Below are positions 1-52,589 of a stretch of DNA of 52,589 bases, piece after piece. Origin of the DNA: Minisyncoccota bacterium (lineage in GTDB: Bacteria; Patescibacteriota; Minisyncoccia; Phycocordibacterales; PALSA-1337); contig JAGOQK010000006.1 in assembly GCA_017991475.1 (NCBI GenBank), positions 1-52,589 on the forward strand, written 5' to 3'. The notes below the pieces were generated by a model. It saw nothing but the letters and a program-made list of their open reading frames with translations. It had not been told where the DNA came from and did no database searches. Within the stretch, counting starts at the first letter, position 1; each line of letters begins with the position of its first letter. The position numbers and the translations under genes were made by a program.

Positions 1-2613
1 GAGGAGGGTTGTTGAAGCGTTAGCGAAGGTCTGGAGGTTAGTGAAGGTGTTAGCAGTATAGGTCTTTGGGATGGTGGTGGATGCTGCGATGTACGGGTTA
101 ACGAGAGCGTTGGAGTAATAGCGATTGGTTACACCTTCAGTGAGGTTGTCGGTAGACTTGGTGGTGAGCCAGTAGTCAGATGAGGTGGTGGCCCAACTTG
201 TCTGAGAAAAACCTGCAAGATCAGCAAACGTTGGGAGACCAAGCGTTGAGGTCGCAATGGTGCCAACTGCCCCGTTGGTGCCGTAGAGGAGACCATTCAA
301 AGTGCCGATAGAAATACCTCCGGTAAATGTTTGCGCCGGCGCGAACACGTTGGACTCATACGTTTTGGCGATGGTCGTCGATGCGGCGATGTACGCATTC
401 ACGCGATCGTCTGTATAGTAGAGATTAGAACCCTCGGCGAGAGCGTCTGTATTCGTCGCAGAAAAGTATGTATAAAATCTTTCCCCAAAATTTGTAAGAT
501 TATTTGCATTGAGATAGTAACCACCTTCCTGACCGTCAAAGGTGCCACTCCAATCACCGGCCGTTGAGAGAGATATGATGTTGTTAACAATTGATAGCGG
601 AGATGTTGCGGATACTATTCGATTGGCATATGCGGCAGACCACTCCGTAGTCGAAGCGGTGAGAGGAATGATATATCCCGGCGTATTCGAAAACACTCCT
701 GAAACAGAATCATAATCGATACCGTCAATACTTTCAGAAACTGCCAGGCGTGCTCGAGTATTATTGAAGTATAAATTTGAACCTTCAGTGAGGTTGTCGG
801 TAGACTTGGTGGTGAGCCAGTAGTCAGATGAGGTGGTGGCCCAGCGTGACTGTGTCGAATCCCAGTATGCGACTGAGGTGGTCGAGAAGAAATATCCCTT
901 GCCGATGGTATCGAGATATGTCTGGACGCGTGCATCAGTGAAGTAGAGGTTAGCGATACCTTCATCGAGACCATCAGTGGTGGTGGCGTACCAGTTGGAG
1001 AGGGTGAGATATGAGTTGAGTGAGGAGAAGGTTGGGAGCCCAAGTGATGAGGTTGCAATCTGCGCCCATCCTGTCCCCGAAGAATTGCCAATCAAAATCT
1101 GATCTGCAATAACTGAAGAGATTCCGGTACCACCGCGATTTGTAGCAAGCGTACCGTTCCATACCGGCGTGAATGTGTGAGTATCACCTGACGATGTAAT
1201 CGTGAGTCGAAGATTTGCATCTGATGAAGAGGTTGCAAATGTCTGTACTGCTCCCGACTGCGCTGACGAATACTGTGCACCAAGAGATGAAATACCGAGA
1301 CCACTACCGCCCGCATCAACTCCACACGAGAATGAACCTCCACTCCAAATTATTTTGTCACCACTTCCTGCACAATCAGCAAGTCCGGCTCCTGTAATCG
1401 TGCCATTGATGTGTAGATTTCCAACCTCAAGACCATTTGAAATAGTTGATGTGCCTGCACCAGACACAATTACAGTGCCGCCAACTGTGACGTTGCTCGA
1501 GAAAATACCCGTACTTCCAGAGAACGATGAATTGGTAATGGTTGATCCATCGATAGATGTAAGATCGACAACTGAGGAGCCACTTGATCCACCCATACTT
1601 TCGATACTATCGAAAATACGATCTACCTGGAGCTGATTGAAGATCATACTAGCGAGATCAGCAGCCTCAAGGTCAGACACTCTTTGTGCAAGCGAAGGAT
1701 CAGTCTGGTTTACAATCGTCGTTTGCGGCTGAGCTACAACTCTTTCAACCACCCTAACTATGACCGGTGATGTTGCGGTCTCGTTTGAGATCGCTGCCGG
1801 TGAAACTGCTGCAGGCTTCGACACTACCTGAGTCTGAACAACCGGCTTGATAGCATCCTGTGAAGGAACGATAACAAACGCGGACGATCCCGATACAGAA
1901 CACCACTCGCTTCCCCCAAAGAGAACTGATGCAAATCCACATCCCACACTACTCCAAACACTTGCAGTCATTTGTGTATTCCTGCCTTTTGAAAAAGTTC
2001 CAACAGCTGATTGAGATAGTGTCGAGATAGTACCTGAAGGAAGCACCGCACCAAATACTCCAACCGCAAAAAGAACAAGGGGTAGGATCACCGCCATCAT
2101 ATGACGAGTTGTTGGTACATAGCCAGAGAAGGAACTCAATGCACGATTCTTGATTTGAACAACGGCCTTCTGAGCAGCGGGCGACCTGAGCTTAACATCG
2201 ACAGAATCCAGAACCTTCTGATTTGAAAGCGTGGCCAAGTGTCCTTTCACAGCTTTTTGAAGCTCAGGAAGAGCTGCTCCAGCATCAGCAACATAGGTGA
2301 TGCCGACGGCCTTCTCAAGAGGAATCGACACAGAAGCAGGACTGGTCTGTACTCGTGATGCGGCCTTGGCAGCCTGATTCTCAGCATAGAGCACGGCCTG
2401 CGCATGAGCCGCTTGAGCGACGCCCGAATCAATAGAATTCTTGTAGGCTGAAAGAGACTCCCGATCGATGAACCACGTGCGTCCAATCATGCGGGCAGCG
2501 ACTTTTCCTCCGCGGCACAATTGTCCCACGTAATCCTTTGTGTACTTGGTTATCTCGGCAGCTCGGCCAACCGAGATGAACTCTCTTCCTTCGATAATGA
2601 TTGAATCTTTCAT
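1..2613 (-). CDS. Membrane-anchored surface protein with N-terminal HTH and tail-fibre-like repeats (3' end beyond window)
   Basis: An open frame of 871 codons runs from ATG at 2613 off the left edge. Residues about 10-58 resemble a MerR/excisionase-type helix-turn-helix. A hydrophobic segment at about 172-192 looks like a single membrane anchor. It is followed by a Pro/Val/Ala-rich stretch, a short coiled-coil-like segment and a long Ser/Thr/Gly/Asn-rich repetitive region. At least four degenerate copies of a repeat with the pattern D-x-L-x-E-G-x-x-N-L-Y-[FY]-x-x-x-R occur near 80-160, 380-455, 745-805 and 910-980; similar repeats occur in phage tail fibres. The architecture implies a cytoplasmic HTH and a large extracellular part, probably an adhesin. 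Two further ATGs lie just upstream (2620, 2617) but in other frames. The function of the HTH is unknown. Confidence 0.8.
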   Translation of the reverse strand, partial: MKDSIIIEGREFISVGRAAEITKYTKDYVGQLCRGGKVAARMIGRTWFIDRESLSAYKNSIDSGVAQAAHAQAVLYAENQAAKAASRVQTSPASVSIPLEKAVGITYVADAGAALPELQKAVKGHLATLSNQKVLDSVDVKLRSPAAQKAVVQIKNRALSSFSGYVPTTRHMMAVILPLVLFAVGVFGAVLPSGTISTLSQSAVGTFSKGRNTQMTASVWSSVGCGFASVLFGGSEWCSVSGSSAFVIVPSQDAIKPVVQTQVVSKPAAVSPAAISNETATSPVIVRVVERVVAQPQTTIVNQTDPSLAQRVSDLEAADLASMIFNQLQVDRIFDSIESMGGSSGSSVVDLTSIDGSTITNSSFSGSTGIFSSNVTVGGTVIVSGAGTSTISNGLEVGNLHINGTITGAGLADCAGSGDKIIWSGGSFSCGVDAGGSGLGISSLGAQYSSAQSGAVQTFATSSSDANLRLTITSSGDTHTFTPVWNGTLATNRGGTGISSVIADQILIGNSSGTGWAQIATSSLGLPTFSSLNSYLTLSNWYATTTDGLDEGIANLYFTDARVQTYLDTIGKGYFFSTTSVAYWDSTQSRWATTSSDYWLTTKSTDNLTEGSNLYFNNTRARLAVSESIDGIDYDSVSGVFSNTPGYIIPLTASTTEWSAAYANRIVSATSPLSIVNNIISLSTAGDWSGTFDGQEGGYYLNANNLTNFGERFYTYFSATNTDALAEGSNLYYTDDRVNAYIAASTTIAKTYESNVFAPAQTFTGGISIGTLNGLLYGTNGAVGTIATSTLGLPTFADLAGFSQTSWATTSSDYWLTTKSTDNLTEGVTNRYYSNALVNPYIAASTTIPKTYTANTFTNLQTFANASTTLL
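133..195. repeat. 63-bp direct repeat, copy 1
   Basis: Identical over 63 bases to 781-843. It encodes a 21-residue block inside the surface protein beginning W-A-T-T-S-S-D-Y-W. Exact nucleotide identity, beside repeats that are degenerate elsewhere, points to recent duplication or gene conversion within the gene. Confidence 0.9.
781..843. repeat. 63-bp direct repeat, copy 2
   Basis: Second exact copy of the block at 133-195, in the same reading frame of the surface protein. Recombination between the copies would delete or duplicate about 648 bp (216 codons) without shifting the frame. Confidence 0.9.
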
Positions 2614-2621
2614 TCATCATA

Positions 2622-2630
2622 AGTATAGCA
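2622..2630 (-). promoter_or_regulatory. Extended -10 promoter of the surface protein gene
   Basis: Read on the minus strand this is TGC followed by TATACT, an extended -10 element. Eight bases separate it from the ATG at 2613, so the mRNA would have a leader of zero to two bases. No clear -35 hexamer is visible. Confidence 0.5.
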
Positions 2631-2927
2631 ATCAATCACCTACAAAATCTCTGTGGATAGCACTATTATCACACTTCAAAAAATAAAAACCCTATATCGC
2701 ATTTTATGAGGTCATTTTTTACAAATTCATATTCTTTTGATCACCATACCACTCCATTGCCGCAATGTGATATGGATCAATACTATATATGCATGTGAAT
2801 CCAACTTACTTATAACATTACTAATCTATTTTATACCTTACTATTCTTATCCACACTTTATACATAGTTTATCAATGTTTACTAATGTTATACTAGCGGA
2901 GTACTTATAAAGTATTACTGCATTAAC
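2631..2927. other. AT-rich divergent intergenic region
   Basis: This is the gap between two divergent HTH-encoding genes. It is strongly AT-rich and holds no convincing ORF. An imperfect palindrome spans 2739-2778 (GATCACCATA pairing with TATGGATC, around CATTGC-C-GCAATG) and could be an operator or hairpin. A TATACT at 2889-2894 is the best -10 candidate for the rightward gene, but its -35 is poor. Confidence 0.4.
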
Positions 2928-3188
2928 ATGACTAACGAATCAAAAATTGTTACGATTAAGCAGGCATCACGAATGCTCGGAGTGACCCCCCTTACACTCC
3001 GTAACTGGGATAACAAGGGAAAGCTCAAGGCACTTAGACACCCGCTCAATAACTACCGCGTTTACAAGCGTGAGGATATTGAGAAGCTTCTTGAGGATAT
3101 TGGCAAGAATCAATCTCCTGATCGCCCCAAGAGGACTCCGAGGAAAGGGATTCGAAAACTTCAAGTTAAACACCTCGATCGTGACTAG
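2928..3188 (+). CDS. Small MerR/excisionase-like DNA-binding protein
   Basis: An 86-residue protein. Residues 7-55 form a winged-helix domain of the MerR/HTH_17 kind: the run V-T-I-K-Q-A-S-R-M-L-G-V-T is a classic first helix-turn-helix, followed by L-R-N-W and N-N-Y-R-V-Y in the wing. The C-terminal 30 residues are basic (K/R-rich) and probably disordered. There is no effector domain, so it resembles an excisionase or a minimal regulator. It diverges from the surface-protein gene, which itself starts with a similar HTH, and ends at its own terminator before gatB. There is no clear ribosome binding site. Target and function are unknown. Confidence 0.75.
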   Translation: MTNESKIVTIKQASRMLGVTPLTLRNWDNKGKLKALRHPLNNYRVYKREDIEKLLEDIGKNQSPDRPKRTPRKGIRKLQVKHLDRD

Positions 3189-3192
3189 GAGA

Positions 3193-3218
3193 AAGCCCCT
3201 GAGCCAGGGGCTTTTTTT
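3193..3218 (+). terminator. Rho-independent terminator after the HTH gene
   Basis: An 8-bp stem, AAGCCCCT with AGGGGCTT, has a five-base loop and is followed by a run of T. It lies 4 bp after the stop codon of the 2928-3188 gene and separates it from gatB. Confidence 0.85.
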
Positions 3219-3244
3219 AATCTATTCCCGCGTCTTGATTCTGA

Positions 3245-3271
3245 TTGAAATCCCCTCTCTTTTCATATACT
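3245..3271 (+). promoter_or_regulatory. Candidate promoter of gatB
   Basis: TTGAAA, a 15-base spacer and TATACT (3266-3271) lie 11 bases before the ATG at 3283. The spacer is short. An overlapping CTATAG would put the start site even closer to the ATG. Either way the leader is only a few bases and no Shine-Dalgarno sequence is present. Confidence 0.45.
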
Positions 3272-3282
3272 ATAGACGCATC

Positions 3283-4791
3283 ATGACTGACCAGGAATAT
3301 ATAGCAACAATAGGACTTGAGATACACGCGGAGCTCGCTACGAACTCCAAGATGTTCTGTTCATGCAGGAATGATCCAGACGAGGAGACCCCGAACAAAA
3401 ATGTCTGCTCCATCTGTCTCGGACATCCAGGCACCCTCCCTGTTCTGAATAAGGAGGCGATCAACCATGTTCTTAAAATGGGTGTTGCACTCGGCGGCAC
3501 ACTCGCCGACTTCACCGAGTGGGACCGCAAGAATTATTTTTATCCTGATATTCCAAAAGGTTACCAGATCAGTCAGTACAAGTACCCTCTCGTGTCGGGC
3601 GGCTCACTCGCGGGCGTCGAGCTCGAGCGTATCCATCTGGAAGAAGACACTGCACAATCAACCCATGACACCCACCAGAAGAGTCTCGTGAACTTCAACC
3701 GTGCAGGTGTCCCCCTCATGGAACTCGTAACCAAGCCTGTCATTCATGACGGTGCGACCGCCGTCAGATTTGCTGGCGAACTCCAGCTCCTCCTCCGCTA
3801 TCTCGGCGCAGGTGAAGCGAACATGGAAAAGGGTGAGATGCGCATCGAGGCCAATATTTCTGTCGCCTCCCCTGCTGATACAGCTGCGGGTAAGTTTGGT
3901 ACAAAAACAGAAGTCAAAAATCTTAACTCATTCCGTTCTGTCGAAAAAGCGATTGAGTATGAGATCGAGCGTCAGTCTGAGTTACTCCGCGAAGGTGGTA
4001 AAGTTATTCAAGAAACACGAGGCTGGGACGATGGTAAATCTGAAACCTATTCTCAGAGGAAAAAGGAAAGCTCACATGACTATCGCTACTTCCCTGATCC
4101 TGATATACCAAAGCTGAAGCTTTCGGAGATTCCAGAATTTTCTATTGAGAATCTCAAAAAGGAGCTTCCTGAACTCCCTTGGATCAAGCGTGAGCGCTTC
4201 GCAAAAGACTTCGGTATGACTGAAAAGGAGGTTGCTGTGTTCGTCGAGTCACCTGAAGCCGCGGATTATTATGAACAAGTGGTGAGTTACTTTGCCGCGG
4301 GCGATTCAAAATCGATTAAATTGGCCACGAACTACGTACTTACTGATTACTTGAAGCTTGTAAAAGATACGACGGCAGCTGCCCGAAGTGCCGAGATAAC
4401 CATGGAAAATAAGGCTTCCGGCATTCTTGAAGCGACCCCTTCCCTGCTCTGGAGTCTCTCCCCTTCCGTCTTCGCCGAGCTCATCGGCATGATCAATGCA
4501 GGCGAGCTCTCGTCTCGTGGAGCCAAGGATCTGCTCAAAATCCTCTTCACCGAGAAGGGTATCTCCGCCAAGAAAACGGCTGAGGCTAAGGGTCTTATCC
4601 AGAAGAATGACCCTTCCGCTCTCATTCCAGCTATCGAACAAGTGCTTGCCGACAATCCGAAGGCTATTGCGGAGTACAAAGCTGGCAAGCTTCCTTCTCT
4701 CCAGTTCCTCGTCGGTATGGCTATGAAGGCGACAAAAGGTGCAGGTAATCCGGAGATGATCAAGAAGATCATCGTCGAGAAGTTGGGATAA
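3283..4791 (+). CDS. gatB: Aspartyl/glutamyl-tRNA amidotransferase subunit B
   Basis: A 502-residue protein matching the full-length GatB family. It is the tRNA-binding/kinase subunit of GatCAB, which converts Glu-tRNA(Gln) and Asp-tRNA(Asn) to the amidated forms in the cytoplasm. The N-terminus shows G-L-E-I-H (residues 11-15) and a zinc-knuckle-like set C26, C28, C42, C45. The C-terminal ~150 residues form the helical GatB/YqeY tail. The ATG at 3283 is chosen because homologues begin just before the G-L-E-I-H motif; the frame stays open upstream to 3070 only because it reads through the preceding gene and terminator. gatA and gatC are not in the window. Confidence 0.95.
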   Translation: MTDQEYIATIGLEIHAELATNSKMFCSCRNDPDEETPNKNVCSICLGHPGTLPVLNKEAINHVLKMGVALGGTLADFTEWDRKNYFYPDIPKGYQISQYKYPLVSGGSLAGVELERIHLEEDTAQSTHDTHQKSLVNFNRAGVPLMELVTKPVIHDGATAVRFAGELQLLLRYLGAGEANMEKGEMRIEANISVASPADTAAGKFGTKTEVKNLNSFRSVEKAIEYEIERQSELLREGGKVIQETRGWDDGKSETYSQRKKESSHDYRYFPDPDIPKLKLSEIPEFSIENLKKELPELPWIKRERFAKDFGMTEKEVAVFVESPEAADYYEQVVSYFAAGDSKSIKLATNYVLTDYLKLVKDTTAAARSAEITMENKASGILEATPSLLWSLSPSVFAELIGMINAGELSSRGAKDLLKILFTEKGISAKKTAEAKGLIQKNDPSALIPAIEQVLADNPKAIAEYKAGKLPSLQFLVGMAMKATKGAGNPEMIKKIIVEKLG

Positions 4792-4822
4792 GGGATCATG
4801 GAACATCGACACTGGTATTAGC

Positions 4823-4858
4823 TAAAAATAAAACCTCCGTATGGAGGTTTTATTTTTA
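4823..4858. terminator. Bidirectional terminator between gatB and obg
   Basis: The hairpin AAAACCTCC-GTAT-GGAGGTTTT is flanked by A-rich sequence on the left and T-rich sequence on the right, so it can terminate both the rightward gatB and the leftward obg transcript. Confidence 0.85.
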
Positions 4859-4865
4859 TTTGAGA

Positions 4866-5840
4866 CTACCCCTGTAGCCTTGTCACAATCTCCTCCCCTA
4901 TCTTCTTGACCGAAGCATCATCCAGTATCGAGACCTCCAGTATCTCCTTACCATACTTCTCCAGAGCCTTGCGGGCAACTTTGACCGCTTCAGCATCCAC
5001 GAGATCTGTCTTCGTCAAAATAATAACCTCCTTTTTATCCGTAAGACCCTGTCCGTACTTTTCCAATTCCTTGCGAATAGTCGCATAGACCTCCTCGATC
5101 TTATCAGCAGGATTCTCGAGAGAGACGAGATGAAAGAGCGCCTTCGTCCTCTTCACGTGTTTCAAGAATTTATGTCCGAGACCCTTGCCTTCTGAAGCAC
5201 CTTCGATGAGACCAGGAATATCAGCGAGCACATATCCGTGAAGCGCACCAAGGTTCGGATCGAGTGTCGTGAAGGCATAACTGCCCACCTTGGCATTGGC
5301 ACGTGTCAACACATTCAAGAGACTCGACTTGCCTGCGTTCGGCAGACCGATGAATCCCGCATCTGCGATCAGGTTGAGCTCAACGGTGAAGTCGGCCTCC
5401 TCGCCAATCATGCCATCAGTAGACTGTTCAGGCTTCACATTGGTCGATGCCTTGAAGTGTTCATTGCCGAGTCCACCGCGACCTCCGTGGAGTATCTTGG
5501 AGACCTGACCATCCTCGATGAGCTCAACCTCACGGCCACTCTGCGTATTCTTGATCATCGAGCCGATCGGGAGCTCGACATAGATATCCTCACCAGCACT
5601 TCCCTGCCTGCTCCAATTCTCGCCTGCGTTACCATCGGTCGCACGGAACTGCTTGACCGAGCGATGTCGAGCAAGAATATTGATATCGCGGACCGCACGG
5701 ACATAGACATCACCCCCAGGGCCGCCGTTGCCTCCAGCTGCTCCGGCATACTCCTTACCCTTCTCATGGCGCCATCGCACCACGCCTGTGCCGCCATTTC
5801 CCGCTTTTGCGTGGAATGTTATTTCGTCAATGAATGCCAT
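4866..5840 (-). CDS. obg: GTPase Obg/CgtA, short form
   Basis: A 324-residue Obg GTPase involved in 50S ribosome assembly and stress signalling. Residues 1-158 form the glycine-rich Obg fold. The G domain follows: G1 G-L-P-N-A-G-K-S (165-172), G2 T-T (191-192), G3 D-I-P-G (207-210), G4 T-K-T-D (276-279). The protein ends right after the G domain, so the OCT C-terminal domain of many Obg proteins is missing. The start at 5840 gives the canonical M-A-F-I-D-E N-terminus; the frame extends upstream but only through the preceding gene. It begins 4 bp after the AI-2E-family gene, indicating co-transcription. Confidence 0.94.
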   Translation of the reverse strand: MAFIDEITFHAKAGNGGTGVVRWRHEKGKEYAGAAGGNGGPGGDVYVRAVRDINILARHRSVKQFRATDGNAGENWSRQGSAGEDIYVELPIGSMIKNTQSGREVELIEDGQVSKILHGGRGGLGNEHFKASTNVKPEQSTDGMIGEEADFTVELNLIADAGFIGLPNAGKSSLLNVLTRANAKVGSYAFTTLDPNLGALHGYVLADIPGLIEGASEGKGLGHKFLKHVKRTKALFHLVSLENPADKIEEVYATIRKELEKYGQGLTDKKEVIILTKTDLVDAEAVKVARKALEKYGKEILEVSILDDASVKKIGEEIVTRLQG

Positions 5841-5844
5841 ATGA

Positions 5845-6900
5845 TTATTCTGTTTTTCTACCAGTCGCCGTCCTGTATATCTCGAGAAGTGAGAAGAGGA
5901 ACGCGAGGATGATCGGGCCGAGCACAAATCCTATCGGGCCAAAGAATGAGAGGCCACCAAGAACCGATACGAGGACCATGAACGGGTGAACCTTCATCGT
6001 CCTATTCATGAAGATCGGACCGAGGAAATTGTCGATGAGACCAACGGCAAGCAATCCCCAGATGAGGAGACCGATAGCAGGATTGGTCATGCCAGTAAGG
6101 AGGAGGTACGCGATACCAGGAATAATAACGAGCGAGGTACCGACACCAGGGATGAGTGCTGCTATGGCAGCCACGAAGCCCCAAAGCGCTGGGCTCGGCA
6201 CTCCGAATATCCAGAAGCCAAGACCGACGAGGATACCCTGTATAATACCGACGAAGATGGATCCTGCGAATATTGCGTATATAGCACGCTGCATCTTGCG
6301 CATAATCTTCTCATCATCTGCGTCACCAAGCGGTGAAAGAGCGATGATCTGTCGCTTGAGCTCACGACCATCACGCAGGAAGTAGAAGAGTGCGAGAAGC
6401 ATAACAAATCCGTTGAAAGCCAAGAGCGCAACGCTGGTGAATACCCTATCGAGGTTAGCAAATGCCCATTCCAAGCCCTTCTGGAGAATTGCCGTGATAT
6501 TGAAAGAATCAAACGAATAGTCAGGATAGATGCTGTAAATCTTGAGCGTCAGCACATCTGAGAATGAATTGAGGGTACTGATGAACTCTGATCGTCCACC
6601 CTCATCGATGAGGTAGCCGTACATGGTCTGGATTTCAGAATATATTTTACCGACAATCAAAAGTGCAGGGACGAGTACAATGGCTGCGATTATGATAAGC
6701 GTCAAAAAAGCTGCGAGGCTCGAACGCTCGCGATCTTTGAAGAGCTTGGCTTGCACTTTGCGGTGAAGTGGACCGAACACAACGGACAGCGCCGCAGCGA
6801 GAACTATCGGCGTGAGAAATGGCAAGAACATGAGTACCGCCAGCGTAAGGACGGCAAAAAGAAGGCCGTAGAAGAAATAATTAGGAGTACCGTTTATCAT
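5845..6900 (-). CDS. AI-2E family transporter (PerM/YdiK-like membrane protein)
   Basis: A 351-residue integral membrane protein with several hydrophobic segments, two at the N-terminus (about 10-45) and a dense set from about 60 onward. The region L-I-P-G-V-G-T-S-L near residue 240 and the closing F-G-P-I-G-F-V-L-G-P-I are typical of the AI-2E/PerM family. Members have been linked to autoinducer-2 export or ion transport; the substrate here cannot be told from sequence. It is the first gene of a leftward pair with obg, 4 bp apart. Its own promoter sits directly against the ATG. Confidence 0.88.
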   Translation of the reverse strand: MINGTPNYFFYGLLFAVLTLAVLMFLPFLTPIVLAAALSVVFGPLHRKVQAKLFKDRERSSLAAFLTLIIIAAIVLVPALLIVGKIYSEIQTMYGYLIDEGGRSEFISTLNSFSDVLTLKIYSIYPDYSFDSFNITAILQKGLEWAFANLDRVFTSVALLAFNGFVMLLALFYFLRDGRELKRQIIALSPLGDADDEKIMRKMQRAIYAIFAGSIFVGIIQGILVGLGFWIFGVPSPALWGFVAAIAALIPGVGTSLVIIPGIAYLLLTGMTNPAIGLLIWGLLAVGLIDNFLGPIFMNRTMKVHPFMVLVSVLGGLSFFGPIGFVLGPIILAFLFSLLEIYRTATGRKTE

Positions 6901-6906
6901 AGCATC

Positions 6907-6915
6907 ACTGTACCA
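6907..6915 (-). promoter_or_regulatory. Extended -10 promoter of the AI-2E/obg operon
   Basis: The minus strand reads TGG then TACAGT, with six bases before the ATG at 6900. This implies a leaderless transcript. The -35 region is unremarkable. Confidence 0.5.
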
Positions 6916-6973
6916 TGGTTATCCGATAAAGGAAAGAAATCTGCTAAGGCACGGGCATTCTGAGACACCTCGT

Positions 6974-7468
6974 CTACAGATCAACGACCTCGTCGAGCTT
7001 TTCCTCAATGATTTTTGCGGAATATTCGGCAGTAGACGGCTGGTCGAAAAGGAATCGTCCCGTGAATTTCTTGCCCTGAATAACCATCGGCAACCAATAG
7101 CGATCATCCGACCACATATCATCAAAAGGTATCTTATTGATATCGAACCACTGCGGCCTCATCTCATCACTTTCGACTGGGTCACCCGAGAATTTCGTCG
7201 CACTGAAGATGTGTACTTCCATGACTTTTGAATCATTCTGGAACTCAAACTCGAGAATGCCGACCTTCTTGATATCCAAAGGATTGATTCCCGCTTCTTC
7301 GCGTACCTCTCGTGCAGCGGCCGCATCAATAGCTTCACCTATTTCTACTTTACCACCGAACCCATTCCAGCGACCTACTCCAAAACCTTTCTTCTTCATA
7401 CCAAGAAGGATCTTCCCATCCTGATGGATCATGCAGAGCGTGAAGAGTTTTCGCGGCTTCTGTTCCAT
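6974..7468 (-). CDS. Nudix hydrolase, MTH1/MutT-like
   Basis: A 164-residue Nudix hydrolase. The Nudix box G-x5-E-x7-R-E-U-x-E-E-x-G-U fits exactly at residues 39-61 (G39, E45, R53-E54, E57-E58, G60). The preceding segment L-G-M-K-K-K-G-F-G-x-G-R-W-N-G-F-G-G-K closely follows that of mammalian MTH1 (NUDT1), which hydrolyses 8-oxo-dGTP and related oxidised nucleotides. Sanitisation of the nucleotide pool is therefore the likely role, though this subfamily also includes enzymes with other substrates. The start codon lies 6 bp after the secA stop, so it is probably translated from the secA mRNA. Confidence 0.9.
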   Translation of the reverse strand: MEQKPRKLFTLCMIHQDGKILLGMKKKGFGVGRWNGFGGKVEIGEAIDAAAAREVREEAGINPLDIKKVGILEFEFQNDSKVMEVHIFSATKFSGDPVESDEMRPQWFDINKIPFDDMWSDDRYWLPMVIQGKKFTGRFLFDQPSTAEYSAKIIEEKLDEVVDL

Positions 7469-7474
7469 ATAGTT

Positions 7475-10078
7475 TTACTTACCTTCCCCGTGACACTTCT
7501 TGTACTTCTTCCCCGAACCGCACGGACACGGATCATTCCTGCCAACTTCTGGTTCCTTCTTCGCAGTTGAAGTCGCCTTGCTCGAACCATCCTGCGCACC
7601 GATGATCGATGCATTCTCGTGAATTTCCTTGAATTCAGATGGTTGCGCTGACTGGGGGCCTGAGGTCTCACCTTGAGATGCTCCCTCCTTCGCAACTGGT
7701 ACTACATGAGGAACAACTTTGACAACCTGTGCACTCATCGCTGCCTGCATCTCCTTGAAAAGCCTCAGACCTTCTTTCTTGTATTCCACGAGAGGATCGC
7801 GCTGACCATAGGCGCGGAGATTGACGCTCGAACGGGTATAATCCATGACTTCGAGGTGCTCGACCCAATACATATCAATAGCTTGAAGGAGAACCATGCG
7901 GACCGCGTTGATGAACATGTCGCGACCGAACTCGGCGACCTTCTTAGCGATCGTTTCGTCGAGCGAATCATCGCCGATGAGATCCTTGAGCTCCGCCTCT
8001 ACGTCGTCCACCGTACCAAGCAAAACATTCCTACGTCGTCCATAAATACTCTTTCTCTGAGTATTGATGACATCATCGAACTCGAGGACGTGCTTACGCG
8101 AATCGAAGTTGAAACCCTCAATCTTCTCCTGAGCACTTTCGAGCGAGCGAGAGATCAGCTTGTGCTCGATCGGCTCATCCTCAGCAACACCAAGCTTGCC
8201 CATCATAGACTTGAGCATATCCGAGGCGAAGACGCGCATAAGGGTATCTTCAAGGGATACGAAGAACTGTGTCTGACCTGGATCTCCCTGACGACCCGAA
8301 CGGCCACGGAGCTGATTGTCGATACGGCGAGCCTCATGACGCTCAGTACCGATGACGAAGAGTCCTCCTGCAGCCTTCACCTCAGCAAAGCTCTCGGGCG
8401 TACTCGGGTTGCCACCGAGCTTGATGTCGACACCACGACCCGCCATGTTGGTAGCGATGGTAACCGCACCTCTCTTACCAGCCTGTGCGATGATTTCTCC
8501 CTCCTTCTCATGATTCTTGGCATTGAGGACTTGATGCGGGATACCTTCTGCAGTGAGGAACTGCGAAAGAATTTCGTTCTTCTCAATAGAAACCGTACCT
8601 ATAAGCACCGGCTGACCCTTGTCGTGAACTGCCTTGACTGCTCGCGCGAGTGCCTTGAATTTACCAAGCTCTGTCCTGAAAATTTGGTCGTTACTGTCGA
8701 TACGTACCGGCTTGTTGTTGGTGGGGATCACGGACACTTCGAGGCCGTACACCTTGAAAAATTCCTCTGCGGAAGTAGCGGCAGTTCCCGTCATTCCTGC
8801 AAGCTTAGGATACATACGGAAGAAGTTCTGGAATGTAACCGACGCATAGGTGCGCGATTCCTGCTGGATACCGACACCTTCCTTCGCCTCAATAGCCTGA
8901 TGGAGACCATCGGACCAACGACGACCTGGCTGCATGCGACCGGTGAATTCATCAACAATAACCACTTGATTATCCTTCACGACATATTCTTTATCCTTGT
9001 GATAGAGAGCTGTAGCCTTGATAGCAGTCTCGAGGTGGTGAACCGATTTGATACCTTTGTCGGTGTAAATATTGTCGATACCAAGAGCTTTCTCTGCCTT
9101 GGTGATACCATCCCCAGTAAGTGAAATCGAGCGATGCTTCTCATCGACAGTATAGTCCACATCTTTCGCAAAAGATTTCACCATCGACGCAAACTGACGA
9201 TATATAGACTCAGCGTCGCGGGTAGGTGCAGAAATAATAAGCGGCGTACGAGCCTCATCGATAAGAATAGAGTCTATCTCGTCGACAATCGCATAGTTAG
9301 GTTCGCGCTGACGCAACTTACCCGGAGAATACTCGAGGTTGTCACGGAGATAGTCGAAGCCAAATTCATTGTTGGTTCCATAGGTGATATCAGCAGCATA
9401 CGCTTCCTTGCGCGAAACAGGACGCAAGAATTCATGGACAACCTTGAATGCGCCAAGTTGATCGCGTTCTTTGTCGAGCGGATCCTTCTCGACGGATTGC
9501 GGCTCGTCCTTGTGCGCAGGATCGTATATAAATGACGCCTCATTGTTGATCACGCCGACCGAGAGTCCGAGGAAGGAGTAGATCTGACCCATCCAGACCG
9601 CGTCACGGCGGGAGAGATAGTCATTGACCGTAACGACATGCACACCCTTCCCTGTAAGAGCATTGAGATACGCAGGAAGGGTTGCAACGAGTGTCTTACC
9701 CTCTCCTGTTCTCATCTCAGCGATACCTCCCGAGTTCAAGACCATTCCACCGAGAAGCTGAACATCGAAGTGGCGCTGACCGAGCGTACGACGAGATGCT
9801 TCGCGGACGACGGCGAAGGCTTCTGGCAAAATCTCCTCTAGAATAGGATGCGGCTTTTTTGTGCTTTGAATTTCTGTATTCGGATTTGTCTCGGATTTAG
9901 GATTTCGGATTTCGTGCTCTCGTATCTTCTTCCTGAACTCATCGGTTTTGGCGCGCAGCTCAGCATCCGTAAGCCCCTTCATCACCTCTTCGAATCCATT
10001 TACACGTGCGACATTAGGCTCAAATGCTTTGACATTCTTGGTGTGAGAACGGTTGAAAATGCTTGAAAATAGGGCCAT
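7475..10078 (-). CDS. secA: Protein translocase ATPase SecA
   Basis: An 867-residue SecA, the motor of the Sec translocon. Recognisable in order are the Walker A region M-R-T-G-E-G-K-T, V-T-V-N-D-Y-L-S-R-R-D, the Walker B region V-D-E-I-D-S-I-L-I-D-E-A, the C-terminal helicase lobe with G-R-x-G-R-Q-G-D-P-G, and a zinc-binding SEC-C tail C-P-C-G-S-G-K-K-Y-K-K-C-H. The start at 10078 gives the usual M-x-x-F-x-x-I-F N-terminus; another ATG at 10093 would add five residues. Residues near 57-72 (9881-9912) are encoded by degenerate heptanucleotide repeats and look like an extra insertion. It lies 25 bp behind murB and just ahead of the Nudix gene. Confidence 0.97.
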   Translation of the reverse strand: MALFSSIFNRSHTKNVKAFEPNVARVNGFEEVMKGLTDAELRAKTDEFRKKIREHEIRNPKSETNPNTEIQSTKKPHPILEEILPEAFAVVREASRRTLGQRHFDVQLLGGMVLNSGGIAEMRTGEGKTLVATLPAYLNALTGKGVHVVTVNDYLSRRDAVWMGQIYSFLGLSVGVINNEASFIYDPAHKDEPQSVEKDPLDKERDQLGAFKVVHEFLRPVSRKEAYAADITYGTNNEFGFDYLRDNLEYSPGKLRQREPNYAIVDEIDSILIDEARTPLIISAPTRDAESIYRQFASMVKSFAKDVDYTVDEKHRSISLTGDGITKAEKALGIDNIYTDKGIKSVHHLETAIKATALYHKDKEYVVKDNQVVIVDEFTGRMQPGRRWSDGLHQAIEAKEGVGIQQESRTYASVTFQNFFRMYPKLAGMTGTAATSAEEFFKVYGLEVSVIPTNNKPVRIDSNDQIFRTELGKFKALARAVKAVHDKGQPVLIGTVSIEKNEILSQFLTAEGIPHQVLNAKNHEKEGEIIAQAGKRGAVTIATNMAGRGVDIKLGGNPSTPESFAEVKAAGGLFVIGTERHEARRIDNQLRGRSGRQGDPGQTQFFVSLEDTLMRVFASDMLKSMMGKLGVAEDEPIEHKLISRSLESAQEKIEGFNFDSRKHVLEFDDVINTQRKSIYGRRRNVLLGTVDDVEAELKDLIGDDSLDETIAKKVAEFGRDMFINAVRMVLLQAIDMYWVEHLEVMDYTRSSVNLRAYGQRDPLVEYKKEGLRLFKEMQAAMSAQVVKVVPHVVPVAKEGASQGETSGPQSAQPSEFKEIHENASIIGAQDGSSKATSTAKKEPEVGRNDPCPCGSGKKYKKCHGEGK
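9881..9912. repeat. Degenerate heptanucleotide repeat inside secA
   Basis: Three contiguous heptads (CGGATTT, AGGATTT, CGGATTT at 9892-9912) follow an earlier CGGATTT at 9881. The frame is preserved through the run. It belongs to the same sequence class as the murB repeat at 10885-10918. Confidence 0.7.
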
Positions 10079-10103
10079 ATGAGTAGATGGCACTGTAGCA
10101 TAT

Positions 10104-11150
10104 TTAGTTCACCCATTCCACCTCCCCTTCTATATCTATGCCCGTCTTCTCCTTGACCGTATCGATGATCGTATGCGCGAGCTTTACCACCTCCTCCGAA
10201 GTGGCACCAGACTTTGCGACAAGTACGAGCGCCTGCTTCTCGTAGACACAGACATTACCAATACAGGCCCCCTTGAGATTGCAGATTCTGTCGAGTATCC
10301 ACCCGAGCGGAACCTTGACGACACCATCGCCTTCTGGATAGCCAGGGAGGTCAGGGTACACCTTTTTGAGACCTTGATAATGTTCGGTACAGATGATCGG
10401 ATTCTTGAAGAACGAGCCGGCAGTACCCCAGAGCTTCCAGTCGGGCAATTTATTCCAGCGGATATCGATAACTGCATCGCGCACTTCTTTGAGCGACGGA
10501 TTTGCTATGTCCTTCTGGGAAAAATATTCTTTCACATCCTTATACTCCAAATTCACGGCGCCGTCCTTCTTCAGAGAAAAATCAACGCGCGTGATGATAT
10601 ACCTTCCCTTCTCTTTCTTGAATATGCTGTCCCTATATGAAAAATGGCAATCAGCATTACTGAGTTCTACGAATGCGCTCGTCTTCAAATCGTATGCACG
10701 AACACTCTGGACGGTTCCGGCCACTTCGACTCCGTATGCGCCGATATTCTGGACCGGGGCCGCGCCAACCGTTCCGGGTATGGCAGACAAGTTTTCCAAT
10801 CCATAAAGCCCCCACTCGACCACATATTCCACTAGCGTATCCCACTGAACTCCAGCACCCGCAGAAACAATCGTACTCGAATCATTTTGGATTTTGGATT
10901 TTGGATTTTGGATTTTCTGTACCCCCTCTATCTCCATCTTAATGACGACCCCGTCGAACCCTTTGTCGCTCATGAGAACATTTGACCCTCCACCAAGAAC
11001 GAAAAGTGACGCCTTGCACTCATTTGCAAATGCAACCGCTTGTACCAAGTCTGCTTCGTTCCTGATAATGCAAAAAAAACGTGCCGGCCCGCCGATTTTG
11101 AAGGTTGTATGGGGGGCAAGCGATACCTGCTCATGTATAGTCAGTGTCAT
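10104..11150 (-). CDS. murB: UDP-N-acetylenolpyruvoylglucosamine reductase MurB
   Basis: A 348-residue FAD enzyme that reduces UDP-GlcNAc-enolpyruvate to UDP-MurNAc, the second committed step of peptidoglycan precursor synthesis in the cytoplasm. The FAD-binding part shows T-F-K-I-G-G-P-A (16-23), G-G-G-S-N-V-L (53-59) and S-A-I-P-G-T-V-G-A-A-P-V-Q-N-I-G-A-Y-G. Y-R-D-S-I-F-K, containing the catalytic serine, marks the type I form. Residues 79-90 (K-I-Q-N-P-K-S-K-I-Q-N-D) are encoded by a tandem heptanucleotide repeat and replace what is normally a short loop. It has a leader of about 100 nt with a hairpin and is probably transcribed with secA. Confidence 0.95.
   Translation of the reverse strand: MTLTIHEQVSLAPHTTFKIGGPARFFCIIRNEADLVQAVAFANECKASLFVLGGGSNVLMSDKGFDGVVIKMEIEGVQKIQNPKSKIQNDSSTIVSAGAGVQWDTLVEYVVEWGLYGLENLSAIPGTVGAAPVQNIGAYGVEVAGTVQSVRAYDLKTSAFVELSNADCHFSYRDSIFKKEKGRYIITRVDFSLKKDGAVNLEYKDVKEYFSQKDIANPSLKEVRDAVIDIRWNKLPDWKLWGTAGSFFKNPIICTEHYQGLKKVYPDLPGYPEGDGVVKVPLGWILDRICNLKGACIGNVCVYEKQALVLVAKSGATSEEVVKLAHTIIDTVKEKTGIDIEGEVEWVN
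10885..10918. repeat. Tandem heptanucleotide repeat (TTTTGGA) inside murB
   Basis: Four consecutive TTTTGGA units are followed by a truncated fifth. Since 7 and 3 are coprime, the coding strand reads a 7-residue cycle (N-P-K-S-K-I-Q) with no stop. This is the clearest of six such tracts in the window. Confidence 0.9.
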
Positions 11151-11168
11151 AAAATTGTTTTTTGCGCC

Positions 11169-11241
11169 GAGTGATGGCGACGGGTGCGAGCTCCAAATAA
11201 AATGTTTAAATTTAATGTGAGTACAGCCGTCGCCGTCACTT
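11169..11241 (-). promoter_or_regulatory. Hairpin in the murB leader
   Basis: Arms 11169-11183 and 11227-11241 pair over 15 positions, two of them G-U wobbles, around a 43-base AT-rich loop. In the murB transcript the structure would end 18 nt before the start codon. It may be a cis-regulatory element or a remnant of another hairpin element. Confidence 0.5.
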
Positions 11242-11257
11242 GGTACAATCTAGCGAC

Positions 11258-11286
11258 ATTATATCGTGTGATATTCCCCAAAACAA
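11258..11286 (-). promoter_or_regulatory. Candidate murB promoter with its -35 box inside a hairpin element
   Basis: On the minus strand: TTGTTT (11281-11286), a 17-base spacer and a perfect TATAAT (11258-11263). The predicted start near 11251 gives a leader of about 100 nt. The -35 hexamer lies in the outer part of the left arm of the long hairpin element at 11275-11396. Confidence 0.55.
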
Positions 11287-11396
11287 GCAGCGGCATATGT
11301 ATTTTCTCGTGGTCATGTTGTATTTGTACACTACAAACACGTAAACCGTTCTGCATGACCACGAGAAAATACATATGCCGCTGCTTGTTTTGGGGA
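11275..11396. repeat. Long hairpin element, copy 1 (43-bp perfect arms, 36-nt loop)
   Basis: Arms 11275-11317 and 11354-11396 are perfect inverted repeats of 43 bp. The 36-nt loop (11318-11353) begins TTGTATTTGTACACTAC and ends AACCGTTCTG. The loop is nearly the reverse complement of the loop of copy 2 at 13842-13967, so the two copies lie in opposite orientation on either side of the O-antigen-ligase-like gene. The arms share the core GCATATGTRTTTTC with copy 2 but otherwise differ, with pairing preserved. Confidence 0.92.
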
Positions 11397-11401
11397 GTGA
11401 G

Positions 11402-11476
11402 TCAACACGCAAAAGCCCGCCGAGGGCGGGACTTTGCGAAACATTTATTATTGGAAGTCCCACACTGGGTACTCAC
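11402..11476 (-). ncRNA. Candidate small transcript (alternatively a 24-codon leaderless ORF)
   Basis: A strong promoter at 11483-11510 would start transcription at about 11476. A stable GC-rich hairpin with a short T run follows within about 65 nt (11409-11436), so the transcript would be short. Exactly at the predicted start there is a GTG opening a 24-codon frame that ends at 11402. Both readings are possible; the early hairpin makes a small RNA more likely. It lies between the O-antigen-ligase-like gene and hairpin element copy 1. Confidence 0.4.
11409..11436 (-). terminator. GC-rich hairpin with short T run
   Basis: The stem pairs about 13 positions around a CTC loop (GTCCCGCC with GGCGGGCT at its core), followed on the minus strand by TTTT within the closing arm. 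It may terminate the short transcript from 11476 or the O-antigen-ligase mRNA. Confidence 0.5.
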
Positions 11477-11482
11477 GGGGCT

Positions 11483-11510
11483 ATTATAGCATACTTTCAC
11501 CTAAAATCAA
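11483..11510 (-). promoter_or_regulatory. Strong promoter upstream of the small transcript
   Basis: On the minus strand: TTGATT (11505-11510), a 16-base spacer ending in TGC, and a perfect TATAAT (11483-11488). This is one of the best promoter matches in the window, yet no long ORF follows it before murB. Confidence 0.65.
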
Positions 11511-11531
11511 GGCAATTATACACAGCTTGTA

Positions 11532-13751
11532 CTATTTTGTTTGCATCTGCTTGATAGCCGCCTCTACCTGATCCTTGTACTCTGGGTAATCCTTGATAAT
11601 ACTGCGTAATGTCTGTTCGGCCGACCACGTCATTCCCGCCATCTGCTGCACCTGTGCGAGTTGTGCGCGGAGCTCGATACTCTTGGGGTCAGAGCTGAGG
11701 AGCTTCTCGAAAATTGCAGTGGCCTTCGAATACTGCTTCAGCGTCGCATAAGCCTGCGCCATACGCATAGTCTCGAAAACCTCTGGAGAACCCTTGAATA
11801 ATTCCTTGGCTTCGTTCTCTTTGCCACTCAAGACCAACATGACCGCATAAGTTGACCTCGCTTCTGAGTATGAAGGTTCGGCATCATATGCTTCCTTGAT
11901 TACCTTCAACGCATCCTCTGCTTTATTTACATTGAGATACGATGTTGCAAGCTGGAATAGCATCGACTGCTTTCCTGGGGTAAGCTCACGCGCTTTCTCG
12001 AGAAACTTTACCGCCTCGTCAAATTGCCCAAGCGCGTTGAAGAACGAACCACCAAGAATGTATATGCGCGCATCCGCAGGTGTTGCCACGATCTGATCGT
12101 TGATGGTCTTGACCGTGAGCTCATAGAACCCCTTCTTGGTTGGCTCTGGATAATTGCTGCCGATCACGCCAGCCGTACACGATATCAACTGTTCGCGAAT
12201 CTCTTGCTCTGCCATAGTCGATCCGAGAGAAAGCGCTTGTTCGAACAGCTTCGGATCTGCGGCTCCGACCGTACGATCCGCACATGCCGAAAGGGCGCTG
12301 ATGAGTCTGGTATTCGCCTGCATCGGGCGCACATTGATGAAATACACCGAGGCCAAGAGGCCGATAACAGCAATAGGCATCACGATGTACTCGATGGAAT
12401 CGGGACTGAAATATTTCTCACCAATCCACCGATCGATCTTCGATCGTCTCACATGGCTCGCATGCACGATTGAGCCACCAAAACCGAGTAGAGCGAAGAA
12501 TGAAATATAGCTGGCTATATTGTCGAATACAAATATATTGTGCACTGCATATCCAGCGACGAGACCGGTCAGGGCACTCTTCTCAGCGATGGTAAATGAT
12601 GATTTTTTCCAGATCGCGATAATAAGCAAGACATACAGTGCCAGATATGAGAACAGTCCAACAAATCCTGACGCCACCAACCAATCAAGAAAGACACTGT
12701 GTGCACGATCAAACCACTGTTCCTGTGAATGCATTTTCGGATTGTAGTTTGCATTGAAGATATAGTTGAAGTTCTCCTGTCCCCAACCGAAGATAGGACG
12801 TTCCAGGGCACCTCCTATCGCCATCGGCCATACATATCCGCGAGCCTGCGTTTTATTCTCATTCCAAGAAATACTTGCTATGCGATTGAGAACGGGACTC
12901 TGCTGAATAAAAGGTGCCGTACGATTCATCCAGAAAATGATCCCAAGAATGAAGATCGCACCCAGAATACTCGCTGAAATGATTCGTGAAGTTCGAGCCT
13001 TGGCTCCGCGCGCGAATACCACATAGAGTGCGAGAGCAAGCACGATACCTCCGATGAGGCCGAGGATGGTACCACGCGTCTGCGTCTGGAATACGAGAAA
13101 ACCAAATATGACCGCGAGAACTGGGTAGATATACTTCAACACATGGGCGCACTCGACCTGCTTGGCTCGAGCAGCAAAGAACATGTATGTCGCTATGCCC
13201 GTATGCATAAGCATGTAGACCGCGAAATACGCAGCGTTACCGAGCGAGGCGTCGAGTCGAGTGCTTCCCTGATGTATTGCGGCCCATCCCATGAGCTGAA
13301 AAACTCCATAGATTCCGGTATAAAGGGCAACCAAAAGAGAGAGGTTGAACCAACGATGCCAAAGCCTTCTACCAGTCTCATCCGGTCCGAATGAATACAC
13401 CGTAGCCATGAAGAATGCCCAGAGATGCACGACCACCATCCATCCCTCCATGCGTTCAAAATTGGACCAGATACTGCGGAGTGGATTGACACCCAGAAGA
13501 TCTGCGATGAGGGTGATCACCGCAAAGAGCGAAACACCTACTGTCAACGGCGTAAGCTTGGGGCGATACTTCGCATCCAAGAATGCGAGAACTGCCCATC
13601 CCACGAATGCAACCTCGACCAGTATACGGAAATAAAAAGCCTTACCCGTGATGAACGGAAAGAAAAATGGATTGGCGACGATAACCGCGAAAAACGGGAT
13701 GAGGAACAATGCACAGAGGACGATGGGTCGTATTATTTTCTGAAGGGTCAT
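11532..13751 (-). CDS. O-antigen ligase/polymerase-like membrane protein with C-terminal TPR repeats
   Basis: A 739-residue protein. The first ~450 residues hold many hydrophobic segments and the region around 245-375 resembles the Wzy_C/O-antigen ligase domain, including a large loop with N-F-N-Y-I-F-N and W-F-D-R-A-H-S. Residues about 560-735 form at least four TPR-like helical pairs, for example F-D-E-A-V-K-F-L-E-K-A and A-E-D-A-L-K-V-I-K-E-A. Bacterial proteins of this layout polymerise or ligate glycans, or O-glycosylate proteins, on the outer face of the membrane. It lies next to a polysaccharide export operon but on the other strand, flanked by two long hairpin elements in opposite orientation. 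Ligase versus polymerase cannot be decided from sequence. Confidence 0.82.
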   Translation of the reverse strand: MTLQKIIRPIVLCALFLIPFFAVIVANPFFFPFITGKAFYFRILVEVAFVGWAVLAFLDAKYRPKLTPLTVGVSLFAVITLIADLLGVNPLRSIWSNFERMEGWMVVVHLWAFFMATVYSFGPDETGRRLWHRWFNLSLLVALYTGIYGVFQLMGWAAIHQGSTRLDASLGNAAYFAVYMLMHTGIATYMFFAARAKQVECAHVLKYIYPVLAVIFGFLVFQTQTRGTILGLIGGIVLALALYVVFARGAKARTSRIISASILGAIFILGIIFWMNRTAPFIQQSPVLNRIASISWNENKTQARGYVWPMAIGGALERPIFGWGQENFNYIFNANYNPKMHSQEQWFDRAHSVFLDWLVASGFVGLFSYLALYVLLIIAIWKKSSFTIAEKSALTGLVAGYAVHNIFVFDNIASYISFFALLGFGGSIVHASHVRRSKIDRWIGEKYFSPDSIEYIVMPIAVIGLLASVYFINVRPMQANTRLISALSACADRTVGAADPKLFEQALSLGSTMAEQEIREQLISCTAGVIGSNYPEPTKKGFYELTVKTINDQIVATPADARIYILGGSFFNALGQFDEAVKFLEKARELTPGKQSMLFQLATSYLNVNKAEDALKVIKEAYDAEPSYSEARSTYAVMLVLSGKENEAKELFKGSPEVFETMRMAQAYATLKQYSKATAIFEKLLSSDPKSIELRAQLAQVQQMAGMTWSAEQTLRSIIKDYPEYKDQVEAAIKQMQTK

Positions 13752-13795
13752 ATGATATAGAGCGATGATTAATGCTTATTTGATAGGTACCGGAA

Positions 13796-13804
13796 AATAT
13801 ACCA
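13796..13804 (-). promoter_or_regulatory. Candidate extended -10 promoter of the O-antigen-ligase-like gene
   Basis: The minus strand reads TGG then TATATT. The predicted start near 13789 gives a leader of about 40 nt. No good -35 is seen and no Shine-Dalgarno sequence precedes the ATG at 13751. Confidence 0.35.
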
Positions 13805-13841
13805 CGCTCACCTACAAAGCACCACGGATTAATATAGTAGA

Positions 13842-13967
13842 CAGCAGCCCCACAAGGGCAGCATATGTGTTTTCGCTATGGCTTCGCAGAACGGTTCTCT
13901 AAAGTGTAGTGTACAAATACAACGAAGCCATAGCGAAAACACATATGCTGCCCTTGTGGGGCTGCTG
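13842..13967. repeat. Long hairpin element, copy 2 (45-bp perfect arms, 36-nt loop)
   Basis: Arms 13842-13886 and 13923-13967 are perfect inverted repeats of 45 bp. The 36-nt loop (13887-13922), read on the minus strand, shares its first 18 and last 10 bases with the copy-1 loop. It lies between the divergent O-antigen-ligase-like gene and the glycan operon and ends 18 bp before the -35 box of that operon. Confidence 0.92.
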
Positions 13968-13985
13968 AAACACACATGAACCAAC

Positions 13986-14013
13986 TTGACACTTATTGAC
14001 ACTTTGCTAGAAT
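13986..14013 (+). promoter_or_regulatory. Promoter of the glycan operon
   Basis: A perfect TTGACA (13986-13991), a 16-base spacer ending in TGC, and TAGAAT (14008-14013). A second TTGACA overlaps the spacer at 13996. Only seven bases separate the -10 box from the ATG at 14021, implying a leaderless mRNA for the first gene. Confidence 0.8.
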
Positions 14014-14020
14014 TGACTCC

Positions 14021-14269
14021 ATGACAAGCGAGATCAAATTCCATGGGGTATACACGACCGAGGAAACTCGGGATTTTTTGCGCGTGAGCGAAAGCACCAT
14101 CAAGCGCATGCTCAAGAAGGGACTTCTTCGCGCCAACAAGGTCGGCGGACAGTACCGCATTCTCGGCAAAGAAATCCTTCGCGTCCTCTCCCCGGATCTC
14201 GAGAAAGAGGCCGTCGACTCATACCTCAAGCTCAAGAATAAGGTCGTGAACAAGATAAATAGGTGGTAA
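14021..14269 (+). CDS. Excisionase-like HTH protein heading the glycan operon
   Basis: An 82-residue protein. Residues 10-57 match the HTH_17/excisionase type: Y-T-T-E-E-T-R-D-F-L-R-V-S-E-S-T-I-K-R-M-L-K-K-G followed by the wing V-G-G-Q-Y-R-I. The tail is a charged helix. It is the first gene downstream of the operon promoter, and its stop lies 5 bp before the ABC permease start, so it should be co-transcribed with the export genes. An autoregulator or a locus-level regulator is the simplest reading. Its fold is the same as that of the 2928 protein and of the N-terminus of the surface protein, but sequence identity looks low. Confidence 0.75.
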   Translation: MTSEIKFHGVYTTEETRDFLRVSESTIKRMLKKGLLRANKVGGQYRILGKEILRVLSPDLEKEAVDSYLKLKNKVVNKINRW

Positions 14270-14274
14270 AATCT

Positions 14275-15105
14275 ATGTCCATGAGTACCCCAATCACTGT
14301 TATACGACCAAAGAAAATATTCCATTTCTCCGACCTCAAAGAGCTTTGGGCGTATCGCGAGCTCCTCTACTTCTTCACATGGAGAGATCTCAAGGTTCGC
14401 TACAAACAAACTATCATTGGTGCTGGATGGGCGATATTCCAGCCATTCATCACCATGGTGGTGTTCACTATATTCTTCGGCAAGCTCGCCGGCATACCTT
14501 CTGACGGCGTACCGTATCCGATCTTTGTGTATGTCGGTCTCCTTTTCTGGCAATTCTTCTCAGGAGCACTCTCGGAGACATCGAGCGTACTGATCAGCAA
14601 TCAGTCCATCATCACCAAGGTATATTTCCCTCGACTCATCCTACCGATTTCATCGACCATCACCAAGCTCGTCGACTTTGCCATCGCCGCACTCATCCTC
14701 GTCGGACTCATGTTCTACTACGGATATGTTCCCCACTTGGGCGGCATCTTGATCCTCCCTCTCCTTCTCGCCATCAGCTTCATGGCGGCCACAGGGGGCG
14801 GACTCATCCTCGCTGCACTCAATGTGAAGTATCGCGATGTACGCTATGCGCTGCCATTCTTCATCCAAATGCTCCTCTTCGTAACTCCAGTCATCTATCC
14901 CGCATCAATCGCCGGGTCGTATTCGAAGCTTTTGGCACTCAATCCAATGATGGGAGTCATCCAGAATGCGCGCGCCGCTTTGCTCGGCACTGCGCCTATC
15001 AACTGGCTCCTCATCGGCATCTCATTTGCAGCCTGTCTCGTCCTCATGATCGCAGGTATTTATATATTCAAGAAAGTCGAGAGATTCTTCGCTGACCTCG
15101 TATAA
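14275..15105 (+). CDS. wzm: Polysaccharide ABC exporter permease (Wzm-like, ABC-2 family)
   Basis: A 276-residue ABC-2 permease. The N-terminal amphipathic part with L-W-A-Y-R-E-L-L-Y-F-F-T-W-R-D-L-K-V-R-Y-K-Q-T is the signature of Wzm/TagG-type exporters. About six membrane segments follow, with the conserved N-V-K-Y-R-D-V-R-Y loop. With the adjacent ATPase it would flip undecaprenyl-linked glycans across the cytoplasmic membrane. ATG 14275 is chosen because GGTGG lies 8 bp upstream as a Shine-Dalgarno sequence; a GTG at 14263 and an ATG at 14281 are alternatives. The ATPase follows after 4 bp. Confidence 0.92.
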   Translation: MSMSTPITVIRPKKIFHFSDLKELWAYRELLYFFTWRDLKVRYKQTIIGAGWAIFQPFITMVVFTIFFGKLAGIPSDGVPYPIFVYVGLLFWQFFSGALSETSSVLISNQSIITKVYFPRLILPISSTITKLVDFAIAALILVGLMFYYGYVPHLGGILILPLLLAISFMAATGGGLILAALNVKYRDVRYALPFFIQMLLFVTPVIYPASIAGSYSKLLALNPMMGVIQNARAALLGTAPINWLLIGISFAACLVLMIAGIYIFKKVERFFADLV

Positions 15106-15109
15106 CACC

Positions 15110-16381
15110 ATGGAACCAATTATAGAAATAAAAGGCATATCGAAAAAATACACCATCCTACATCACCGAGGACGCTACATTGCCTTGCGTGACATTCTCA
15201 CCAACGCGATCACACATCCGATTGATTTCATCATTAATAAAGTACGTAAGATTGCAGGTAAGAATACCAAAGAAGAGTTCTGGGCACTCAAGGACTTAAG
15301 TCTTTCTATTGAGAAAGGTGAGGCAATCGGACTTATTGGTCCCAACGGCGCAGGAAAATCAACTCTGCTGAAGATATTGACTGGTATTACTCCACCATCC
15401 GAGGGTGAAATCACTTTGCGTGGACGCGTTGCTTCACTCCTCGAAGTCGGTACTGGATTCCATCCCGAACTTTCTGGCCGCGACAACATTTTCTTGAACG
15501 GTGCCATTCTCGGTATGACTAGAAAAGAGATTAACCGCAAGTTCGATGAAATCGTCGCATTCGCGGGCATCGAGAAATTCCTCGACACTCCAGTTAAACA
15601 CTACTCAAGTGGTATGTATGTCCGACTCGCCTTCTCGGTCGCAGCTCATCTCGAACCAGATATTCTCCTTGTTGATGAAGTACTTGCAGTTGGTGATGCT
15701 GAATTCCAGAAAAAGTGTATCGGTAAAATGGATGAGGTAACCAAGACTGCAGGCAGGACGATTGTTCTGGTGAGTCACAATATGGGTGCAATACAACGTC
15801 TCTGCAAGAAAACAATCTTCATCAAGGAGGGTAAAGTTGCCATGATTGGAGAGACTCGGAAAGTTATCGACTACTATCTCAACTATGCCAACCGTCTCGC
15901 CAACACACCCGTCCGCGAGCGCACCGATCGCACTGGCAACCAGGATCTCAAAATTACCGACGTCTATCTCCGCAATGAGGAGGGTTTCAAGACCAACCAA
16001 GTCATTTCCGGCGAGAAAACGACGATTGTGTTCGAGTATGAGTGCAAGCCGGGGATCGTCCTCCCAAATGTAAGCATCGGCGTAAATATCTTGAATAAGG
16101 AGGGTATCTCCCTTACGCTGCTTCATAACAATTTTGTGCGAAAGGATATTGACAACTTATCCGGCAAAGGCTCCATCGAATGCATGCTCCCGCGTGTACC
16201 ATTCACACCTGAAACATATTCTGTAAGCGTACGTATTGCTGCAAATGAAGCTGAACTCGACGCCATGCAGAATATATTCAATATTGAAGTCCTCTCAGGC
16301 GACTTCTTCGGCACCGGCGTCGCATATGCGCACAGCGAATTCTATGTCGATCAGGAGTGGAATGTGAAAAACAATGAGTAA
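15110..16381 (+). CDS. wzt: Polysaccharide ABC exporter ATPase with C-terminal carbohydrate-binding domain (Wzt-like)
   Basis: A 423-residue protein. The nucleotide-binding domain shows Walker A G-P-N-G-A-G-K-S-T (about 77-85), the signature Y-S-S-G-M, Walker B I-L-L-V-D-E-V-L-A-V-G-D and the H-loop S-H-N. Residues about 270-415 form a beta-rich Wzt-type C-terminal domain, which in O9a/O8 systems binds the modified non-reducing end of the glycan before export. Its presence predicts that the exported chain carries a terminal modification, consistent with the methyltransferases downstream. The 3' end overlaps the next gene by 8 bp. Confidence 0.93.
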   Translation: MEPIIEIKGISKKYTILHHRGRYIALRDILTNAITHPIDFIINKVRKIAGKNTKEEFWALKDLSLSIEKGEAIGLIGPNGAGKSTLLKILTGITPPSEGEITLRGRVASLLEVGTGFHPELSGRDNIFLNGAILGMTRKEINRKFDEIVAFAGIEKFLDTPVKHYSSGMYVRLAFSVAAHLEPDILLVDEVLAVGDAEFQKKCIGKMDEVTKTAGRTIVLVSHNMGAIQRLCKKTIFIKEGKVAMIGETRKVIDYYLNYANRLANTPVRERTDRTGNQDLKITDVYLRNEEGFKTNQVISGEKTTIVFEYECKPGIVLPNVSIGVNILNKEGISLTLLHNNFVRKDIDNLSGKGSIECMLPRVPFTPETYSVSVRIAANEAELDAMQNIFNIEVLSGDFFGTGVAYAHSEFYVDQEWNVKNNE

Positions 16382-17303
16382 AACCGTGCTTATTTTCGAG
16401 CATAAAGGGGGGAGGCTCGGCAACCAGCTTTGGAATTATGCCAGCATACTCGCATACTGCTTCGAAAAGGGATACAGATGTAAAAATATAACATTCAGAG
16501 AATATACAGATATATTCGACGCAACACACTCAAGCCGTATTGCCGATACTGTCCTGAAGTATCTTCCTGGGCGCGTCGCGAACAAGATCATCACCCTGAA
16601 TTCTCAGCACATCAAAACAAATCATGCGGAGTCGGTGATATCTTCCGGAGACAGTATCGGTGACGATGCTCGAGCGCCGTTCTATCTGGCGCCGAGCGAG
16701 AATAGGAACACCGAACAAAACACTTCACTCACAGCCGCCGAATCCTCACAGTATCCATGTATATATTTCTCGGGATGGCTTTTCCGCAATCCCGCAGGAA
16801 TGGCCAAGTACCACAAAGAGATATCGACATTCTTCAAGCCAAATAAACACATCCAGGCAAAGGTTACCCTGACATTCAATCATCTACGATCAAAATACAA
16901 ACGCGTCATCGGAGTCCATATCAGAAAGAAAGATTATAAGGGATACTGGGGAGGGCGATTCTATTTCACAGAAGCCGAAGTTCGTCCTCTGCTTGACGAC
17001 TATCTGGCACGATCCGGCGCCGATAGGGATAAGACGGTCTTCGTCATCTGCTCCGACGAGACTGTCGACGCCTCAGCATTCGACGGATTGAGCATACACA
17101 TCAACAACGGTTCGATCGGCGAGGATTTTTTCATGCTGTCATCATGCGATGCGATCGTCGGATCGGATTCTACATTCGGCGCTATGGCAGCCTATCTCGG
17201 AGACATTCCTATCGTATTCTTCAACAAAGATGCAGTTGATTGGAAGCGACTCGAGCATAAGGGCTATAATTACGATAACGGTTCGCTCAATATCCAACAC
17301 TAA
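16374..17303 (+). CDS. GT11-like (alpha-1,2-fucosyltransferase family) glycosyltransferase
   Basis: A 309-residue protein. The N-terminal G-R-L-G-N-Q-L-W-N-Y-A corresponds to the G-G-L-G-N-Q-M-F-Q-Y-A motif of GT11 enzymes, and V-H-I-R-K-K-D-Y (near 181-188) to the donor-binding H-x-R-R-x-D-Y motif. D-F-F-M-L-S-S-C-D-A-I-V-G-S-D-S-T-F matches the third conserved block. GT11 enzymes transfer L-fucose from GDP-fucose; the divergence here means the sugar is uncertain. It overlaps wzt by 8 bp. A divergent homologue is at 28058-29014. Confidence 0.82.
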   Translation: MSKTVLIFEHKGGRLGNQLWNYASILAYCFEKGYRCKNITFREYTDIFDATHSSRIADTVLKYLPGRVANKIITLNSQHIKTNHAESVISSGDSIGDDARAPFYLAPSENRNTEQNTSLTAAESSQYPCIYFSGWLFRNPAGMAKYHKEISTFFKPNKHIQAKVTLTFNHLRSKYKRVIGVHIRKKDYKGYWGGRFYFTEAEVRPLLDDYLARSGADRDKTVFVICSDETVDASAFDGLSIHINNGSIGEDFFMLSSCDAIVGSDSTFGAMAAYLGDIPIVFFNKDAVDWKRLEHKGYNYDNGSLNIQH

Positions 17304-17304
17304 C

Positions 17305-19176
17305 ATGTGTAGCATCAGCGGAATAATTTCAAAAAATAAATTGACGGCAGCTGATGCCGACGTTGTACGACGCATGAATGAAAAACTTGCACATCGAGGC
17401 CCTGACGGCGAAGGCGCATTCGGGGACGACCATGTCTCACTCGCCATGCGCAGGCTTTCAATCATTGATCTCGCAGGCGGGCAACAGCCTCTCTACAACG
17501 AGGACAAAACCATCATCCTCATCTGCAACGGCGAAATCTACAACTTCGTCGAACTGCGTACAGAGCTCGAGAGCAGAGGTCACCGCTTCTCTACTGGAAG
17601 CGACTGCGAGACTATCATCCATTCGTATGAGGAGTATGGGATGAAGTTTGTTGAACATCTTCGCGGCATGTTTGCATTCTGCCTCTATGACACAAAAAAC
17701 TGCAAAGCCATCATCGGCAGAGATCGTCTCGGTGAGAAACCGCTCTATTATAGTGAGCGTAACGACAAGATCATTTTCTCTTCAGAAATGAAATCAATTA
17801 TTGAGGCGGCACTAAAAGAGGAACGGTCTCTCAATGAAAGAAGCGTATTCGCCTACTTCCATTTCGGGTATGTGCCTGAGCCACATACGCTCATCAAAGG
17901 GATCCACAAGCTCGCTCCTGGCCACATGCTAATCTGCAATATCGATGAATACCAAATAACCGATATAGAATACTGGAACATGGAGACGGTTCCCACGCTA
18001 GCAATACAGAATCGCGCAGGAGAAATCCGCCAAAGGCTTGAGGAAATCGAGAGGATTATTATACGGTCAGATGTACCTGTCGGCGTCTCACTATCTGGGG
18101 GTATTGACTCGAGCATCATCGCTACACTCGCTGCCCGGTATAGTAGAGTCAAACTTCACGCCTTCTCAGTGGGATACCCTGGACGACCTGACAATGACGA
18201 ACGTGCCCTGGCCCAATCCCTCGCCGAAAAACTTGGAATGACATTCCATGATATCGAGATATCGACCAGCGAGATGGTGGACGGGTTTAAGAACATGATA
18301 TATGACATGGACGATCCGATTGCGGATATTGCAGCATATGGATACTATGCTGTCGCTCGAGCCGCGCAGAAGGAGCAGGTTCCCGTACTTCTCGCCGGAT
18401 TTGGCGGTGACGAACTTTTCTGGGGATACGAGTGGGCACGCAAAGCCGCTCATTACAACACCCTCAAATCAAGTTTCCTGGGCAAAATCATTCTATTCAC
18501 CACACTCGCACGTGAATCAAGAAAGAAGATTCTAAGGCGACCCACATTGACGATCATCCGTTTATTTAAGCAAGCGTTTTTCACAATACCACTGCTTTAT
18601 CAGCTTACTTCAACTTGGAGAAGGGCGAGTGAGAACCAGAATGAAATATTTACGGGGCAATTCCTCAATAATACTCGTCGAACACTCGAGGATATGCCCG
18701 AAATATCACCTACGAGAAAATATTCACCGTTCTCTGTTTCCACACTTCTTTCGCGCGTCTGGCTGATATCAAATTGTGTTGCACTCGGCGATCGTCTAAG
18801 CATGGCTCACGGTATCGAGCTCCGCCTCCCTTTTCTGGATCATAAGCTCTATGAGAGCGTCCTCGGTATGCGTAAGAATGACGCGCACGATTATAAAAGG
18901 GGGTATAAGTACGATCTGATTGAGGCAACCAAAGATATTATTCCCGAAGAAATACTCGCCCGGAAGAAGCGTGGTTTCTCTCCCCCTTCCACGGAATGGC
19001 TGCATGCTATCATTGAGAGACGTGGCGATTCACTTACTGAAGGAGAACTCATCAGGCGTGGAATAGTCCGTAGAGAATACATTTCAGAAGCACTCGCGGA
19101 TAGCCGAAGCCACTCGCAATTTCTCTATACAGCGCTCGTGCTTGAAACCTGGATACAATCATACTTGCCGTCATGA
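17305..19176 (+). CDS. Asparagine synthetase B-like amidotransferase (first copy)
   Basis: A 623-residue class II glutamine amidotransferase. After removal of Met1 the N-terminal Cys2 is the glutaminase nucleophile (M-C-S-I instead of the usual M-C-G-I). The synthetase domain has the PP-loop S-L-S-G-G-I-D-S-S with G-F-G-G-D-E-L-F further on. Family members make asparagine, but in glycan clusters relatives amidate uronic acids or other sugar carboxylates. The ATG at 17305 is fixed by the need for Cys2; the frame is open further upstream only inside the GT11 gene. The next gene overlaps by 4 bp. Confidence 0.9.
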   Translation: MCSISGIISKNKLTAADADVVRRMNEKLAHRGPDGEGAFGDDHVSLAMRRLSIIDLAGGQQPLYNEDKTIILICNGEIYNFVELRTELESRGHRFSTGSDCETIIHSYEEYGMKFVEHLRGMFAFCLYDTKNCKAIIGRDRLGEKPLYYSERNDKIIFSSEMKSIIEAALKEERSLNERSVFAYFHFGYVPEPHTLIKGIHKLAPGHMLICNIDEYQITDIEYWNMETVPTLAIQNRAGEIRQRLEEIERIIIRSDVPVGVSLSGGIDSSIIATLAARYSRVKLHAFSVGYPGRPDNDERALAQSLAEKLGMTFHDIEISTSEMVDGFKNMIYDMDDPIADIAAYGYYAVARAAQKEQVPVLLAGFGGDELFWGYEWARKAAHYNTLKSSFLGKIILFTTLARESRKKILRRPTLTIIRLFKQAFFTIPLLYQLTSTWRRASENQNEIFTGQFLNNTRRTLEDMPEISPTRKYSPFSVSTLLSRVWLISNCVALGDRLSMAHGIELRLPFLDHKLYESVLGMRKNDAHDYKRGYKYDLIEATKDIIPEEILARKKRGFSPPSTEWLHAIIERRGDSLTEGELIRRGIVRREYISEALADSRSHSQFLYTALVLETWIQSYLPS

Positions 19177-20132
19177 ATACTATCACTACCCCCGTCGTCC
19201 TAATCATTTTCAAGCGCGAACAATATGCGCGTGAGGTCTTCAAGGCTATCCGGAAAGCCCAACCGAAACAACTCTTCGTGATCGCTGATGGTGGCCGCAC
19301 GCCTGAAGAGTGGGAGCTGTGCAACAAAACACGCGACATCATAAAGGAAATCGATTGGCCATGCGATGTGCGCACGAATTTTGCGGAAACGAATATGCGC
19401 ACCAAGGCTCGCATCAAGAGCGGTCTTGACTGGGTGTTCAGCCAGGTCGACCGAGCCATCATACTCGAGGACGATTGCGTGCCTGATCAGTCATTTTTCG
19501 GCTTTTGCGAAGCGATGCTCGAGCGATATTGCGACGACGAACGTATAGCAATGATCACTGGAGATCAACCCGTTCGTGCATGGAAAAGCAATACCTCTTA
19601 CTTCTTCTCTAGATACTTCGCCATCTGGGGTTGGGCGACCTGGCGCAGAGCTTGGAAGCGCTATGACGCGGATATGTCGAACTGGCCTATGCATCGACGC
19701 AAAAAGGATCTGCTCAAAGAGCTCGGGCATCGCGGCGCAGCACAAAACATGACCGACCTCTTCGACAAAGAATTCTTCGGAAAGATCAACAGCTGGGCGA
19801 CGAGATGGTTCTCAGGATGCTTCTGGAGCGGCGGACTTTCGATCGTGCCAGCGGTCAATCTCGTTTCGAACATCGGCGTCGAGGGTGTCCACTCATCTCC
19901 TGGCATCAACAACAACGTCCCCCTCGCGTCACTCGACATGAATAACCTTATCCACCCCAAAGAAATCGTCTGGGACACAGCATATGACCACTCATTCTTC
20001 GATCAAAGCTTTCCTTGGCGGCCACTACCAGATCCTCGCAGACTTATTCTACAAGGACTGGTACGGATCAAACATGTTCTGGAGCGCATACCTTTACTCA
20101 GGAGACTTATATCAGTAATCAATCACAAATAA
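19173..20132 (+). CDS. GT-A-fold nucleotide-diphospho-sugar transferase
   Basis: A 319-residue protein. The N-terminus is a Rossmann-like GT-A half (V-V-L-I-I-F-K-R at 8-15) and I-I-L-E-D-D-C-V-P is the metal/nucleotide-binding acidic motif. The region Y-F-A-I-W-G-W-A-T-W-R-R-A-W is typical of a family often annotated as hemolytic protein HlpA-like or GT2-related, common in surface polysaccharide clusters. Donor and acceptor are unknown. It sits between the two asparagine synthetase-like genes with a 4-bp overlap before and 1 bp after, so the three were probably acquired and are expressed together. Confidence 0.8.
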   Translation: MNTITTPVVLIIFKREQYAREVFKAIRKAQPKQLFVIADGGRTPEEWELCNKTRDIIKEIDWPCDVRTNFAETNMRTKARIKSGLDWVFSQVDRAIILEDDCVPDQSFFGFCEAMLERYCDDERIAMITGDQPVRAWKSNTSYFFSRYFAIWGWATWRRAWKRYDADMSNWPMHRRKKDLLKELGHRGAAQNMTDLFDKEFFGKINSWATRWFSGCFWSGGLSIVPAVNLVSNIGVEGVHSSPGINNNVPLASLDMNNLIHPKEIVWDTAYDHSFFDQSFPWRPLPDPRRLILQGLVRIKHVLERIPLLRRLISVINHK

Positions 20133-20133
20133 C

Positions 20134-21897
20134 ATGTGCGGCATCGTCGGCATAGCTTCAAAGAACAAAATACTCCCTGCTCATTACGATACGCAGGCGA
20201 TGCTCGATTCCCTCTCCAAACGCGGACCTGACGGATATGGAGAGCACCGCACGAGCTCGGCGTGGCTCGGACATCGACGCCTCTCCATCATCGACCTCGG
20301 TGGCGGCGGACAACCCATGCACGATGAAGAGCTCACGATCGTCTTCAACGGCGAGATTTACAGCTATCGCGAACTGCGCGAGAAACTCGAGAAGCGCGGC
20401 CACACATTCAAGACGCACTCGGATACTGAGGTTATACTCAAGGCATACCGGGAATATGGACAAGAATGTCCGAAACATCTCGATGGTATGTTCGCTTTCG
20501 CCATCTGGGACGACTCGAGGCAGACCCTCTTCATGGCTCGAGACAGATTTGGCAAGAAACCTCTCTATTACGCGCTCGATGGCGACACCATCGTCTTCGC
20601 ATCAGAGATCAAAGCAATCCTCGCATCGGGAAAGATTAAAGGTACTTTGAGCCGCGAAGCGCTCGACAACTACCTGCGCCTCATGTACATACCGCCCTGG
20701 AAATCGATTTATAAAAATATAGCGCAAGTTCCTGCGGCCCATAGTGCACAATTCAAAGATGGAAAACTTTTGACCACACGCTACTGGAAGCTCGAGTTCA
20801 ATCCAATTGACGTATCATATGAAGAAGCCAAAAAAGAGGTCCGTCGATTGCTCGATGAAGCAGTGAAGAAGCGCATGCTCGCCGCAGATGTTGAGGTAGG
20901 ATCATTCCTATCCGGGGGTGTCGATTCGACCATCGTCTCGATACTCGCCCAGAATTATCTCGACCATCCGCTCAAAACCTTCTCGCTCGGCTATGGCGAC
21001 TATATCAACGAACTTCCATATGCAGAACAGGCATCAAAGAAGATCGGTAGCGAGCACTATACACTCCAAGCTTCCGGAGACAATATCGAGGAGCTCGAGA
21101 ATGTCATCGCGTATTTCGACGAGCCCCATGCGGACAACTCGGACTTTCCGCAACACTTGCTCTCGCAAATGACCGCGAGCAAGGTTAAAGTCGCACTCTC
21201 AGGCGACGGTGGCGACGAGATATTCATGGGATACGGCTGGCATACGCGCCACAAAAATCTTTCATACCGCGCACACACCTTCGAGAAGACACTCTTGAAC
21301 GCATTCCAAGGACGCGTGCGTGCACAACGCATATTCCCACCTCTGCTGCGGGCAGCCCTCTGGATGTCGCCATTCCGCCTCAGTAACAAAATATTCGATC
21401 ACGGCGCATATGCCGGCGCGCTCACGCCGATGCAAAAGATATTTGCCTTTGATCTCACGACGTATCTGCCCGGCCAGCTCCTCTCCAAGGTCGATCGTGC
21501 GAGCATGATGCACGGACTCGAAGTGCGCTGTCCATTCTTGGATACTGCCCTCGTCGAGTACGTCGTCAATCTTCCCGAGGAATTCAAATCCCATGCGGAC
21601 GGCCAGAAATACCTGCTCAAAGACCTACTCTCGGAGTACATGCCCAAAGAATTCGTCAATCGCCGCAAACAAGGATTCGGCGCACCGACGACCAAGTGGC
21701 TCCGCGAAGAGAAGATAGCTGCATACGCCCAGAAAATGCTCGGAAAAGATGCAGCAGTAAGATCGCTGCTCTCAGGAACAGTGATCGATATCATATTGCA
21801 TCGGTTCTACAAGAAGAATAAAAACAACGATAGCCAGCGTATCTGGATATTACTCTGTCTCGAGATTTGGCTTCGTAAGGCAAAACCTATCATATAG
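20134..21897 (+). CDS. asnB: Asparagine synthetase B (second copy)
   Basis: A 587-residue protein with canonical M-C-G-I-V-G-I N-terminus (nucleophile Cys2) and the glutamine-binding blocks R-G-P-D-G, R-L-S-I-I-D-L and N-G-E-I-Y. The ATP-pyrophosphatase domain has S-F-L-S-G-G-V-D-S-T and L-S-G-D-G-G-D-E-I-F. It is closer to classical AsnB and WbpS-like proteins than the first copy. In this operon it may amidate a sugar acid rather than supply asparagine. It follows the preceding gene by 1 bp. Confidence 0.92.
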   Translation: MCGIVGIASKNKILPAHYDTQAMLDSLSKRGPDGYGEHRTSSAWLGHRRLSIIDLGGGGQPMHDEELTIVFNGEIYSYRELREKLEKRGHTFKTHSDTEVILKAYREYGQECPKHLDGMFAFAIWDDSRQTLFMARDRFGKKPLYYALDGDTIVFASEIKAILASGKIKGTLSREALDNYLRLMYIPPWKSIYKNIAQVPAAHSAQFKDGKLLTTRYWKLEFNPIDVSYEEAKKEVRRLLDEAVKKRMLAADVEVGSFLSGGVDSTIVSILAQNYLDHPLKTFSLGYGDYINELPYAEQASKKIGSEHYTLQASGDNIEELENVIAYFDEPHADNSDFPQHLLSQMTASKVKVALSGDGGDEIFMGYGWHTRHKNLSYRAHTFEKTLLNAFQGRVRAQRIFPPLLRAALWMSPFRLSNKIFDHGAYAGALTPMQKIFAFDLTTYLPGQLLSKVDRASMMHGLEVRCPFLDTALVEYVVNLPEEFKSHADGQKYLLKDLLSEYMPKEFVNRRKQGFGAPTTKWLREEKIAAYAQKMLGKDAAVRSLLSGTVIDIILHRFYKKNKNNDSQRIWILLCLEIWLRKAKPII

Positions 21898-21902
21898 TAA
21901 CC

Positions 21903-23042
21903 ATGAATTCCTTATTGCTCAAAAAAGTACTCTTCAAATTGACTGGTGTCGTCAACCTAAAGACACGTGCAAAAATAAGAGGGCGTGCTTTGATTTCATA
22001 TATAACATCACCATTCTTACAAGCCACTATCTCAAACCGCCACACCAACTCATGGGAGTGTCGTGAGATAGCCTCCATACTGCTCGAGATGGGCTACGAT
22101 GTCGATATTATTAATTGGGACAACCAGACATTCATTCCCCGAAAGAACTACGCCGTCTACCTCGACATATATAGCAACCTTGAGCGACTCGCCCCATATC
22201 TTACAGGGGCAAAAAAGATATTCCATATCACCGGTGCTCATTGGAAATTCATGAATCAGGCAGAACAGACACGATTGCTCGATCTTGAGAGGCGACGAGG
22301 AGTCACCCTGAAGCCTAATCGTTCTGTGAAGCCTGGCCTCAATATTGAATACGCAGATTATTGCGCAAGTCTTGGAAATGACTTCACTTCAAGCACTTAT
22401 GCATTTGCCAACAAGCCAATTGTACGAATACCCATTTCAACGACACATACATATACATCTCCCGAAAATAAAGATTTCGATAGGATACGCAAAAACTACA
22501 TTTGGCTCGGCGGGAGTGGTATGATTCACAAAGGACTTGATCTTGTTCTTGAGACATTCACAGCTCTACCTGACTATCATCTAACAATAATCGGTCCTGT
22601 CGAGAAAGAATCTGATTTTGTCGAAGCATACCGTAAGGAGTTGTACGAAACTTCCAATATCAAACTCGCTGGGTGGCTCGATCTTGGTAGTGAAGAATTT
22701 GATAAGATCAGAAACGAGTCTCTCGGCATCATCTACCCCTCATGCTCAGAAGGAGGAGGAGGATCAGTCATCACAGCTATGCATGCAGGGCTTATCCCGA
22801 TAGTGAGTCGAGAATCCTCCGTCGATACACACGATTTTGGAATCACGCTCCCAGACTCATCGATTGAGAGCATCAAAAAGAATATTGAGAATATGTCTTC
22901 ATTGCCAGTATCCATCCTCCAAGAAAAAGCGCTGCAGACATGGAAACATGCACGTTCAACTCATACTCGTGAAGAATTCAGTAAGGCCTACCGAGTATTT
23001 CTAAAGAATATACTTGATACCACCTCTATTCCTATTCTATAA
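21903..23042 (+). CDS. GT4-like glycosyltransferase
   Basis: A 379-residue GT-B-type protein. The C-terminal half has a recognisable GT4 layout: I-W-L-G-G-S-G-M-I-H-K-G-L-D-L-V-L-E-T-F, then Y-H-L-T-I-I-G-P, then Y-P-S-C-S-E-G-G-G-G-S-V-I-T-A-M where the E-x7-E region should be. The usual second glutamate is absent (the motif reads S-E-G-G-G-G-S-V), so catalysis or donor binding may differ. The N-terminal half is poorly conserved. It starts 5 bp after asnB. Confidence 0.72.
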   Translation: MNSLLLKKVLFKLTGVVNLKTRAKIRGRALISYITSPFLQATISNRHTNSWECREIASILLEMGYDVDIINWDNQTFIPRKNYAVYLDIYSNLERLAPYLTGAKKIFHITGAHWKFMNQAEQTRLLDLERRRGVTLKPNRSVKPGLNIEYADYCASLGNDFTSSTYAFANKPIVRIPISTTHTYTSPENKDFDRIRKNYIWLGGSGMIHKGLDLVLETFTALPDYHLTIIGPVEKESDFVEAYRKELYETSNIKLAGWLDLGSEEFDKIRNESLGIIYPSCSEGGGGSVITAMHAGLIPIVSRESSVDTHDFGITLPDSSIESIKKNIENMSSLPVSILQEKALQTWKHARSTHTREEFSKAYRVFLKNILDTTSIPIL

Positions 23043-23048
23043 AACTCT

Positions 23049-23909
23049 ATGGAAAAACAACCTCTCATATCAGTCATAGTTCCTGCTCACAACAACGCCA
23101 CGACGATCGGTGCGACCTTGCAGTCGATGATTGACCAGACTTACCGCAATCTCGAGATCATTGTCGTCGACGACAACAGCACCGACGGCACTGGAGAGGC
23201 AGTCAAACCATATCTCACCAAGGACACTCGCATCTCGTACTACCCGCTCCCCTTCGACGATCCGCACCGCGTCAACAAACGCGGCAGGAATATCAACGCG
23301 GGCTACATGTCGCGTAACTACGCGCTCGATCGCGTGCGCGGCGAATGGATCACCTTCCAAGATGCCGATGACGTGTCGCTTCTCAACAGGATCGAGGTGC
23401 AATTCAATCTCGCAATCAAGTACAATTCCTCCCATGTATGCATGCAATGGTTCGGTTTCAAGGATGAGTATGTAGGCAAGAAGATGGACGCGGATGCTAT
23501 CCTGCGGGATCACGCGGATAGCGTACTCATTCCGACCGAGAAAATACTCGGAGTAGCTCACAGGAGCCTCGGACCGATAATCCCCTTCATAGGACCACTC
23601 AACCGCATCATACCTTTCGAGTGGAAGCGTCTGCGTATCATCAACAAGCTCTTCTTCGGTAATCTCGATCCGTATCCGGCGACCGGCAACAGTCCGCTCA
23701 TCAAGAGGGCTGTGATCGAAAAGGTGCGCTTCTGTCCGCTCCCTCACAGGAAGTGGCCATCGTTTGCTGGGCGAGGTGCGGACCGCGATTTCAACTTCAA
23801 GGTAGCAACGACATTCAAGGATAGCATCGCCTTCAATATTCCTATGTACCTTTGGCGCTCAGGACGTCCCAACCCCGACTTCATCGGCTATGAAAAATAT
23901 ATCTACTAA
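23049..23909 (+). CDS. GT2-family glycosyltransferase
   Basis: A 286-residue GT-A enzyme. The N-terminal I-S-V-I-V-P-A-H-N-N (8-17) and V-V-D-D-N-S-T-D-G-T are the nucleotide-sugar-binding signatures; F-Q-D-A-D-D carries the metal-binding acid pair. A later R-G-A-D-R-D-F-N-F-K segment is where GT2 enzymes place their catalytic base. No membrane segment is evident, so it acts on a lipid-linked glycan from the cytoplasm. The last 20 bp overlap the FkbM gene. Confidence 0.88.
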   Translation: MEKQPLISVIVPAHNNATTIGATLQSMIDQTYRNLEIIVVDDNSTDGTGEAVKPYLTKDTRISYYPLPFDDPHRVNKRGRNINAGYMSRNYALDRVRGEWITFQDADDVSLLNRIEVQFNLAIKYNSSHVCMQWFGFKDEYVGKKMDADAILRDHADSVLIPTEKILGVAHRSLGPIIPFIGPLNRIIPFEWKRLRIINKLFFGNLDPYPATGNSPLIKRAVIEKVRFCPLPHRKWPSFAGRGADRDFNFKVATTFKDSIAFNIPMYLWRSGRPNPDFIGYEKYIY

Positions 23910-24642
23910 AGTCAAACTCAAGCTTCTCAAGCGAAAAAGGCGTTTTACCCCTGGAACGCTTAAGACTTCTTTTGGTGCAATTCATTATATAGACTCTCTC
24001 TCGACGTATCATCAGTACAAAACCATTGTTGACGGCGGAATCTATGACATATCCGACCTCTCTCCCAAACCGAAATACATCATCGACTGCGGGGCAAATA
24101 TCGGCATTTCTACCTTATACTTTGCCAACAAATACCCGGAAGCGAAGATCCGAGCGTTTGAACCTCAACCCGATGCATTCGCGTCACTGCAGACGAACCT
24201 CGCTGGAAAGACAAATGTAGAGCTGATCAAGAAAGCGGTGTGGGACAAGGAGGGCACGCTCGAGCTAGACAGCAGCGCCTCAGACGCAAGCTCGCTCACG
24301 ACGACTGCTGGCAATAATACAATTACTGTCGAGACGACTTCGCTGATCCCCTATTTGAGTATGCCGGTCGACCTGCTCAAGATAGATATCGAAGGTGCGG
24401 AGTATACCGTGCTCAAGAATATTGAAAGTATCCTCTCGATGGTTAAAAATATATTCATCGAGTACCACGTATCGAACCTCGGCAACCAAGAATTGGGCGA
24501 CATTCTCGCAATGCTCACTCGATCCGGATTCAACTATTATCTTTCGCCCGAATCAGTCCCGGGCGCGCCGTTCAAGAATATGCGCCGCGCGAAGTCTGGA
24601 CGCTTCTATTATCAAATCAATATATTCGCCTCACGACTATGA
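23890..24642 (+). CDS. FkbM-family SAM-dependent methyltransferase
   Basis: A 250-residue methyltransferase. Motif I is I-I-D-C-G-A-N-I-G-I-S (about 65-75), followed by R-A-F-E-P-Q-P-D and D-L-L-K-I-D-I-E-G-A-E-Y. This is the FkbM profile (Methyltransf_21), usually an O-methyltransferase acting on sugars. The last 4 bp overlap the next GT4 gene. Together with the Wzt C-terminal domain it fits a terminally methylated glycan whose cap is recognised at export. Confidence 0.88.
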   Translation: MKNISTKVKLKLLKRKRRFTPGTLKTSFGAIHYIDSLSTYHQYKTIVDGGIYDISDLSPKPKYIIDCGANIGISTLYFANKYPEAKIRAFEPQPDAFASLQTNLAGKTNVELIKKAVWDKEGTLELDSSASDASSLTTTAGNNTITVETTSLIPYLSMPVDLLKIDIEGAEYTVLKNIESILSMVKNIFIEYHVSNLGNQELGDILAMLTRSGFNYYLSPESVPGAPFKNMRRAKSGRFYYQINIFASRL

Positions 24643-25790
24643 AGATACTCATGATCGGCACATTCGACACCAAGGGTGGAGCAGCTAAGGTGTCTTGGGC
24701 GCTCAAACGAGCATACGAGCGCGCTGGCCACACGGTGACCATGTTCGTGCACCGTAAGCACTCGGATGATGAGTTTGTATTTCAAATACCTCAAACTAGG
24801 GGCCAACAGATCCTCGCCACCCTCTGTGCGACGGATCTGCACTTCTGGAAGACCAACTATATACTCGACACGCCACAATTCAAAGAAGCCGATATTGTCC
24901 ATCTACATAACATTCATGGAAATTTCTTTAACCATGCAACCTTCGAGAAGATGACCCGGCTCAAGCCGGTCGTATGGACGTTTCATGACATGTGGGCGCT
25001 CACTGGACATAATGCGTGGGGCTACGAATCATTCATCGATACAACATCGTCTATCCCTCAGATCGAAACGACCCCCCATCTTCGCTGGGATAACAAGCGA
25101 TTCTTGTATAAAACCAAACAGAAAATGTCCAAGGCGCCATTCACTGTTGTCACTCCTTCCAAGTGGCTGGCACAAGAAGCGAGGAGGGGCGTATTAAAAG
25201 ATCATCGCATTGAAACTATACACAATGGAGTAGACACAACCATTTTCAAACCAACTGATCAGACTGAGGCTCGCACGAAACTATCTCTACCGCTTGATAA
25301 AAAAATCGTGCTCACTGTTGCACAAGGCGGGCTTGGCAATCCACAGAAAGGCGGTGCATATGTGGATGAACTCCAGAGGCGATTCCAAAATGACAAGAAT
25401 ATCGCGTTCATCGCTATCGGTAGCAAGGATACCTACATCAAGGACCCTGCTCAGCTTGCGCTCTATTATTCTGCCGCCGACGTATTACTATTTACATCTC
25501 TCGCCGAAAATTTCCCGCTCGTCGTACTCGAAGCGATGGCGTGCGGGCTCCCGATTGTCTCATTCGACGTTGGAGGCGTCAAAGAAGCGGTCGCTCACGG
25601 AGAGCATGGCTACATTGCACGCTACAAGGATGTAGATGATGCATATGCAGGACTCAACGAAATCTTGAAGCTCGACACGGATGCCGCCTTTGGTATGAGA
25701 ACTTCATGCCGCGAACGCGCGCAAAAGAAGTTCGACGTGGGCATGATGGCGGATATGTACCTGAAGCTATATAATTCCCTGTTGCAATGA
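24639..25790 (+). CDS. GT4-family glycosyltransferase
   Basis: A 383-residue GT-B glycosyltransferase. The N-terminus K-I-L-M-I-G-T-F-D-T-K-G-G-A-A-K-V-S carries the glycine-rich acceptor loop, and E-N-F-P-L-V-V-L-E-A-M-A-C-G-L-P gives a full E-x7-E donor motif. F-H-D-M-W-A-L-T-G-H is typical of WcaC/WcaL-like enzymes. Overlaps its neighbours by 4 bp on each side, indicating translational coupling. Confidence 0.88.
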   Translation: MKILMIGTFDTKGGAAKVSWALKRAYERAGHTVTMFVHRKHSDDEFVFQIPQTRGQQILATLCATDLHFWKTNYILDTPQFKEADIVHLHNIHGNFFNHATFEKMTRLKPVVWTFHDMWALTGHNAWGYESFIDTTSSIPQIETTPHLRWDNKRFLYKTKQKMSKAPFTVVTPSKWLAQEARRGVLKDHRIETIHNGVDTTIFKPTDQTEARTKLSLPLDKKIVLTVAQGGLGNPQKGGAYVDELQRRFQNDKNIAFIAIGSKDTYIKDPAQLALYYSAADVLLFTSLAENFPLVVLEAMACGLPIVSFDVGGVKEAVAHGEHGYIARYKDVDDAYAGLNEILKLDTDAAFGMRTSCRERAQKKFDVGMMADMYLKLYNSLLQ

Positions 25791-26704
25791 AATTCACCAT
25801 CGTCACACCGGTCTTCAATGGCGCCGCACACATCCGATCGACCATCGAGAGCGTCGTATCACAGCGCGGCGATTTTTCCATTGAATACATCGTGCGAGAC
25901 GGCGGATCGACCGACGGGAGCGTTTCTATCGTTCAGGAGTACAAGGATAGGCTCTCAAAAGGAGAACTCGTTGCCCACTGCAAGGACCTCTCTATTTCAT
26001 GCGTATCAGAAAAGGATCAGGGTATGTATGATGCGATCAACAAAGGATTTTCAGATGGTACCGGAGATATCCTGGCCTGGATCAATGCAGACGACTATTA
26101 CCTTCCCGGCGCATTTCAAGTAATTGCACGTACTTTTGAAACATTCTCTGAGATTACCTGGCTCAAAGGTCAGACCTGTTTCATCGATGAGAACGAACCA
26201 GGCACAGACGCACCCGCTGCATGCGCTCCATGCTATGTATTCGAACAATCCTGGATACGACGCGGAATCTATGGTCGATATGCTCCCTTCATCCACCAAG
26301 ACAGCGTCTTCTGGCGCCGGTCACTCTGGGACAAAATCAAATCGATAGATCATTCATACAAGCTTGCTGGAGACTACTGGCTGTGGACCAGATTCGCGGA
26401 GCATTCCCCACTTTATTCGCTCAACCAGCGCCTCAGCGTATTCCGTTCAGTCGCATCGAGCCTTTCGCATGCCCATGAAGACCACTATCGCACGGAACAG
26501 GCTCGAGCCCTTCCACCACACCGAGACTGGTTCGAATTCCGCATCAAACTCTTCTTCTGGCTCAAGAACAAGCTCCGCGCCGAAAAGATATCTGAGACAC
26601 TCTACCCTCTCCTTTTCAAACGAGAGCAAAAGGACTATATTGATATGGCTCCGGACAACATACCTATCAAGAAACTAGCCCGCTCATATATCGCACACCC
26701 ATGA
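25787..26704 (+). CDS. GT2-family glycosyltransferase
   Basis: A 305-residue GT-A enzyme. F-T-I-V-T-P-V-F-N-G (3-12) and R-D-G-G-S-T-D-G-S are the donor-binding motifs; W-I-N-A-D-D-Y-Y contains the D-x-D-like metal site. The acceptor part has F-I-H-Q-D-S-V-F-W-R-R, characteristic of WcaA/WbbL-like GT2 proteins. Four-base overlaps on both sides place it inside the operon. Confidence 0.88.
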   Translation: MKFTIVTPVFNGAAHIRSTIESVVSQRGDFSIEYIVRDGGSTDGSVSIVQEYKDRLSKGELVAHCKDLSISCVSEKDQGMYDAINKGFSDGTGDILAWINADDYYLPGAFQVIARTFETFSEITWLKGQTCFIDENEPGTDAPAACAPCYVFEQSWIRRGIYGRYAPFIHQDSVFWRRSLWDKIKSIDHSYKLAGDYWLWTRFAEHSPLYSLNQRLSVFRSVASSLSHAHEDHYRTEQARALPPHRDWFEFRIKLFFWLKNKLRAEKISETLYPLLFKREQKDYIDMAPDNIPIKKLARSYIAHP

Positions 26705-27477
26705 AACAACTCCGCTCGAAACTCAAAAAGATAGCCTGGCTCAAGCGCCTCGTCATCAGCCTGCGCCTATTCAAAAATCGCTACAGTATACCCCACAAAG
26801 CGATCTTGATCCGCTCTTTCTTCAAAGATTTCAAAGCCTACAAAGTTCTCCCTCGCAATGAGCACTGGAAACTCCAAGAATCAGACTTGTATCCCTGCAT
26901 ATACGACAAGACTGAGACTCACACCATGGATCCCGTCTATTTCTATCAAGACGCTTGGTGCGCAGGTAAAGTCTTCGCAAACAAGCCGGTTCACCACTGG
27001 GACATCGGCTCGCAGGCGCACATGATTGGCATCATCTCGCAATTCGTGCCGACGACCATGATCGATATCCGTCCACTCACCCTCACCTCACTCAAGAATC
27101 TTCACTTCGTCACCGGAAGCGTCCTCGATCTTCCTTTTAAGGACGGCGAGATACGCTCGCTGAGCTCCATCTGCGTACTCGAGCATATCGGCCTCGGCCG
27201 CTACGGCGATCCGATCGACCAGTTCGGCTCCGAGAAGGCGTTCGCTGAAATGAAGCGCGTGCTGGCCCCGGACGGCGATCTTTACATATCGGTGCCGGTG
27301 GACGCGGAGAACAAAGTATTCTTCAACGCGCACCGCGCATTCACAAGAGACTATGTGCTCGAGCTCTTCAAAGGACTCATGCTCGCAGAGGAAAAGTACA
27401 TATACGGTGACAAAATCATGGATTTATACGACGCTCAGAAGGGATTCGGGACGGGTCTGTACCATTTCAAGAAATAA
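26701..27477 (+). CDS. DUF268-like protein (methyltransferase-fold) of the glycan operon
   Basis: A 258-residue protein. Residues about 88-255 follow the DUF268 pattern: F-A-N-K-P-V-H-H-W-D-I-G-S, D-I-R-P-L, L-P-F-K-D-G-E-I-R-S-L-S-S-I-C-V-L-E-H-I-G-L-G-R-Y-G-D and the end G-F-G-T-G-L-Y-H-F-K-K. The order of motifs is that of a class I SAM methyltransferase, but motif I is atypical. DUF268 proteins recur in polysaccharide clusters without a demonstrated reaction. The first ~60 residues are basic and may bind the membrane. It overlaps the previous gene by 4 bp. Confidence 0.78.
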   Translation: MKQLRSKLKKIAWLKRLVISLRLFKNRYSIPHKAILIRSFFKDFKAYKVLPRNEHWKLQESDLYPCIYDKTETHTMDPVYFYQDAWCAGKVFANKPVHHWDIGSQAHMIGIISQFVPTTMIDIRPLTLTSLKNLHFVTGSVLDLPFKDGEIRSLSSICVLEHIGLGRYGDPIDQFGSEKAFAEMKRVLAPDGDLYISVPVDAENKVFFNAHRAFTRDYVLELFKGLMLAEEKYIYGDKIMDLYDAQKGFGTGLYHFKK

Positions 27478-27487
27478 TCGTACGACC

Positions 27488-28042
27488 ATGCGGAGGCTCA
27501 AACTATTCCTGAATAAGCTCGTCAGTCTAACTGGATATCGTATCGTGCGATTCGACAGGAGCGGCTACACATTCAGGGATGACATGTACGCTCGAGTCAA
27601 CGACCACTATTCTGCGGGTATACGCGGCATGATACTCGATATAGGATCGTCATACGGGTCATGGGCCAAAGAATCATTCTCAAAAAGCGCTAAAGTCGTC
27701 AGTATGGATGCGCGTCCTGGATCGGACGTCCAAGGAGATGTCATGAAGATGCCTTTTGACGACGAATCATTCGACTGTGTGTTCTGCTTCGAAACCATTG
27801 AGCACGTAAAGAACCCTTTCGTGGCAATCTCGGAGATCCGGCGCGTGCTCAAACCAGGAGGCATATTTATCGGGAGCACTCCATTCATGCATGAATTGCA
27901 CGGCGAAGAATATGGCGACTACTGGAGACTGACTCGGCAGGCATGGAAGATGCTCCTTCAAGATTTCAGGGATGTCGAGGTATCACCATTCGGCCCCAAG
28001 GAGCTCGAGCCGCATCATTATCTGGTCAAAGGAATAAAATAG
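27488..28042 (+). CDS. Class I SAM-dependent methyltransferase
   Basis: A 184-residue Methyltransf_11-type protein. Motif I is I-L-D-I-G-S-S-Y-G-S-W and motif post-I is S-M-D-A-R-P-G. The segment M-P-F-D-D-E-S-F-D-C-V-F-C-F-E-T-I-E-H-V is classic for small-molecule O-methyltransferases. ATG 27488 is chosen, 10 bp after the DUF268 stop; the frame continues upstream only through that gene. It is the last gene of the + operon. The next gene is convergent and only 15 bp away, with no clear terminator. Confidence 0.85.
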   Translation: MRRLKLFLNKLVSLTGYRIVRFDRSGYTFRDDMYARVNDHYSAGIRGMILDIGSSYGSWAKESFSKSAKVVSMDARPGSDVQGDVMKMPFDDESFDCVFCFETIEHVKNPFVAISEIRRVLKPGGIFIGSTPFMHELHGEEYGDYWRLTRQAWKMLLQDFRDVEVSPFGPKELEPHHYLVKGIK

Positions 28043-28057
28043 GTCAAAGGAAATCAC

Positions 28058-29014
28058 TCAATACCTCATAACGGTCAAATATTTATTTACGAAATACCTC
28101 TCCTTGTCCCGATAATAACTCCAATCCATATCTTCGTTCTTCATGATGATATGCGGAATATCGCCGTAATATGATGCAAAATGACCTAATGTACTGTCTG
28201 ATCCGATGAGTGCGTCACAAGATGCAAGCGTGAACAGATCAGTCACCACATCGTTTCGACTTATAATTACATTCAAACCTTTGAATACGGTCTCAGAAAT
28301 CGATTCATCAGTAGTGACTACGAAGCACACATCAGCGACTTTCTTACCCATCACATTGAGGTATTCACGCATAATCTCCGCCGCCCGCTCAGGCGCGACA
28401 TAGTACTTGCCACCCTTGAATGTCTTATAATCAGTCTGGCGCACATGAACCGCCACAATTTCAGCGTACATCGAACGCAACGGGGAGATGATCGAATCAA
28501 CTTTGGCGCGGATATGAGCCGCAGGCCGCATCGACTCAACGACGCGCACACGGTGAAGCTCGATACCCGTGGCGTTGCGGAATACACCTCCGGATACCGA
28601 CGCAAAATAGAAATCACCCATCGATGCCTCATGTACCGAAAGCTTCTCGGCAGCAGGAGCGGTCGGTGGTAGATAATACACTTCTCCTTCATCATTCGAG
28701 TAGACTACCTTATCGCCCCCTAACCACAACACAGGCTTCACGACGCTCAGTTTATAAAATTTCCTCCAAAGACGAATGAACAGCGATGTCTTGCGAAGAC
28801 GACTCCGATAATACGGCAAAGAAAATATCCTGGATATCAAGCTCCCTTCTGAGAGATTATCGAAGGAGCGTGCGTGCTCGAAGAACGAATGATTGATACA
28901 TCCATATCCTCGATCGCACGCATAGGCGAACACGCTGATATGATTCCATATCTGATTGGCGAGCTCTCCACCGTCGTGCGCAACTATGATGATATTCTTT
29001 TTGTTTGGTACCAT
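28058..29014 (-). CDS. Divergent GT11-like glycosyltransferase (second copy)
   Basis: A 318-residue paralogue-like match to the 16374 protein. The first motif is degenerate (G-G-E-L-A-N-Q-I-W-N-H), but V-A-V-H-V-R-Q-T-D-Y-K-T-F-K-G-G keeps the H-x-R-x-x-D-Y core, and D-L-F-T-L-A-S-C-D-A-L-I-G-S-D-S-T-L is well preserved. Likely a fucosyltransferase-related enzyme with changed specificity. It lies 9 bp behind the GT4 gene at 29024, but a TATAAT box at that gene's stop codon suggests its own start site too. Confidence 0.78.
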   Translation of the reverse strand: MVPNKKNIIIVAHDGGELANQIWNHISVFAYACDRGYGCINHSFFEHARSFDNLSEGSLISRIFSLPYYRSRLRKTSLFIRLWRKFYKLSVVKPVLWLGGDKVVYSNDEGEVYYLPPTAPAAEKLSVHEASMGDFYFASVSGGVFRNATGIELHRVRVVESMRPAAHIRAKVDSIISPLRSMYAEIVAVHVRQTDYKTFKGGKYYVAPERAAEIMREYLNVMGKKVADVCFVVTTDESISETVFKGLNVIISRNDVVTDLFTLASCDALIGSDSTLGHFASYYGDIPHIIMKNEDMDWSYYRDKERYFVNKYLTVMRY

Positions 29015-29022
29015 AGATGGAT

Positions 29023-29028
29023 ATTATA
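29023..29028 (-). promoter_or_regulatory. -10 box for the GT11-like gene at 28058
   Basis: A perfect TATAAT on the minus strand overlaps the stop codon of the upstream GT4 gene and lies eight bases before the ATG at 29014. No good -35 or TG extension is present. Confidence 0.35.
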
Positions 29029-30127
29029 CCGCGATGAAGGATACAATCTTGTGGGCGAGACTGTCCCAAGAATAAGTTCGAGCCTCAACCTTCGCTCGCG
29101 TCGCTTTCTCAATCAACTGCTCAGGATTGGCCGATATACGCGCAATCGCATCCGCAAGAGCGTGCGCGTCTCTCGCGGGTATCAGCGTCGAATTGTCGTC
29201 ATTGAGAACCTCCCTCATAGACGGCATATCTGAAGCTATAATCGGCGTTCCCGACGCCATATACTCGAACATCTTGATTGGCGAAGTATAATGCTCCGAT
29301 TCAGTACTTGAAGGTATGTTCGGCAACAACAACATGTCAGCAGCAGACAGGAATGATGAAATTTCGGAATGATTCTTGTGGCCAAGAATCGAAATATTGG
29401 TCAAACCTTTCTCAATCACGATACCTCTGTACTTCACTATATCCGCATCTGTTCCGCCGATGATCCAGAACATAATTCGCTGATCATCATTGAGTACTTC
29501 CGCAGCAGCGATAACTACATCGATACCCTTCCATTCGTAGAGATGACCGACATACATAGCGATTTTCTTATCCGTAGGAATACTGAGTCGCGCACGGAGC
29601 ATGGCCTTGTCGCCAAGTGCATCGAACTCCTTCAGGTCGACTGCGTTCGGCACTGCGATCGTATTCGAGAACCCCTCCGCTTTGAATTCCGCCTCGGTAC
29701 CCTTGGAATTACAAATAACGCCTGTAACGCCTTTCAGCATAAATTTGAATAGCCCAATTTTGCTCTGCGGCCAATTGTGCGCATAGTAAAAAACTCTATG
29801 CCCGCGATGAATGAAAAGGAAAGCGATCTCAGGATCACGAGTCATGATGATTGTGTTTCTGGAAAGCTTAAGCAGGAGAAGCGATGCGAGGAATGAGGAG
29901 GACTGGATCCTGAAGCCCCGATCGACGACCCGAAGCTTCCGTATGGGAAAATCCGAACTCAAACCATAGTACGAGAACGCGTCCAATGTTATAGCATTGG
30001 CGCGCGCAGGGACAACGAGCTCGACGGCGTGTCCGAGAGCGGCGAGCGCTTCGCAGACCTTCATGATCTGGAATCCATGAGCCTTCTCAGTAGGGATGCG
30101 TGCGTTGACGATATAGGCGATATTCAT
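29024..30127 (-). CDS. GT4-family glycosyltransferase
   Basis: A 367-residue GT-B enzyme. It has R-I-P-T-E-K-A-H-G-F-Q-I-M-K near the N-terminus (acceptor loop), M-Y-V-G-H-L-Y-E-W-K-G at the start of the donor domain and S-E-H-Y-T-S-P-I-K-M-F-E-Y-M-A-S-G-T-P with the E-x7-E motif shifted as S-P-I-K-M-F-E-Y. It is divergent from the FkbM gene at 30208, and a weak GATACT box lies six bases before its ATG. Confidence 0.85.
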   Translation of the reverse strand: MNIAYIVNARIPTEKAHGFQIMKVCEALAALGHAVELVVPARANAITLDAFSYYGLSSDFPIRKLRVVDRGFRIQSSSFLASLLLLKLSRNTIIMTRDPEIAFLFIHRGHRVFYYAHNWPQSKIGLFKFMLKGVTGVICNSKGTEAEFKAEGFSNTIAVPNAVDLKEFDALGDKAMLRARLSIPTDKKIAMYVGHLYEWKGIDVVIAAAEVLNDDQRIMFWIIGGTDADIVKYRGIVIEKGLTNISILGHKNHSEISSFLSAADMLLLPNIPSSTESEHYTSPIKMFEYMASGTPIIASDMPSMREVLNDDNSTLIPARDAHALADAIARISANPEQLIEKATRAKVEARTYSWDSLAHKIVSFIAV

Positions 30128-30181
30128 AGAGATAGTATCAATCTGTGCCTATATGTATAGCAGAAAAAGACGTTTTCCGCA

Positions 30182-30190
30182 TGCTATACT
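30182..30190 (+). promoter_or_regulatory. Extended -10 promoter of the FkbM gene at 30208
   Basis: TGC followed by TATACT. The predicted start near 30197 leaves a leader of about 11 nt before the ATG at 30208, and rules out the upstream in-frame start codons at 30145 and 30181. Confidence 0.5.
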
Positions 30191-30207
30191 ACTTTCCACA
30201 CGATCCC

Positions 30208-30954
30208 ATGAAATCCACCATGATATTTGCGATGAAGAAGCTTGGACTGTTCAAGCCCCTGAAACAAGCGAAGCTCTGGCGCGAAGCGCGCACACGTGGA
30301 CTCATGGACCACTATTCCCCTTTTCTCAAGAAGGGAGACCTTTGCCTCGATATCGGCGCCAACATGGGCGCACGAAGCGAGATCTTTCTCGGCCTCGGTG
30401 CGCGCGTCGTCGCTCTTGAGCCACAAGAGAAGTGTGCAGAATTCATTCGCTCGACATTCGACGCATACCCCATAACCGTCGTCGAGAAAGCCGTGGGCAA
30501 GGAGAGTGGTTCAGCGACGCTTCATTTCTCGGAGGATTCTAGCGTACTCGCCACACTCTCGTCTCAGTGGCAGAATAAGGGACGGTTTGCTGGCACTGAT
30601 TCATGGAACAAGGAACAAACCGTCGAGGTCACGACCCTCGACGCGCTCATCGCCGAGTATGGACTCCCCCGATTCTGCAAAGTGGATGTGGAGGGATTCG
30701 AAGAAGAAGTCTTCACCGGCCTGACACACGCAATTCCTGCACTTTCATTTGAGTTCACTCGAGAATTCATCGAGACCGCCTCTCGCATCATCGACCGTCT
30801 CGAAACTCTCGGCACATATGAATACAACTACTCTATCGGCGAGCGGCATGCTTTGAAACTTGCGAAATGGGTGAATAAGAAAGAGCTTTTCGAGCTCCTT
30901 GCACAAGAATCTGATGCCGACCTATGGGGCGATATATACGCTCGACTCAAGTAA
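30208..30954 (+). CDS. FkbM-family methyltransferase (second copy)
   Basis: A 248-residue protein with motif I L-C-L-D-I-G-A-N-M-G-A-R-S, then V-A-L-E-P-Q-E-K-C and K-V-D-V-E-G-F-E-E-E-V: the FkbM profile. The start is uncertain. In-frame GTG 30145 and ATG 30181 exist, but a TGC-TATACT box at 30182-30190 would lie inside those versions, so ATG 30208 is preferred. It is the only rightward gene in a stretch of leftward GT and methyltransferase genes. Probably modifies a glycan. Confidence 0.83.
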   Translation: MKSTMIFAMKKLGLFKPLKQAKLWREARTRGLMDHYSPFLKKGDLCLDIGANMGARSEIFLGLGARVVALEPQEKCAEFIRSTFDAYPITVVEKAVGKESGSATLHFSEDSSVLATLSSQWQNKGRFAGTDSWNKEQTVEVTTLDALIAEYGLPRFCKVDVEGFEEEVFTGLTHAIPALSFEFTREFIETASRIIDRLETLGTYEYNYSIGERHALKLAKWVNKKELFELLAQESDADLWGDIYARLK

Positions 30955-30976
30955 AATACTAGTTGCGACAAACTTC

Positions 30977-31594
30977 TTAAGACTTCTCCAGAACGTAGAA
31001 ATGGTGGTACCGACTATCGAATGGCACAAACTCCTTCTTGATGTGCGCGAGCTTAGATATCGCTGCGCGTAGGCGACGCGGCGAATATCCCTTTTTACCG
31101 ATCTCCCAAAAATGTTGTCCATTGAAGACATGCTTCTTCGGGAATGCGAATTTGAAAAGGAATCGAATCTCTTTCAGAAACGGTAACTTGAATGACACTG
31201 CGAATGGAGGGCCGAAATGAGGCACGCTGATAAGCACGCGTTTCCTAGAGACGCGCAACAATTCACCGAGCGCCTTCTCGAACTTCTCGAACGGGATATG
31301 CTCAAGCACTTCGAACGCGCAGACTACATCGAACGATGCATCAGCAAATGGCAGTGCGTCAATCGCGGCGACAACATCCGGATTGAGATCTTCAGCAATG
31401 TCAGCACTGGTGTATATCACGTCGGCGAGATTCCTCTTGATATACGACTCAAGCACACCATCGCCTCCGCCGACTTCGAGGATGGATTTTGGATTGCTCG
31501 AAAGTACTTCGCGAAGCTGATGATAGTAGCTCGCCCAACGCTCAGGATAACAATAGCGCTCGAACGAATAGTGTTGTTTATCGACTTGCTTCAT
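30977..31594 (-). CDS. Class I SAM-dependent methyltransferase
   Basis: A 205-residue Methyltransf_11-type protein with motif I I-L-E-V-G-G-G-D-G-V-L-E, D-A-L-P-F-A-D-A-S-F-D-V-V-C-A-F-E-V-L-E-H-I and a C-terminal F-Y-V-L-E-K. The start at 31594 overlaps the 3' end of the GT4 gene by 17 bp and suits the family; the frame extends to 31654 only inside that gene. It is the last gene of the leftward group 34779-30977. Confidence 0.83.
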   Translation of the reverse strand: MKQVDKQHYSFERYCYPERWASYYHQLREVLSSNPKSILEVGGGDGVLESYIKRNLADVIYTSADIAEDLNPDVVAAIDALPFADASFDVVCAFEVLEHIPFEKFEKALGELLRVSRKRVLISVPHFGPPFAVSFKLPFLKEIRFLFKFAFPKKHVFNGQHFWEIGKKGYSPRRLRAAISKLAHIKKEFVPFDSRYHHFYVLEKS

Positions 31595-32654
31595 GGTGCA
31601 TGTGACTGATGAGGAGTGGAATAAGATTATACAGCGAATGAGCGGAAACGACATAGTCTCTCAATGAAGTTGAAACATCACTGAGATCACGGCCCATGAT
31701 ACCTTTCATGGTTTCTGCGCATGCCACAGCAGTCTGTTCGCCCATAAATAATCCGTGCGGCTCGAGGATATTCTTGAACGCGACATTCGATGAGATTACG
31801 GGAATTCCACAGGCGAAAGCCTCGAGTACTGCCTTATCGACACTGCCCGTATTACTCATGTTTATGAACAAGTCCGCATCCTGCAGATACGTGACGATTT
31901 CTTGAGGAACAACTGACCCAACAAAACTGATGTTCTCCGAGAAATTAAGAACTTTGACCATCTCCCTCAAATCGTCCGAGTATTTACTATCCGCATCCGT
32001 CACCGCGCCGCCAACGATCGTGAATGAAACATCTTTTCCCTCCTCAATGAGCTCACCAACGGCTCCGATCATAAGATCGACATTCTTGACCCGAGCTACT
32101 CGCCCCGTCGTGAGGATTCTCAAGGTATCCGAGGACTCTTTGCGCGCGAGTGGGGCGAAATGATCAGTATCGATGCCATGCCTCGTGACGATGACTTTGT
32201 CGCTCACAAGCCTGAAGCTCTCATGCGATGCCGTAAATATCCTGTTGACGAGCTTCTCCGCGATTCGAAGTTTCCAGTCCACATGCCCGTGAGTATACCA
32301 GAGAGAAACATCCTTACTGAGCGTCTTCCAGACCAGTCCGGCGAGAACGATGTAGACAGGATTCATGTGAACGAAGACAGTATCGTAGTTGTTGCGCTCA
32401 CGTAAGATATACTTGAAAAAAAACATCGTCCTCTTTATTTTGTTTCCTACTGACAACTTACCACTTACAACTGAAGACTTTTCCTTCCCAAGCGAGAGCA
32501 CTTTCACATTCGCCGGTAATTCATGGGAACCCTCCTCAAGACATACAACTGTGACTGTCTCGCAGCGCTTCGCGAATTCGACGATCCAACGATGAAAAAA
32601 TCCGAGAACAGGGTCGTCTTGATTCACCTTTTGCGTCACAATGAGGAGTCGCAT
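31578..32654 (-). CDS. GT4-family glycosyltransferase
   Basis: A 358-residue GT-B enzyme. The donor domain starts at I-L-T-T-G-R-V-A-R-V-K-N-V-D-L-M, and S-N-T-G-S-V-D-K-A-V-L-E-A-F-A-C-G-I-P is the E-x7-E region with D replacing the first E. Residues around 58-68 (S-S-V-V-S-G-K-L-S-V) are encoded by a degenerate heptanucleotide repeat and look like an insertion between a strand and the next helix. It starts 4 bp after the preceding GT4 gene. Confidence 0.85.
   Translation of the reverse strand: MRLLIVTQKVNQDDPVLGFFHRWIVEFAKRCETVTVVCLEEGSHELPANVKVLSLGKEKSSVVSGKLSVGNKIKRTMFFFKYILRERNNYDTVFVHMNPVYIVLAGLVWKTLSKDVSLWYTHGHVDWKLRIAEKLVNRIFTASHESFRLVSDKVIVTRHGIDTDHFAPLARKESSDTLRILTTGRVARVKNVDLMIGAVGELIEEGKDVSFTIVGGAVTDADSKYSDDLREMVKVLNFSENISFVGSVVPQEIVTYLQDADLFINMSNTGSVDKAVLEAFACGIPVISSNVAFKNILEPHGLFMGEQTAVACAETMKGIMGRDLSDVSTSLRDYVVSAHSLYNLIPLLISHMHHEASR
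32450..32480. repeat. Degenerate heptanucleotide repeat inside a GT4 gene
   Basis: Four 7-bp units (CTGACAA, CTTACCA, CTTACAA, CTGAAGA) plus CTT. The frame is kept through the tract. Confidence 0.75.
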
Positions 32655-32658
32655 GGGA

Positions 32659-33663
32659 TTACTTTAGATTTTTAACGATGACATCTGCGAGTGTATCTAT
32701 ATCACCGAACGGCACAATTTCTGCACCCACTTCCCGCGCGACTCCCACATCAGTAGAAACTATCTTGCACCCTGCCGCATGCGCTTCCACCAATGTCATA
32801 CCATATCCTTCGAATAGTGAAGTGTTCAAGAACAGGTCAGATGTCTTATAATACGAGTAGAGAACATCACAATCAATCCATTCTTCAAATACGACCATAT
32901 TACTAAGATTAAGCTTTGAGGTATGTGCTATGAGTCCGGATTTTTCTGAACCGGAACCAACAATAACAAGCCCTGCTCTCGGCATCCTTTGAACCACCTT
33001 CGCCCACGCCTTGATTGCCGACTCGATATTCTTCTCCTTTTCCAATCGCGACGCCATCAACACGATTTTTTCAAACTGCGGAAATTTCGTGCGCAAATCA
33101 GCACCCTGAATAATCGGTGCATCCTTTATTTTCTGAGTATCTACTACGATCGGTCTTACCTCTATCTTCGCACTGTCGATCATTAGCTTCTCAACAAGAA
33201 AATCTCGTATCTTATTTGATACAACACGAATATGATCCGCCTTTGGCAAATAGCTCAAGGCCAGCGATTTGCGCACTTTATTCCCGAGTGTATATGCAAA
33301 ATTCGGACTCCCGATATCCGTATGTACCTGCACCTCAAGATTCACGTGCTGAAACTGCTTCTTAAGCGCTACACCCGCCATTGAAGTCAGGAACGGATCT
33401 TGGCAGGTAATATGCGCAATACCTCTTTTTTCAATCAAAAATCTCCCGAGACGCATCGCTGCGAATGGGTTCATGAATTTTGATGATACATTCGTCGGAT
33501 ACGCCCAGCAATTTGGGGCGATAACACTTTCTCCAGGAGAAGTACCGAAAATAATAATATGAACTTCATCCCATTCTTTCGCATATTCCACCTGACGTGC
33601 ACGAACCGCACTCCCTTCCTGGAGAATCTTAGGATCGGTCGATATCATCAACAATTTCTTCAT
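32659..33663 (-). CDS. GT4-family glycosyltransferase
   Basis: A 334-residue GT-B enzyme. The donor domain begins I-V-L-M-A-S-R-L-E-K-E-K-N-I-E-S-A-I-K-A, and S-L-F-E-G-Y-G-M-T-L-V-E-A-H-A-A-G-C-K gives a complete E-x7-E motif. It lies in a tight leftward set with 6 bp before and 4 bp after. Confidence 0.88.
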   Translation of the reverse strand: MKKLLMISTDPKILQEGSAVRARQVEYAKEWDEVHIIIFGTSPGESVIAPNCWAYPTNVSSKFMNPFAAMRLGRFLIEKRGIAHITCQDPFLTSMAGVALKKQFQHVNLEVQVHTDIGSPNFAYTLGNKVRKSLALSYLPKADHIRVVSNKIRDFLVEKLMIDSAKIEVRPIVVDTQKIKDAPIIQGADLRTKFPQFEKIVLMASRLEKEKNIESAIKAWAKVVQRMPRAGLVIVGSGSEKSGLIAHTSKLNLSNMVVFEEWIDCDVLYSYYKTSDLFLNTSLFEGYGMTLVEAHAAGCKIVSTDVGVAREVGAEIVPFGDIDTLADVIVKNLK

Positions 33664-33669
33664 GCTCGT

Positions 33670-34779
33670 TTAGGGTTTCTCCGAGACAGCAATAATCTCT
33701 TCTCCAATTTGCGCCCACGAATGCGTGAATGCAAGCCTCCTAACCTTCTCTGCCTGAGCTGCGCGATTTGCTGGATCAGAGAGCCAGACAATCTTGTCAA
33801 CGATAGCCTTTTTGTCCTTAGGATTTACATACAATGCTGCGTCGTCGAGAAGATGCTTGATGCCAATCTCTTCTGTAACAATAAATGGGGTCCCACACTT
33901 CACTGCATCGAAAATCATGTTCGGACTAATGTCCCCAAGGGAGACTAGAATAACCGCGTAGGAACGGTGTATTTTTTCCAGGAAGCTGTCATACACGGCC
34001 TTGCCACAATCGAGCTCTATAGGGGCAAAATTGAGCCTCTGGGCACTATCCTGGGCCTCAGTAAAGCACTCCTTGAGGAAGTCAGCATTCTTCCATTTGA
34101 GGGGTCTGGTGCCCGCTACGAACATGCGATTTTCAGGTTCTACGACAGGCTCGCGCTCACCGCAATAATTCTCGACGATCGCGTTTTTGCGTGGATCCAA
34201 ACCATATGCTTTTTCGAAAATCCCCTTCTGCCACTCCGTGCTGAAAATAACTTTTGCCGCACCACGCAAAGCATCTCCTCCAAGTTTGAATATCATTCTT
34301 TCTTTGCGAGAAAGTTTTTCCTTGAATGAAGAACTCGAATAAAGGGTATTAAACCCTTTCTTCTGACTTAGACTCGGACGCTGTAAATGCTCATCACCTT
34401 CACGCGCTCCTCGCTCGTCAGAATAAAAATCCTTCAACAACACGAGATCACCAGTGCGCTCGGTGTATGTCTCCCAGAGGAAATCTCCTCCCGTACGGAT
34501 GAGGTACTTCTTGCGCATGATCTTGCATGCATACATTGCAGGGACTGCCGCACTCCAGGTATCCAAAACCAAAATCAAATCAGCATTCCATCCCTTGCGT
34601 ATGATTTTCAAGAAAAAAAGAATATGCCGTACAAGTGGCGGAAATGCGCGCTCCCAACGATATGCAGCAACCTTAACGTCGTTGCCGGCGCCTTTCCAGG
34701 TCTCATACAGATTGCGAGCATATTGCGCCGGACCTCCAATATCTGGCGGATATATACCTGAAGCGATGAGGATTCTCAT
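33670..34779 (-). CDS. GT4-like glycosyltransferase with an in-frame insertion
   Basis: A 369-residue GT-B protein. The N-terminus S-G-I-Y-P-P-D-I-G-G-P-A-Q-Y resembles that of the 35820 protein. The donor domain includes F-V-A-G-T-R-P-L-K-W-K-N. The E-x7-E site is degenerate (S-L-G-D-I-S-P-N-M-I-F-D-A). Residues about 120-153 form a Ser/Arg/Glu-rich block that interrupts an otherwise smooth helix; its DNA contains inverted repeats (see 34318-34423). First gene of the leftward group; a TAGTAT box lies about eight bases before the ATG. Confidence 0.82.
   Translation of the reverse strand: MRILIASGIYPPDIGGPAQYARNLYETWKGAGNDVKVAAYRWERAFPPLVRHILFFLKIIRKGWNADLILVLDTWSAAVPAMYACKIMRKKYLIRTGGDFLWETYTERTGDLVLLKDFYSDERGAREGDEHLQRPSLSQKKGFNTLYSSSSFKEKLSRKERMIFKLGGDALRGAAKVIFSTEWQKGIFEKAYGLDPRKNAIVENYCGEREPVVEPENRMFVAGTRPLKWKNADFLKECFTEAQDSAQRLNFAPIELDCGKAVYDSFLEKIHRSYAVILVSLGDISPNMIFDAVKCGTPFIVTEEIGIKHLLDDAALYVNPKDKKAIVDKIVWLSDPANRAAQAEKVRRLAFTHSWAQIGEEIIAVSEKP
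34318..34423. repeat. Candidate in-frame palindromic insertion in a GT4 gene
   Basis: This ~105-bp stretch (35 codons) holds AAAGGGT-ATTAA-ACCCTTT (34341-34359) and a wider inverted repeat TTCTGAC (34361-34367) with GTCAGAA (34417-34423). The encoded residues have a composition unlike the rest of the enzyme. This resembles in principle the Rickettsia palindromic elements that insert in frame into genes; no sequence relation to those is claimed. Confidence 0.45.
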
Positions 34780-34857
34780 ATCGAGTAATACTACACTATT
34801 TAGCGGTTTTGTGTACGGGATTACGACCTCAAGCGTTTCATAGCAGCGTGATTCCCC

Positions 34858-35715
34858 TTACTCTCCCGTTACCCCCTTGAGCAAGTTGAGGTCCTTCTTG
34901 GACGACCTCAGAAGATCGTAATTTTTATTCTTGAAGCCTTCGAGCGCCGCGATGCCAGCTTTGTCAGTCGAATTGCTCCTCTTATACCCCTCGATGAACG
35001 CCTCGAAATCCTTGATAAAACAATTCCCGCCTGCACCACGACCACTGGCGTGATGTGGCTTCATGTGACTCGTACCGATACGCGGGTCATGAACCATTGC
35101 TTCGGAAACTGTATCCCAATTGCACCCGAGCGACTGCGCATAGTCGTAGAGCATATTCATGTAGACCACTTTGGCATAAAGGAAACAATTGCCGCCGTAC
35201 TTGATGAGCTCAGCTTCTTGAGAAGAGCAGACGAGCTCGTAGGGGGCTTTCGGCAATACAGCGAGAATTTCCGTCGCTTTCTTCTTGTACTCATCGGAAT
35301 CGACGGGCGCGCCGACGATGTTGCGGAGAGGATGTGCAGCATCTTTTGATGCGGTCATTTCTGTCAGGAATTCCGGTGAATGAAAAACGAATATGTCAGG
35401 ATTCTCTTTTTGGATTGAAGTCGTTGTCCCCGGAAGGAGAGTAGACTTAATCACGGCAATCTTCCCCTTGCCGACAAACTTCACAACTGCACGGACTATA
35501 TGGTCATCAAACCCTTTCGGCGTAGTCGGCGTCGGAACAGCAATAAAGACGATGTCACAGTCTTTGATCACGTCCTTATTCGCGTCGTAAGGGGATTCCT
35601 GAGAATAACGCGTGACCGAGTAACCACGCGCCTCAAAGTCGTCGGCGTAATTCTTACCGATGAATCCTTGGCCAATGAATCCGATACGTGGCTGGAGAGA
35701 AGTCTTCATGGTCAT
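34858..35715 (-). CDS. Short UDP-glucose/GDP-mannose dehydrogenase-family protein
   Basis: A 285-residue protein. The N-terminal Rossmann domain has G-F-I-G-Q-G-F-I-G-K; next come V-F-I-A-V-P-T-P and K-S-T-L-L-P-G-T-T; the catalytic region is G-A-G-G-N-C-F-I-K-D with the active-site Cys. The family oxidises UDP-sugars to uronates in two NAD-dependent steps. Typical members are about 430 residues; this one ends after the central helical domain and lacks the C-terminal UDP-binding domain. Either it is a reduced form or it works on another substrate. ATG 35715 is used; ATG 35709 is also possible and an in-frame GTG exists at 35742. Confidence 0.82.
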   Translation of the reverse strand: MTMKTSLQPRIGFIGQGFIGKNYADDFEARGYSVTRYSQESPYDANKDVIKDCDIVFIAVPTPTTPKGFDDHIVRAVVKFVGKGKIAVIKSTLLPGTTTSIQKENPDIFVFHSPEFLTEMTASKDAAHPLRNIVGAPVDSDEYKKKATEILAVLPKAPYELVCSSQEAELIKYGGNCFLYAKVVYMNMLYDYAQSLGCNWDTVSEAMVHDPRIGTSHMKPHHASGRGAGGNCFIKDFEAFIEGYKRSNSTDKAGIAALEGFKNKNYDLLRSSKKDLNLLKGVTGE

Positions 35716-35806
35716 GTTTTGGTATCGAGTATGATACACCACCGAGGTTAAACCTCCAAAGCGAATAGAATCCTAAGTATGATTTCCCATTTTGCTCGTT
35801 CAGTAG

Positions 35807-35812
35807 TATCAT
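35807..35812 (+). promoter_or_regulatory. Candidate -10 box before the GT4 gene at 35820
   Basis: TATCAT lies seven bases before the ATG at 35820, the same spacing as the better promoters at 14021 and 51926. No convincing -35 or TG extension is present, so the assignment is weak. Confidence 0.35.
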
Positions 35813-35819
35813 TCCTATC

Positions 35820-36965
35820 ATGAAAATCGTCATCGCTACTCCTATATATCCTCCCGAGATCGGCGGACCTGCGACTTATACCAAGGAGCTTTGCGAGCGT
35901 CTTCATAATACTCACAATATCACTGTTGTCGCATATACCGATGTAGGTGAATCATTTGAGGGTACCAAGCTCGTCCGTGTCAGCAAACACCGCCCACTCC
36001 CCGTCCGCCTGCTCCGCTATTTCATGACCCTCTTCCGAGAAGCTCGTGGCGCTGATCTCATCTATGTTCAGAATGCCATGGCTGCTGGTCTCCCGACCGC
36101 ACTCGCCTGTATGATCTTGCGCAAACCTTTTGTCTTGAAATTCGTCGGCGATGAAGCCTGGGAGCGTGCGACCCAGAAGCGTCTCACCACCAAGCGTCTG
36201 GAGGAATTCCTCGCGACTCCTGATGGTACCTGGAAGATTCGCGCAATGATGCTCATCCAGGGCTGGGTGCTCCGTCGTGCAGCCTGTGTGACAACCCCAT
36301 CCGCATATCTCTCCGAGGAATTGATCAAGGCTTACGGCGTTCGCCGCGAGCGTGCTGTGGTCAACTACAATGCCGCAGAGGAAACTGAAGTTCTCCCATT
36401 CGAGCCGACACCTCCAGTCCCTCATCAGATTGCGGTCACCGCACGCCTCACCGCTTGGAAAGGTATCGACGGCATCATACGCGCCATGAAGATAGTTCTC
36501 AAAAAATTCCCCGATGCTCGCGTCATCATCGCCGGCGATGGTCCAGAGACTGACAGTCTGAAACAGCTCGCGCGCGACACGGGTGTCGAGGATGCGGTCT
36601 CATTCCTGGGCAAAGTCTCCCGCGCCGAGACCTGGCATATCCGCAAGAATTCATCTGTCTACATCCTCAACTCTACCTACGAAGGACTTCCCCACACCGT
36701 ACTCACGAGTTTCGCCGCAGGTATTCCGGTCATCGCCACTGATATCTCGGGCACCAATGAAGCGGTCTATGATGGTAAGACTGGTCTCCTTGTGAAGCCG
36801 GGTGATGATGTTGCGCTCGCTGCTGCTATAGAGAAGCTCTTCACTGATCCTGCACTCTACAATGGGTTGGTTGATGGCGGAATGAAACTGCTCAAAGAAA
36901 AGTTTTCCTGGGAGGGGCATCTCGAGGGGTTAGCGGGAATTTTCGAGAAGGTGGTGAGGAAATAA
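35820..36965 (+). CDS. GT4-family glycosyltransferase
   Basis: A 381-residue GT-B enzyme of standard length. The N-terminus T-P-I-Y-P-P-E-I-G-G-P-A-T-Y carries the glycine-rich loop; the donor domain has A-R-L-T-A-W-K-G-I-D-G-I-I and S-T-Y-E-G-L-P-H-T-V-L-T-S-F-A-A-G-I-P (E-x7-S instead of E-x7-E). It is monocistronic, divergent from the dehydrogenase, and followed by the hairpin array at 36975. Confidence 0.88.
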   Translation: MKIVIATPIYPPEIGGPATYTKELCERLHNTHNITVVAYTDVGESFEGTKLVRVSKHRPLPVRLLRYFMTLFREARGADLIYVQNAMAAGLPTALACMILRKPFVLKFVGDEAWERATQKRLTTKRLEEFLATPDGTWKIRAMMLIQGWVLRRAACVTTPSAYLSEELIKAYGVRRERAVVNYNAAEETEVLPFEPTPPVPHQIAVTARLTAWKGIDGIIRAMKIVLKKFPDARVIIAGDGPETDSLKQLARDTGVEDAVSFLGKVSRAETWHIRKNSSVYILNSTYEGLPHTVLTSFAAGIPVIATDISGTNEAVYDGKTGLLVKPGDDVALAAAIEKLFTDPALYNGLVDGGMKLLKEKFSWEGHLEGLAGIFEKVVRK

Positions 36966-37439
36966 ACTATTTGCAACATACAAGGATTTCTTGTGTGTTC
37001 AAGACGGTGACATATTTCAGTTATCCGGAATTTCCGGAATAGTTAAAATTGGACAAGAATTCAGTATGTAAGGAATTCTTACATACCCAAAGAATATTCG
37101 GCAACTGTTTCCAAAACGGAAACAGTTCAAGGTAAATTAATATTTCCAGTTATTCGGAAATTCCGAATAACTGAATAGGAACTTGTAAGGAATCCTTACA
37201 AGTTCAAAATACATCACACAAAATAATCCCTGCCTAGTTGTGGGTCTTTTTCTATTTGATACAATTCTCAAATCAGATCGTCAGTTATTCTCGACCAACA
37301 AGACATTACGACAGTTTCTACAATTCAATAATCCAGTGACGCAAAGTCGCTGTCTCTTTTTTGCAACTATTCGAGATTTCCGAATAGTACATAAGGATAG
37401 AGATTTTGATTGCTTAACAACTTAATTAAATATATACAT
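36966..37439. repeat. Non-coding hairpin array upstream of the RhuM-like gene
   Basis: Eight hairpins in 414 bp. H1 36975-36999 (10 bp plus one G-T), H2 37018-37044 (imperfect), H3 37064-37086 (9 bp), H4 37103-37127 (10 bp), H5 37147-37173 (11 bp), H6 37179-37205 (11 bp), H7 37334-37352 (7 bp, one G-T), H8 37366-37388 (8 bp). Loops are 5 nt in H1-H7 and 7 nt in H8. H2 and H5 share the arm CAGTTAT(T/C)CGG; H3 and H6 share TGTAAG-GAAT. Between H6 and H7 (37206-37333) no structure or ORF is convincing. The sequence is AT-rich and unlike its surroundings. Confidence 0.85.
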
Positions 37440-37952
37440 ATGAGTAATGAAAAAAATACAATTATAATTTATGAGGACACGAGCGGCAATGTTGAGTTAC
37501 GTGCAGATATTGAGAAAGACACAATCTGGGCAACGCTAAGCCAGATAGCCGACTTGTTTGATCGTGATAAATCAGTCATTTCAAAACACATCAAGAATAT
37601 CTACAAAGAAGGAGAACTTGATAGAGATTCAGTTGTTGCAAAAAATGCAACAACTGCTAAAGATGGTAAAACATACATGGTTGAATATTACAATCTGGAT
37701 GCAATCCTATCTGTTGGATACAGAGTAAGCTCCAAGAAAGCTACCCTCTTCCGCATCTGGGCAACCGGAGTTCTGCGTGAATATCTCAAGAATGGCTATG
37801 CATTACAGAGATCAAAATTGCATGAATCACCAGAGGCGCTGGAGGGACTCGATGAAACATTGACTCTCCTCAAGTCAGAAAAATATCCAGGTAAACTCAA
37901 AGGAAGTATTACTCTCAAAGTAACTAAGAAACTTGAGCCGAAAAAGAAATAA
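37440..37952 (+). CDS. RhuM-family protein, short form
   Basis: A 170-residue protein matching the N-terminal RhuM region: T-I-W-A-T-L-S-Q-I-A-D-L-F-D-R-D-K-S-V-I-S-K-H-I looks like a DNA-binding helix-turn-helix, and V-E-Y-Y-N-L-D-A-I-L-S-V-G-Y-R-V with R-I-W-A-T-G-V-L-R-E-Y-L is the family hallmark. Full RhuM proteins are about 300-350 residues; this ends with a Lys-rich tail instead of the usual C-terminal half. RhuM proteins are found in genomic islands and their biochemical role is not established. ATG 37440 is used rather than TTG 37410. Base composition is more AT-rich than its neighbours, hinting at transfer. Confidence 0.8.
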   Translation: MSNEKNTIIIYEDTSGNVELRADIEKDTIWATLSQIADLFDRDKSVISKHIKNIYKEGELDRDSVVAKNATTAKDGKTYMVEYYNLDAILSVGYRVSSKKATLFRIWATGVLREYLKNGYALQRSKLHESPEALEGLDETLTLLKSEKYPGKLKGSITLKVTKKLEPKKK

Positions 37953-38912
37953 TTATCTAACCCTCTTCTCTTTGAACCATTCGACAAGTCGCCCCATCCC
38001 CTCCTCAAGACTCACCTTCGGCTCCCACCCGATCAATTTCTTCGCTTTTGTAATATCGGCACAGGTAGTCTCTACACTCGCCGAGTGACTCGGACGCATC
38101 TTGCGAGTTGCAGTCTTGCCAGTCGCCTTTTCGAGAACAACGAGAAGTTCGAGCAACGAAGTAGGTTTCGTATTACCGACATTGAGCACCTCATGGCCGA
38201 GCGGTTTTTGCATAGCGAGGATCGTCGCATCAGCAACATCACCCACATAGGTGTAGTCACGCTTGCGGGAGCCATCACCAGAGATCTCGATTTCTTTGCC
38301 CGTCAGCAACGCGTTGGTCCAGACATACGGCACCATTCCTGGACGATTGTTCTCACCATAGGCGTTGAAGAATCGGAGGCAAGTCACATTCAAGCCAAAG
38401 TTGTGGTGATATGCGTAGGCAAAAAGTTCCGTTGCGCGTTTGGTAGCACCATACGGAGAGAGTGGCATATCAGCAGTCTCAGACTCCACCCACGGGAATC
38501 GAGGAGTATTTCCGTAGACCGAAGACGATGATGCCATCGCCACATTCTTGACCTTATAGTCACGCGCGAGATCGAGCACATTGAGCGTGCCGTTGATATT
38601 CACATCGACATATTCATGCGGGTTGTCGACTGCGTTGCGCGTATCCCCAAGTCCTGCAAGATGAATAATATATAAAGGATTTTCCTTTTCAAAAACAGCC
38701 TTGAGTGCAGCTTTGTCACGAATATCCACGCGCTCGAGCTTGAATACCTCCGGATACGCGAGGAGTGGAGCTACATTCTCTTCTTTGAATGCAGGATCGT
38801 AGACGGTATTGAAATTGTCGACACAGATGACACGATACCCGCTGTCGATAAGCTTGCGGATCACATGAGACCCGATGAATCCTGCGCCGCCAGTTACGAG
38901 TACTGTTTCCAT
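37953..38912 (-). CDS. NAD-dependent epimerase, UDP-glucuronate 4-epimerase-like SDR
   Basis: A 319-residue extended SDR. The cofactor motif is T-G-G-A-G-F-I-G-S (7-15), the catalytic triad uses S-S-S-S-V-Y-G and Y-G-A-T-K (Y-x3-K), and R-F-F-N-A-Y-G-E-N-N-R-P-G-M is close to the block in UDP-glucuronate 4-epimerases. With the dehydrogenase at 34858 this would convert UDP-glucose via UDP-GlcA to UDP-GalA. UDP-glucose 4-epimerase activity is an alternative. ATG 38912 gives the canonical M-E-T-V-L-V-T-G-G start. The gene abuts the RhuM gene tail to tail with no spacer, so there is no room for a separate terminator. Confidence 0.87.
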   Translation of the reverse strand: METVLVTGGAGFIGSHVIRKLIDSGYRVICVDNFNTVYDPAFKEENVAPLLAYPEVFKLERVDIRDKAALKAVFEKENPLYIIHLAGLGDTRNAVDNPHEYVDVNINGTLNVLDLARDYKVKNVAMASSSSVYGNTPRFPWVESETADMPLSPYGATKRATELFAYAYHHNFGLNVTCLRFFNAYGENNRPGMVPYVWTNALLTGKEIEISGDGSRKRDYTYVGDVADATILAMQKPLGHEVLNVGNTKPTSLLELLVVLEKATGKTATRKMRPSHSASVETTCADITKAKKLIGWEPKVSLEEGMGRLVEWFKEKRVR

Positions 38913-38947
38913 AGATTGCGAAAAGGTGCTCTGTACTATAGGATAAA

Positions 38948-40051
38948 ATGACGATGAAATCAACGCTCCCTGAGGCACAGTGGAAAGAATATGTCGCAGC
39001 GCAGCTCGCTACTATCGCTGCACTCGTGAAGCCACTCGGCTTCGAGCTCGATCCACAGCAGATCCACATCAGTGGTGAACGTTATCTCATGACTCGCAAC
39101 AAGCTGGTGCTTTCTGCGACGAGGATCTCTGACGGGAAGGCGGTGATCGTGAAGGCGAGCAACCATCCAGATGGTCAGAAAGAGATCTCGACCGAGAAGA
39201 TAGCTCGTTACACACTCATGTCTATCGAGTTTGCATCTGAGTACATCCTCTTCCCTGCAGAAATATATTTTGGGACCAAAGGCGGCTACATGCTCTGGAT
39301 AGCGGAATATATTCCCCAGGAAAAAGTCTTTGTCGCACACAGTATCGAGGAACAATTCTTCTTGGTGTTGCGCGCATTCGAGGCGCAGGAATCATTCCAT
39401 GCGACAACTTTTGAACATCTCAAAACTATTCAGAAAAACCTGGCGATATTTGGCCCAGATAAGTATCCAGAATCATTCAAGGCATTCCCGGTGAAGGTAG
39501 GTACAGCGCTCACTGAGATCGGAGCTGATCCACAACCTCTCGCTGATGCGCTCAAGCTACTCCAGTCCAATGCTGCCACTCTCAACAAATATGCCAACTA
39601 TCTGACACATACTGACTTTGTCCCACATAATTTCCGCGTGCGCAATCATGCGCTCTACATGCTCGACTGTTCTGCGGTTCATTTCGGCAATAAGTACGAG
39701 GGTTGGGCGCGTCTCCTCAACTACATGCTCATCCACAATCCCAAGCTCGAACAGATGCTCTCCGCATATATTCGTGCCAACCGTGGTGAGGATGAGTACC
39801 TCGATCTCCGCTTGATGCGCATCTACAAGATCGGGTATCTGCTCGACTACTATGCGCGATCTCTCGAGAAGACTTCTGGTGACCTCCGTGAGCTCACCAA
39901 GCTGCGCCTCTCATTCTGGCTCGACATGCTGCGCGCTATCGTCAGTGATACTCCTCCAGATCCGAAGATCAGTGAGACCTATCGTGCAGGGCGTGATGGA
40001 TTGCGATCCCAGGAAGAAAAAGAGAGGCAGAGGGAGTTTGCGAAGGCGTAG
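38948..40051 (+). CDS. Phosphotransferase/kinase-like protein (APH fold)
   Basis: A 367-residue protein. L-T-H-T-D-F-V-P-H-N-F-R-V matches the catalytic loop H-x-D-x4-N of aminoglycoside/choline-kinase-like phosphotransferases, and M-L-D-C-S-A-V-H-F-G-N-K-Y-E is where the metal-binding D of the next motif sits. The N-terminal lobe has A-V-I-V-K-A-S as the likely ATP-binding lysine. The substrate is unknown. TACTAT (38934-38939) lies eight bases before the ATG, suggesting a leaderless mRNA. It is divergent from the epimerase. Confidence 0.68.
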   Translation: MTMKSTLPEAQWKEYVAAQLATIAALVKPLGFELDPQQIHISGERYLMTRNKLVLSATRISDGKAVIVKASNHPDGQKEISTEKIARYTLMSIEFASEYILFPAEIYFGTKGGYMLWIAEYIPQEKVFVAHSIEEQFFLVLRAFEAQESFHATTFEHLKTIQKNLAIFGPDKYPESFKAFPVKVGTALTEIGADPQPLADALKLLQSNAATLNKYANYLTHTDFVPHNFRVRNHALYMLDCSAVHFGNKYEGWARLLNYMLIHNPKLEQMLSAYIRANRGEDEYLDLRLMRIYKIGYLLDYYARSLEKTSGDLRELTKLRLSFWLDMLRAIVSDTPPDPKISETYRAGRDGLRSQEEKERQREFAKA

Positions 40052-40087
40052 GGGGATAAAGAATTTTTCTCATATATAAACAATAAA

Positions 40088-40112
40088 CCCCAGACATCAA
40101 ACATGTCTGGGG
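40088..40112. terminator. Bidirectional hairpin between convergent genes
   Basis: A 10-bp perfect stem, CCCCAGACAT with ATGTCTGGGG, and a five-base loop, located between the rightward kinase-like gene and the leftward orphan gene. T runs are weak on both sides. Confidence 0.7.
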
Positions 40113-40149
40113 TGAAGTTATAGGCGTTCTTCAGAGCCTTTGGTTTCGA

Positions 40150-40707
40150 TTAGGTTTCAAACTCCCACCGCATACCGAGACCCTTTATCACTGGGTACGT
40201 AGTACAGTAGTCGAGCTCTCCCTTGCTTCCCTGATCAAACTCCACAAAAGTTACTTTTCTCCGCGAAGTGTTGTCTGTGTGAAAAACAACCTTGTTGACA
40301 GAAAACTCCTTTTTAAGGCTTCGCACCAGTGATTCCCAATGCTCAACTTGCATACTTATTGCACAGTAGCAAGTTTCTTTTCCTTCTGAAAAAAGAGGAA
40401 TCATCTTCATATCGAAGTGAAGAGTATCTCCCTCCTTCCGAAGGAACCCTGCATTAGTCGCCTTTTCAACAACAGACTTACACGACATAATTGTACCAGT
40501 TTCCCTGACCAGCTCCCCCAGGTTGAACCTGTTACCTGCACCCAAGAAGCGGAGTTCCCAACGCATTCCCTTATCCCAATTTCCACGAAAGAAATCAGAA
40601 AGGATTCCACTATGGATGAGTTTGTTGGTTTTTTCGTGATCACAACCTTGTTGCTTTGCAATGTTGTAGATTTGGGCCAGTTGTCCAGCAGTCATTTCGT
40701 TGTTCAT
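40150..40707 (-). CDS. Orphan protein with a structured 159-nt leader
   Basis: A 185-residue protein of unknown function. Residues 1-40 (M-T-A-G-Q-L-A-Q-I-Y-N-I-A-K-Q-Q-G-C and following) resemble an N-terminal helical module I associate with other uncharacterised CPR proteins; this is recollection, not a search. The rest has no recognised domain; two W-E-L-R-F/W-E-F-E-T-like strands and several Cys and Lys stand out. No signal peptide or membrane segment. The gene has a strong promoter (40873-40902) and a long leader containing at least two hairpins, in contrast to the leaderless genes around it. Confidence 0.65.
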   Translation of the reverse strand: MNNEMTAGQLAQIYNIAKQQGCDHEKTNKLIHSGILSDFFRGNWDKGMRWELRFLGAGNRFNLGELVRETGTIMSCKSVVEKATNAGFLRKEGDTLHFDMKMIPLFSEGKETCYCAISMQVEHWESLVRSLKKEFSVNKVVFHTDNTSRRKVTFVEFDQGSKGELDYCTTYPVIKGLGMRWEFET

Positions 40708-40781
40708 AACAGTATTCCGTTATTGAAACCATTCCCACATGGGATGGTCTGTTTCTGCCAGAGGACTAACACAACACGTGT

Positions 40782-40832
40782 TTCGTCATAGCGGAGAAAG
40801 GCCCAAAATGAGCCGCTTTCTGCTATGACGAA
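40782..40832 (-). promoter_or_regulatory. Leader hairpin of the orphan gene
   Basis: An 11-bp outer stem (TTCGTCATAGC with GCTATGACGAA) continues after a two-base bulge into AGAAAG/CTTTCT, with a loop of about 15 nt. A second small hairpin lies at about 40730-40750 (CCATCCC with GGGAATGG). They sit between promoter and start codon, so a cis-acting RNA element is plausible. Confidence 0.55.
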
Positions 40833-40872
40833 TTCACAAGTAGTTTTTCAATGACCTCTTGTACCTGTGTAT

Positions 40873-40902
40873 ATTATACCATGATTGGTATGCTAAAGTC
40901 AA
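40873..40902 (-). promoter_or_regulatory. Strong promoter of the orphan gene
   Basis: On the minus strand: TTGACT (40897-40902), an 18-base spacer ending in TGG and a perfect TATAAT (40873-40878). The start near 40866 gives a leader of about 159 nt. Confidence 0.7.
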
Positions 40903-41039
40903 TACCCTCTTGTAACCTTTAAAATGTGGCTCTATTTCAAGGTGTATTTATCGTTCAAGAATAGAACAATTCCTGCACATCTTCATCAGAAATACAGACA
41001 GAAATAGAGCGAATTATTGAACGAAGCGTACCCCCCCGT

Positions 41040-41279
41040 TTAGGCATAAGAAACCTCCGAAAAATCAATATTCATCATGATTGCAGGAGTGCTATTTTTC
41101 CTGCTTGAGGAGCCAAATATTTCTTTGAGACTAACTGCGGTCGCCTCTTTTATATTATGCAAAAGTCGCTCAAATGTTTTACCTTGAGTATGGATACCAA
41201 ATGCTTCATTTATCGCAACATAATATCCGTCCTCTCCTCTGAAGACGCGAAATGTAACGATTTTATTATTGAGTTTCAT
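41040..41279 (-). CDS. HicB-like protein without an adjacent HicA
   Basis: A 79-residue protein. The segment F-R-G-E-D-G-Y-Y-V-A-I-N-E and H-T-Q-G-K-T-F-E-R-L-L-H-N-I-K-E-A is the HicB/UPF0150 antitoxin fold (RNase H-like degenerate domain). In HicAB systems a HicA mRNA interferase of about 60-80 residues is encoded next to it; none is seen on either side (40833-41039 and 41280-41348 have no suitable ORF). The C-terminal tail lacks a DNA-binding domain. It may be a solitary HicB or a remnant. Confidence 0.75.
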   Translation of the reverse strand: MKLNNKIVTFRVFRGEDGYYVAINEAFGIHTQGKTFERLLHNIKEATAVSLKEIFGSSSRKNSTPAIMMNIDFSEVSYA

Positions 41280-41285
41280 ATAGGT

Positions 41286-41313
41286 ATCGTACCAAGAACT
41301 ACCTCAAAGTCAA
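41286..41313 (-). promoter_or_regulatory. Promoter of the HicB-like gene
   Basis: On the minus strand: TTGACT (41308-41313), a 16-base spacer ending in TGG, and TACGAT (41286-41291). Six bases lie between the -10 box and the ATG, so the transcript should be leaderless. Confidence 0.65.
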
Positions 41314-41336
41314 TTATTTATTGATGCGATTTTTAT

Positions 41337-41364
41337 ACTTGTAACTTGTTACTTGCCACTATCC
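41337..41364. repeat. Heptanucleotide repeat spanning the stop codon of the inositol-phosphatase-like gene
   Basis: ACTTGTA, ACTTGTT, ACTTGCC and ACTATCC form four 7-bp units. The stop codon at 41349-41351 lies within them, so the repeat appears to have set the C-terminus. Confidence 0.7.
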
Positions 41365-42134
41365 TTTACCTCCTCAAACAACCCCCTCGTCGCTGTAGCA
41401 AACACCTTCTGAGGCTTATCGCTGAGCACGACCTGATCCCCATTCTCGCCATACACCTCCCCTCCCGCCTCACGGAGAATCCCGATCGCTGGAGAAATAT
41501 CTTTTGTAGTGAGCAAACCATATATCATCGCATCGACTCTTCCCGAAGCGACGAAACAGAGATCGAGTGCAGACGAACCGAGGTTACTGATCTTCTTTGC
41601 AGAACCGAGAAATCTTCTCTGAAGACCGAGACCCCATTCATGGAGAGACTTCGAACGACCGATGAGAAGGAGGATGTATGCCTCTGATATGGTCTCAACC
41701 TTCGAGACATGGATCAGTTTGCCATTGAGATACGCACCCTTACCTTTTTCAAAACTGAAAAGTTCTCTAGTGATCGGATTGTAGATCGCACCAACAATAC
41801 AAATACCGTTTTCTATATACCCGAGCGAGACTGCGTAGTGCGGGATGCCACGCGAAAAATTTGCCGTTCCATCTATAGGATCGATAGTCCAACATGAACT
41901 ACCGCTCGCCAAATCATCCTTCGCCGACTCCTCCGAATAGATCAGATCATCTGGAAAAGTAGCCTTGATTGCCTTCTTGATGAATTCATCGACAACAATA
42001 TCGACGGATGTGACGAGGTCGGTGGTGTCACCATTCTTGAATGAGACGGTGAACTTGTCATCGCGTGTTTTGATGAGGAGATCTCCTGCTTCGACGATAG
42101 TTGCGAGAATGAATTGGTGGCGAGTGGTGGTCAT
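41349..42134 (-). CDS. Inositol monophosphatase-family protein
   Basis: A 261-residue protein. I-Y-S-E-E-S (near 67-72) and W-T-I-D-P-I-D-G-T-A-N-F carry the metal-binding residues of the IMPase/FBPase superfamily, and A-L-D-L-C-F-V-A-S-G-R-V-D-A is the second block (usual A-x-D-x-x-x-V-A-x-G-x-x-D-x). It hydrolyses a sugar- or inositol-phosphate; relatives include HisN and CysQ. The closeness of GT genes suggests a sugar-phosphate substrate, but that is inference. The C-terminus runs into a heptanucleotide repeat. Confidence 0.88.
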   Translation of the reverse strand: MTTTRHQFILATIVEAGDLLIKTRDDKFTVSFKNGDTTDLVTSVDIVVDEFIKKAIKATFPDDLIYSEESAKDDLASGSSCWTIDPIDGTANFSRGIPHYAVSLGYIENGICIVGAIYNPITRELFSFEKGKGAYLNGKLIHVSKVETISEAYILLLIGRSKSLHEWGLGLQRRFLGSAKKISNLGSSALDLCFVASGRVDAMIYGLLTTKDISPAIGILREAGGEVYGENGDQVVLSDKPQKVFATATRGLFEEVKDSGK

Positions 42135-42176
42135 GGAAATGATATTTAGTGGCTTTATTGTACCTTATACTCAAGG

Positions 42177-43346
42177 CTAAGCCTCAAGCATCAACCCCTT
42201 CATCCCCTTCGCAATCCCCTCCCATCCATACTTTTCCTCTACCATCTTTTTTGCATTCCTGACCATATAGTCACGCGACTCACGATCCTTCATCAGCTTC
42301 TCGACTTTCTGCGCGATACTCTGCGGATTATTCACATCACAGAAGAGACCCGTCTCACCATCTACGAGGAAATCAGGAATACCACCGACTGGAGTTGCGA
42401 TCACGGGGATCTCTGCCGCCATGGCTTCCAGGAATGAATTGCCGAGACCCTCAGAGAGTGATGGACGGATAAAAATGTCTGATATTTGTACATACTTCGC
42501 CATTTGAGCATGCTGCATGAAACCCGCAAACATAACTCTATCGCCCAACTTCTGACTGTCGACTGTCGACTTGAGACTTGCCTCAAGTTGCCCACTTCCG
42601 ATGATGAGGAACTTCACATTATTGGGCAAAAATTCCAATGAATCTATGATGTCGGCTATCCCATTCTTTGGAACAAGGCGCGAGGTTGTCACGAGGAAAA
42701 TATCACCATCCTTTTTGCCGAGTTTTTCTTTTAGCTCACTCGCCTCTCCATCTGAGATTCTCGCAGAAAATACGCTAGCATCGACACCGTTTGGGACCAC
42801 CGTTATCGGACAAGTTGCACCCATGTCACGAGACCAGTCAGCCAAGAATGTGGAAATTGCTTGAATACGATCTGCACTCTTGAGTATTGCGCGGAAAAAT
42901 ATCCCGAGAACACCGGTGCGACGCTCAAAATTATCTCCTTCCTGGATCGTAAGGAACATCGGAACCTTAGGAAAAAATGTCATGAATATGAGCGCAGCAA
43001 ATCCTCCATAGCTCGCCATGATCGGCCACGTGAGATCATACTTCTTCTTTCGATGAAGTGAGAGTGCTTTGAGTCCAGCAAGCGGGATGTACACTATTTT
43101 AGATAGTGGAAAAATCGTGGAGCTTTTTGTATTCGTACCAAACCACGGAAATCCTACACGATACACATTCACATTGCCGATACGCTCGAACGCAGGCGCA
43201 TTCTTGCGGAGAGTAATCATGTCAAACTCCACCTCAGATGAATCGATACGATCCGTGATCTCCTTGACCGCGACTTCTGCCCCACCGATGGTGCGCGGGT
43301 AGTATACGAGGGAGAATATGAGGACTCGGCGAGGCTTTCTATCCAT
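42177..43346 (-). CDS. GT4-family glycosyltransferase
   Basis: A 389-residue GT-B enzyme. The N-terminus Y-Y-P-R-T-I-G-G-A-E-V carries the glycine-rich loop; the donor domain has V-T-T-S-R-L-V-P-K-N-G; P-S-L-S-E-G-L-G-N-S-F-L-E-A-M-A-A-E-I-P gives a full E-x7-E motif. The segment L-K-S-T-V-D-S-Q-K-L-G-D is encoded by heptanucleotide repeats. It lies between the IMPase-like and VirD4-like genes, 42 and 51 bp away. Confidence 0.9.
   Translation of the reverse strand: MDRKPRRVLIFSLVYYPRTIGGAEVAVKEITDRIDSSEVEFDMITLRKNAPAFERIGNVNVYRVGFPWFGTNTKSSTIFPLSKIVYIPLAGLKALSLHRKKKYDLTWPIMASYGGFAALIFMTFFPKVPMFLTIQEGDNFERRTGVLGIFFRAILKSADRIQAISTFLADWSRDMGATCPITVVPNGVDASVFSARISDGEASELKEKLGKKDGDIFLVTTSRLVPKNGIADIIDSLEFLPNNVKFLIIGSGQLEASLKSTVDSQKLGDRVMFAGFMQHAQMAKYVQISDIFIRPSLSEGLGNSFLEAMAAEIPVIATPVGGIPDFLVDGETGLFCDVNNPQSIAQKVEKLMKDRESRDYMVRNAKKMVEEKYGWEGIAKGMKGLMLEA
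42554..42581. repeat. Heptanucleotide repeat inside a GT4 gene
   Basis: GACTGTC, GACTGTC, GACTTGA, GACTTGC: four 7-bp units kept in frame. The same unit family recurs in rsmI at 48550-48577. Confidence 0.8.
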
Positions 43347-43352
43347 AGCATC

Positions 43353-43361
43353 AAAATACCA
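43353..43361 (-). promoter_or_regulatory. Candidate extended -10 of the GT4 gene at 42177
   Basis: The minus strand reads TGG then TATTTT, with six bases before the ATG at 43346. Confidence 0.4.
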
Positions 43362-43397
43362 CCAATAGAGCTACATGCCAAGGACGATGGTGAGCCA

Positions 43398-45617
43398 CTA
43401 ATCAATCTTCAGCACATTCTTCAACACATCTTCTGGTACCTCGTTAGGTACAGATTTTTGCTCAACAGAAATAGAATCAGATTTCACGGCGACTCCAACA
43501 GCAGCCCCCGAACCGCCTTCAGTATCAGCATCCGCTGGGACCTTGGTCGCTGTGAATACAATCTTCGGGAGGGGCTTCAGTTTCTCAGTCGATTTGAGTG
43601 GTTTCTGAGCTGCTGATTTCGTAGGTGCAGGCACAGGCGATGCGGCTTGTTGAACTATCTTATCGGCTGAAGCAGGAGTTACTCCTCCCTTCTTCGCCAT
43701 CGCTGCAGCGAGAGCGCTCTTGAGACTATTCACATTCTCCTTGGTCTGCATCTTTGGGTCCTGACGAAGTGTTTGCGGCTTGGGCGCGAGCACGGACAGA
43801 GAAACGGGTTTAGGGACAGAAGCTTCAGTGGCTGGTTTCGGCACAACCGGCACGGCGATGGATTGCGTGACCGATTTCAAAACTGGCTTGGACGCTGTCT
43901 CAACTGGTACCACCTTCACTGGTTCGACTGGTTTCGGCTTGGTCATCGCGGTTGCGAGGGCATCCTTGAGGTTTGAATGTCCCTCAAGTTCTGGCTTCGG
44001 CATCGCAGCAGGTTTCGGAGCAATCGGTTTCGGCATATTTGGCTTCACCGCAGCAACGACAGGTTTTGCCGCAGTAATCGATGTGGCAGTCGGCGCAGAA
44101 ATATTCGGCACAACAACTACCGGAAGTTTCGAGGTAACAGCAGCAACAGGAGCAGAAGGTTGAACGACTGGTGCCACAGCTTTAGGCACAGGCGGAATAA
44201 CGGGAGCAGAGGCCTCAACAGGTTTCACCTTTGGCATAGCCGCAAGCGACGCTGAACCAATTTTTGGAGACGGTTTCTCGCGATCGCCGAGTGCTTCGAT
44301 CTTCTTCATGGCAGGTGTCGAGTCGTGGAACTTCGAAATCTCCACTTCAACCTCCGCTTTAGGTTTCGAGAACTGTTCACGCGATGCTGCAATAATCTCC
44401 TCGACATATGACTTATCGGGATGTGGAATCGGGGGCAAGGTCGTTGCTGAGAATGGTGCCGAGCTCAATCCATCAATCATGAGCTTGAGATAGATCTGCG
44501 CAAATCCGAGGTTGACCAGGTCTTCAAGCACGAATACCGGCGCGAACTCTTTCTCGAACACTTCACCATCGGTTGCACCGACACGGAATGCAATCATCGT
44601 ACCCACGTTGCCGAAAACTGCAGGTCGCACGATCTCATCCATCTGTTCGATATACTGGTGCGCGATCGTAAGGTTGAGTTTGTATTTTCGTGCTTCGGAG
44701 AGGATATCCGCGAACGACGCATTGGCGAAGTTCTGGAACTCGTCCACGAAAAGATAAAAGTTTGGAAGCATCTTCATGACACGATCAGGAACATCTGCGC
44801 GTGACATCGCAGCGAGATATATCTTGGTCACCAGAAGACCGCCGAGAAGCTTCATATTCTCATCACCAATCCTTCCCTTCGATAGGTTGATGATGATGAT
44901 CTTGCGCTCATCCATCGCCTTACGAAAATCGAATGAAGACTTGGCCTGACCGATCATATTTCTGATAAGTGGGTTTGCAGTGAATTGACCGACCTTGTTT
45001 TGGATAGCGGGCACAGCCTCTGCCGCCATGCGCTCGGTATAGTTAGCGAACTCCTTGACCCAGAATGACTTCACCGACGGATCAGTGACATGCGAAATTA
45101 TTTCATTCCTGTACGCCTTATCAGAGAGCATGCGGTTAACCCCGAGCAACGTCGTATCCGGAGCCTCAAGTAGTGCAAGAAGTGTGTTGGTGAGGATGTA
45201 CTCCATACGCGCAGACCATGCGTCCTCCCAGATTTTCTTGAAGGTACTCATGAGGCCGCCGACAACGAGGTGTCTCTTGTCAGCACTGACACTTTCGAGC
45301 ACGTTAAATGAAATCGGATTGTCCAGATCGAACGGAGCTATGACGATCACATCGCGAATACGTTCCTTGGGAACATACTCAAGCATGAGGTCCGCGGTCT
45401 TGCCGTGAGGATCGATGAAGCACATACCTTCGCCACCCTGAATATCCTGGACAGCCATGTTCTCGAGGAGAGTAGATTTTCCCATACCCGTCTTACCGAT
45501 GACATAGACATGGCGCGTACGATCCTTGGCCTTGATGCCAAATTTGAGGCGTCTATTGCGAGCGTCAGTCTCGCCAAAATAGGTTATGCGATTCTCATCG
45601 GTGGATACAGGAGCCAT
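43398..45617 (-). CDS. VirD4/TraD-like ATPase with long low-complexity tail
   Basis: A 739-residue protein. Residues about 1-400 are a VirD4/TraG-type P-loop ATPase: Walker A I-G-K-T-G-M-G-K-S-T (34-43), C-F-I-D-P-H-G-K, and Walker B F-Y-L-F-V-D-E-F-Q-N-F. Residues about 440-739 are Pro/Ala/Lys/Val-rich and contain two copies of an L-K-x-A-L-A-x-A-M helix, probably disordered with short binding motifs. No N-terminal membrane helices are evident. Such proteins in CPR genomes are often near type IV pilus or secretion genes, none of which is here. The start at 45617 is chosen because a TATAAT sits just upstream and the extra residues from 45644 are hydrophobic. Confidence 0.85.
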   Translation of the reverse strand: MAPVSTDENRITYFGETDARNRRLKFGIKAKDRTRHVYVIGKTGMGKSTLLENMAVQDIQGGEGMCFIDPHGKTADLMLEYVPKERIRDVIVIAPFDLDNPISFNVLESVSADKRHLVVGGLMSTFKKIWEDAWSARMEYILTNTLLALLEAPDTTLLGVNRMLSDKAYRNEIISHVTDPSVKSFWVKEFANYTERMAAEAVPAIQNKVGQFTANPLIRNMIGQAKSSFDFRKAMDERKIIIINLSKGRIGDENMKLLGGLLVTKIYLAAMSRADVPDRVMKMLPNFYLFVDEFQNFANASFADILSEARKYKLNLTIAHQYIEQMDEIVRPAVFGNVGTMIAFRVGATDGEVFEKEFAPVFVLEDLVNLGFAQIYLKLMIDGLSSAPFSATTLPPIPHPDKSYVEEIIAASREQFSKPKAEVEVEISKFHDSTPAMKKIEALGDREKPSPKIGSASLAAMPKVKPVEASAPVIPPVPKAVAPVVQPSAPVAAVTSKLPVVVVPNISAPTATSITAAKPVVAAVKPNMPKPIAPKPAAMPKPELEGHSNLKDALATAMTKPKPVEPVKVVPVETASKPVLKSVTQSIAVPVVPKPATEASVPKPVSLSVLAPKPQTLRQDPKMQTKENVNSLKSALAAAMAKKGGVTPASADKIVQQAASPVPAPTKSAAQKPLKSTEKLKPLPKIVFTATKVPADADTEGGSGAAVGVAVKSDSISVEQKSVPNEVPEDVLKNVLKID

Positions 45618-45627
45618 ATATGTAAGT

Positions 45628-45636
45628 ATTATACCA
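45628..45636 (-). promoter_or_regulatory. Extended -10 promoter of the VirD4-like gene
   Basis: The minus strand reads TGG then a perfect TATAAT. Ten bases separate it from the ATG at 45617, giving a leader of about 3-4 nt. Confidence 0.55.
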
Positions 45637-45646
45637 TATAACAAAT

Positions 45647-45672
45647 GCCCCGCGCTCTTATGAGCGCGGGGC
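45647..45672. terminator. GC-rich hairpin between two leftward genes
   Basis: A perfect 11-bp stem (GCCCCGCGCTC with GAGCGCGGGGC) and a TTAT loop. It follows the 45734-46018 gene and precedes the VirD4-like promoter. T tracts are poor, so efficiency is uncertain. Confidence 0.6.
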
Positions 45673-45733
45673 TATTATAATCTTATCTGACTGGTCTCCT
45701 AAGCCTGTCAGGGGTTACATACACTTCATGTGT

Positions 45734-46018
45734 TCAGGCCGTGGCGGGAACTGCTGCGATGCCCTTGAGGCCGCGCAATGCAGCGTAGAGTAAATCCGGA
45801 ACTTTCGTCATGTCGACGGCGGAAAGTTCGATCCTCTTGTTGCCACCTCCTACCAACGGAATCCAAACACGCAGATTGTTACCTGACACAACACCATCGT
45901 CGATGATTTTCTCGATGAATGCCGCGCCCGGAACTTCCGCTTGTTCAGATTCAACTGGTGCTGCCTGCATCACTACGGGCCGCTTCTTACTTGAAGCGCC
46001 TGCTGCTTTTCGTGCCAT
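45734..46018 (-). CDS. Small basic-to-acidic orphan protein
   Basis: A 94-residue protein of unknown function. The first 18 residues are basic (R-K, S-S-K-K-R), followed by an acidic linker and a compact domain with V-W-I-P-L-V-G-G-G-N-K-R-I-E-L and D-M-T-K-V-P-D-L-L-Y-A-A-L. There is no membrane segment. It has a good promoter (46127-46154) and a leader of about 100 nt. An in-frame TTG at 46093 would add 25 residues; ATG 46018 is preferred because a purine-rich GAAAGAAAG lies just upstream. Confidence 0.6.
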   Translation of the reverse strand: MARKAAGASSKKRPVVMQAAPVESEQAEVPGAAFIEKIIDDGVVSGNNLRVWIPLVGGGNKRIELSAVDMTKVPDLLYAALRGLKGIAAVPATA

Positions 46019-46126
46019 AACTTTCTTTCGTTCTTTCGTTGTGCTAACTATTTTGTGTCCACACTGACCAAGCCATCCCTGGCCTTTAATCAATCAATGC
46101 GAACGAGAATACGTATCCGGATATAA

Positions 46127-46154
46127 ATAATACCACCTTTTAAAAATTGTGCAA
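46127..46154 (-). promoter_or_regulatory. Promoter of the 46018 gene
   Basis: On the minus strand: TTGCAC (46149-46154), a 16-base spacer ending in TGG, and TATTAT (46127-46132). It lies 12 bp from hairpin element copy 3. The leader of about 100 nt contains small inverted repeats but no clear known motif. Confidence 0.6.
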
Positions 46155-46166
46155 GTTCAGCGTTGA

Positions 46167-46289
46167 TAAGTACCCGCAGGGGCAGCATGCATGTTTCTGG
46201 CATGTCATGTTTAGGATTGAGCACTAAACTTAAAAAACTAATAAAGCATGACATGCCAGAAACATGCATGCTGCCCCTGCGGGTACTTA
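46167..46289. repeat. Long hairpin element, copy 3 (43-bp perfect arms, 37-nt loop)
   Basis: Arms 46167-46209 and 46247-46289 are perfect inverted repeats of 43 bp; the loop is 46210-46246. The arms contain GGGCAGCAT as in copy 2. The loop shares about 12 of 16 positions with the core of the other loops (T-T-G-n-n-C-A-C-T-A-n-A-C-T-T). The last three bases of the right arm are the stop codon of the DUF4015-type gene, so the element sits exactly at its 3' end. Confidence 0.88.
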
Positions 46290-47561
46290 CTTCGGCAGAA
46301 GAGCCTTCATGTCATACACACTTGCCGCATTCCAGAGCATCCAACTGTCGAGACCAACATCATAAGTAGCGTCGATTTGTTTGCGCACCATTTCGGGTGT
46401 ATAGACAGCACCGAGGTCAAAAGCTTGAAGCCAGGGACGGAGCTTATTCTGGTCGTATGATTTCTTTGTATAACGCTGCGGAGTCGTTGAAGCGATAGGC
46501 TCTTCTCCGAGCCATGAGATACGCGTGGTGGTCGCCGTAGCCTTGGCAATACCACTCTCCAGTGCCGCAGTGATGACCTCGTACGGATACTGCGCGGGCT
46601 TCGCATATCCGTTGTATCCCTTGCCATAGTGTGACGGATAGATCATCGGTGCAACATAATCAAAATACTCAAGGCCATATTCAAGAATCTGCCCAATGCC
46701 AAGATCTCCCTCAGCGGCCGTCGTCAGACCGAAAAGGTCCACCGAGGTCGGGATACCCGTACCCTCGAATTTACTGTGCACATACTGGAAGAAATCTTTC
46801 ATGACTTCGTGACGAGGCCTTCCCTCTGCCCAGGTATATGAAATGTCCTCAAGGTCGCCATCCGAGGGAAATCTGATGTAGTCAAAATTCAACTCATCGA
46901 ATCCAGCTTCATATGATTCATTGCCGATGGCGACGATATAGTCCCAGACCGGCTTGGCTGCAGCATCGAGCCACTTCACACCCTTGTAGTCCTGCCAGAT
47001 ACGACCATCCTTGGTCTTCACTGCCCATTCAGGATGAACATCGATCAAATACGAATCCTGAAAAACAGAGATGCGCGCGATGACATATACATTTTTCTCG
47101 TGCAATCGTTCGATAAGCTCGATCATATCGGGCACTCTCTTCTCTATCGCACCCTTCTCGACGATTAGTGGATCATCCATCTCAAAACTGATACGGCCGG
47201 TGTAGTCTTTGACATCGATGACCACAGAATTGATCTCGGTGGTTTCGATAAGTTCGAAAAGATGCTTCCTGAATTTCTCGCTTCCTGCAGCCCAGCTCGT
47301 CATATAGACCGCCTTGACCTGATCAGGTGTTGATACATGAGTTGCCTTCCAGACGGGCGTTGATGAGGCGACTTCTTCTAGGGCAGGAATTGCTGCGGCG
47401 GCAAGAGGAACATCTTCCTGTGACTGGAGTAGTGCAGAATATTCGATACGCCCGAGTGGAAGGAACCAAGCAAGCGCAACAAATACTCCTACAATGACAA
47501 AAGCCACGACAATGATCGTCGCGGAACGAGTAGATCCATGCTCACGCCAGAAACCAATCAT
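46287..47561 (-). CDS. DUF4015-type putative glycoside hydrolase, membrane-anchored
   Basis: A 424-residue protein. Residues 15-35 are a single N-terminal membrane helix with the bulk outside. From about 80 on it follows a TIM-barrel glycoside-hydrolase pattern known as DUF4015: V-K-A-V-Y-M-T-S-W, N-S-V-V-I-D-V-K-D-Y-T-G, Y-V-I-A-R-I-S-V-F-Q-D, W-L-D-A-A-A-K-P-V-W-D-Y and F-D-E-L-N-F-D-Y-I-R-F-P-S-D-G. Acidic residues in these strands are likely catalytic. A role in trimming surface glycans or peptidoglycan is inferred. It overlaps the upstream small membrane gene by 4 bp and its stop codon lies in hairpin element copy 3. Confidence 0.85.
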   Translation of the reverse strand: MIGFWREHGSTRSATIIVVAFVIVGVFVALAWFLPLGRIEYSALLQSQEDVPLAAAAIPALEEVASSTPVWKATHVSTPDQVKAVYMTSWAAGSEKFRKHLFELIETTEINSVVIDVKDYTGRISFEMDDPLIVEKGAIEKRVPDMIELIERLHEKNVYVIARISVFQDSYLIDVHPEWAVKTKDGRIWQDYKGVKWLDAAAKPVWDYIVAIGNESYEAGFDELNFDYIRFPSDGDLEDISYTWAEGRPRHEVMKDFFQYVHSKFEGTGIPTSVDLFGLTTAAEGDLGIGQILEYGLEYFDYVAPMIYPSHYGKGYNGYAKPAQYPYEVITAALESGIAKATATTTRISWLGEEPIASTTPQRYTKKSYDQNKLRPWLQAFDLGAVYTPEMVRKQIDATYDVGLDSWMLWNAASVYDMKALLPK

Positions 47562-47812
47562 GCGTTCGTCGACTGATCGGTCCTGGTAATACTATCTGAC
47601 GGGGGCTTGATATCCATCGTCCGATGCTCTACGAACGGTACCGAACTTTTACTCCCTTGAGGTTTCTCCTTGGGTTTCGAAGCGATCGCAATCGTAACTA
47701 TGATCGCGCCCGAAGCGACTGCGAAAACCTGCTTCCACGCAGGCGGAAATCCAAGAAATGTGAACACCATAACCCATATGCCGAGAAGTATAAGAAGTTG
47801 TCTTTTTGACAT
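47558..47812 (-). CDS. Small two-helix membrane protein
   Basis: An 84-residue protein of unknown function. Two hydrophobic segments, at about 6-20 and 28-43, are separated by a short Pro-Pro-Ala-Trp-Lys turn; the C-terminal half is polar and probably disordered. The ATG at 47812 is preceded by a TATAAT at leaderless spacing; the frame extends upstream to 47869 without a promoter. A 4-bp overlap with the DUF4015-type gene suggests a functional pair at the membrane. Confidence 0.65.
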   Translation of the reverse strand: MSKRQLLILLGIWVMVFTFLGFPPAWKQVFAVASGAIIVTIAIASKPKEKPQGSKSSVPFVEHRTMDIKPPSDSITRTDQSTNA

Positions 47813-47818
47813 GTTGCT

Positions 47819-47824
47819 ATTATA
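47819..47824 (-). promoter_or_regulatory. -10 box of the small membrane protein operon
   Basis: A perfect TATAAT on the minus strand, six bases before the ATG at 47812. No clear -35. It is divergent from, and overlaps the control region of, the 47875 gene. Confidence 0.5.
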
Positions 47825-47832
47825 GCCTAAGG

Positions 47833-47841
47833 TGCTAGGAT
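47833..47841 (+). promoter_or_regulatory. Candidate extended -10 of the 47875 gene
   Basis: TGC followed by TAGGAT. The start near 47848 gives a leader of about 27 nt with AAAGG 9 bp before the ATG as a weak Shine-Dalgarno sequence. A TTGACA at 47806 is 24 bases upstream, too far for the usual spacing. Confidence 0.4.
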
Positions 47842-47874
47842 TACGCCAGAAATCAACAACAAAAGGCACTATCT

Positions 47875-48321
47875 ATGAGCAATCCGTTCACGACTGTGCC
47901 CCTCATCAAGGAGCACTTCGAACAGTTCACTGCACCAAACAAAGTGGTTGTGGCGAGAATATTCGAGTTCCCCCACTTCTGGTATGCTGGCGTCGTCCGT
48001 ACATGCGAAGTAAATGGCTTCGATGAGGCTACTATCAGTCTCCACACGTCGATTCGTTTCGAACGCGAAGGTGAATACAACCCATGGCATCCAGGTGATT
48101 CCTTGGTGCGCATCTCGACCGACAAATGGATCATCGGGACAAAAGATTCGGTCGTTGAATTCAAACTCAAAGAGGCCTGCATCATGATCCACAGTCTCTT
48201 CCATGAAGACTCAGGTATCATCGGCCTGCAGTACGAAAAAGGGTTCGCCCATATCTCGTATCGCGGCGCCGACATGGTCTGCATCAAGAAGATGCTCGAG
48301 ATGCACTGGGTAATGAAATAA
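47875..48321 (+). CDS. Orphan cytoplasmic protein
   Basis: A 148-residue protein of unknown function, with no signal peptide or membrane segment. It is rich in aromatic residues and His (F-P-H-F-W-Y-A-G-V-V, Y-N-P-W-H-P-G-D) and looks like a compact alpha/beta domain. W-H-P-G-D-S-L-V-R-I-S-T-D-K-W-I-I-G-T resembles a small beta-barrel turn but matches no family I know. It is monocistronic with its own promoter and terminator. Confidence 0.7.
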   Translation: MSNPFTTVPLIKEHFEQFTAPNKVVVARIFEFPHFWYAGVVRTCEVNGFDEATISLHTSIRFEREGEYNPWHPGDSLVRISTDKWIIGTKDSVVEFKLKEACIMIHSLFHEDSGIIGLQYEKGFAHISYRGADMVCIKKMLEMHWVMK

Positions 48322-48325
48322 TCAC

Positions 48326-48359
48326 GCCGCACATACTTATCATATGCGCGGCTTTTTTC
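48326..48359 (+). terminator. Rho-independent terminator after the 47875 gene
   Basis: Stem GCCGC-x-CATA with TATG-x-GCGGC around a 7-nt loop, followed by TTTTTT. Confidence 0.8.
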
Positions 48360-48381
48360 TTGCATGCTTTAAGTCTAGACC

Positions 48382-49131
48382 TTAAGACGCTATCGACACG
48401 ATCACGACAAACTCACCTCGTACTTTATCGGGGTTATCATCAAAATATTTCTTCACGTCAGCAGCGCTACCTTGCACAACTTGCTCAAATATTTTAGTAA
48501 GCTCACGGCACACGGTAATCAATTTCTGATTTTTCCCATTCATTTTTTCGACTTTCGACTGTTGACTGTCGACTTGCCCTTCTTCCTGCTCAGTAAGCCT
48601 TTCGAGCGTTTTCATAATCCGATGCGGTGACTCATAGAAAACCATCGTGCGTTCTGATGCCGCAATTTCTTTGAAGAGCGTCTCTCGCCCTTTTTTATGC
48701 GGCAAAAATCCCAAGAATGTAAAATCCGCGCATGGAACTCCAGCAATAGAAAGTGCGCTCGCAAGTGCCGATGGCCCAGGAATTGCTTCTATTTTCAATT
48801 CACCCGATGCAAGCTCCTCTGTGAATTCAGTGCGAATTATTTGAACTAGGTGCGATCCTGGATCTGAAATTCCCGGTGTGCCCGCATCGGATACTAGCGC
48901 GAGATTTTTGCCGCCCCGAATATGCGCAACAATATCCTCCGTACGCGCCATCGCACTCTGAGCATGATACGAAAGCGTCGGCTTGGATATCTCATAGTGA
49001 CTGAGGAGTTTCTTGGTCATGCGAGTATCCTCACAGAGAATGAGGTCTGCTTTCTTGAGGGTCTCCAGAGCACGGAGTGTGATGTCTCCGAGATTGCCTA
49101 TGGGCGTACCAATAACGGAAAAAGTGGTCAT
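48382..49131 (-). CDS. rsmI: 16S rRNA (cytidine(1402)-2'-O)-methyltransferase RsmI
   Basis: A 249-residue TP-methylase. I-G-T-P-I-G-N-L-G-D-I-T-L-R-A (7-21), C-E-D-T-R-M-T, V-S-D-A-G-T-P-G-I-S-D-P-G and I-P-G-P-S-A are signatures of RsmI, which 2'-O-methylates C1402 in the ribosomal decoding centre. F-Y-E-S-P-H-R is also conserved. Residues around 185-195 (E-G-Q-V-D-S-Q-Q-S-K-V) come from heptanucleotide repeats and lie where homologues have a short loop. Monocistronic, with a leaderless promoter. Confidence 0.94.
   Translation of the reverse strand: MTTFSVIGTPIGNLGDITLRALETLKKADLILCEDTRMTKKLLSHYEISKPTLSYHAQSAMARTEDIVAHIRGGKNLALVSDAGTPGISDPGSHLVQIIRTEFTEELASGELKIEAIPGPSALASALSIAGVPCADFTFLGFLPHKKGRETLFKEIAASERTMVFYESPHRIMKTLERLTEQEEGQVDSQQSKVEKMNGKNQKLITVCRELTKIFEQVVQGSAADVKKYFDDNPDKVRGEFVVIVSIAS
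48550..48577. repeat. Heptanucleotide repeat inside rsmI
   Basis: GACTTTC, GACTGTT, GACTGTC, GACTTGC: four 7-bp units in frame, of the same family as 42554-42581. Confidence 0.85.
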
Positions 49132-49137
49132 GAGTTC

Positions 49138-49166
49138 AATCTACCTTTCTTCTGAAAGTAATTCAA
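49138..49166 (-). promoter_or_regulatory. Promoter of rsmI
   Basis: On the minus strand: TTGAAT (49161-49166), a 17-base spacer and TAGATT (49138-49143). Six bases separate it from the ATG at 49131: a leaderless promoter with both hexamers visible. Confidence 0.7.
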
Positions 49167-49174
49167 GCATATAA

Positions 49175-49203
49175 TTGACATGATTAATATTTCATAGTAA
49201 TTT
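49175..49203 (+). promoter_or_regulatory. Promoter of the 49225 gene
   Basis: A perfect TTGACA (49175-49180), a 17-base spacer and TAATTT (49198-49203). The leader is about 15 nt and contains GGAAAGGG, one of the few clear Shine-Dalgarno sequences here. Confidence 0.6.
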
Positions 49204-49224
49204 CAAATATGGAAAGGGTTACTT

Positions 49225-49620
49225 ATGCACACACTCAAAAGAACTATTGCTAATTTGCTTGGTAGAAAACTGGTACGAAAATGGCGTCTCGGACGGATCC
49301 TAACTCGACGGGAAGAAGCGCGCTCTCTCCGTCGAAAAAAGAAAGCTCAAGAGGAGCACAGGGCCATCGAGAGAATACTCAGTTTTCCGATCGAAACACT
49401 GAAACTCTCTGAACTACAATTGCTGAAAAAAGCTGACGAGATAGACCTCAACAATTGCGAACTTGGAACTTGGTTCATATGCAGACCATTCGCACCACTG
49501 CCAAACGTGATTGTCCTCGGTCATATAGTAAAAGGCGAAGAGGCGATTATGTCCCAATTTGGAGGGAGAACTTGCATTCCTGAACGTTGGATCAACCGGT
49601 ATCGAGTCAAATTGGTCTAA
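49225..49620 (+). CDS. Orphan basic protein
   Basis: A 131-residue protein of unknown function. Residues 1-50 are strongly basic (about half Arg/Lys) and probably helical, suggesting nucleic-acid or ribosome binding. The C-terminal half is more globular, with a Cys pair and W-F-I-C-R-P-F. A good Shine-Dalgarno (GGAAAGGG, 8 bp before the ATG) fixes the start. Own promoter and terminator. Confidence 0.7.
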   Translation: MHTLKRTIANLLGRKLVRKWRLGRILTRREEARSLRRKKKAQEEHRAIERILSFPIETLKLSELQLLKKADEIDLNNCELGTWFICRPFAPLPNVIVLGHIVKGEEAIMSQFGGRTCIPERWINRYRVKLV

Positions 49621-49638
49621 CTTACAAAATTCACCGGA

Positions 49639-49677
49639 GCTACAGTCACACATCATCAGTGACTGTAGCTTTTTTTA
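49639..49677 (+). terminator. Rho-independent terminator after the 49225 gene
   Basis: A perfect 11-bp stem (GCTACAGTCAC with GTGACTGTAGC), 9-nt loop, and seven or more T. Confidence 0.9.
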
Positions 49678-49722
49678 TTTGAAAATACCTCAAATACAAA
49701 ACTAGAATTCCCCACACTTTTC

Positions 49723-49731
49723 TGCTAGATT
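49723..49731 (+). promoter_or_regulatory. Extended -10 promoter of the ATP-grasp gene
   Basis: TGC then TAGATT, six bases before the ATG at 49738. The -35 region has no good hexamer. Confidence 0.5.
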
Positions 49732-49737
49732 AGACTC

Positions 49738-50949
49738 ATGAATACTTCCCGCCCCCTCACCTATGTTACTCGCGAAATAGAGCGCGCGCTCGGAGCCGAC
49801 CCCGTAGGAGATTACTATATCGTCGCGGGCAAGACACCGTATGGCGAGAAGGTCGCTGCGCAATTCCCTGGCCATGTCATGCTCATAGACGCTCCTGAGA
49901 CGCTCGGCACTCGTGAGCTCATTGAGCAGGCCGCGGCGAAGCGCATGATGCCCCCGAATACCGATACCATCGTCTTCAAGAACACCTCGCGCGTCGAGGA
50001 GTCTGCAACCAAGGCCGGCATCAAACTCCTCAATCCAAAAGCATCGCTCTCAGAAACCGTCGAGAACAAGATGAGTCAGGTCGAGTGGCTTGGCGACCTC
50101 GGCAAGAAATATCTCCCTCCTCACGCCATACTCCCCACCAAAAAATTGACCTGGATGGGTGAACCATTCGTCCTCCAGTGGGCACATGGTCACACCGGCG
50201 GTGGAACCATTCTTGTAAATTCCGAAGAACAGCTCAAGGATATCCAGTCCAAGTTCCCCTTCCGCATGGCGCGCCGTAGTCCATATATCAAAGGATCTTC
50301 GTATACTGTCAATGCCGTCGTCGCTGCAGACAAGATCCTTGTGGGCAACATCAGCTACCAGATCACCGGTATGGAGCCATTTACTGATGGCATGTTCACG
50401 ACGGTCGGCAACGACTGGAGCATTTCCCATGACCTCCTGAGCGAGACTGAGATCGAGTATATCCTTACCATGGTGCGCGAGATTGGCACCAAGCTCAATG
50501 TAGCAGGCTGGCGTGGCCTCTACGGCGTCGACCTCATTCGCGACGAGGAACGCGGTACTATCCATCTCATCGAAATCAATGCTCGTCAGCCAGCATCGAC
50601 CACCTTCGAGTCATACTTACAAAAGGAAAATCGAATCGCAGGAGTCAAAGGAATCACCACCTTCGAGGCTCACCTCAAAGCGCTCCGCGGCGAGCATATC
50701 GACGAAGAGCTCATACCTGTGAACGATGGTGCGCAAATCATTCAGCGCGTAACCAAGAATGTTGCAACCATCTCTGATGGGACTATCGCGACCCTTGAAT
50801 CTGCAGGATACAACGTAATCCCATATCCGAACTCTGGCCCGAATGAAGATTTGATCAGGATTCAGAGCGCGCTCGGAATCATGGAGAGGCATGGGGTTTT
50901 CAACGAACGTGGCAAAGAGATAGTCGCCCTGGTGGCCGCAAAAAAGTAA
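49738..50949 (+). CDS. ATP-grasp domain ligase
   Basis: A 403-residue protein with an ATP-grasp core at about 115-290. L-Q-W-A-H-G-H-T-G-G-G-T-I-L is the glycine-rich ATP loop. M-A-R-R-S-P-Y-I-K-G-S-S-Y-T and H-L-I-E-I-N-A-R-Q-P-A provide the adenine-contact and magnesium-binding residues (E-I-N). Such enzymes join a carboxylate to an amine or thiol via an acyl phosphate. The substrate is unknown. The position just ahead of a cysteine peptidase and mraY suggests amino-acid or peptide ligation connected to cell-wall metabolism, but this rests on context only. Confidence 0.8.
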   Translation: MNTSRPLTYVTREIERALGADPVGDYYIVAGKTPYGEKVAAQFPGHVMLIDAPETLGTRELIEQAAAKRMMPPNTDTIVFKNTSRVEESATKAGIKLLNPKASLSETVENKMSQVEWLGDLGKKYLPPHAILPTKKLTWMGEPFVLQWAHGHTGGGTILVNSEEQLKDIQSKFPFRMARRSPYIKGSSYTVNAVVAADKILVGNISYQITGMEPFTDGMFTTVGNDWSISHDLLSETEIEYILTMVREIGTKLNVAGWRGLYGVDLIRDEERGTIHLIEINARQPASTTFESYLQKENRIAGVKGITTFEAHLKALRGEHIDEELIPVNDGAQIIQRVTKNVATISDGTIATLESAGYNVIPYPNSGPNEDLIRIQSALGIMERHGVFNERGKEIVALVAAKK

Positions 50950-50969
50950 CCGATCCAGATCCACCTTCC

Positions 50970-51740
50970 ATGAATTCAAAAACCCTATCACAACCCGCCT
51001 TTTCCGTCCTAAACCACTATCTCAATTTTACCGTAGGTTCCGCTTCCTGTTCAGTTCCTTATTTCAATAACAAAACCAAGCTCTCTCGTCTCGCATTGCG
51101 TGTTAACGTCGGCAAAGGCAGTCCTCAAGATATCTCGGATGAAATCCAGTCTCTCATCGTGAAGTCACACGTTGCTATCGATACACTCACCACCGAATCT
51201 CTCAAAAAGGTTCTTGTTGACCAGAATATCGGCATTGATTGTTCAGGATTCGCCTACCATGTACTGAACGCCGAGTCTGCCGAAACAAAAGGAGTGTCTC
51301 TCAGGAAGCGTCTCTCGTTCGTGAATTGCCGTACACTCTTCGATAGAGTGCGTTGCGCGCTCCGCCCCGTCGAGAACTGCGATGTTGTCACCTTTGCCGA
51401 TGCCAAGAATAGTTCAGGCGTCGCGCTTACCGATGTCCAACCTGGCGATATCATCACCATGCTCGACAACAGCGCTGAGGGTGAGCGAGATCATATCCTC
51501 GTCATCCATCAGGTTGATTACCACAACTCAGCGCCGACGAAAATCTACTACTCCCACGCGGTCGCTTATCCTGAGGACGGCGTCTACGGCACCGGCATCA
51601 AACAGGGCAGCATCGACATCACCGACGCCACCAAAACAATTATCGTCCAATCCTGGACCGAGAACGGCAAAACTGGCGAAGCCAATCGTATCTATTTGCG
51701 AGCGCAGAAATCCAGGACGGAACTGAGAAGGTTGAGGTAA
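50970..51740 (+). CDS. NlpC/P60-like cysteine peptidase-fold protein
   Basis: A 256-residue protein. I-G-I-D-C-S-G-F-A-Y-H-V-L (near 92-104) is the NlpC/P60 nucleophile motif D-C-S-G-F. D-V-Q-P-G-D-I-I-T-M and D-H-I-L-V-I-H-Q-V supply the D-x-x-P-G-D strand and catalytic His, and Y-Y-S-H-A-V-A-Y a possible third residue. No signal peptide is visible, so it may act in the cytoplasm, like peptidases or amidases that recycle or process wall peptides. It begins 20 bp after the ATP-grasp gene and is probably co-transcribed. Confidence 0.78.
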   Translation: MNSKTLSQPAFSVLNHYLNFTVGSASCSVPYFNNKTKLSRLALRVNVGKGSPQDISDEIQSLIVKSHVAIDTLTTESLKKVLVDQNIGIDCSGFAYHVLNAESAETKGVSLRKRLSFVNCRTLFDRVRCALRPVENCDVVTFADAKNSSGVALTDVQPGDIITMLDNSAEGERDHILVIHQVDYHNSAPTKIYYSHAVAYPEDGVYGTGIKQGSIDITDATKTIIVQSWTENGKTGEANRIYLRAQKSRTELRRLR

Positions 51741-51743
51741 TCT

Positions 51744-51881
51744 AAAGTGCAGTGGTACAGGATACATATCTCGAGGTACATTCGCAGGTGATTTTGAGCA
51801 CAAAATCACCGAGGACTAGGAAACTTTCTGCAGAAAGTTTCCGTGTACCGAGGGATATCGTATCCTGTACCACTGCGCTTT
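51744..51881. repeat. Three-way-junction inverted-repeat structure upstream of mraY
   Basis: Outer arms 51744-51780 and 51844-51881 pair over about 35 positions; the first 22 are perfect apart from one G-U. Inside are two perfect hairpins: 51787-51810 (9-bp stem, GAGCAC loop) and 51819-51842 (10-bp stem, TGCA loop). The result is a clover-like three-way junction 138 nt long. It lies between the NlpC/P60-like gene and the mraY promoter. It lacks a T tract, so it is not a standard terminator. Confidence 0.85.
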
Positions 51882-51889
51882 GCGAATGA

Positions 51890-51918
51890 TTGAAAATAAG
51901 CCATTTTCATGGTATCGT
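51890..51918 (+). promoter_or_regulatory. Promoter of mraY
   Basis: TTGAAA (51890-51895), a 17-base spacer ending in TGG, and TATCGT (51913-51918). Seven bases lie between the -10 box and the ATG at 51926, implying a leaderless mRNA. Confidence 0.6.
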
Positions 51919-51925
51919 ACTTCCC

Positions 51926-52589
51926 ATGATCACCTTCCTGGAAGGCACGGCAGACCTGGCCTATATCCTCGGTTTTGCGCTCGTAGGCGCAGCTTTTGCC
52001 TATCTCTGGGCACCCCTCCTTACGAGGATTCTGTACAAATTCAACATCATTAAGGGGGCAAAAACTGAGCTCGCAAGCCTCGGTTCTCACGCCTACAAGG
52101 CCACCACTCCCGTCATGGGAGGTCTCCTCATCGTCATTACAGTGAGCGTCTTGACCGTCCTTTTCAACTGGAATCGCTCCTTCACCTATGTCCCGATCGG
52201 CGTCATGCTCATCTCTGCTCTCCTCGGCGGCATCGACGATCTCATGAGCGTCTACGGCACCGAGCGCCGCTCACGCAAGATGGGTCATATCCTCAACCTC
52301 ATCCGCATCCACAACGATTGGAAGATGCGTTTCTGGTACACCATCACCCTCCCGTGGAGCGCCTTCAAGCGCCTCTCAGTCTGGTTCGGCTCACGCACCA
52401 GGAAGGGCGTTTTCGTCCATGAGAAACTGATTCTCCAATTCATCGCCGGTGTCGTCACTGCATGGTGGGTCTACACCAAACTCGGTCCTGCCTGGCACTA
52501 CCTCTACATTCCCTTCGGCCCCGGTATTGACCTGTCGTGGCTCGTCATTCCTGTCGTCATCTTCATCGTGATGTTCACCGCAAATGCGG
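51926..52589 (+). CDS. mraY: Phospho-N-acetylmuramoyl-pentapeptide transferase MraY (3' end beyond window)
   Basis: The first 221 codons of an integral membrane transferase that makes lipid I from UDP-MurNAc-pentapeptide and undecaprenyl phosphate. Y-K-A-T-T-P-V-M-G-G (58-66) corresponds to the family K-x-x-T-P-T-M-G-G motif, and G-G-I-D-D-L (101-106) holds the magnesium-binding DD pair. Between this pair and E-K-L-I-L-Q (166-171) there are about 60 residues, many basic and aromatic, where standard MraY has about 20. This looks like an enlarged cytoplasmic loop. The start follows the promoter spacing. Confidence 0.88.
   Translation, partial: MITFLEGTADLAYILGFALVGAAFAYLWAPLLTRILYKFNIIKGAKTELASLGSHAYKATTPVMGGLLIVITVSVLTVLFNWNRSFTYVPIGVMLISALLGGIDDLMSVYGTERRSRKMGHILNLIRIHNDWKMRFWYTITLPWSAFKRLSVWFGSRTRKGVFVHEKLILQFIAGVVTAWWVYTKLGPAWHYLYIPFGPGIDLSWLVIPVVIFIVMFTANA

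Follow-up and report, generated by a model that had tools for sequence, protein, structure and literature searches.

Palindromes inside RhuM-type genes as probable operators of their own proteins, and a mixed array of such sites beside a short RhuM gene of a Minisyncoccota bacterium

RhuM-type proteins with a winged helix-turn-helix (wHTH) very probably have a binding site within their own genes, as judged from the sequences of the proteins and of their DNA. The palindromes found in the open reading frames (ORFs) can with high confidence be regarded as the cognate sites of the RhuM proteins encoded there. The overall interpretation, which we consider probable, is that palindromes of this kind are operators of RhuM wHTH proteins, and that a dense palindrome array in the present window (the whole stretch of 52,589 nucleotides analysed, from a Minisyncoccota bacterium) consists of operators for RhuM proteins of other specificities.

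The genome around the window is 771 kb and 95% complete. A 0.47-kb non-coding stretch and a RhuM-type gene lie between a glycosyltransferase gene (ending at 36965) and a reverse-strand epimerase gene (ending at 37953). The interval 36975-37388 is non-coding and densely packed with palindromes, among which the first-pass annotation distinguished eight hairpins, H1 to H8. The features of the locus are listed below, with mismatches counted over eight positions.

36975..36999, forward strand: H1, palindrome CAACATACAAGGATTTCTTGTGTGTTC, centre 36987; nearest class CAAGG, 3/8 mismatches
37018..37044, forward strand: H2, palindrome of the TCCGG class (helix type RT[IV]xEH), right arm imperfect; 0/8 mismatches
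37062..37088, forward strand: H3, palindrome of the GTAAGG class; 1/8 mismatches against the RhuM site of E. coli L171
37103..37127, forward strand: H4, palindrome of the TTTCC class (helix type AAISKH/PAISKH); 0/8 mismatches
37147..37173, forward strand: H5, perfect palindrome of the TTCGG class (helix type PTINEH); 0/8 mismatches
37179..37205, forward strand: H6, perfect palindrome of the GTAAGG class (helix type SQAITQH); 0/8 mismatches
37334..37352, forward strand: H7, terminator-like stem, then TCTCTTTTTT; 3/8 mismatches to the nearest family site
37364..37390, forward strand: H8, palindrome of the TTCGG class, one arm altered; 0/8 mismatches
37440..37952, forward strand: short RhuM-type gene, 170 aa, with the wHTH and the YYNLD..FRIWA region only
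37560..37586, forward strand: recognition-helix codons, residues 41-49 (DRDKSVISK); AlphaFold2 helix 44-57; peak of covariation
37630..37656, forward strand: the gene's own ORF site CAGTTGTTGCAAAAAATGCAACAACTG (CAGTTGTTGCA AAAAA TGCAACAACTG), TTGC class; codons of wing strand 1, residues 66-72

Could such a cluster arise by chance, or consist of terminators or of a dispersed REP-like repeat? In the 470-bp region five palindromes have a score of at least 8, while 500 dinucleotide shuffles give a mean of 0.15 and a maximum of 2; at a score of at least 7 there are seven, against a shuffle mean of 0.57 and a maximum of 4. Moreover, these site classes occur only in RhuM genes, in their remnants and in arrays, and are not dispersed as a REP-like repeat would be. 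H7 and a second stem are indeed terminator-like, but the shuffles and the confinement rule this explanation out for all but one or two of the hairpins, and we give it almost no weight. The symmetry of H7 is weak, unlike that of the other hairpins, and H7 is probably outside the array. Thus the claim that the hairpins form a cluster beyond chance stands for seven of them, and the recurrence of arms noticed at first reading for H2/H5 and H3/H6 is real: H2, H5 and H8 share one family (D1), H3 and H6 another (D3). The uniform loops of 5 nt reported at that time are partly a matter of reading; all sites are aligned on odd centres (36987, 37031, 37075, 37115, 37160, 37192 and 37377). The first six of them are spaced by 44, 44, 40, 45 and 32 bp, and H5 and H6 are perfect 13-bp dyads about one central base.

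The array of the window comprises seven sites of about five specificities; none is of the TTGC class of the adjacent RhuM gene, an absence which by itself is without significance. H1 has the weakest family resemblance of the seven and fits the repertoire of RhuM sites poorly. The flanks of H4, GGCAACT..AGTTCAAGG, resemble RhuM codons. With regard to CRISPR and integron attC arrays, the units here differ in sequence, and of the ORFs read around the array, which encode a glycosyltransferase, an epimerase and RhuM, none is a cas or integrase gene. Two more pairs of adjacent strong palindromes were noticed in the window, at 49639-49701 and 51787-51842; as pairs, they are not near RhuM classes.

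The protein encoded at 37440 matches Pfam PF13310 with 77.1 bits (cut-off 33.7), at profile positions 1-81 of 252 only, and PADLOC PDC-S05 with an E-value of 3e-54. It is homologous to the RhuM family (PF13310; rhuM of Salmonella SPI-3) across the whole N-terminal domain, and differs as a short form which ends after the FRIWA region, without a Fic or RhuM C-terminal domain. This short subfamily is common to the protein and its relatives, while longer RhuM-type members carry Fic/DOC (TIGR01550 match) or RhuM C-terminal domains. The AlphaFold2 model is a winged helix-turn-helix with helices at residues 33-39 and 44-57 and wing strands at 66-72 and 78-84, and its mean pLDDT is 94-97 for residues 31-60 and 93-95 for residues 61-100. 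A sequence search against solved structures gave no useful relative of the protein, and Foldseek gave weak winged-helix matches only. The most informative palindrome of the locus, overlooked at first reading, is the one within the RhuM ORF at 37630-37656. Its pattern GTTGCA-N5-TGCAAC has a single exact copy in the 771-kb genome, inside this ORF, and no other intact RhuM gene was found in the genome.

Is a palindrome inside the ORF a general feature of RhuM-type genes? Homologues were taken from 147 related genomes, 34 loci of other species, 80 viral contigs, Salmonella and E. coli. In this convenience sample from several bacterial phyla and phages, whose related genes are non-independent, 156 of 161 unique RhuM-type genes have a 23-29-bp palindrome in the same, or almost the same, position of the ORF, nearly always in the wing-strand codons of the wHTH. 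The rhuM gene of Salmonella has one as well. In a stricter test over whole genes the ORF palindrome is found in 137 of 153, as against 16 for the next-best palindrome at that level. The arrays which the first-pass annotation proposed to look for upstream of RhuM homologues are missing from most of them, but nearly all have one palindrome within the gene.

The sequence of the ORF palindrome differs widely between genes, yet it stays symmetric. Its symmetry is 10.45, against 4.89 in synonymous recodings of the same peptides, and 188 of 14,900 recodings come up to it. Furthermore, the same core is translated in different frames in different genes, for example as SVCAKFAHT and as SNVQKMHIA, which indicates that the DNA is conserved rather than the peptide. 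Three genes (L034, L196 and L200) have the palindrome AGAAAATTCGGAAATTCCGAATTTTCT 8 nt further downstream and in another frame, and their helix KSTINEH fits the TTCGG class.

When the genes are grouped by the core of their palindrome, their recognition helices are grouped too, as follows.

Core TTGC: helix S[VT]IS[RK]H
Core GTGC: helix DRSVITKH
Core TTTCC: helix PAISKH/AAISKH
Core GTTCC: helix PAITKH/SQAVTKH
Core TCCGG: helix RT[VI]NEH
Core TTCGG/TTAGG: helix PTINEH
Core CAAGG: helix KQN[IV]SLH
Core CCGAGG: helix DNVSLH

The correspondence was examined by leave-one-out prediction of five core bases. Since related genes are non-independent, neighbours were limited to those whose remaining protein sequence shares no more than 50% identity. 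The gene with the nearest helix agrees with the true core at 0.865 of the bases, the one with the nearest rest-of-protein at 0.464 and a random one at 0.406. In 113 genes the helix is the better predictor of the core, in 2 the poorer (p=3e-31). When a window of nine residues is scanned along the protein, the score peaks only at residues 40-52, besides the window overlapping the site's own codons. The helix of the 37440 protein, DRDKSVISKH, is of the type paired with TTGC sites. Hence binding of H3, H5 and H6 by this protein, as implied at first reading, is not favoured, the code predicting TTGC sites for it instead. The broader proposal of a set of binding sites connected with RhuM fares well, for the array palindromes are predicted sites with good support from sequence comparison.

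Two further comparisons point to the pairing of helix and site. Four phage-borne genes have no ORF palindrome (L116, L119, L121 and L128, with the same site and the same protein in L119 and L121). Each of them has the TTTCC palindrome AGTTGTTTCCATTTTGGAAATAACT some 200-270 bp upstream, outside coding sequence, and their helix LPAISKH is assigned to TTTCC by the code. Reader and site thus remain matched even where the site is non-coding. The rhuM genes of Salmonella (L166) and E. coli (L173) are 85% identical in nt 1-105 and 94-98% identical beyond nt 315, while in nt 105-315, which hold helix, palindrome and wing, they are 59 and 53% identical. Helix, palindrome and wing change here as one block of about 200 bp. 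Most of the E. coli genomes examined hold rhuM remnants only.

One may ask whether the hairpins act as RNA, as a structured leader or a CsrB-like sponge with repeated hairpins. Both strands of the region fold far more strongly than shuffled sequences (z of -7.9 and -8.4, equalled by none of 100 shuffles), and hairpins are seen both upstream of and within an ORF. However, the symmetry is equal on both strands and no Rfam family scores above its cut-off. Among the arm pairs of 110 distinct ORF sites, 60 of 880 are mismatched, namely 19 G.T, 12 A.C and 29 others, so G.T is not clearly in excess of A.C. Because an RNA stem would strongly favour G.T, and because the arms covary with a DNA-recognition helix, recognition as DNA is favoured, and the structured RNA suggested at first reading is very improbable.

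Where else do the sites occur? The exact 17-mer ATCCGGAAWTTCCGGAT of the TCCGG class is present at 10 places in 147 genomes, 9 of them inside RhuM-type genes and one in an adjacent array. The TTTCC pattern is found in one RhuM gene, beside one RhuM remnant and in a free-standing array (G024:C41), and TGTAAGGANTYCTTACA only in the array of the window and two arrays of genome G024. For the site classes and pattern lengths searched there is no sign of a wider regulon. With a looser, shorter definition of the site, the density is 0.03 per kb far from RhuM genes (chance matches), 0.13 per kb within 800 bp of them and 1.85 in coding matches. The reversed control pattern CAAAGGTNNNACCTTTG is an unrelated repeated palindrome, with 8 copies in one genome (G061) and 2 in another of the same order (G067).

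Most RhuM genes are without an array. Mixed arrays resembling that of the window were found at five further loci.

L083: five sites, following a RhuM gene
L084: seven sites, almost head to tail at a spacing of 23-30 bp, in the gap that separates a RhuM gene from the gene beside it
L193: two sites upstream of the gene
L113: two sites upstream of the gene
L189 (G024:C41), 6657-6812: four free-standing sites

The arrays of L083 and L084 include the class of their neighbour. For L189, no RhuM gene was found in the 14 kb examined around the array; the ORF downstream of it (6862-7620) looks SPFH/band-7-like by eye. Array sites of the form CAACT..AGTTC keep this orientation, and GAACT..AGTTG was never seen (27-mers C..C, never G..G). 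The two units of L113, 48 nt each, read KDSV....TGSDGN with identical flanks and different cores. Array units were apparently copied from RhuM ORFs, as these flanks and orientations suggest. A relative at the L084 locus (L070, flanks 80-84% identical) has no array and no more than a single decayed site, so arrays are gained and lost.

Are the arrays then simply debris of past RhuM genes, or duplicated pieces of ORFs, without present function? The ORF-like flanks and the orientation kept in the units, the RhuM-like translation of the two L113 units and the absence or decay of arrays in close relatives (L070 against L084) would all be expected of debris. On the other hand, only 26-48 nt are left around each site and the array gave no further match to RhuM coding sequence. 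The perfect 13-bp arms and the close regular spacing argue for retention by selection, and differing specificities adjoin one another. We regard debris as unlikely, though it is the rival to be taken most seriously. Another possibility is that the units are silent cassettes, which replace the palindrome of an expressed gene by gene conversion and so alter its wing. Most units translate into open RhuM-like wing peptides in ORF orientation, and two near-identical genes (L160 and L141) differ over 330 bp only within the palindrome. But specificity follows the recognition helix, which is absent from the units, so that a swap would uncouple reader and site, and the exchange between E. coli and Salmonella covers helix and site together. 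This makes silent cassettes improbable, and binding of the array by RhuM proteins is preferred to both alternatives.

According to the mechanism that we propose, each RhuM-type gene would carry the site of its own protein in its wing codons, 40-70 bp from the recognition-helix codons. As both would lie near each other in the same ORF, reader and site would be inherited and swapped together. RhuM would bind the palindrome as a dimer, and the most likely consequence, which we think fairly probable, is autoregulation of the gene in cis. Transcription might be blocked some 190 bp past the start of the ORF; in the four exceptional genes, control would be exerted from upstream. An operator within the ORF would silence a mobile self-repressing toxin gene behind whatever promoter it comes to lie. 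What would the array do? The function of the array is the least certain step. Most likely, though here we are evenly poised, it binds RhuM proteins of other specificities, either titrating them or controlling the short RhuM gene. Candidate ligands may be RhuM proteins brought in by mobile elements or encoded by paralogues; as the genome has no other intact RhuM gene, they would come from elsewhere or be gone by now. A bolder scenario, which we put forward tentatively, is that RhuM genes are self-addressed selfish genes and the arrays both a record and a decoy, that is, a DNA-site-based immunity between mobile genes. In such a scenario RhuM would act on a target that is borne by its ORF and, for the tested classes, hardly found anywhere else; ORF-derived target sites of many specificities would be assembled by cells or by competing elements.

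RhuM proteins take their name from a virulence island and are found widely among bacteria and phages; to our knowledge nothing beyond a proposed toxin role has been assigned to them. RhuM was proposed as a toxin in R-M/PrrC neighbourhoods, where it is often fused to DOC (PMC3710099). It is the PADLOC candidate PDC-S05, and RhuM fused to Fic/DOC is PDC-S23. In our literature search on RhuM, no text was found that describes the ORF site, the code linking reader and site, or the arrays. The nearest parallel for the code is the LacI family, in which a few helix residues predict operator bases family-wide, regulators act locally and operators were looked for in intergenic regions (PMC2978694). The likeness lies in the family-wide code from helix to site. 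Unlike in LacI regulators, the RhuM site lies in the codons of the regulator's own DNA-binding domain, and separate arrays mix specificities. It differs from the operator of a classical autorepressor too, being usually inside the ORF and not in the promoter region, with an upstream position in the four exceptions only. In operator clusters and decoy arrays, closely spaced sites bind or titrate a regulator; those we know of have one specificity, while RhuM arrays mix several and look ORF-derived. Rickettsia palindromic elements are also palindromes within coding genes and read as peptide, but they are longer mobile elements in many genes, whereas the RhuM site is single and fixed, belongs to one family and matches the helix of the protein. 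The family-wide site within the gene gives a readable recognition code for RhuM, and it would be a rare case in which a protein-coding segment is the same DNA as the predicted binding site of its protein. Mixed arrays of RhuM sites would add a novel type of element, regulatory or decoy, that acts between mobile genes.

Some minor observations were made along with the ORF palindromes. A RhuM remnant (G000:C3:15734-15844, L075) corresponds to residues 108-144, is 68% identical and is without a RhuM-type palindrome. In the RhuM genes of two Candidatus Gracilibacteria (L036 and L059) there is an in-frame TGA just past the palindrome, consistent with the recoded TGA of this group. The genes L160 and L141, of Streptococcus satellite phages, are identical except for two adjacent bases of the palindrome; the difference, TG to AT, turns an imperfect palindrome into a perfect one, and looks like a template-switch correction or selection on symmetry.

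Follow-up and report, generated by a model that had tools for sequence, protein, structure and literature searches.

A perfect 43-bp hairpin behind a DUF4015 gene belongs to a dispersed family whose arms change in step

Why should a bacterial gene end in a hairpin with long, perfect arms, and is such a structure a terminator, a structured RNA, a mobile element or something else? The question is raised by positions 46167-46289 (plus strand) of a stretch of 52,589 nucleotides (the window) from a Minisyncoccota genome, here G000, a 771-kb assembly of 17 contigs and 95% completeness. Both 43-nt arms (46167-46209 and 46247-46289) pair without a mismatch around a 37-nt loop of type B (46210-46246, TTTAGGATTGAGCACTAAACTTAAAAAACTAATAAAG), exactly as the first-pass annotation had described. 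The adjoining gene (46287-47561, minus strand) encodes a putative glycosyl hydrolase of the DUF4015 type (PF13200, E 3e-93), whose relatives are nearly all found in Patescibacteria/Paceibacteria; its TAA stop codon (46289-46287, minus strand) forms the last three base pairs at the outer end of the right arm. Downstream of the hairpin lie a small ORF of no assigned function (45734-46093, minus strand) and a TraG/VirD4-like gene (43398-45644, minus strand), the orthologue of which also follows the hairpin in the sister species G022 and G016.

The hairpin and its family

The hairpin is exceptional for its surroundings. Folded as RNA it reaches -88.9 kcal/mol, compared with -31.2 +/- 3.5 kcal/mol for shuffled sequences (z -16.6). 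Among 20 dinucleotide shuffles of the window, one produced an inverted repeat with a 20-50 nt loop, its arms 12 nt long, and the other 19 produced none; in 422 kb from further neighbourhoods of DUF4015 genes, only one such repeat reached 28 bp or more. Our results uphold the earlier view that perfect arms of this length need selection or active renewal. At the Rfam gathering score the window gave no match, and five G022 loci gave only a tRNA.

Two further copies in the window share the arm core, as had been proposed. One (11275-11396, plus strand, 43-bp arms, 36-nt loop) sits beyond an intrinsic-terminator-like site (11430-11416) of the gene at 11532-13751 (minus strand) and before a murB-like gene (10104-11150, minus strand). 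The other (13842-13967, minus strand, 45-bp arms, 36-nt loop) is flanked by the divergent genes 11532-13751 (minus) and 14021-14269 (plus), upstream of a promoter-like site (13986-14013) graded good. Their type-A loops have almost the same sequence and face opposite ways. The related loop core that had been reported for all three stands only in part: the 46167 loop is weakly related to these two (scores 0.5-4; shuffled -4.7 +/- 2.7, maximum 3.5), and it more closely resembles the one at G000:C15:11406 (score 13). We also note a 34-nt inverted repeat at 37016-37175 (79%, 92 nt between arms), apparently unrelated to the family.

In G000, a covariance model built from the three window copies recovered 13 clear hairpins, and there is a fourteenth with a long loop of 102 nt. 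G022 (KTt_bin-0975), from the same genus as G000, has 28 copies; G016 has four copies and one more with a 63-nt loop, and G015 and G042 have one each. The G016 count may be an underestimate, since three of its contigs (C32, C18 and C28) end near hairpin places. In the 34 genomes of the genus that were searched there was no match beyond these five. Of 383 genomes of the class that were scanned, only G000 showed the family, a result that bounds it loosely because only ten candidates were scored per genome under strict filters and few genus-mates were included. The five carriers belong to one group of seven in a SecA tree (support 0.62), and five of those seven, leaving out G041 and G042, group with support 0.84; the tree fits inheritance from a common ancestor, within its limited support. 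The dispersed copies found genome-wide bear out the proposal that the hairpin is a member of a sequence family and not an unrelated terminator, and show that family to be larger than first noticed.

In the fourteenth G000 copy (G000:C15:47747-47923), family-like 34-bp arms without mismatch enclose the 102-nt loop, which itself appears able to fold; this suggests that loop modules can be swapped. Other long hairpins were also seen. G022 holds a separate hairpin family of two copies (L131:266-372 and L143:3941-4045) with perfect arms of 37 bp (CGATGCAAATACGCAAATGTATGCGAATGACGCGAAT or a very similar sequence) and loops of 31-33 nt. In the Parcubacteria genome GW2011_GWA1_40_21, a lone hairpin (L023:2870-2973, 29-bp arms, 46-nt loop) of sequence unrelated to the family lies just upstream of a DUF4015 gene.

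Hairpin places shared between species

The 3′ end of the DUF4015 gene carries a hairpin in G000, G022 and G016. In the two sister species it occupies the same place with arms of 42 and 41 bp, each around a 38-nt loop; the unrelated hairpins of different size that would have spoken for an ordinary terminator did not occur there. The G022 locus (L037) is the only one with a related DUF4015 gene to carry such hairpins, one of them directly after that gene. G000, G022 and G016 also have a hairpin ahead of rpsB or the MFS gene next to it (the rpsB promoter region); G000 and G022 share one at the pbp/greA boundary, and G022 and G042 share one at serS/dprA. At the DUF4015 and rpsB places the letters of the hairpin have been largely replaced between species. 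Proteins encoded beside the common places share 44-78% identity when G000 is compared with G022, and the intergenic DNA is accordingly largely saturated.

The precise overlap with the stop codon, to which the first-pass annotation attached meaning, is local chance: in both sister species the stop codon of the gene is found 5-6 nt beyond the hairpin, and the overlap in G000 is thus incidental. The suggestion that every transcript of the gene would carry the hairpin likewise does not generalise to a role for the family. Neighbours were called by simple ORF picks for 33 copies (12 more overlap small or doubtful ORFs), giving 19 tandem, eight divergent and five convergent contexts and one cut by a contig end. 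A transcript role is therefore not general, since eight copies lie between divergent genes and both the serS/dprA copy and 13842-13967 separate divergently transcribed genes identified by Pfam.

Several G022 copies have no hairpin at the corresponding G016 place. The three apparently empty G016 sites that we inspected most closely resemble deletion relics or retain a hairpin, and the remnants at L113 and L137 look like one arm of a lost hairpin. These sites consequently gave no clean polarity of insertion. A nested insertion of a hairpin into the loop of an older terminator is plausible at L113 and L137, but is inseparable from flank copying because in G016 these sites resemble what a deletion of the hairpin itself would leave behind. 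Separately, a glutaredoxin-like ORF and the family hairpin behind it (G022, L146:2489-2880) are both missing at the syntenic G016 place, as if gained or lost as one piece.

One gene boundary bears two stem designs. At the place of a g-type family hairpin in G022 (L144:2076-2194), the window carries a long-stem element of another kind, a three-way junction at 51742-51883 (plus strand). This element has a second copy in G000 (L013 1756-1902, G000:C14). Both have a near-perfect outer stem of 22-29 bp, two inner hairpins of about 10 bp and conserved unpaired segments (ACATTCGCAGG, CGAGGACTAG and GAGGGAT); the fold has a z of -13.2, and no Rfam family scored above the gathering score.

Arms that change in step and loops that are constrained

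Family arms are mostly 37-46 bp with 0-3 mismatches, and loops mostly 36-39 nt. Across the 23-25 G022 copies compared, conservation is confined to the 6 bp next to the loop (AAGTTT) and to a motif in the middle of the arm (ACTCATTTT), with 6 variable bp between the two. The outer arms are near random, with 37% pairwise identity against 29% for flanks, and shared ends of the MITE kind were not found in them. Within a copy the two arms nonetheless match. In 29 copies, all 27 of the stem pairs tested show double changes, with 282 double-change cells against five one-sided ones; 98.1% of cells are paired, G-U accounts for about 1% (around 8 of 771), and the covariation score is 0.95 against 0.26 when shuffled. 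The 31 mismatches over some 45 hairpins (14 G-T and 9 A-C on the loop strand) show no strong strand-specific wobble preference.

Template switching is known to homogenise the arms of inverted repeats and to invert their spacers (PMC8604942, PMC8794818), and the joint arm change without one-sided intermediates that marks such repeats is what we observe here. Compensatory evolution of an RNA stem, a process that PMC8794818 treats together with template switching, would be expected to leave G-U intermediates, although a compensatory RNA history with short-lived intermediates may also lie behind the in-step arms. Inverted similarity reaches beyond the arms (score at least 11) in 30% of hairpins as against 2.5% of mismatched pairs, and at L137 and L113 it extends into the coding end of the neighbouring gene, which fits arm-to-arm copying. 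Inversion of the loop is well supported for one G022 pair, L148/L140 (one flank 49, the other 11). Apparent inversions between G022 and G016 at the DUF4015 and typA-like sites rest on a weak alignment of unlike loops that determines orientation poorly; we have downgraded them accordingly.

The loops behave differently from the arms. Loop types go with the genome: G000 carries A and B, G022 carries G and g, and G016 carries H with a single G. In 23 G022 copies, 25 of 38 loop positions are invariant where 7.9 are expected, and one position shows all four bases. Invariant positions so far above expectation beside a saturated one are a mark of constraint and not just of recent copying. As copying alone cannot account for them, they suggest selection by a recognising factor, that is, that something may read the loop.

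Competing explanations and known systems

The explanation that we consider probable, on balance, is an ancestral dispersed palindrome at the borders of transcription units, its arms renewed by arm-to-arm copying and its loops replaced in concert. The hairpin at 46167-46289 would then be one copy of a lineage-restricted family of DNA palindromes of about 120 bp, placed intergenically and mostly between transcription units. Its arms would stay identical because replication or repair uses one arm as the template for the other, either through intra-strand template switching or through cleavage and repair of an extruded hairpin. Loop modules would be replaced by ectopic copying between hairpins with a common mid-arm motif; conceivably the tip of an extruded hairpin is cleaved and the break is then repaired on the template of a second copy with that motif. 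The position at unit borders may be a tolerated niche or reflect a boundary role. Copying at the DNA level is favoured over an ordinary terminator because boundaries keep a hairpin while the letters of both arms change in step.

A possible but doubtful reading is that the host uses the family as a structural DNA element, a long perfect palindrome at unit borders in which the stem is needed only as a stem and the (extruded) loop is recognised by a co-evolving lineage-specific factor, so that different stem designs can occupy one boundary.

Unlikely, in our judgement, is transposition of a non-autonomous element (MITE- or REPIN-like) whose copies survive by chance between transcription units. 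Copies are indeed dispersed, intergenic, in both orientations and restricted to a lineage, with near-identical loops within a genome. Yet no pair of copies has the common arms that recent transposition would give, old orthologous sites carry new loops, and saturated loop positions stand beside invariant ones. Transposition, which had been suggested as a means of renewal, finds no support in direct flank similarity, which is no higher than in control pairs (5.9 against 6.2; target duplications of 2-3 bp would escape detection), or in the G016 sites described above. The Y1 transposase (PF01797) that mobilises REP elements was undetected in the 95% complete G000 assembly, and we set aside a Y1-dependent REP system there; G022 and G016 have distant Y1 matches. 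A viral origin was also rejected: the G022 loop motif is absent from IMG/VR, where a 16-base stretch from the type-A loop matched 81 times, in no case within such a hairpin.

We regard as improbable a functional structured RNA or mRNA 3′-end element, its stem selected for pairing and its loop for sequence. The very stable fold, the maintained pairing, the constrained loop and the many copies 5-40 nt past a stop codon are all consistent with it. Against it stand the scarcity of G-U pairs and of one-sided changes, the eight copies between divergent genes, the absence of a T-run after the stem and a loop orientation without clear link to gene direction (13 opposite and six the same in tandem contexts).

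The hairpins are not intrinsic terminators, a reading that their frequent position just past stop codons might invite but that is very improbable given a mean of three T in the 10 nt after the stem (25 gene-end sides; TCAACGCTGA follows the 46167-46289 copy), separate short terminator-like sites nearby (11430-11416 and 45672-45647), copies in divergent regions, and a 43-bp stem and 37-nt loop outside the terminator form.

Complete stem covariation is normally taken as proof of a functional RNA. If the palindrome explanation is true, the family is a natural case in which such covariation arises largely from DNA-level arm-to-arm copying, in small genomes with little spare DNA, and it cautions against naming such hairpins structured RNAs on covariation alone. 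The many replicate hairpins across related genomes would provide a test bed for template switching in stems and ectopic conversion in loops.

REP palindromes have short arms and depend on Y1 (RAYT) transposases. Copies of REP/BIME/REPIN elements (PMC3116915, PMC2817692) are likewise dispersed, intergenic, palindromic and lineage-specific. The present family differs in its 37-46 bp arms, its conserved loops and variable arms, and in the lack of a detectable Y1 gene in G000. Copies of a MITE have common ends. Small MITEs with long inverted ends (Correia/NEMIS, ERIC; PMC2229807) resemble the family in their length of about 100-150 bp, inverted ends and intergenic position; here, in contrast, arms differ between copies and match within a copy. 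The repetitive hairpin-forming and double-hairpin elements of mitochondria are also dispersed hairpins, scattered taxonomically, with conserved stems and varying loops (PMC2800124). The present family is the reverse, with conserved loops and varying stems. Integron attC sites combine a variable sequence with a conserved palindromic fold and often follow a stop codon. They share these traits with our hairpins, in which inspection by eye (without a formal motif count) revealed neither the extrahelical bases nor the RYYYAAC/GTTRRRY ends of attC; moreover, the family has perfect arms, and its copies are scattered and not in an array. Closest in process are inverted repeats homogenised by template switching (PMC8604942, PMC8794818), which have arm homogenisation in common with the family and spacer inversion as an expected by-product. 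Those studies describe a mutational process at individual repeats, whereas here a family is held at the same gene boundaries, and the combination of a conserved place, a conserved loop and a replaced perfect stem is unusual.
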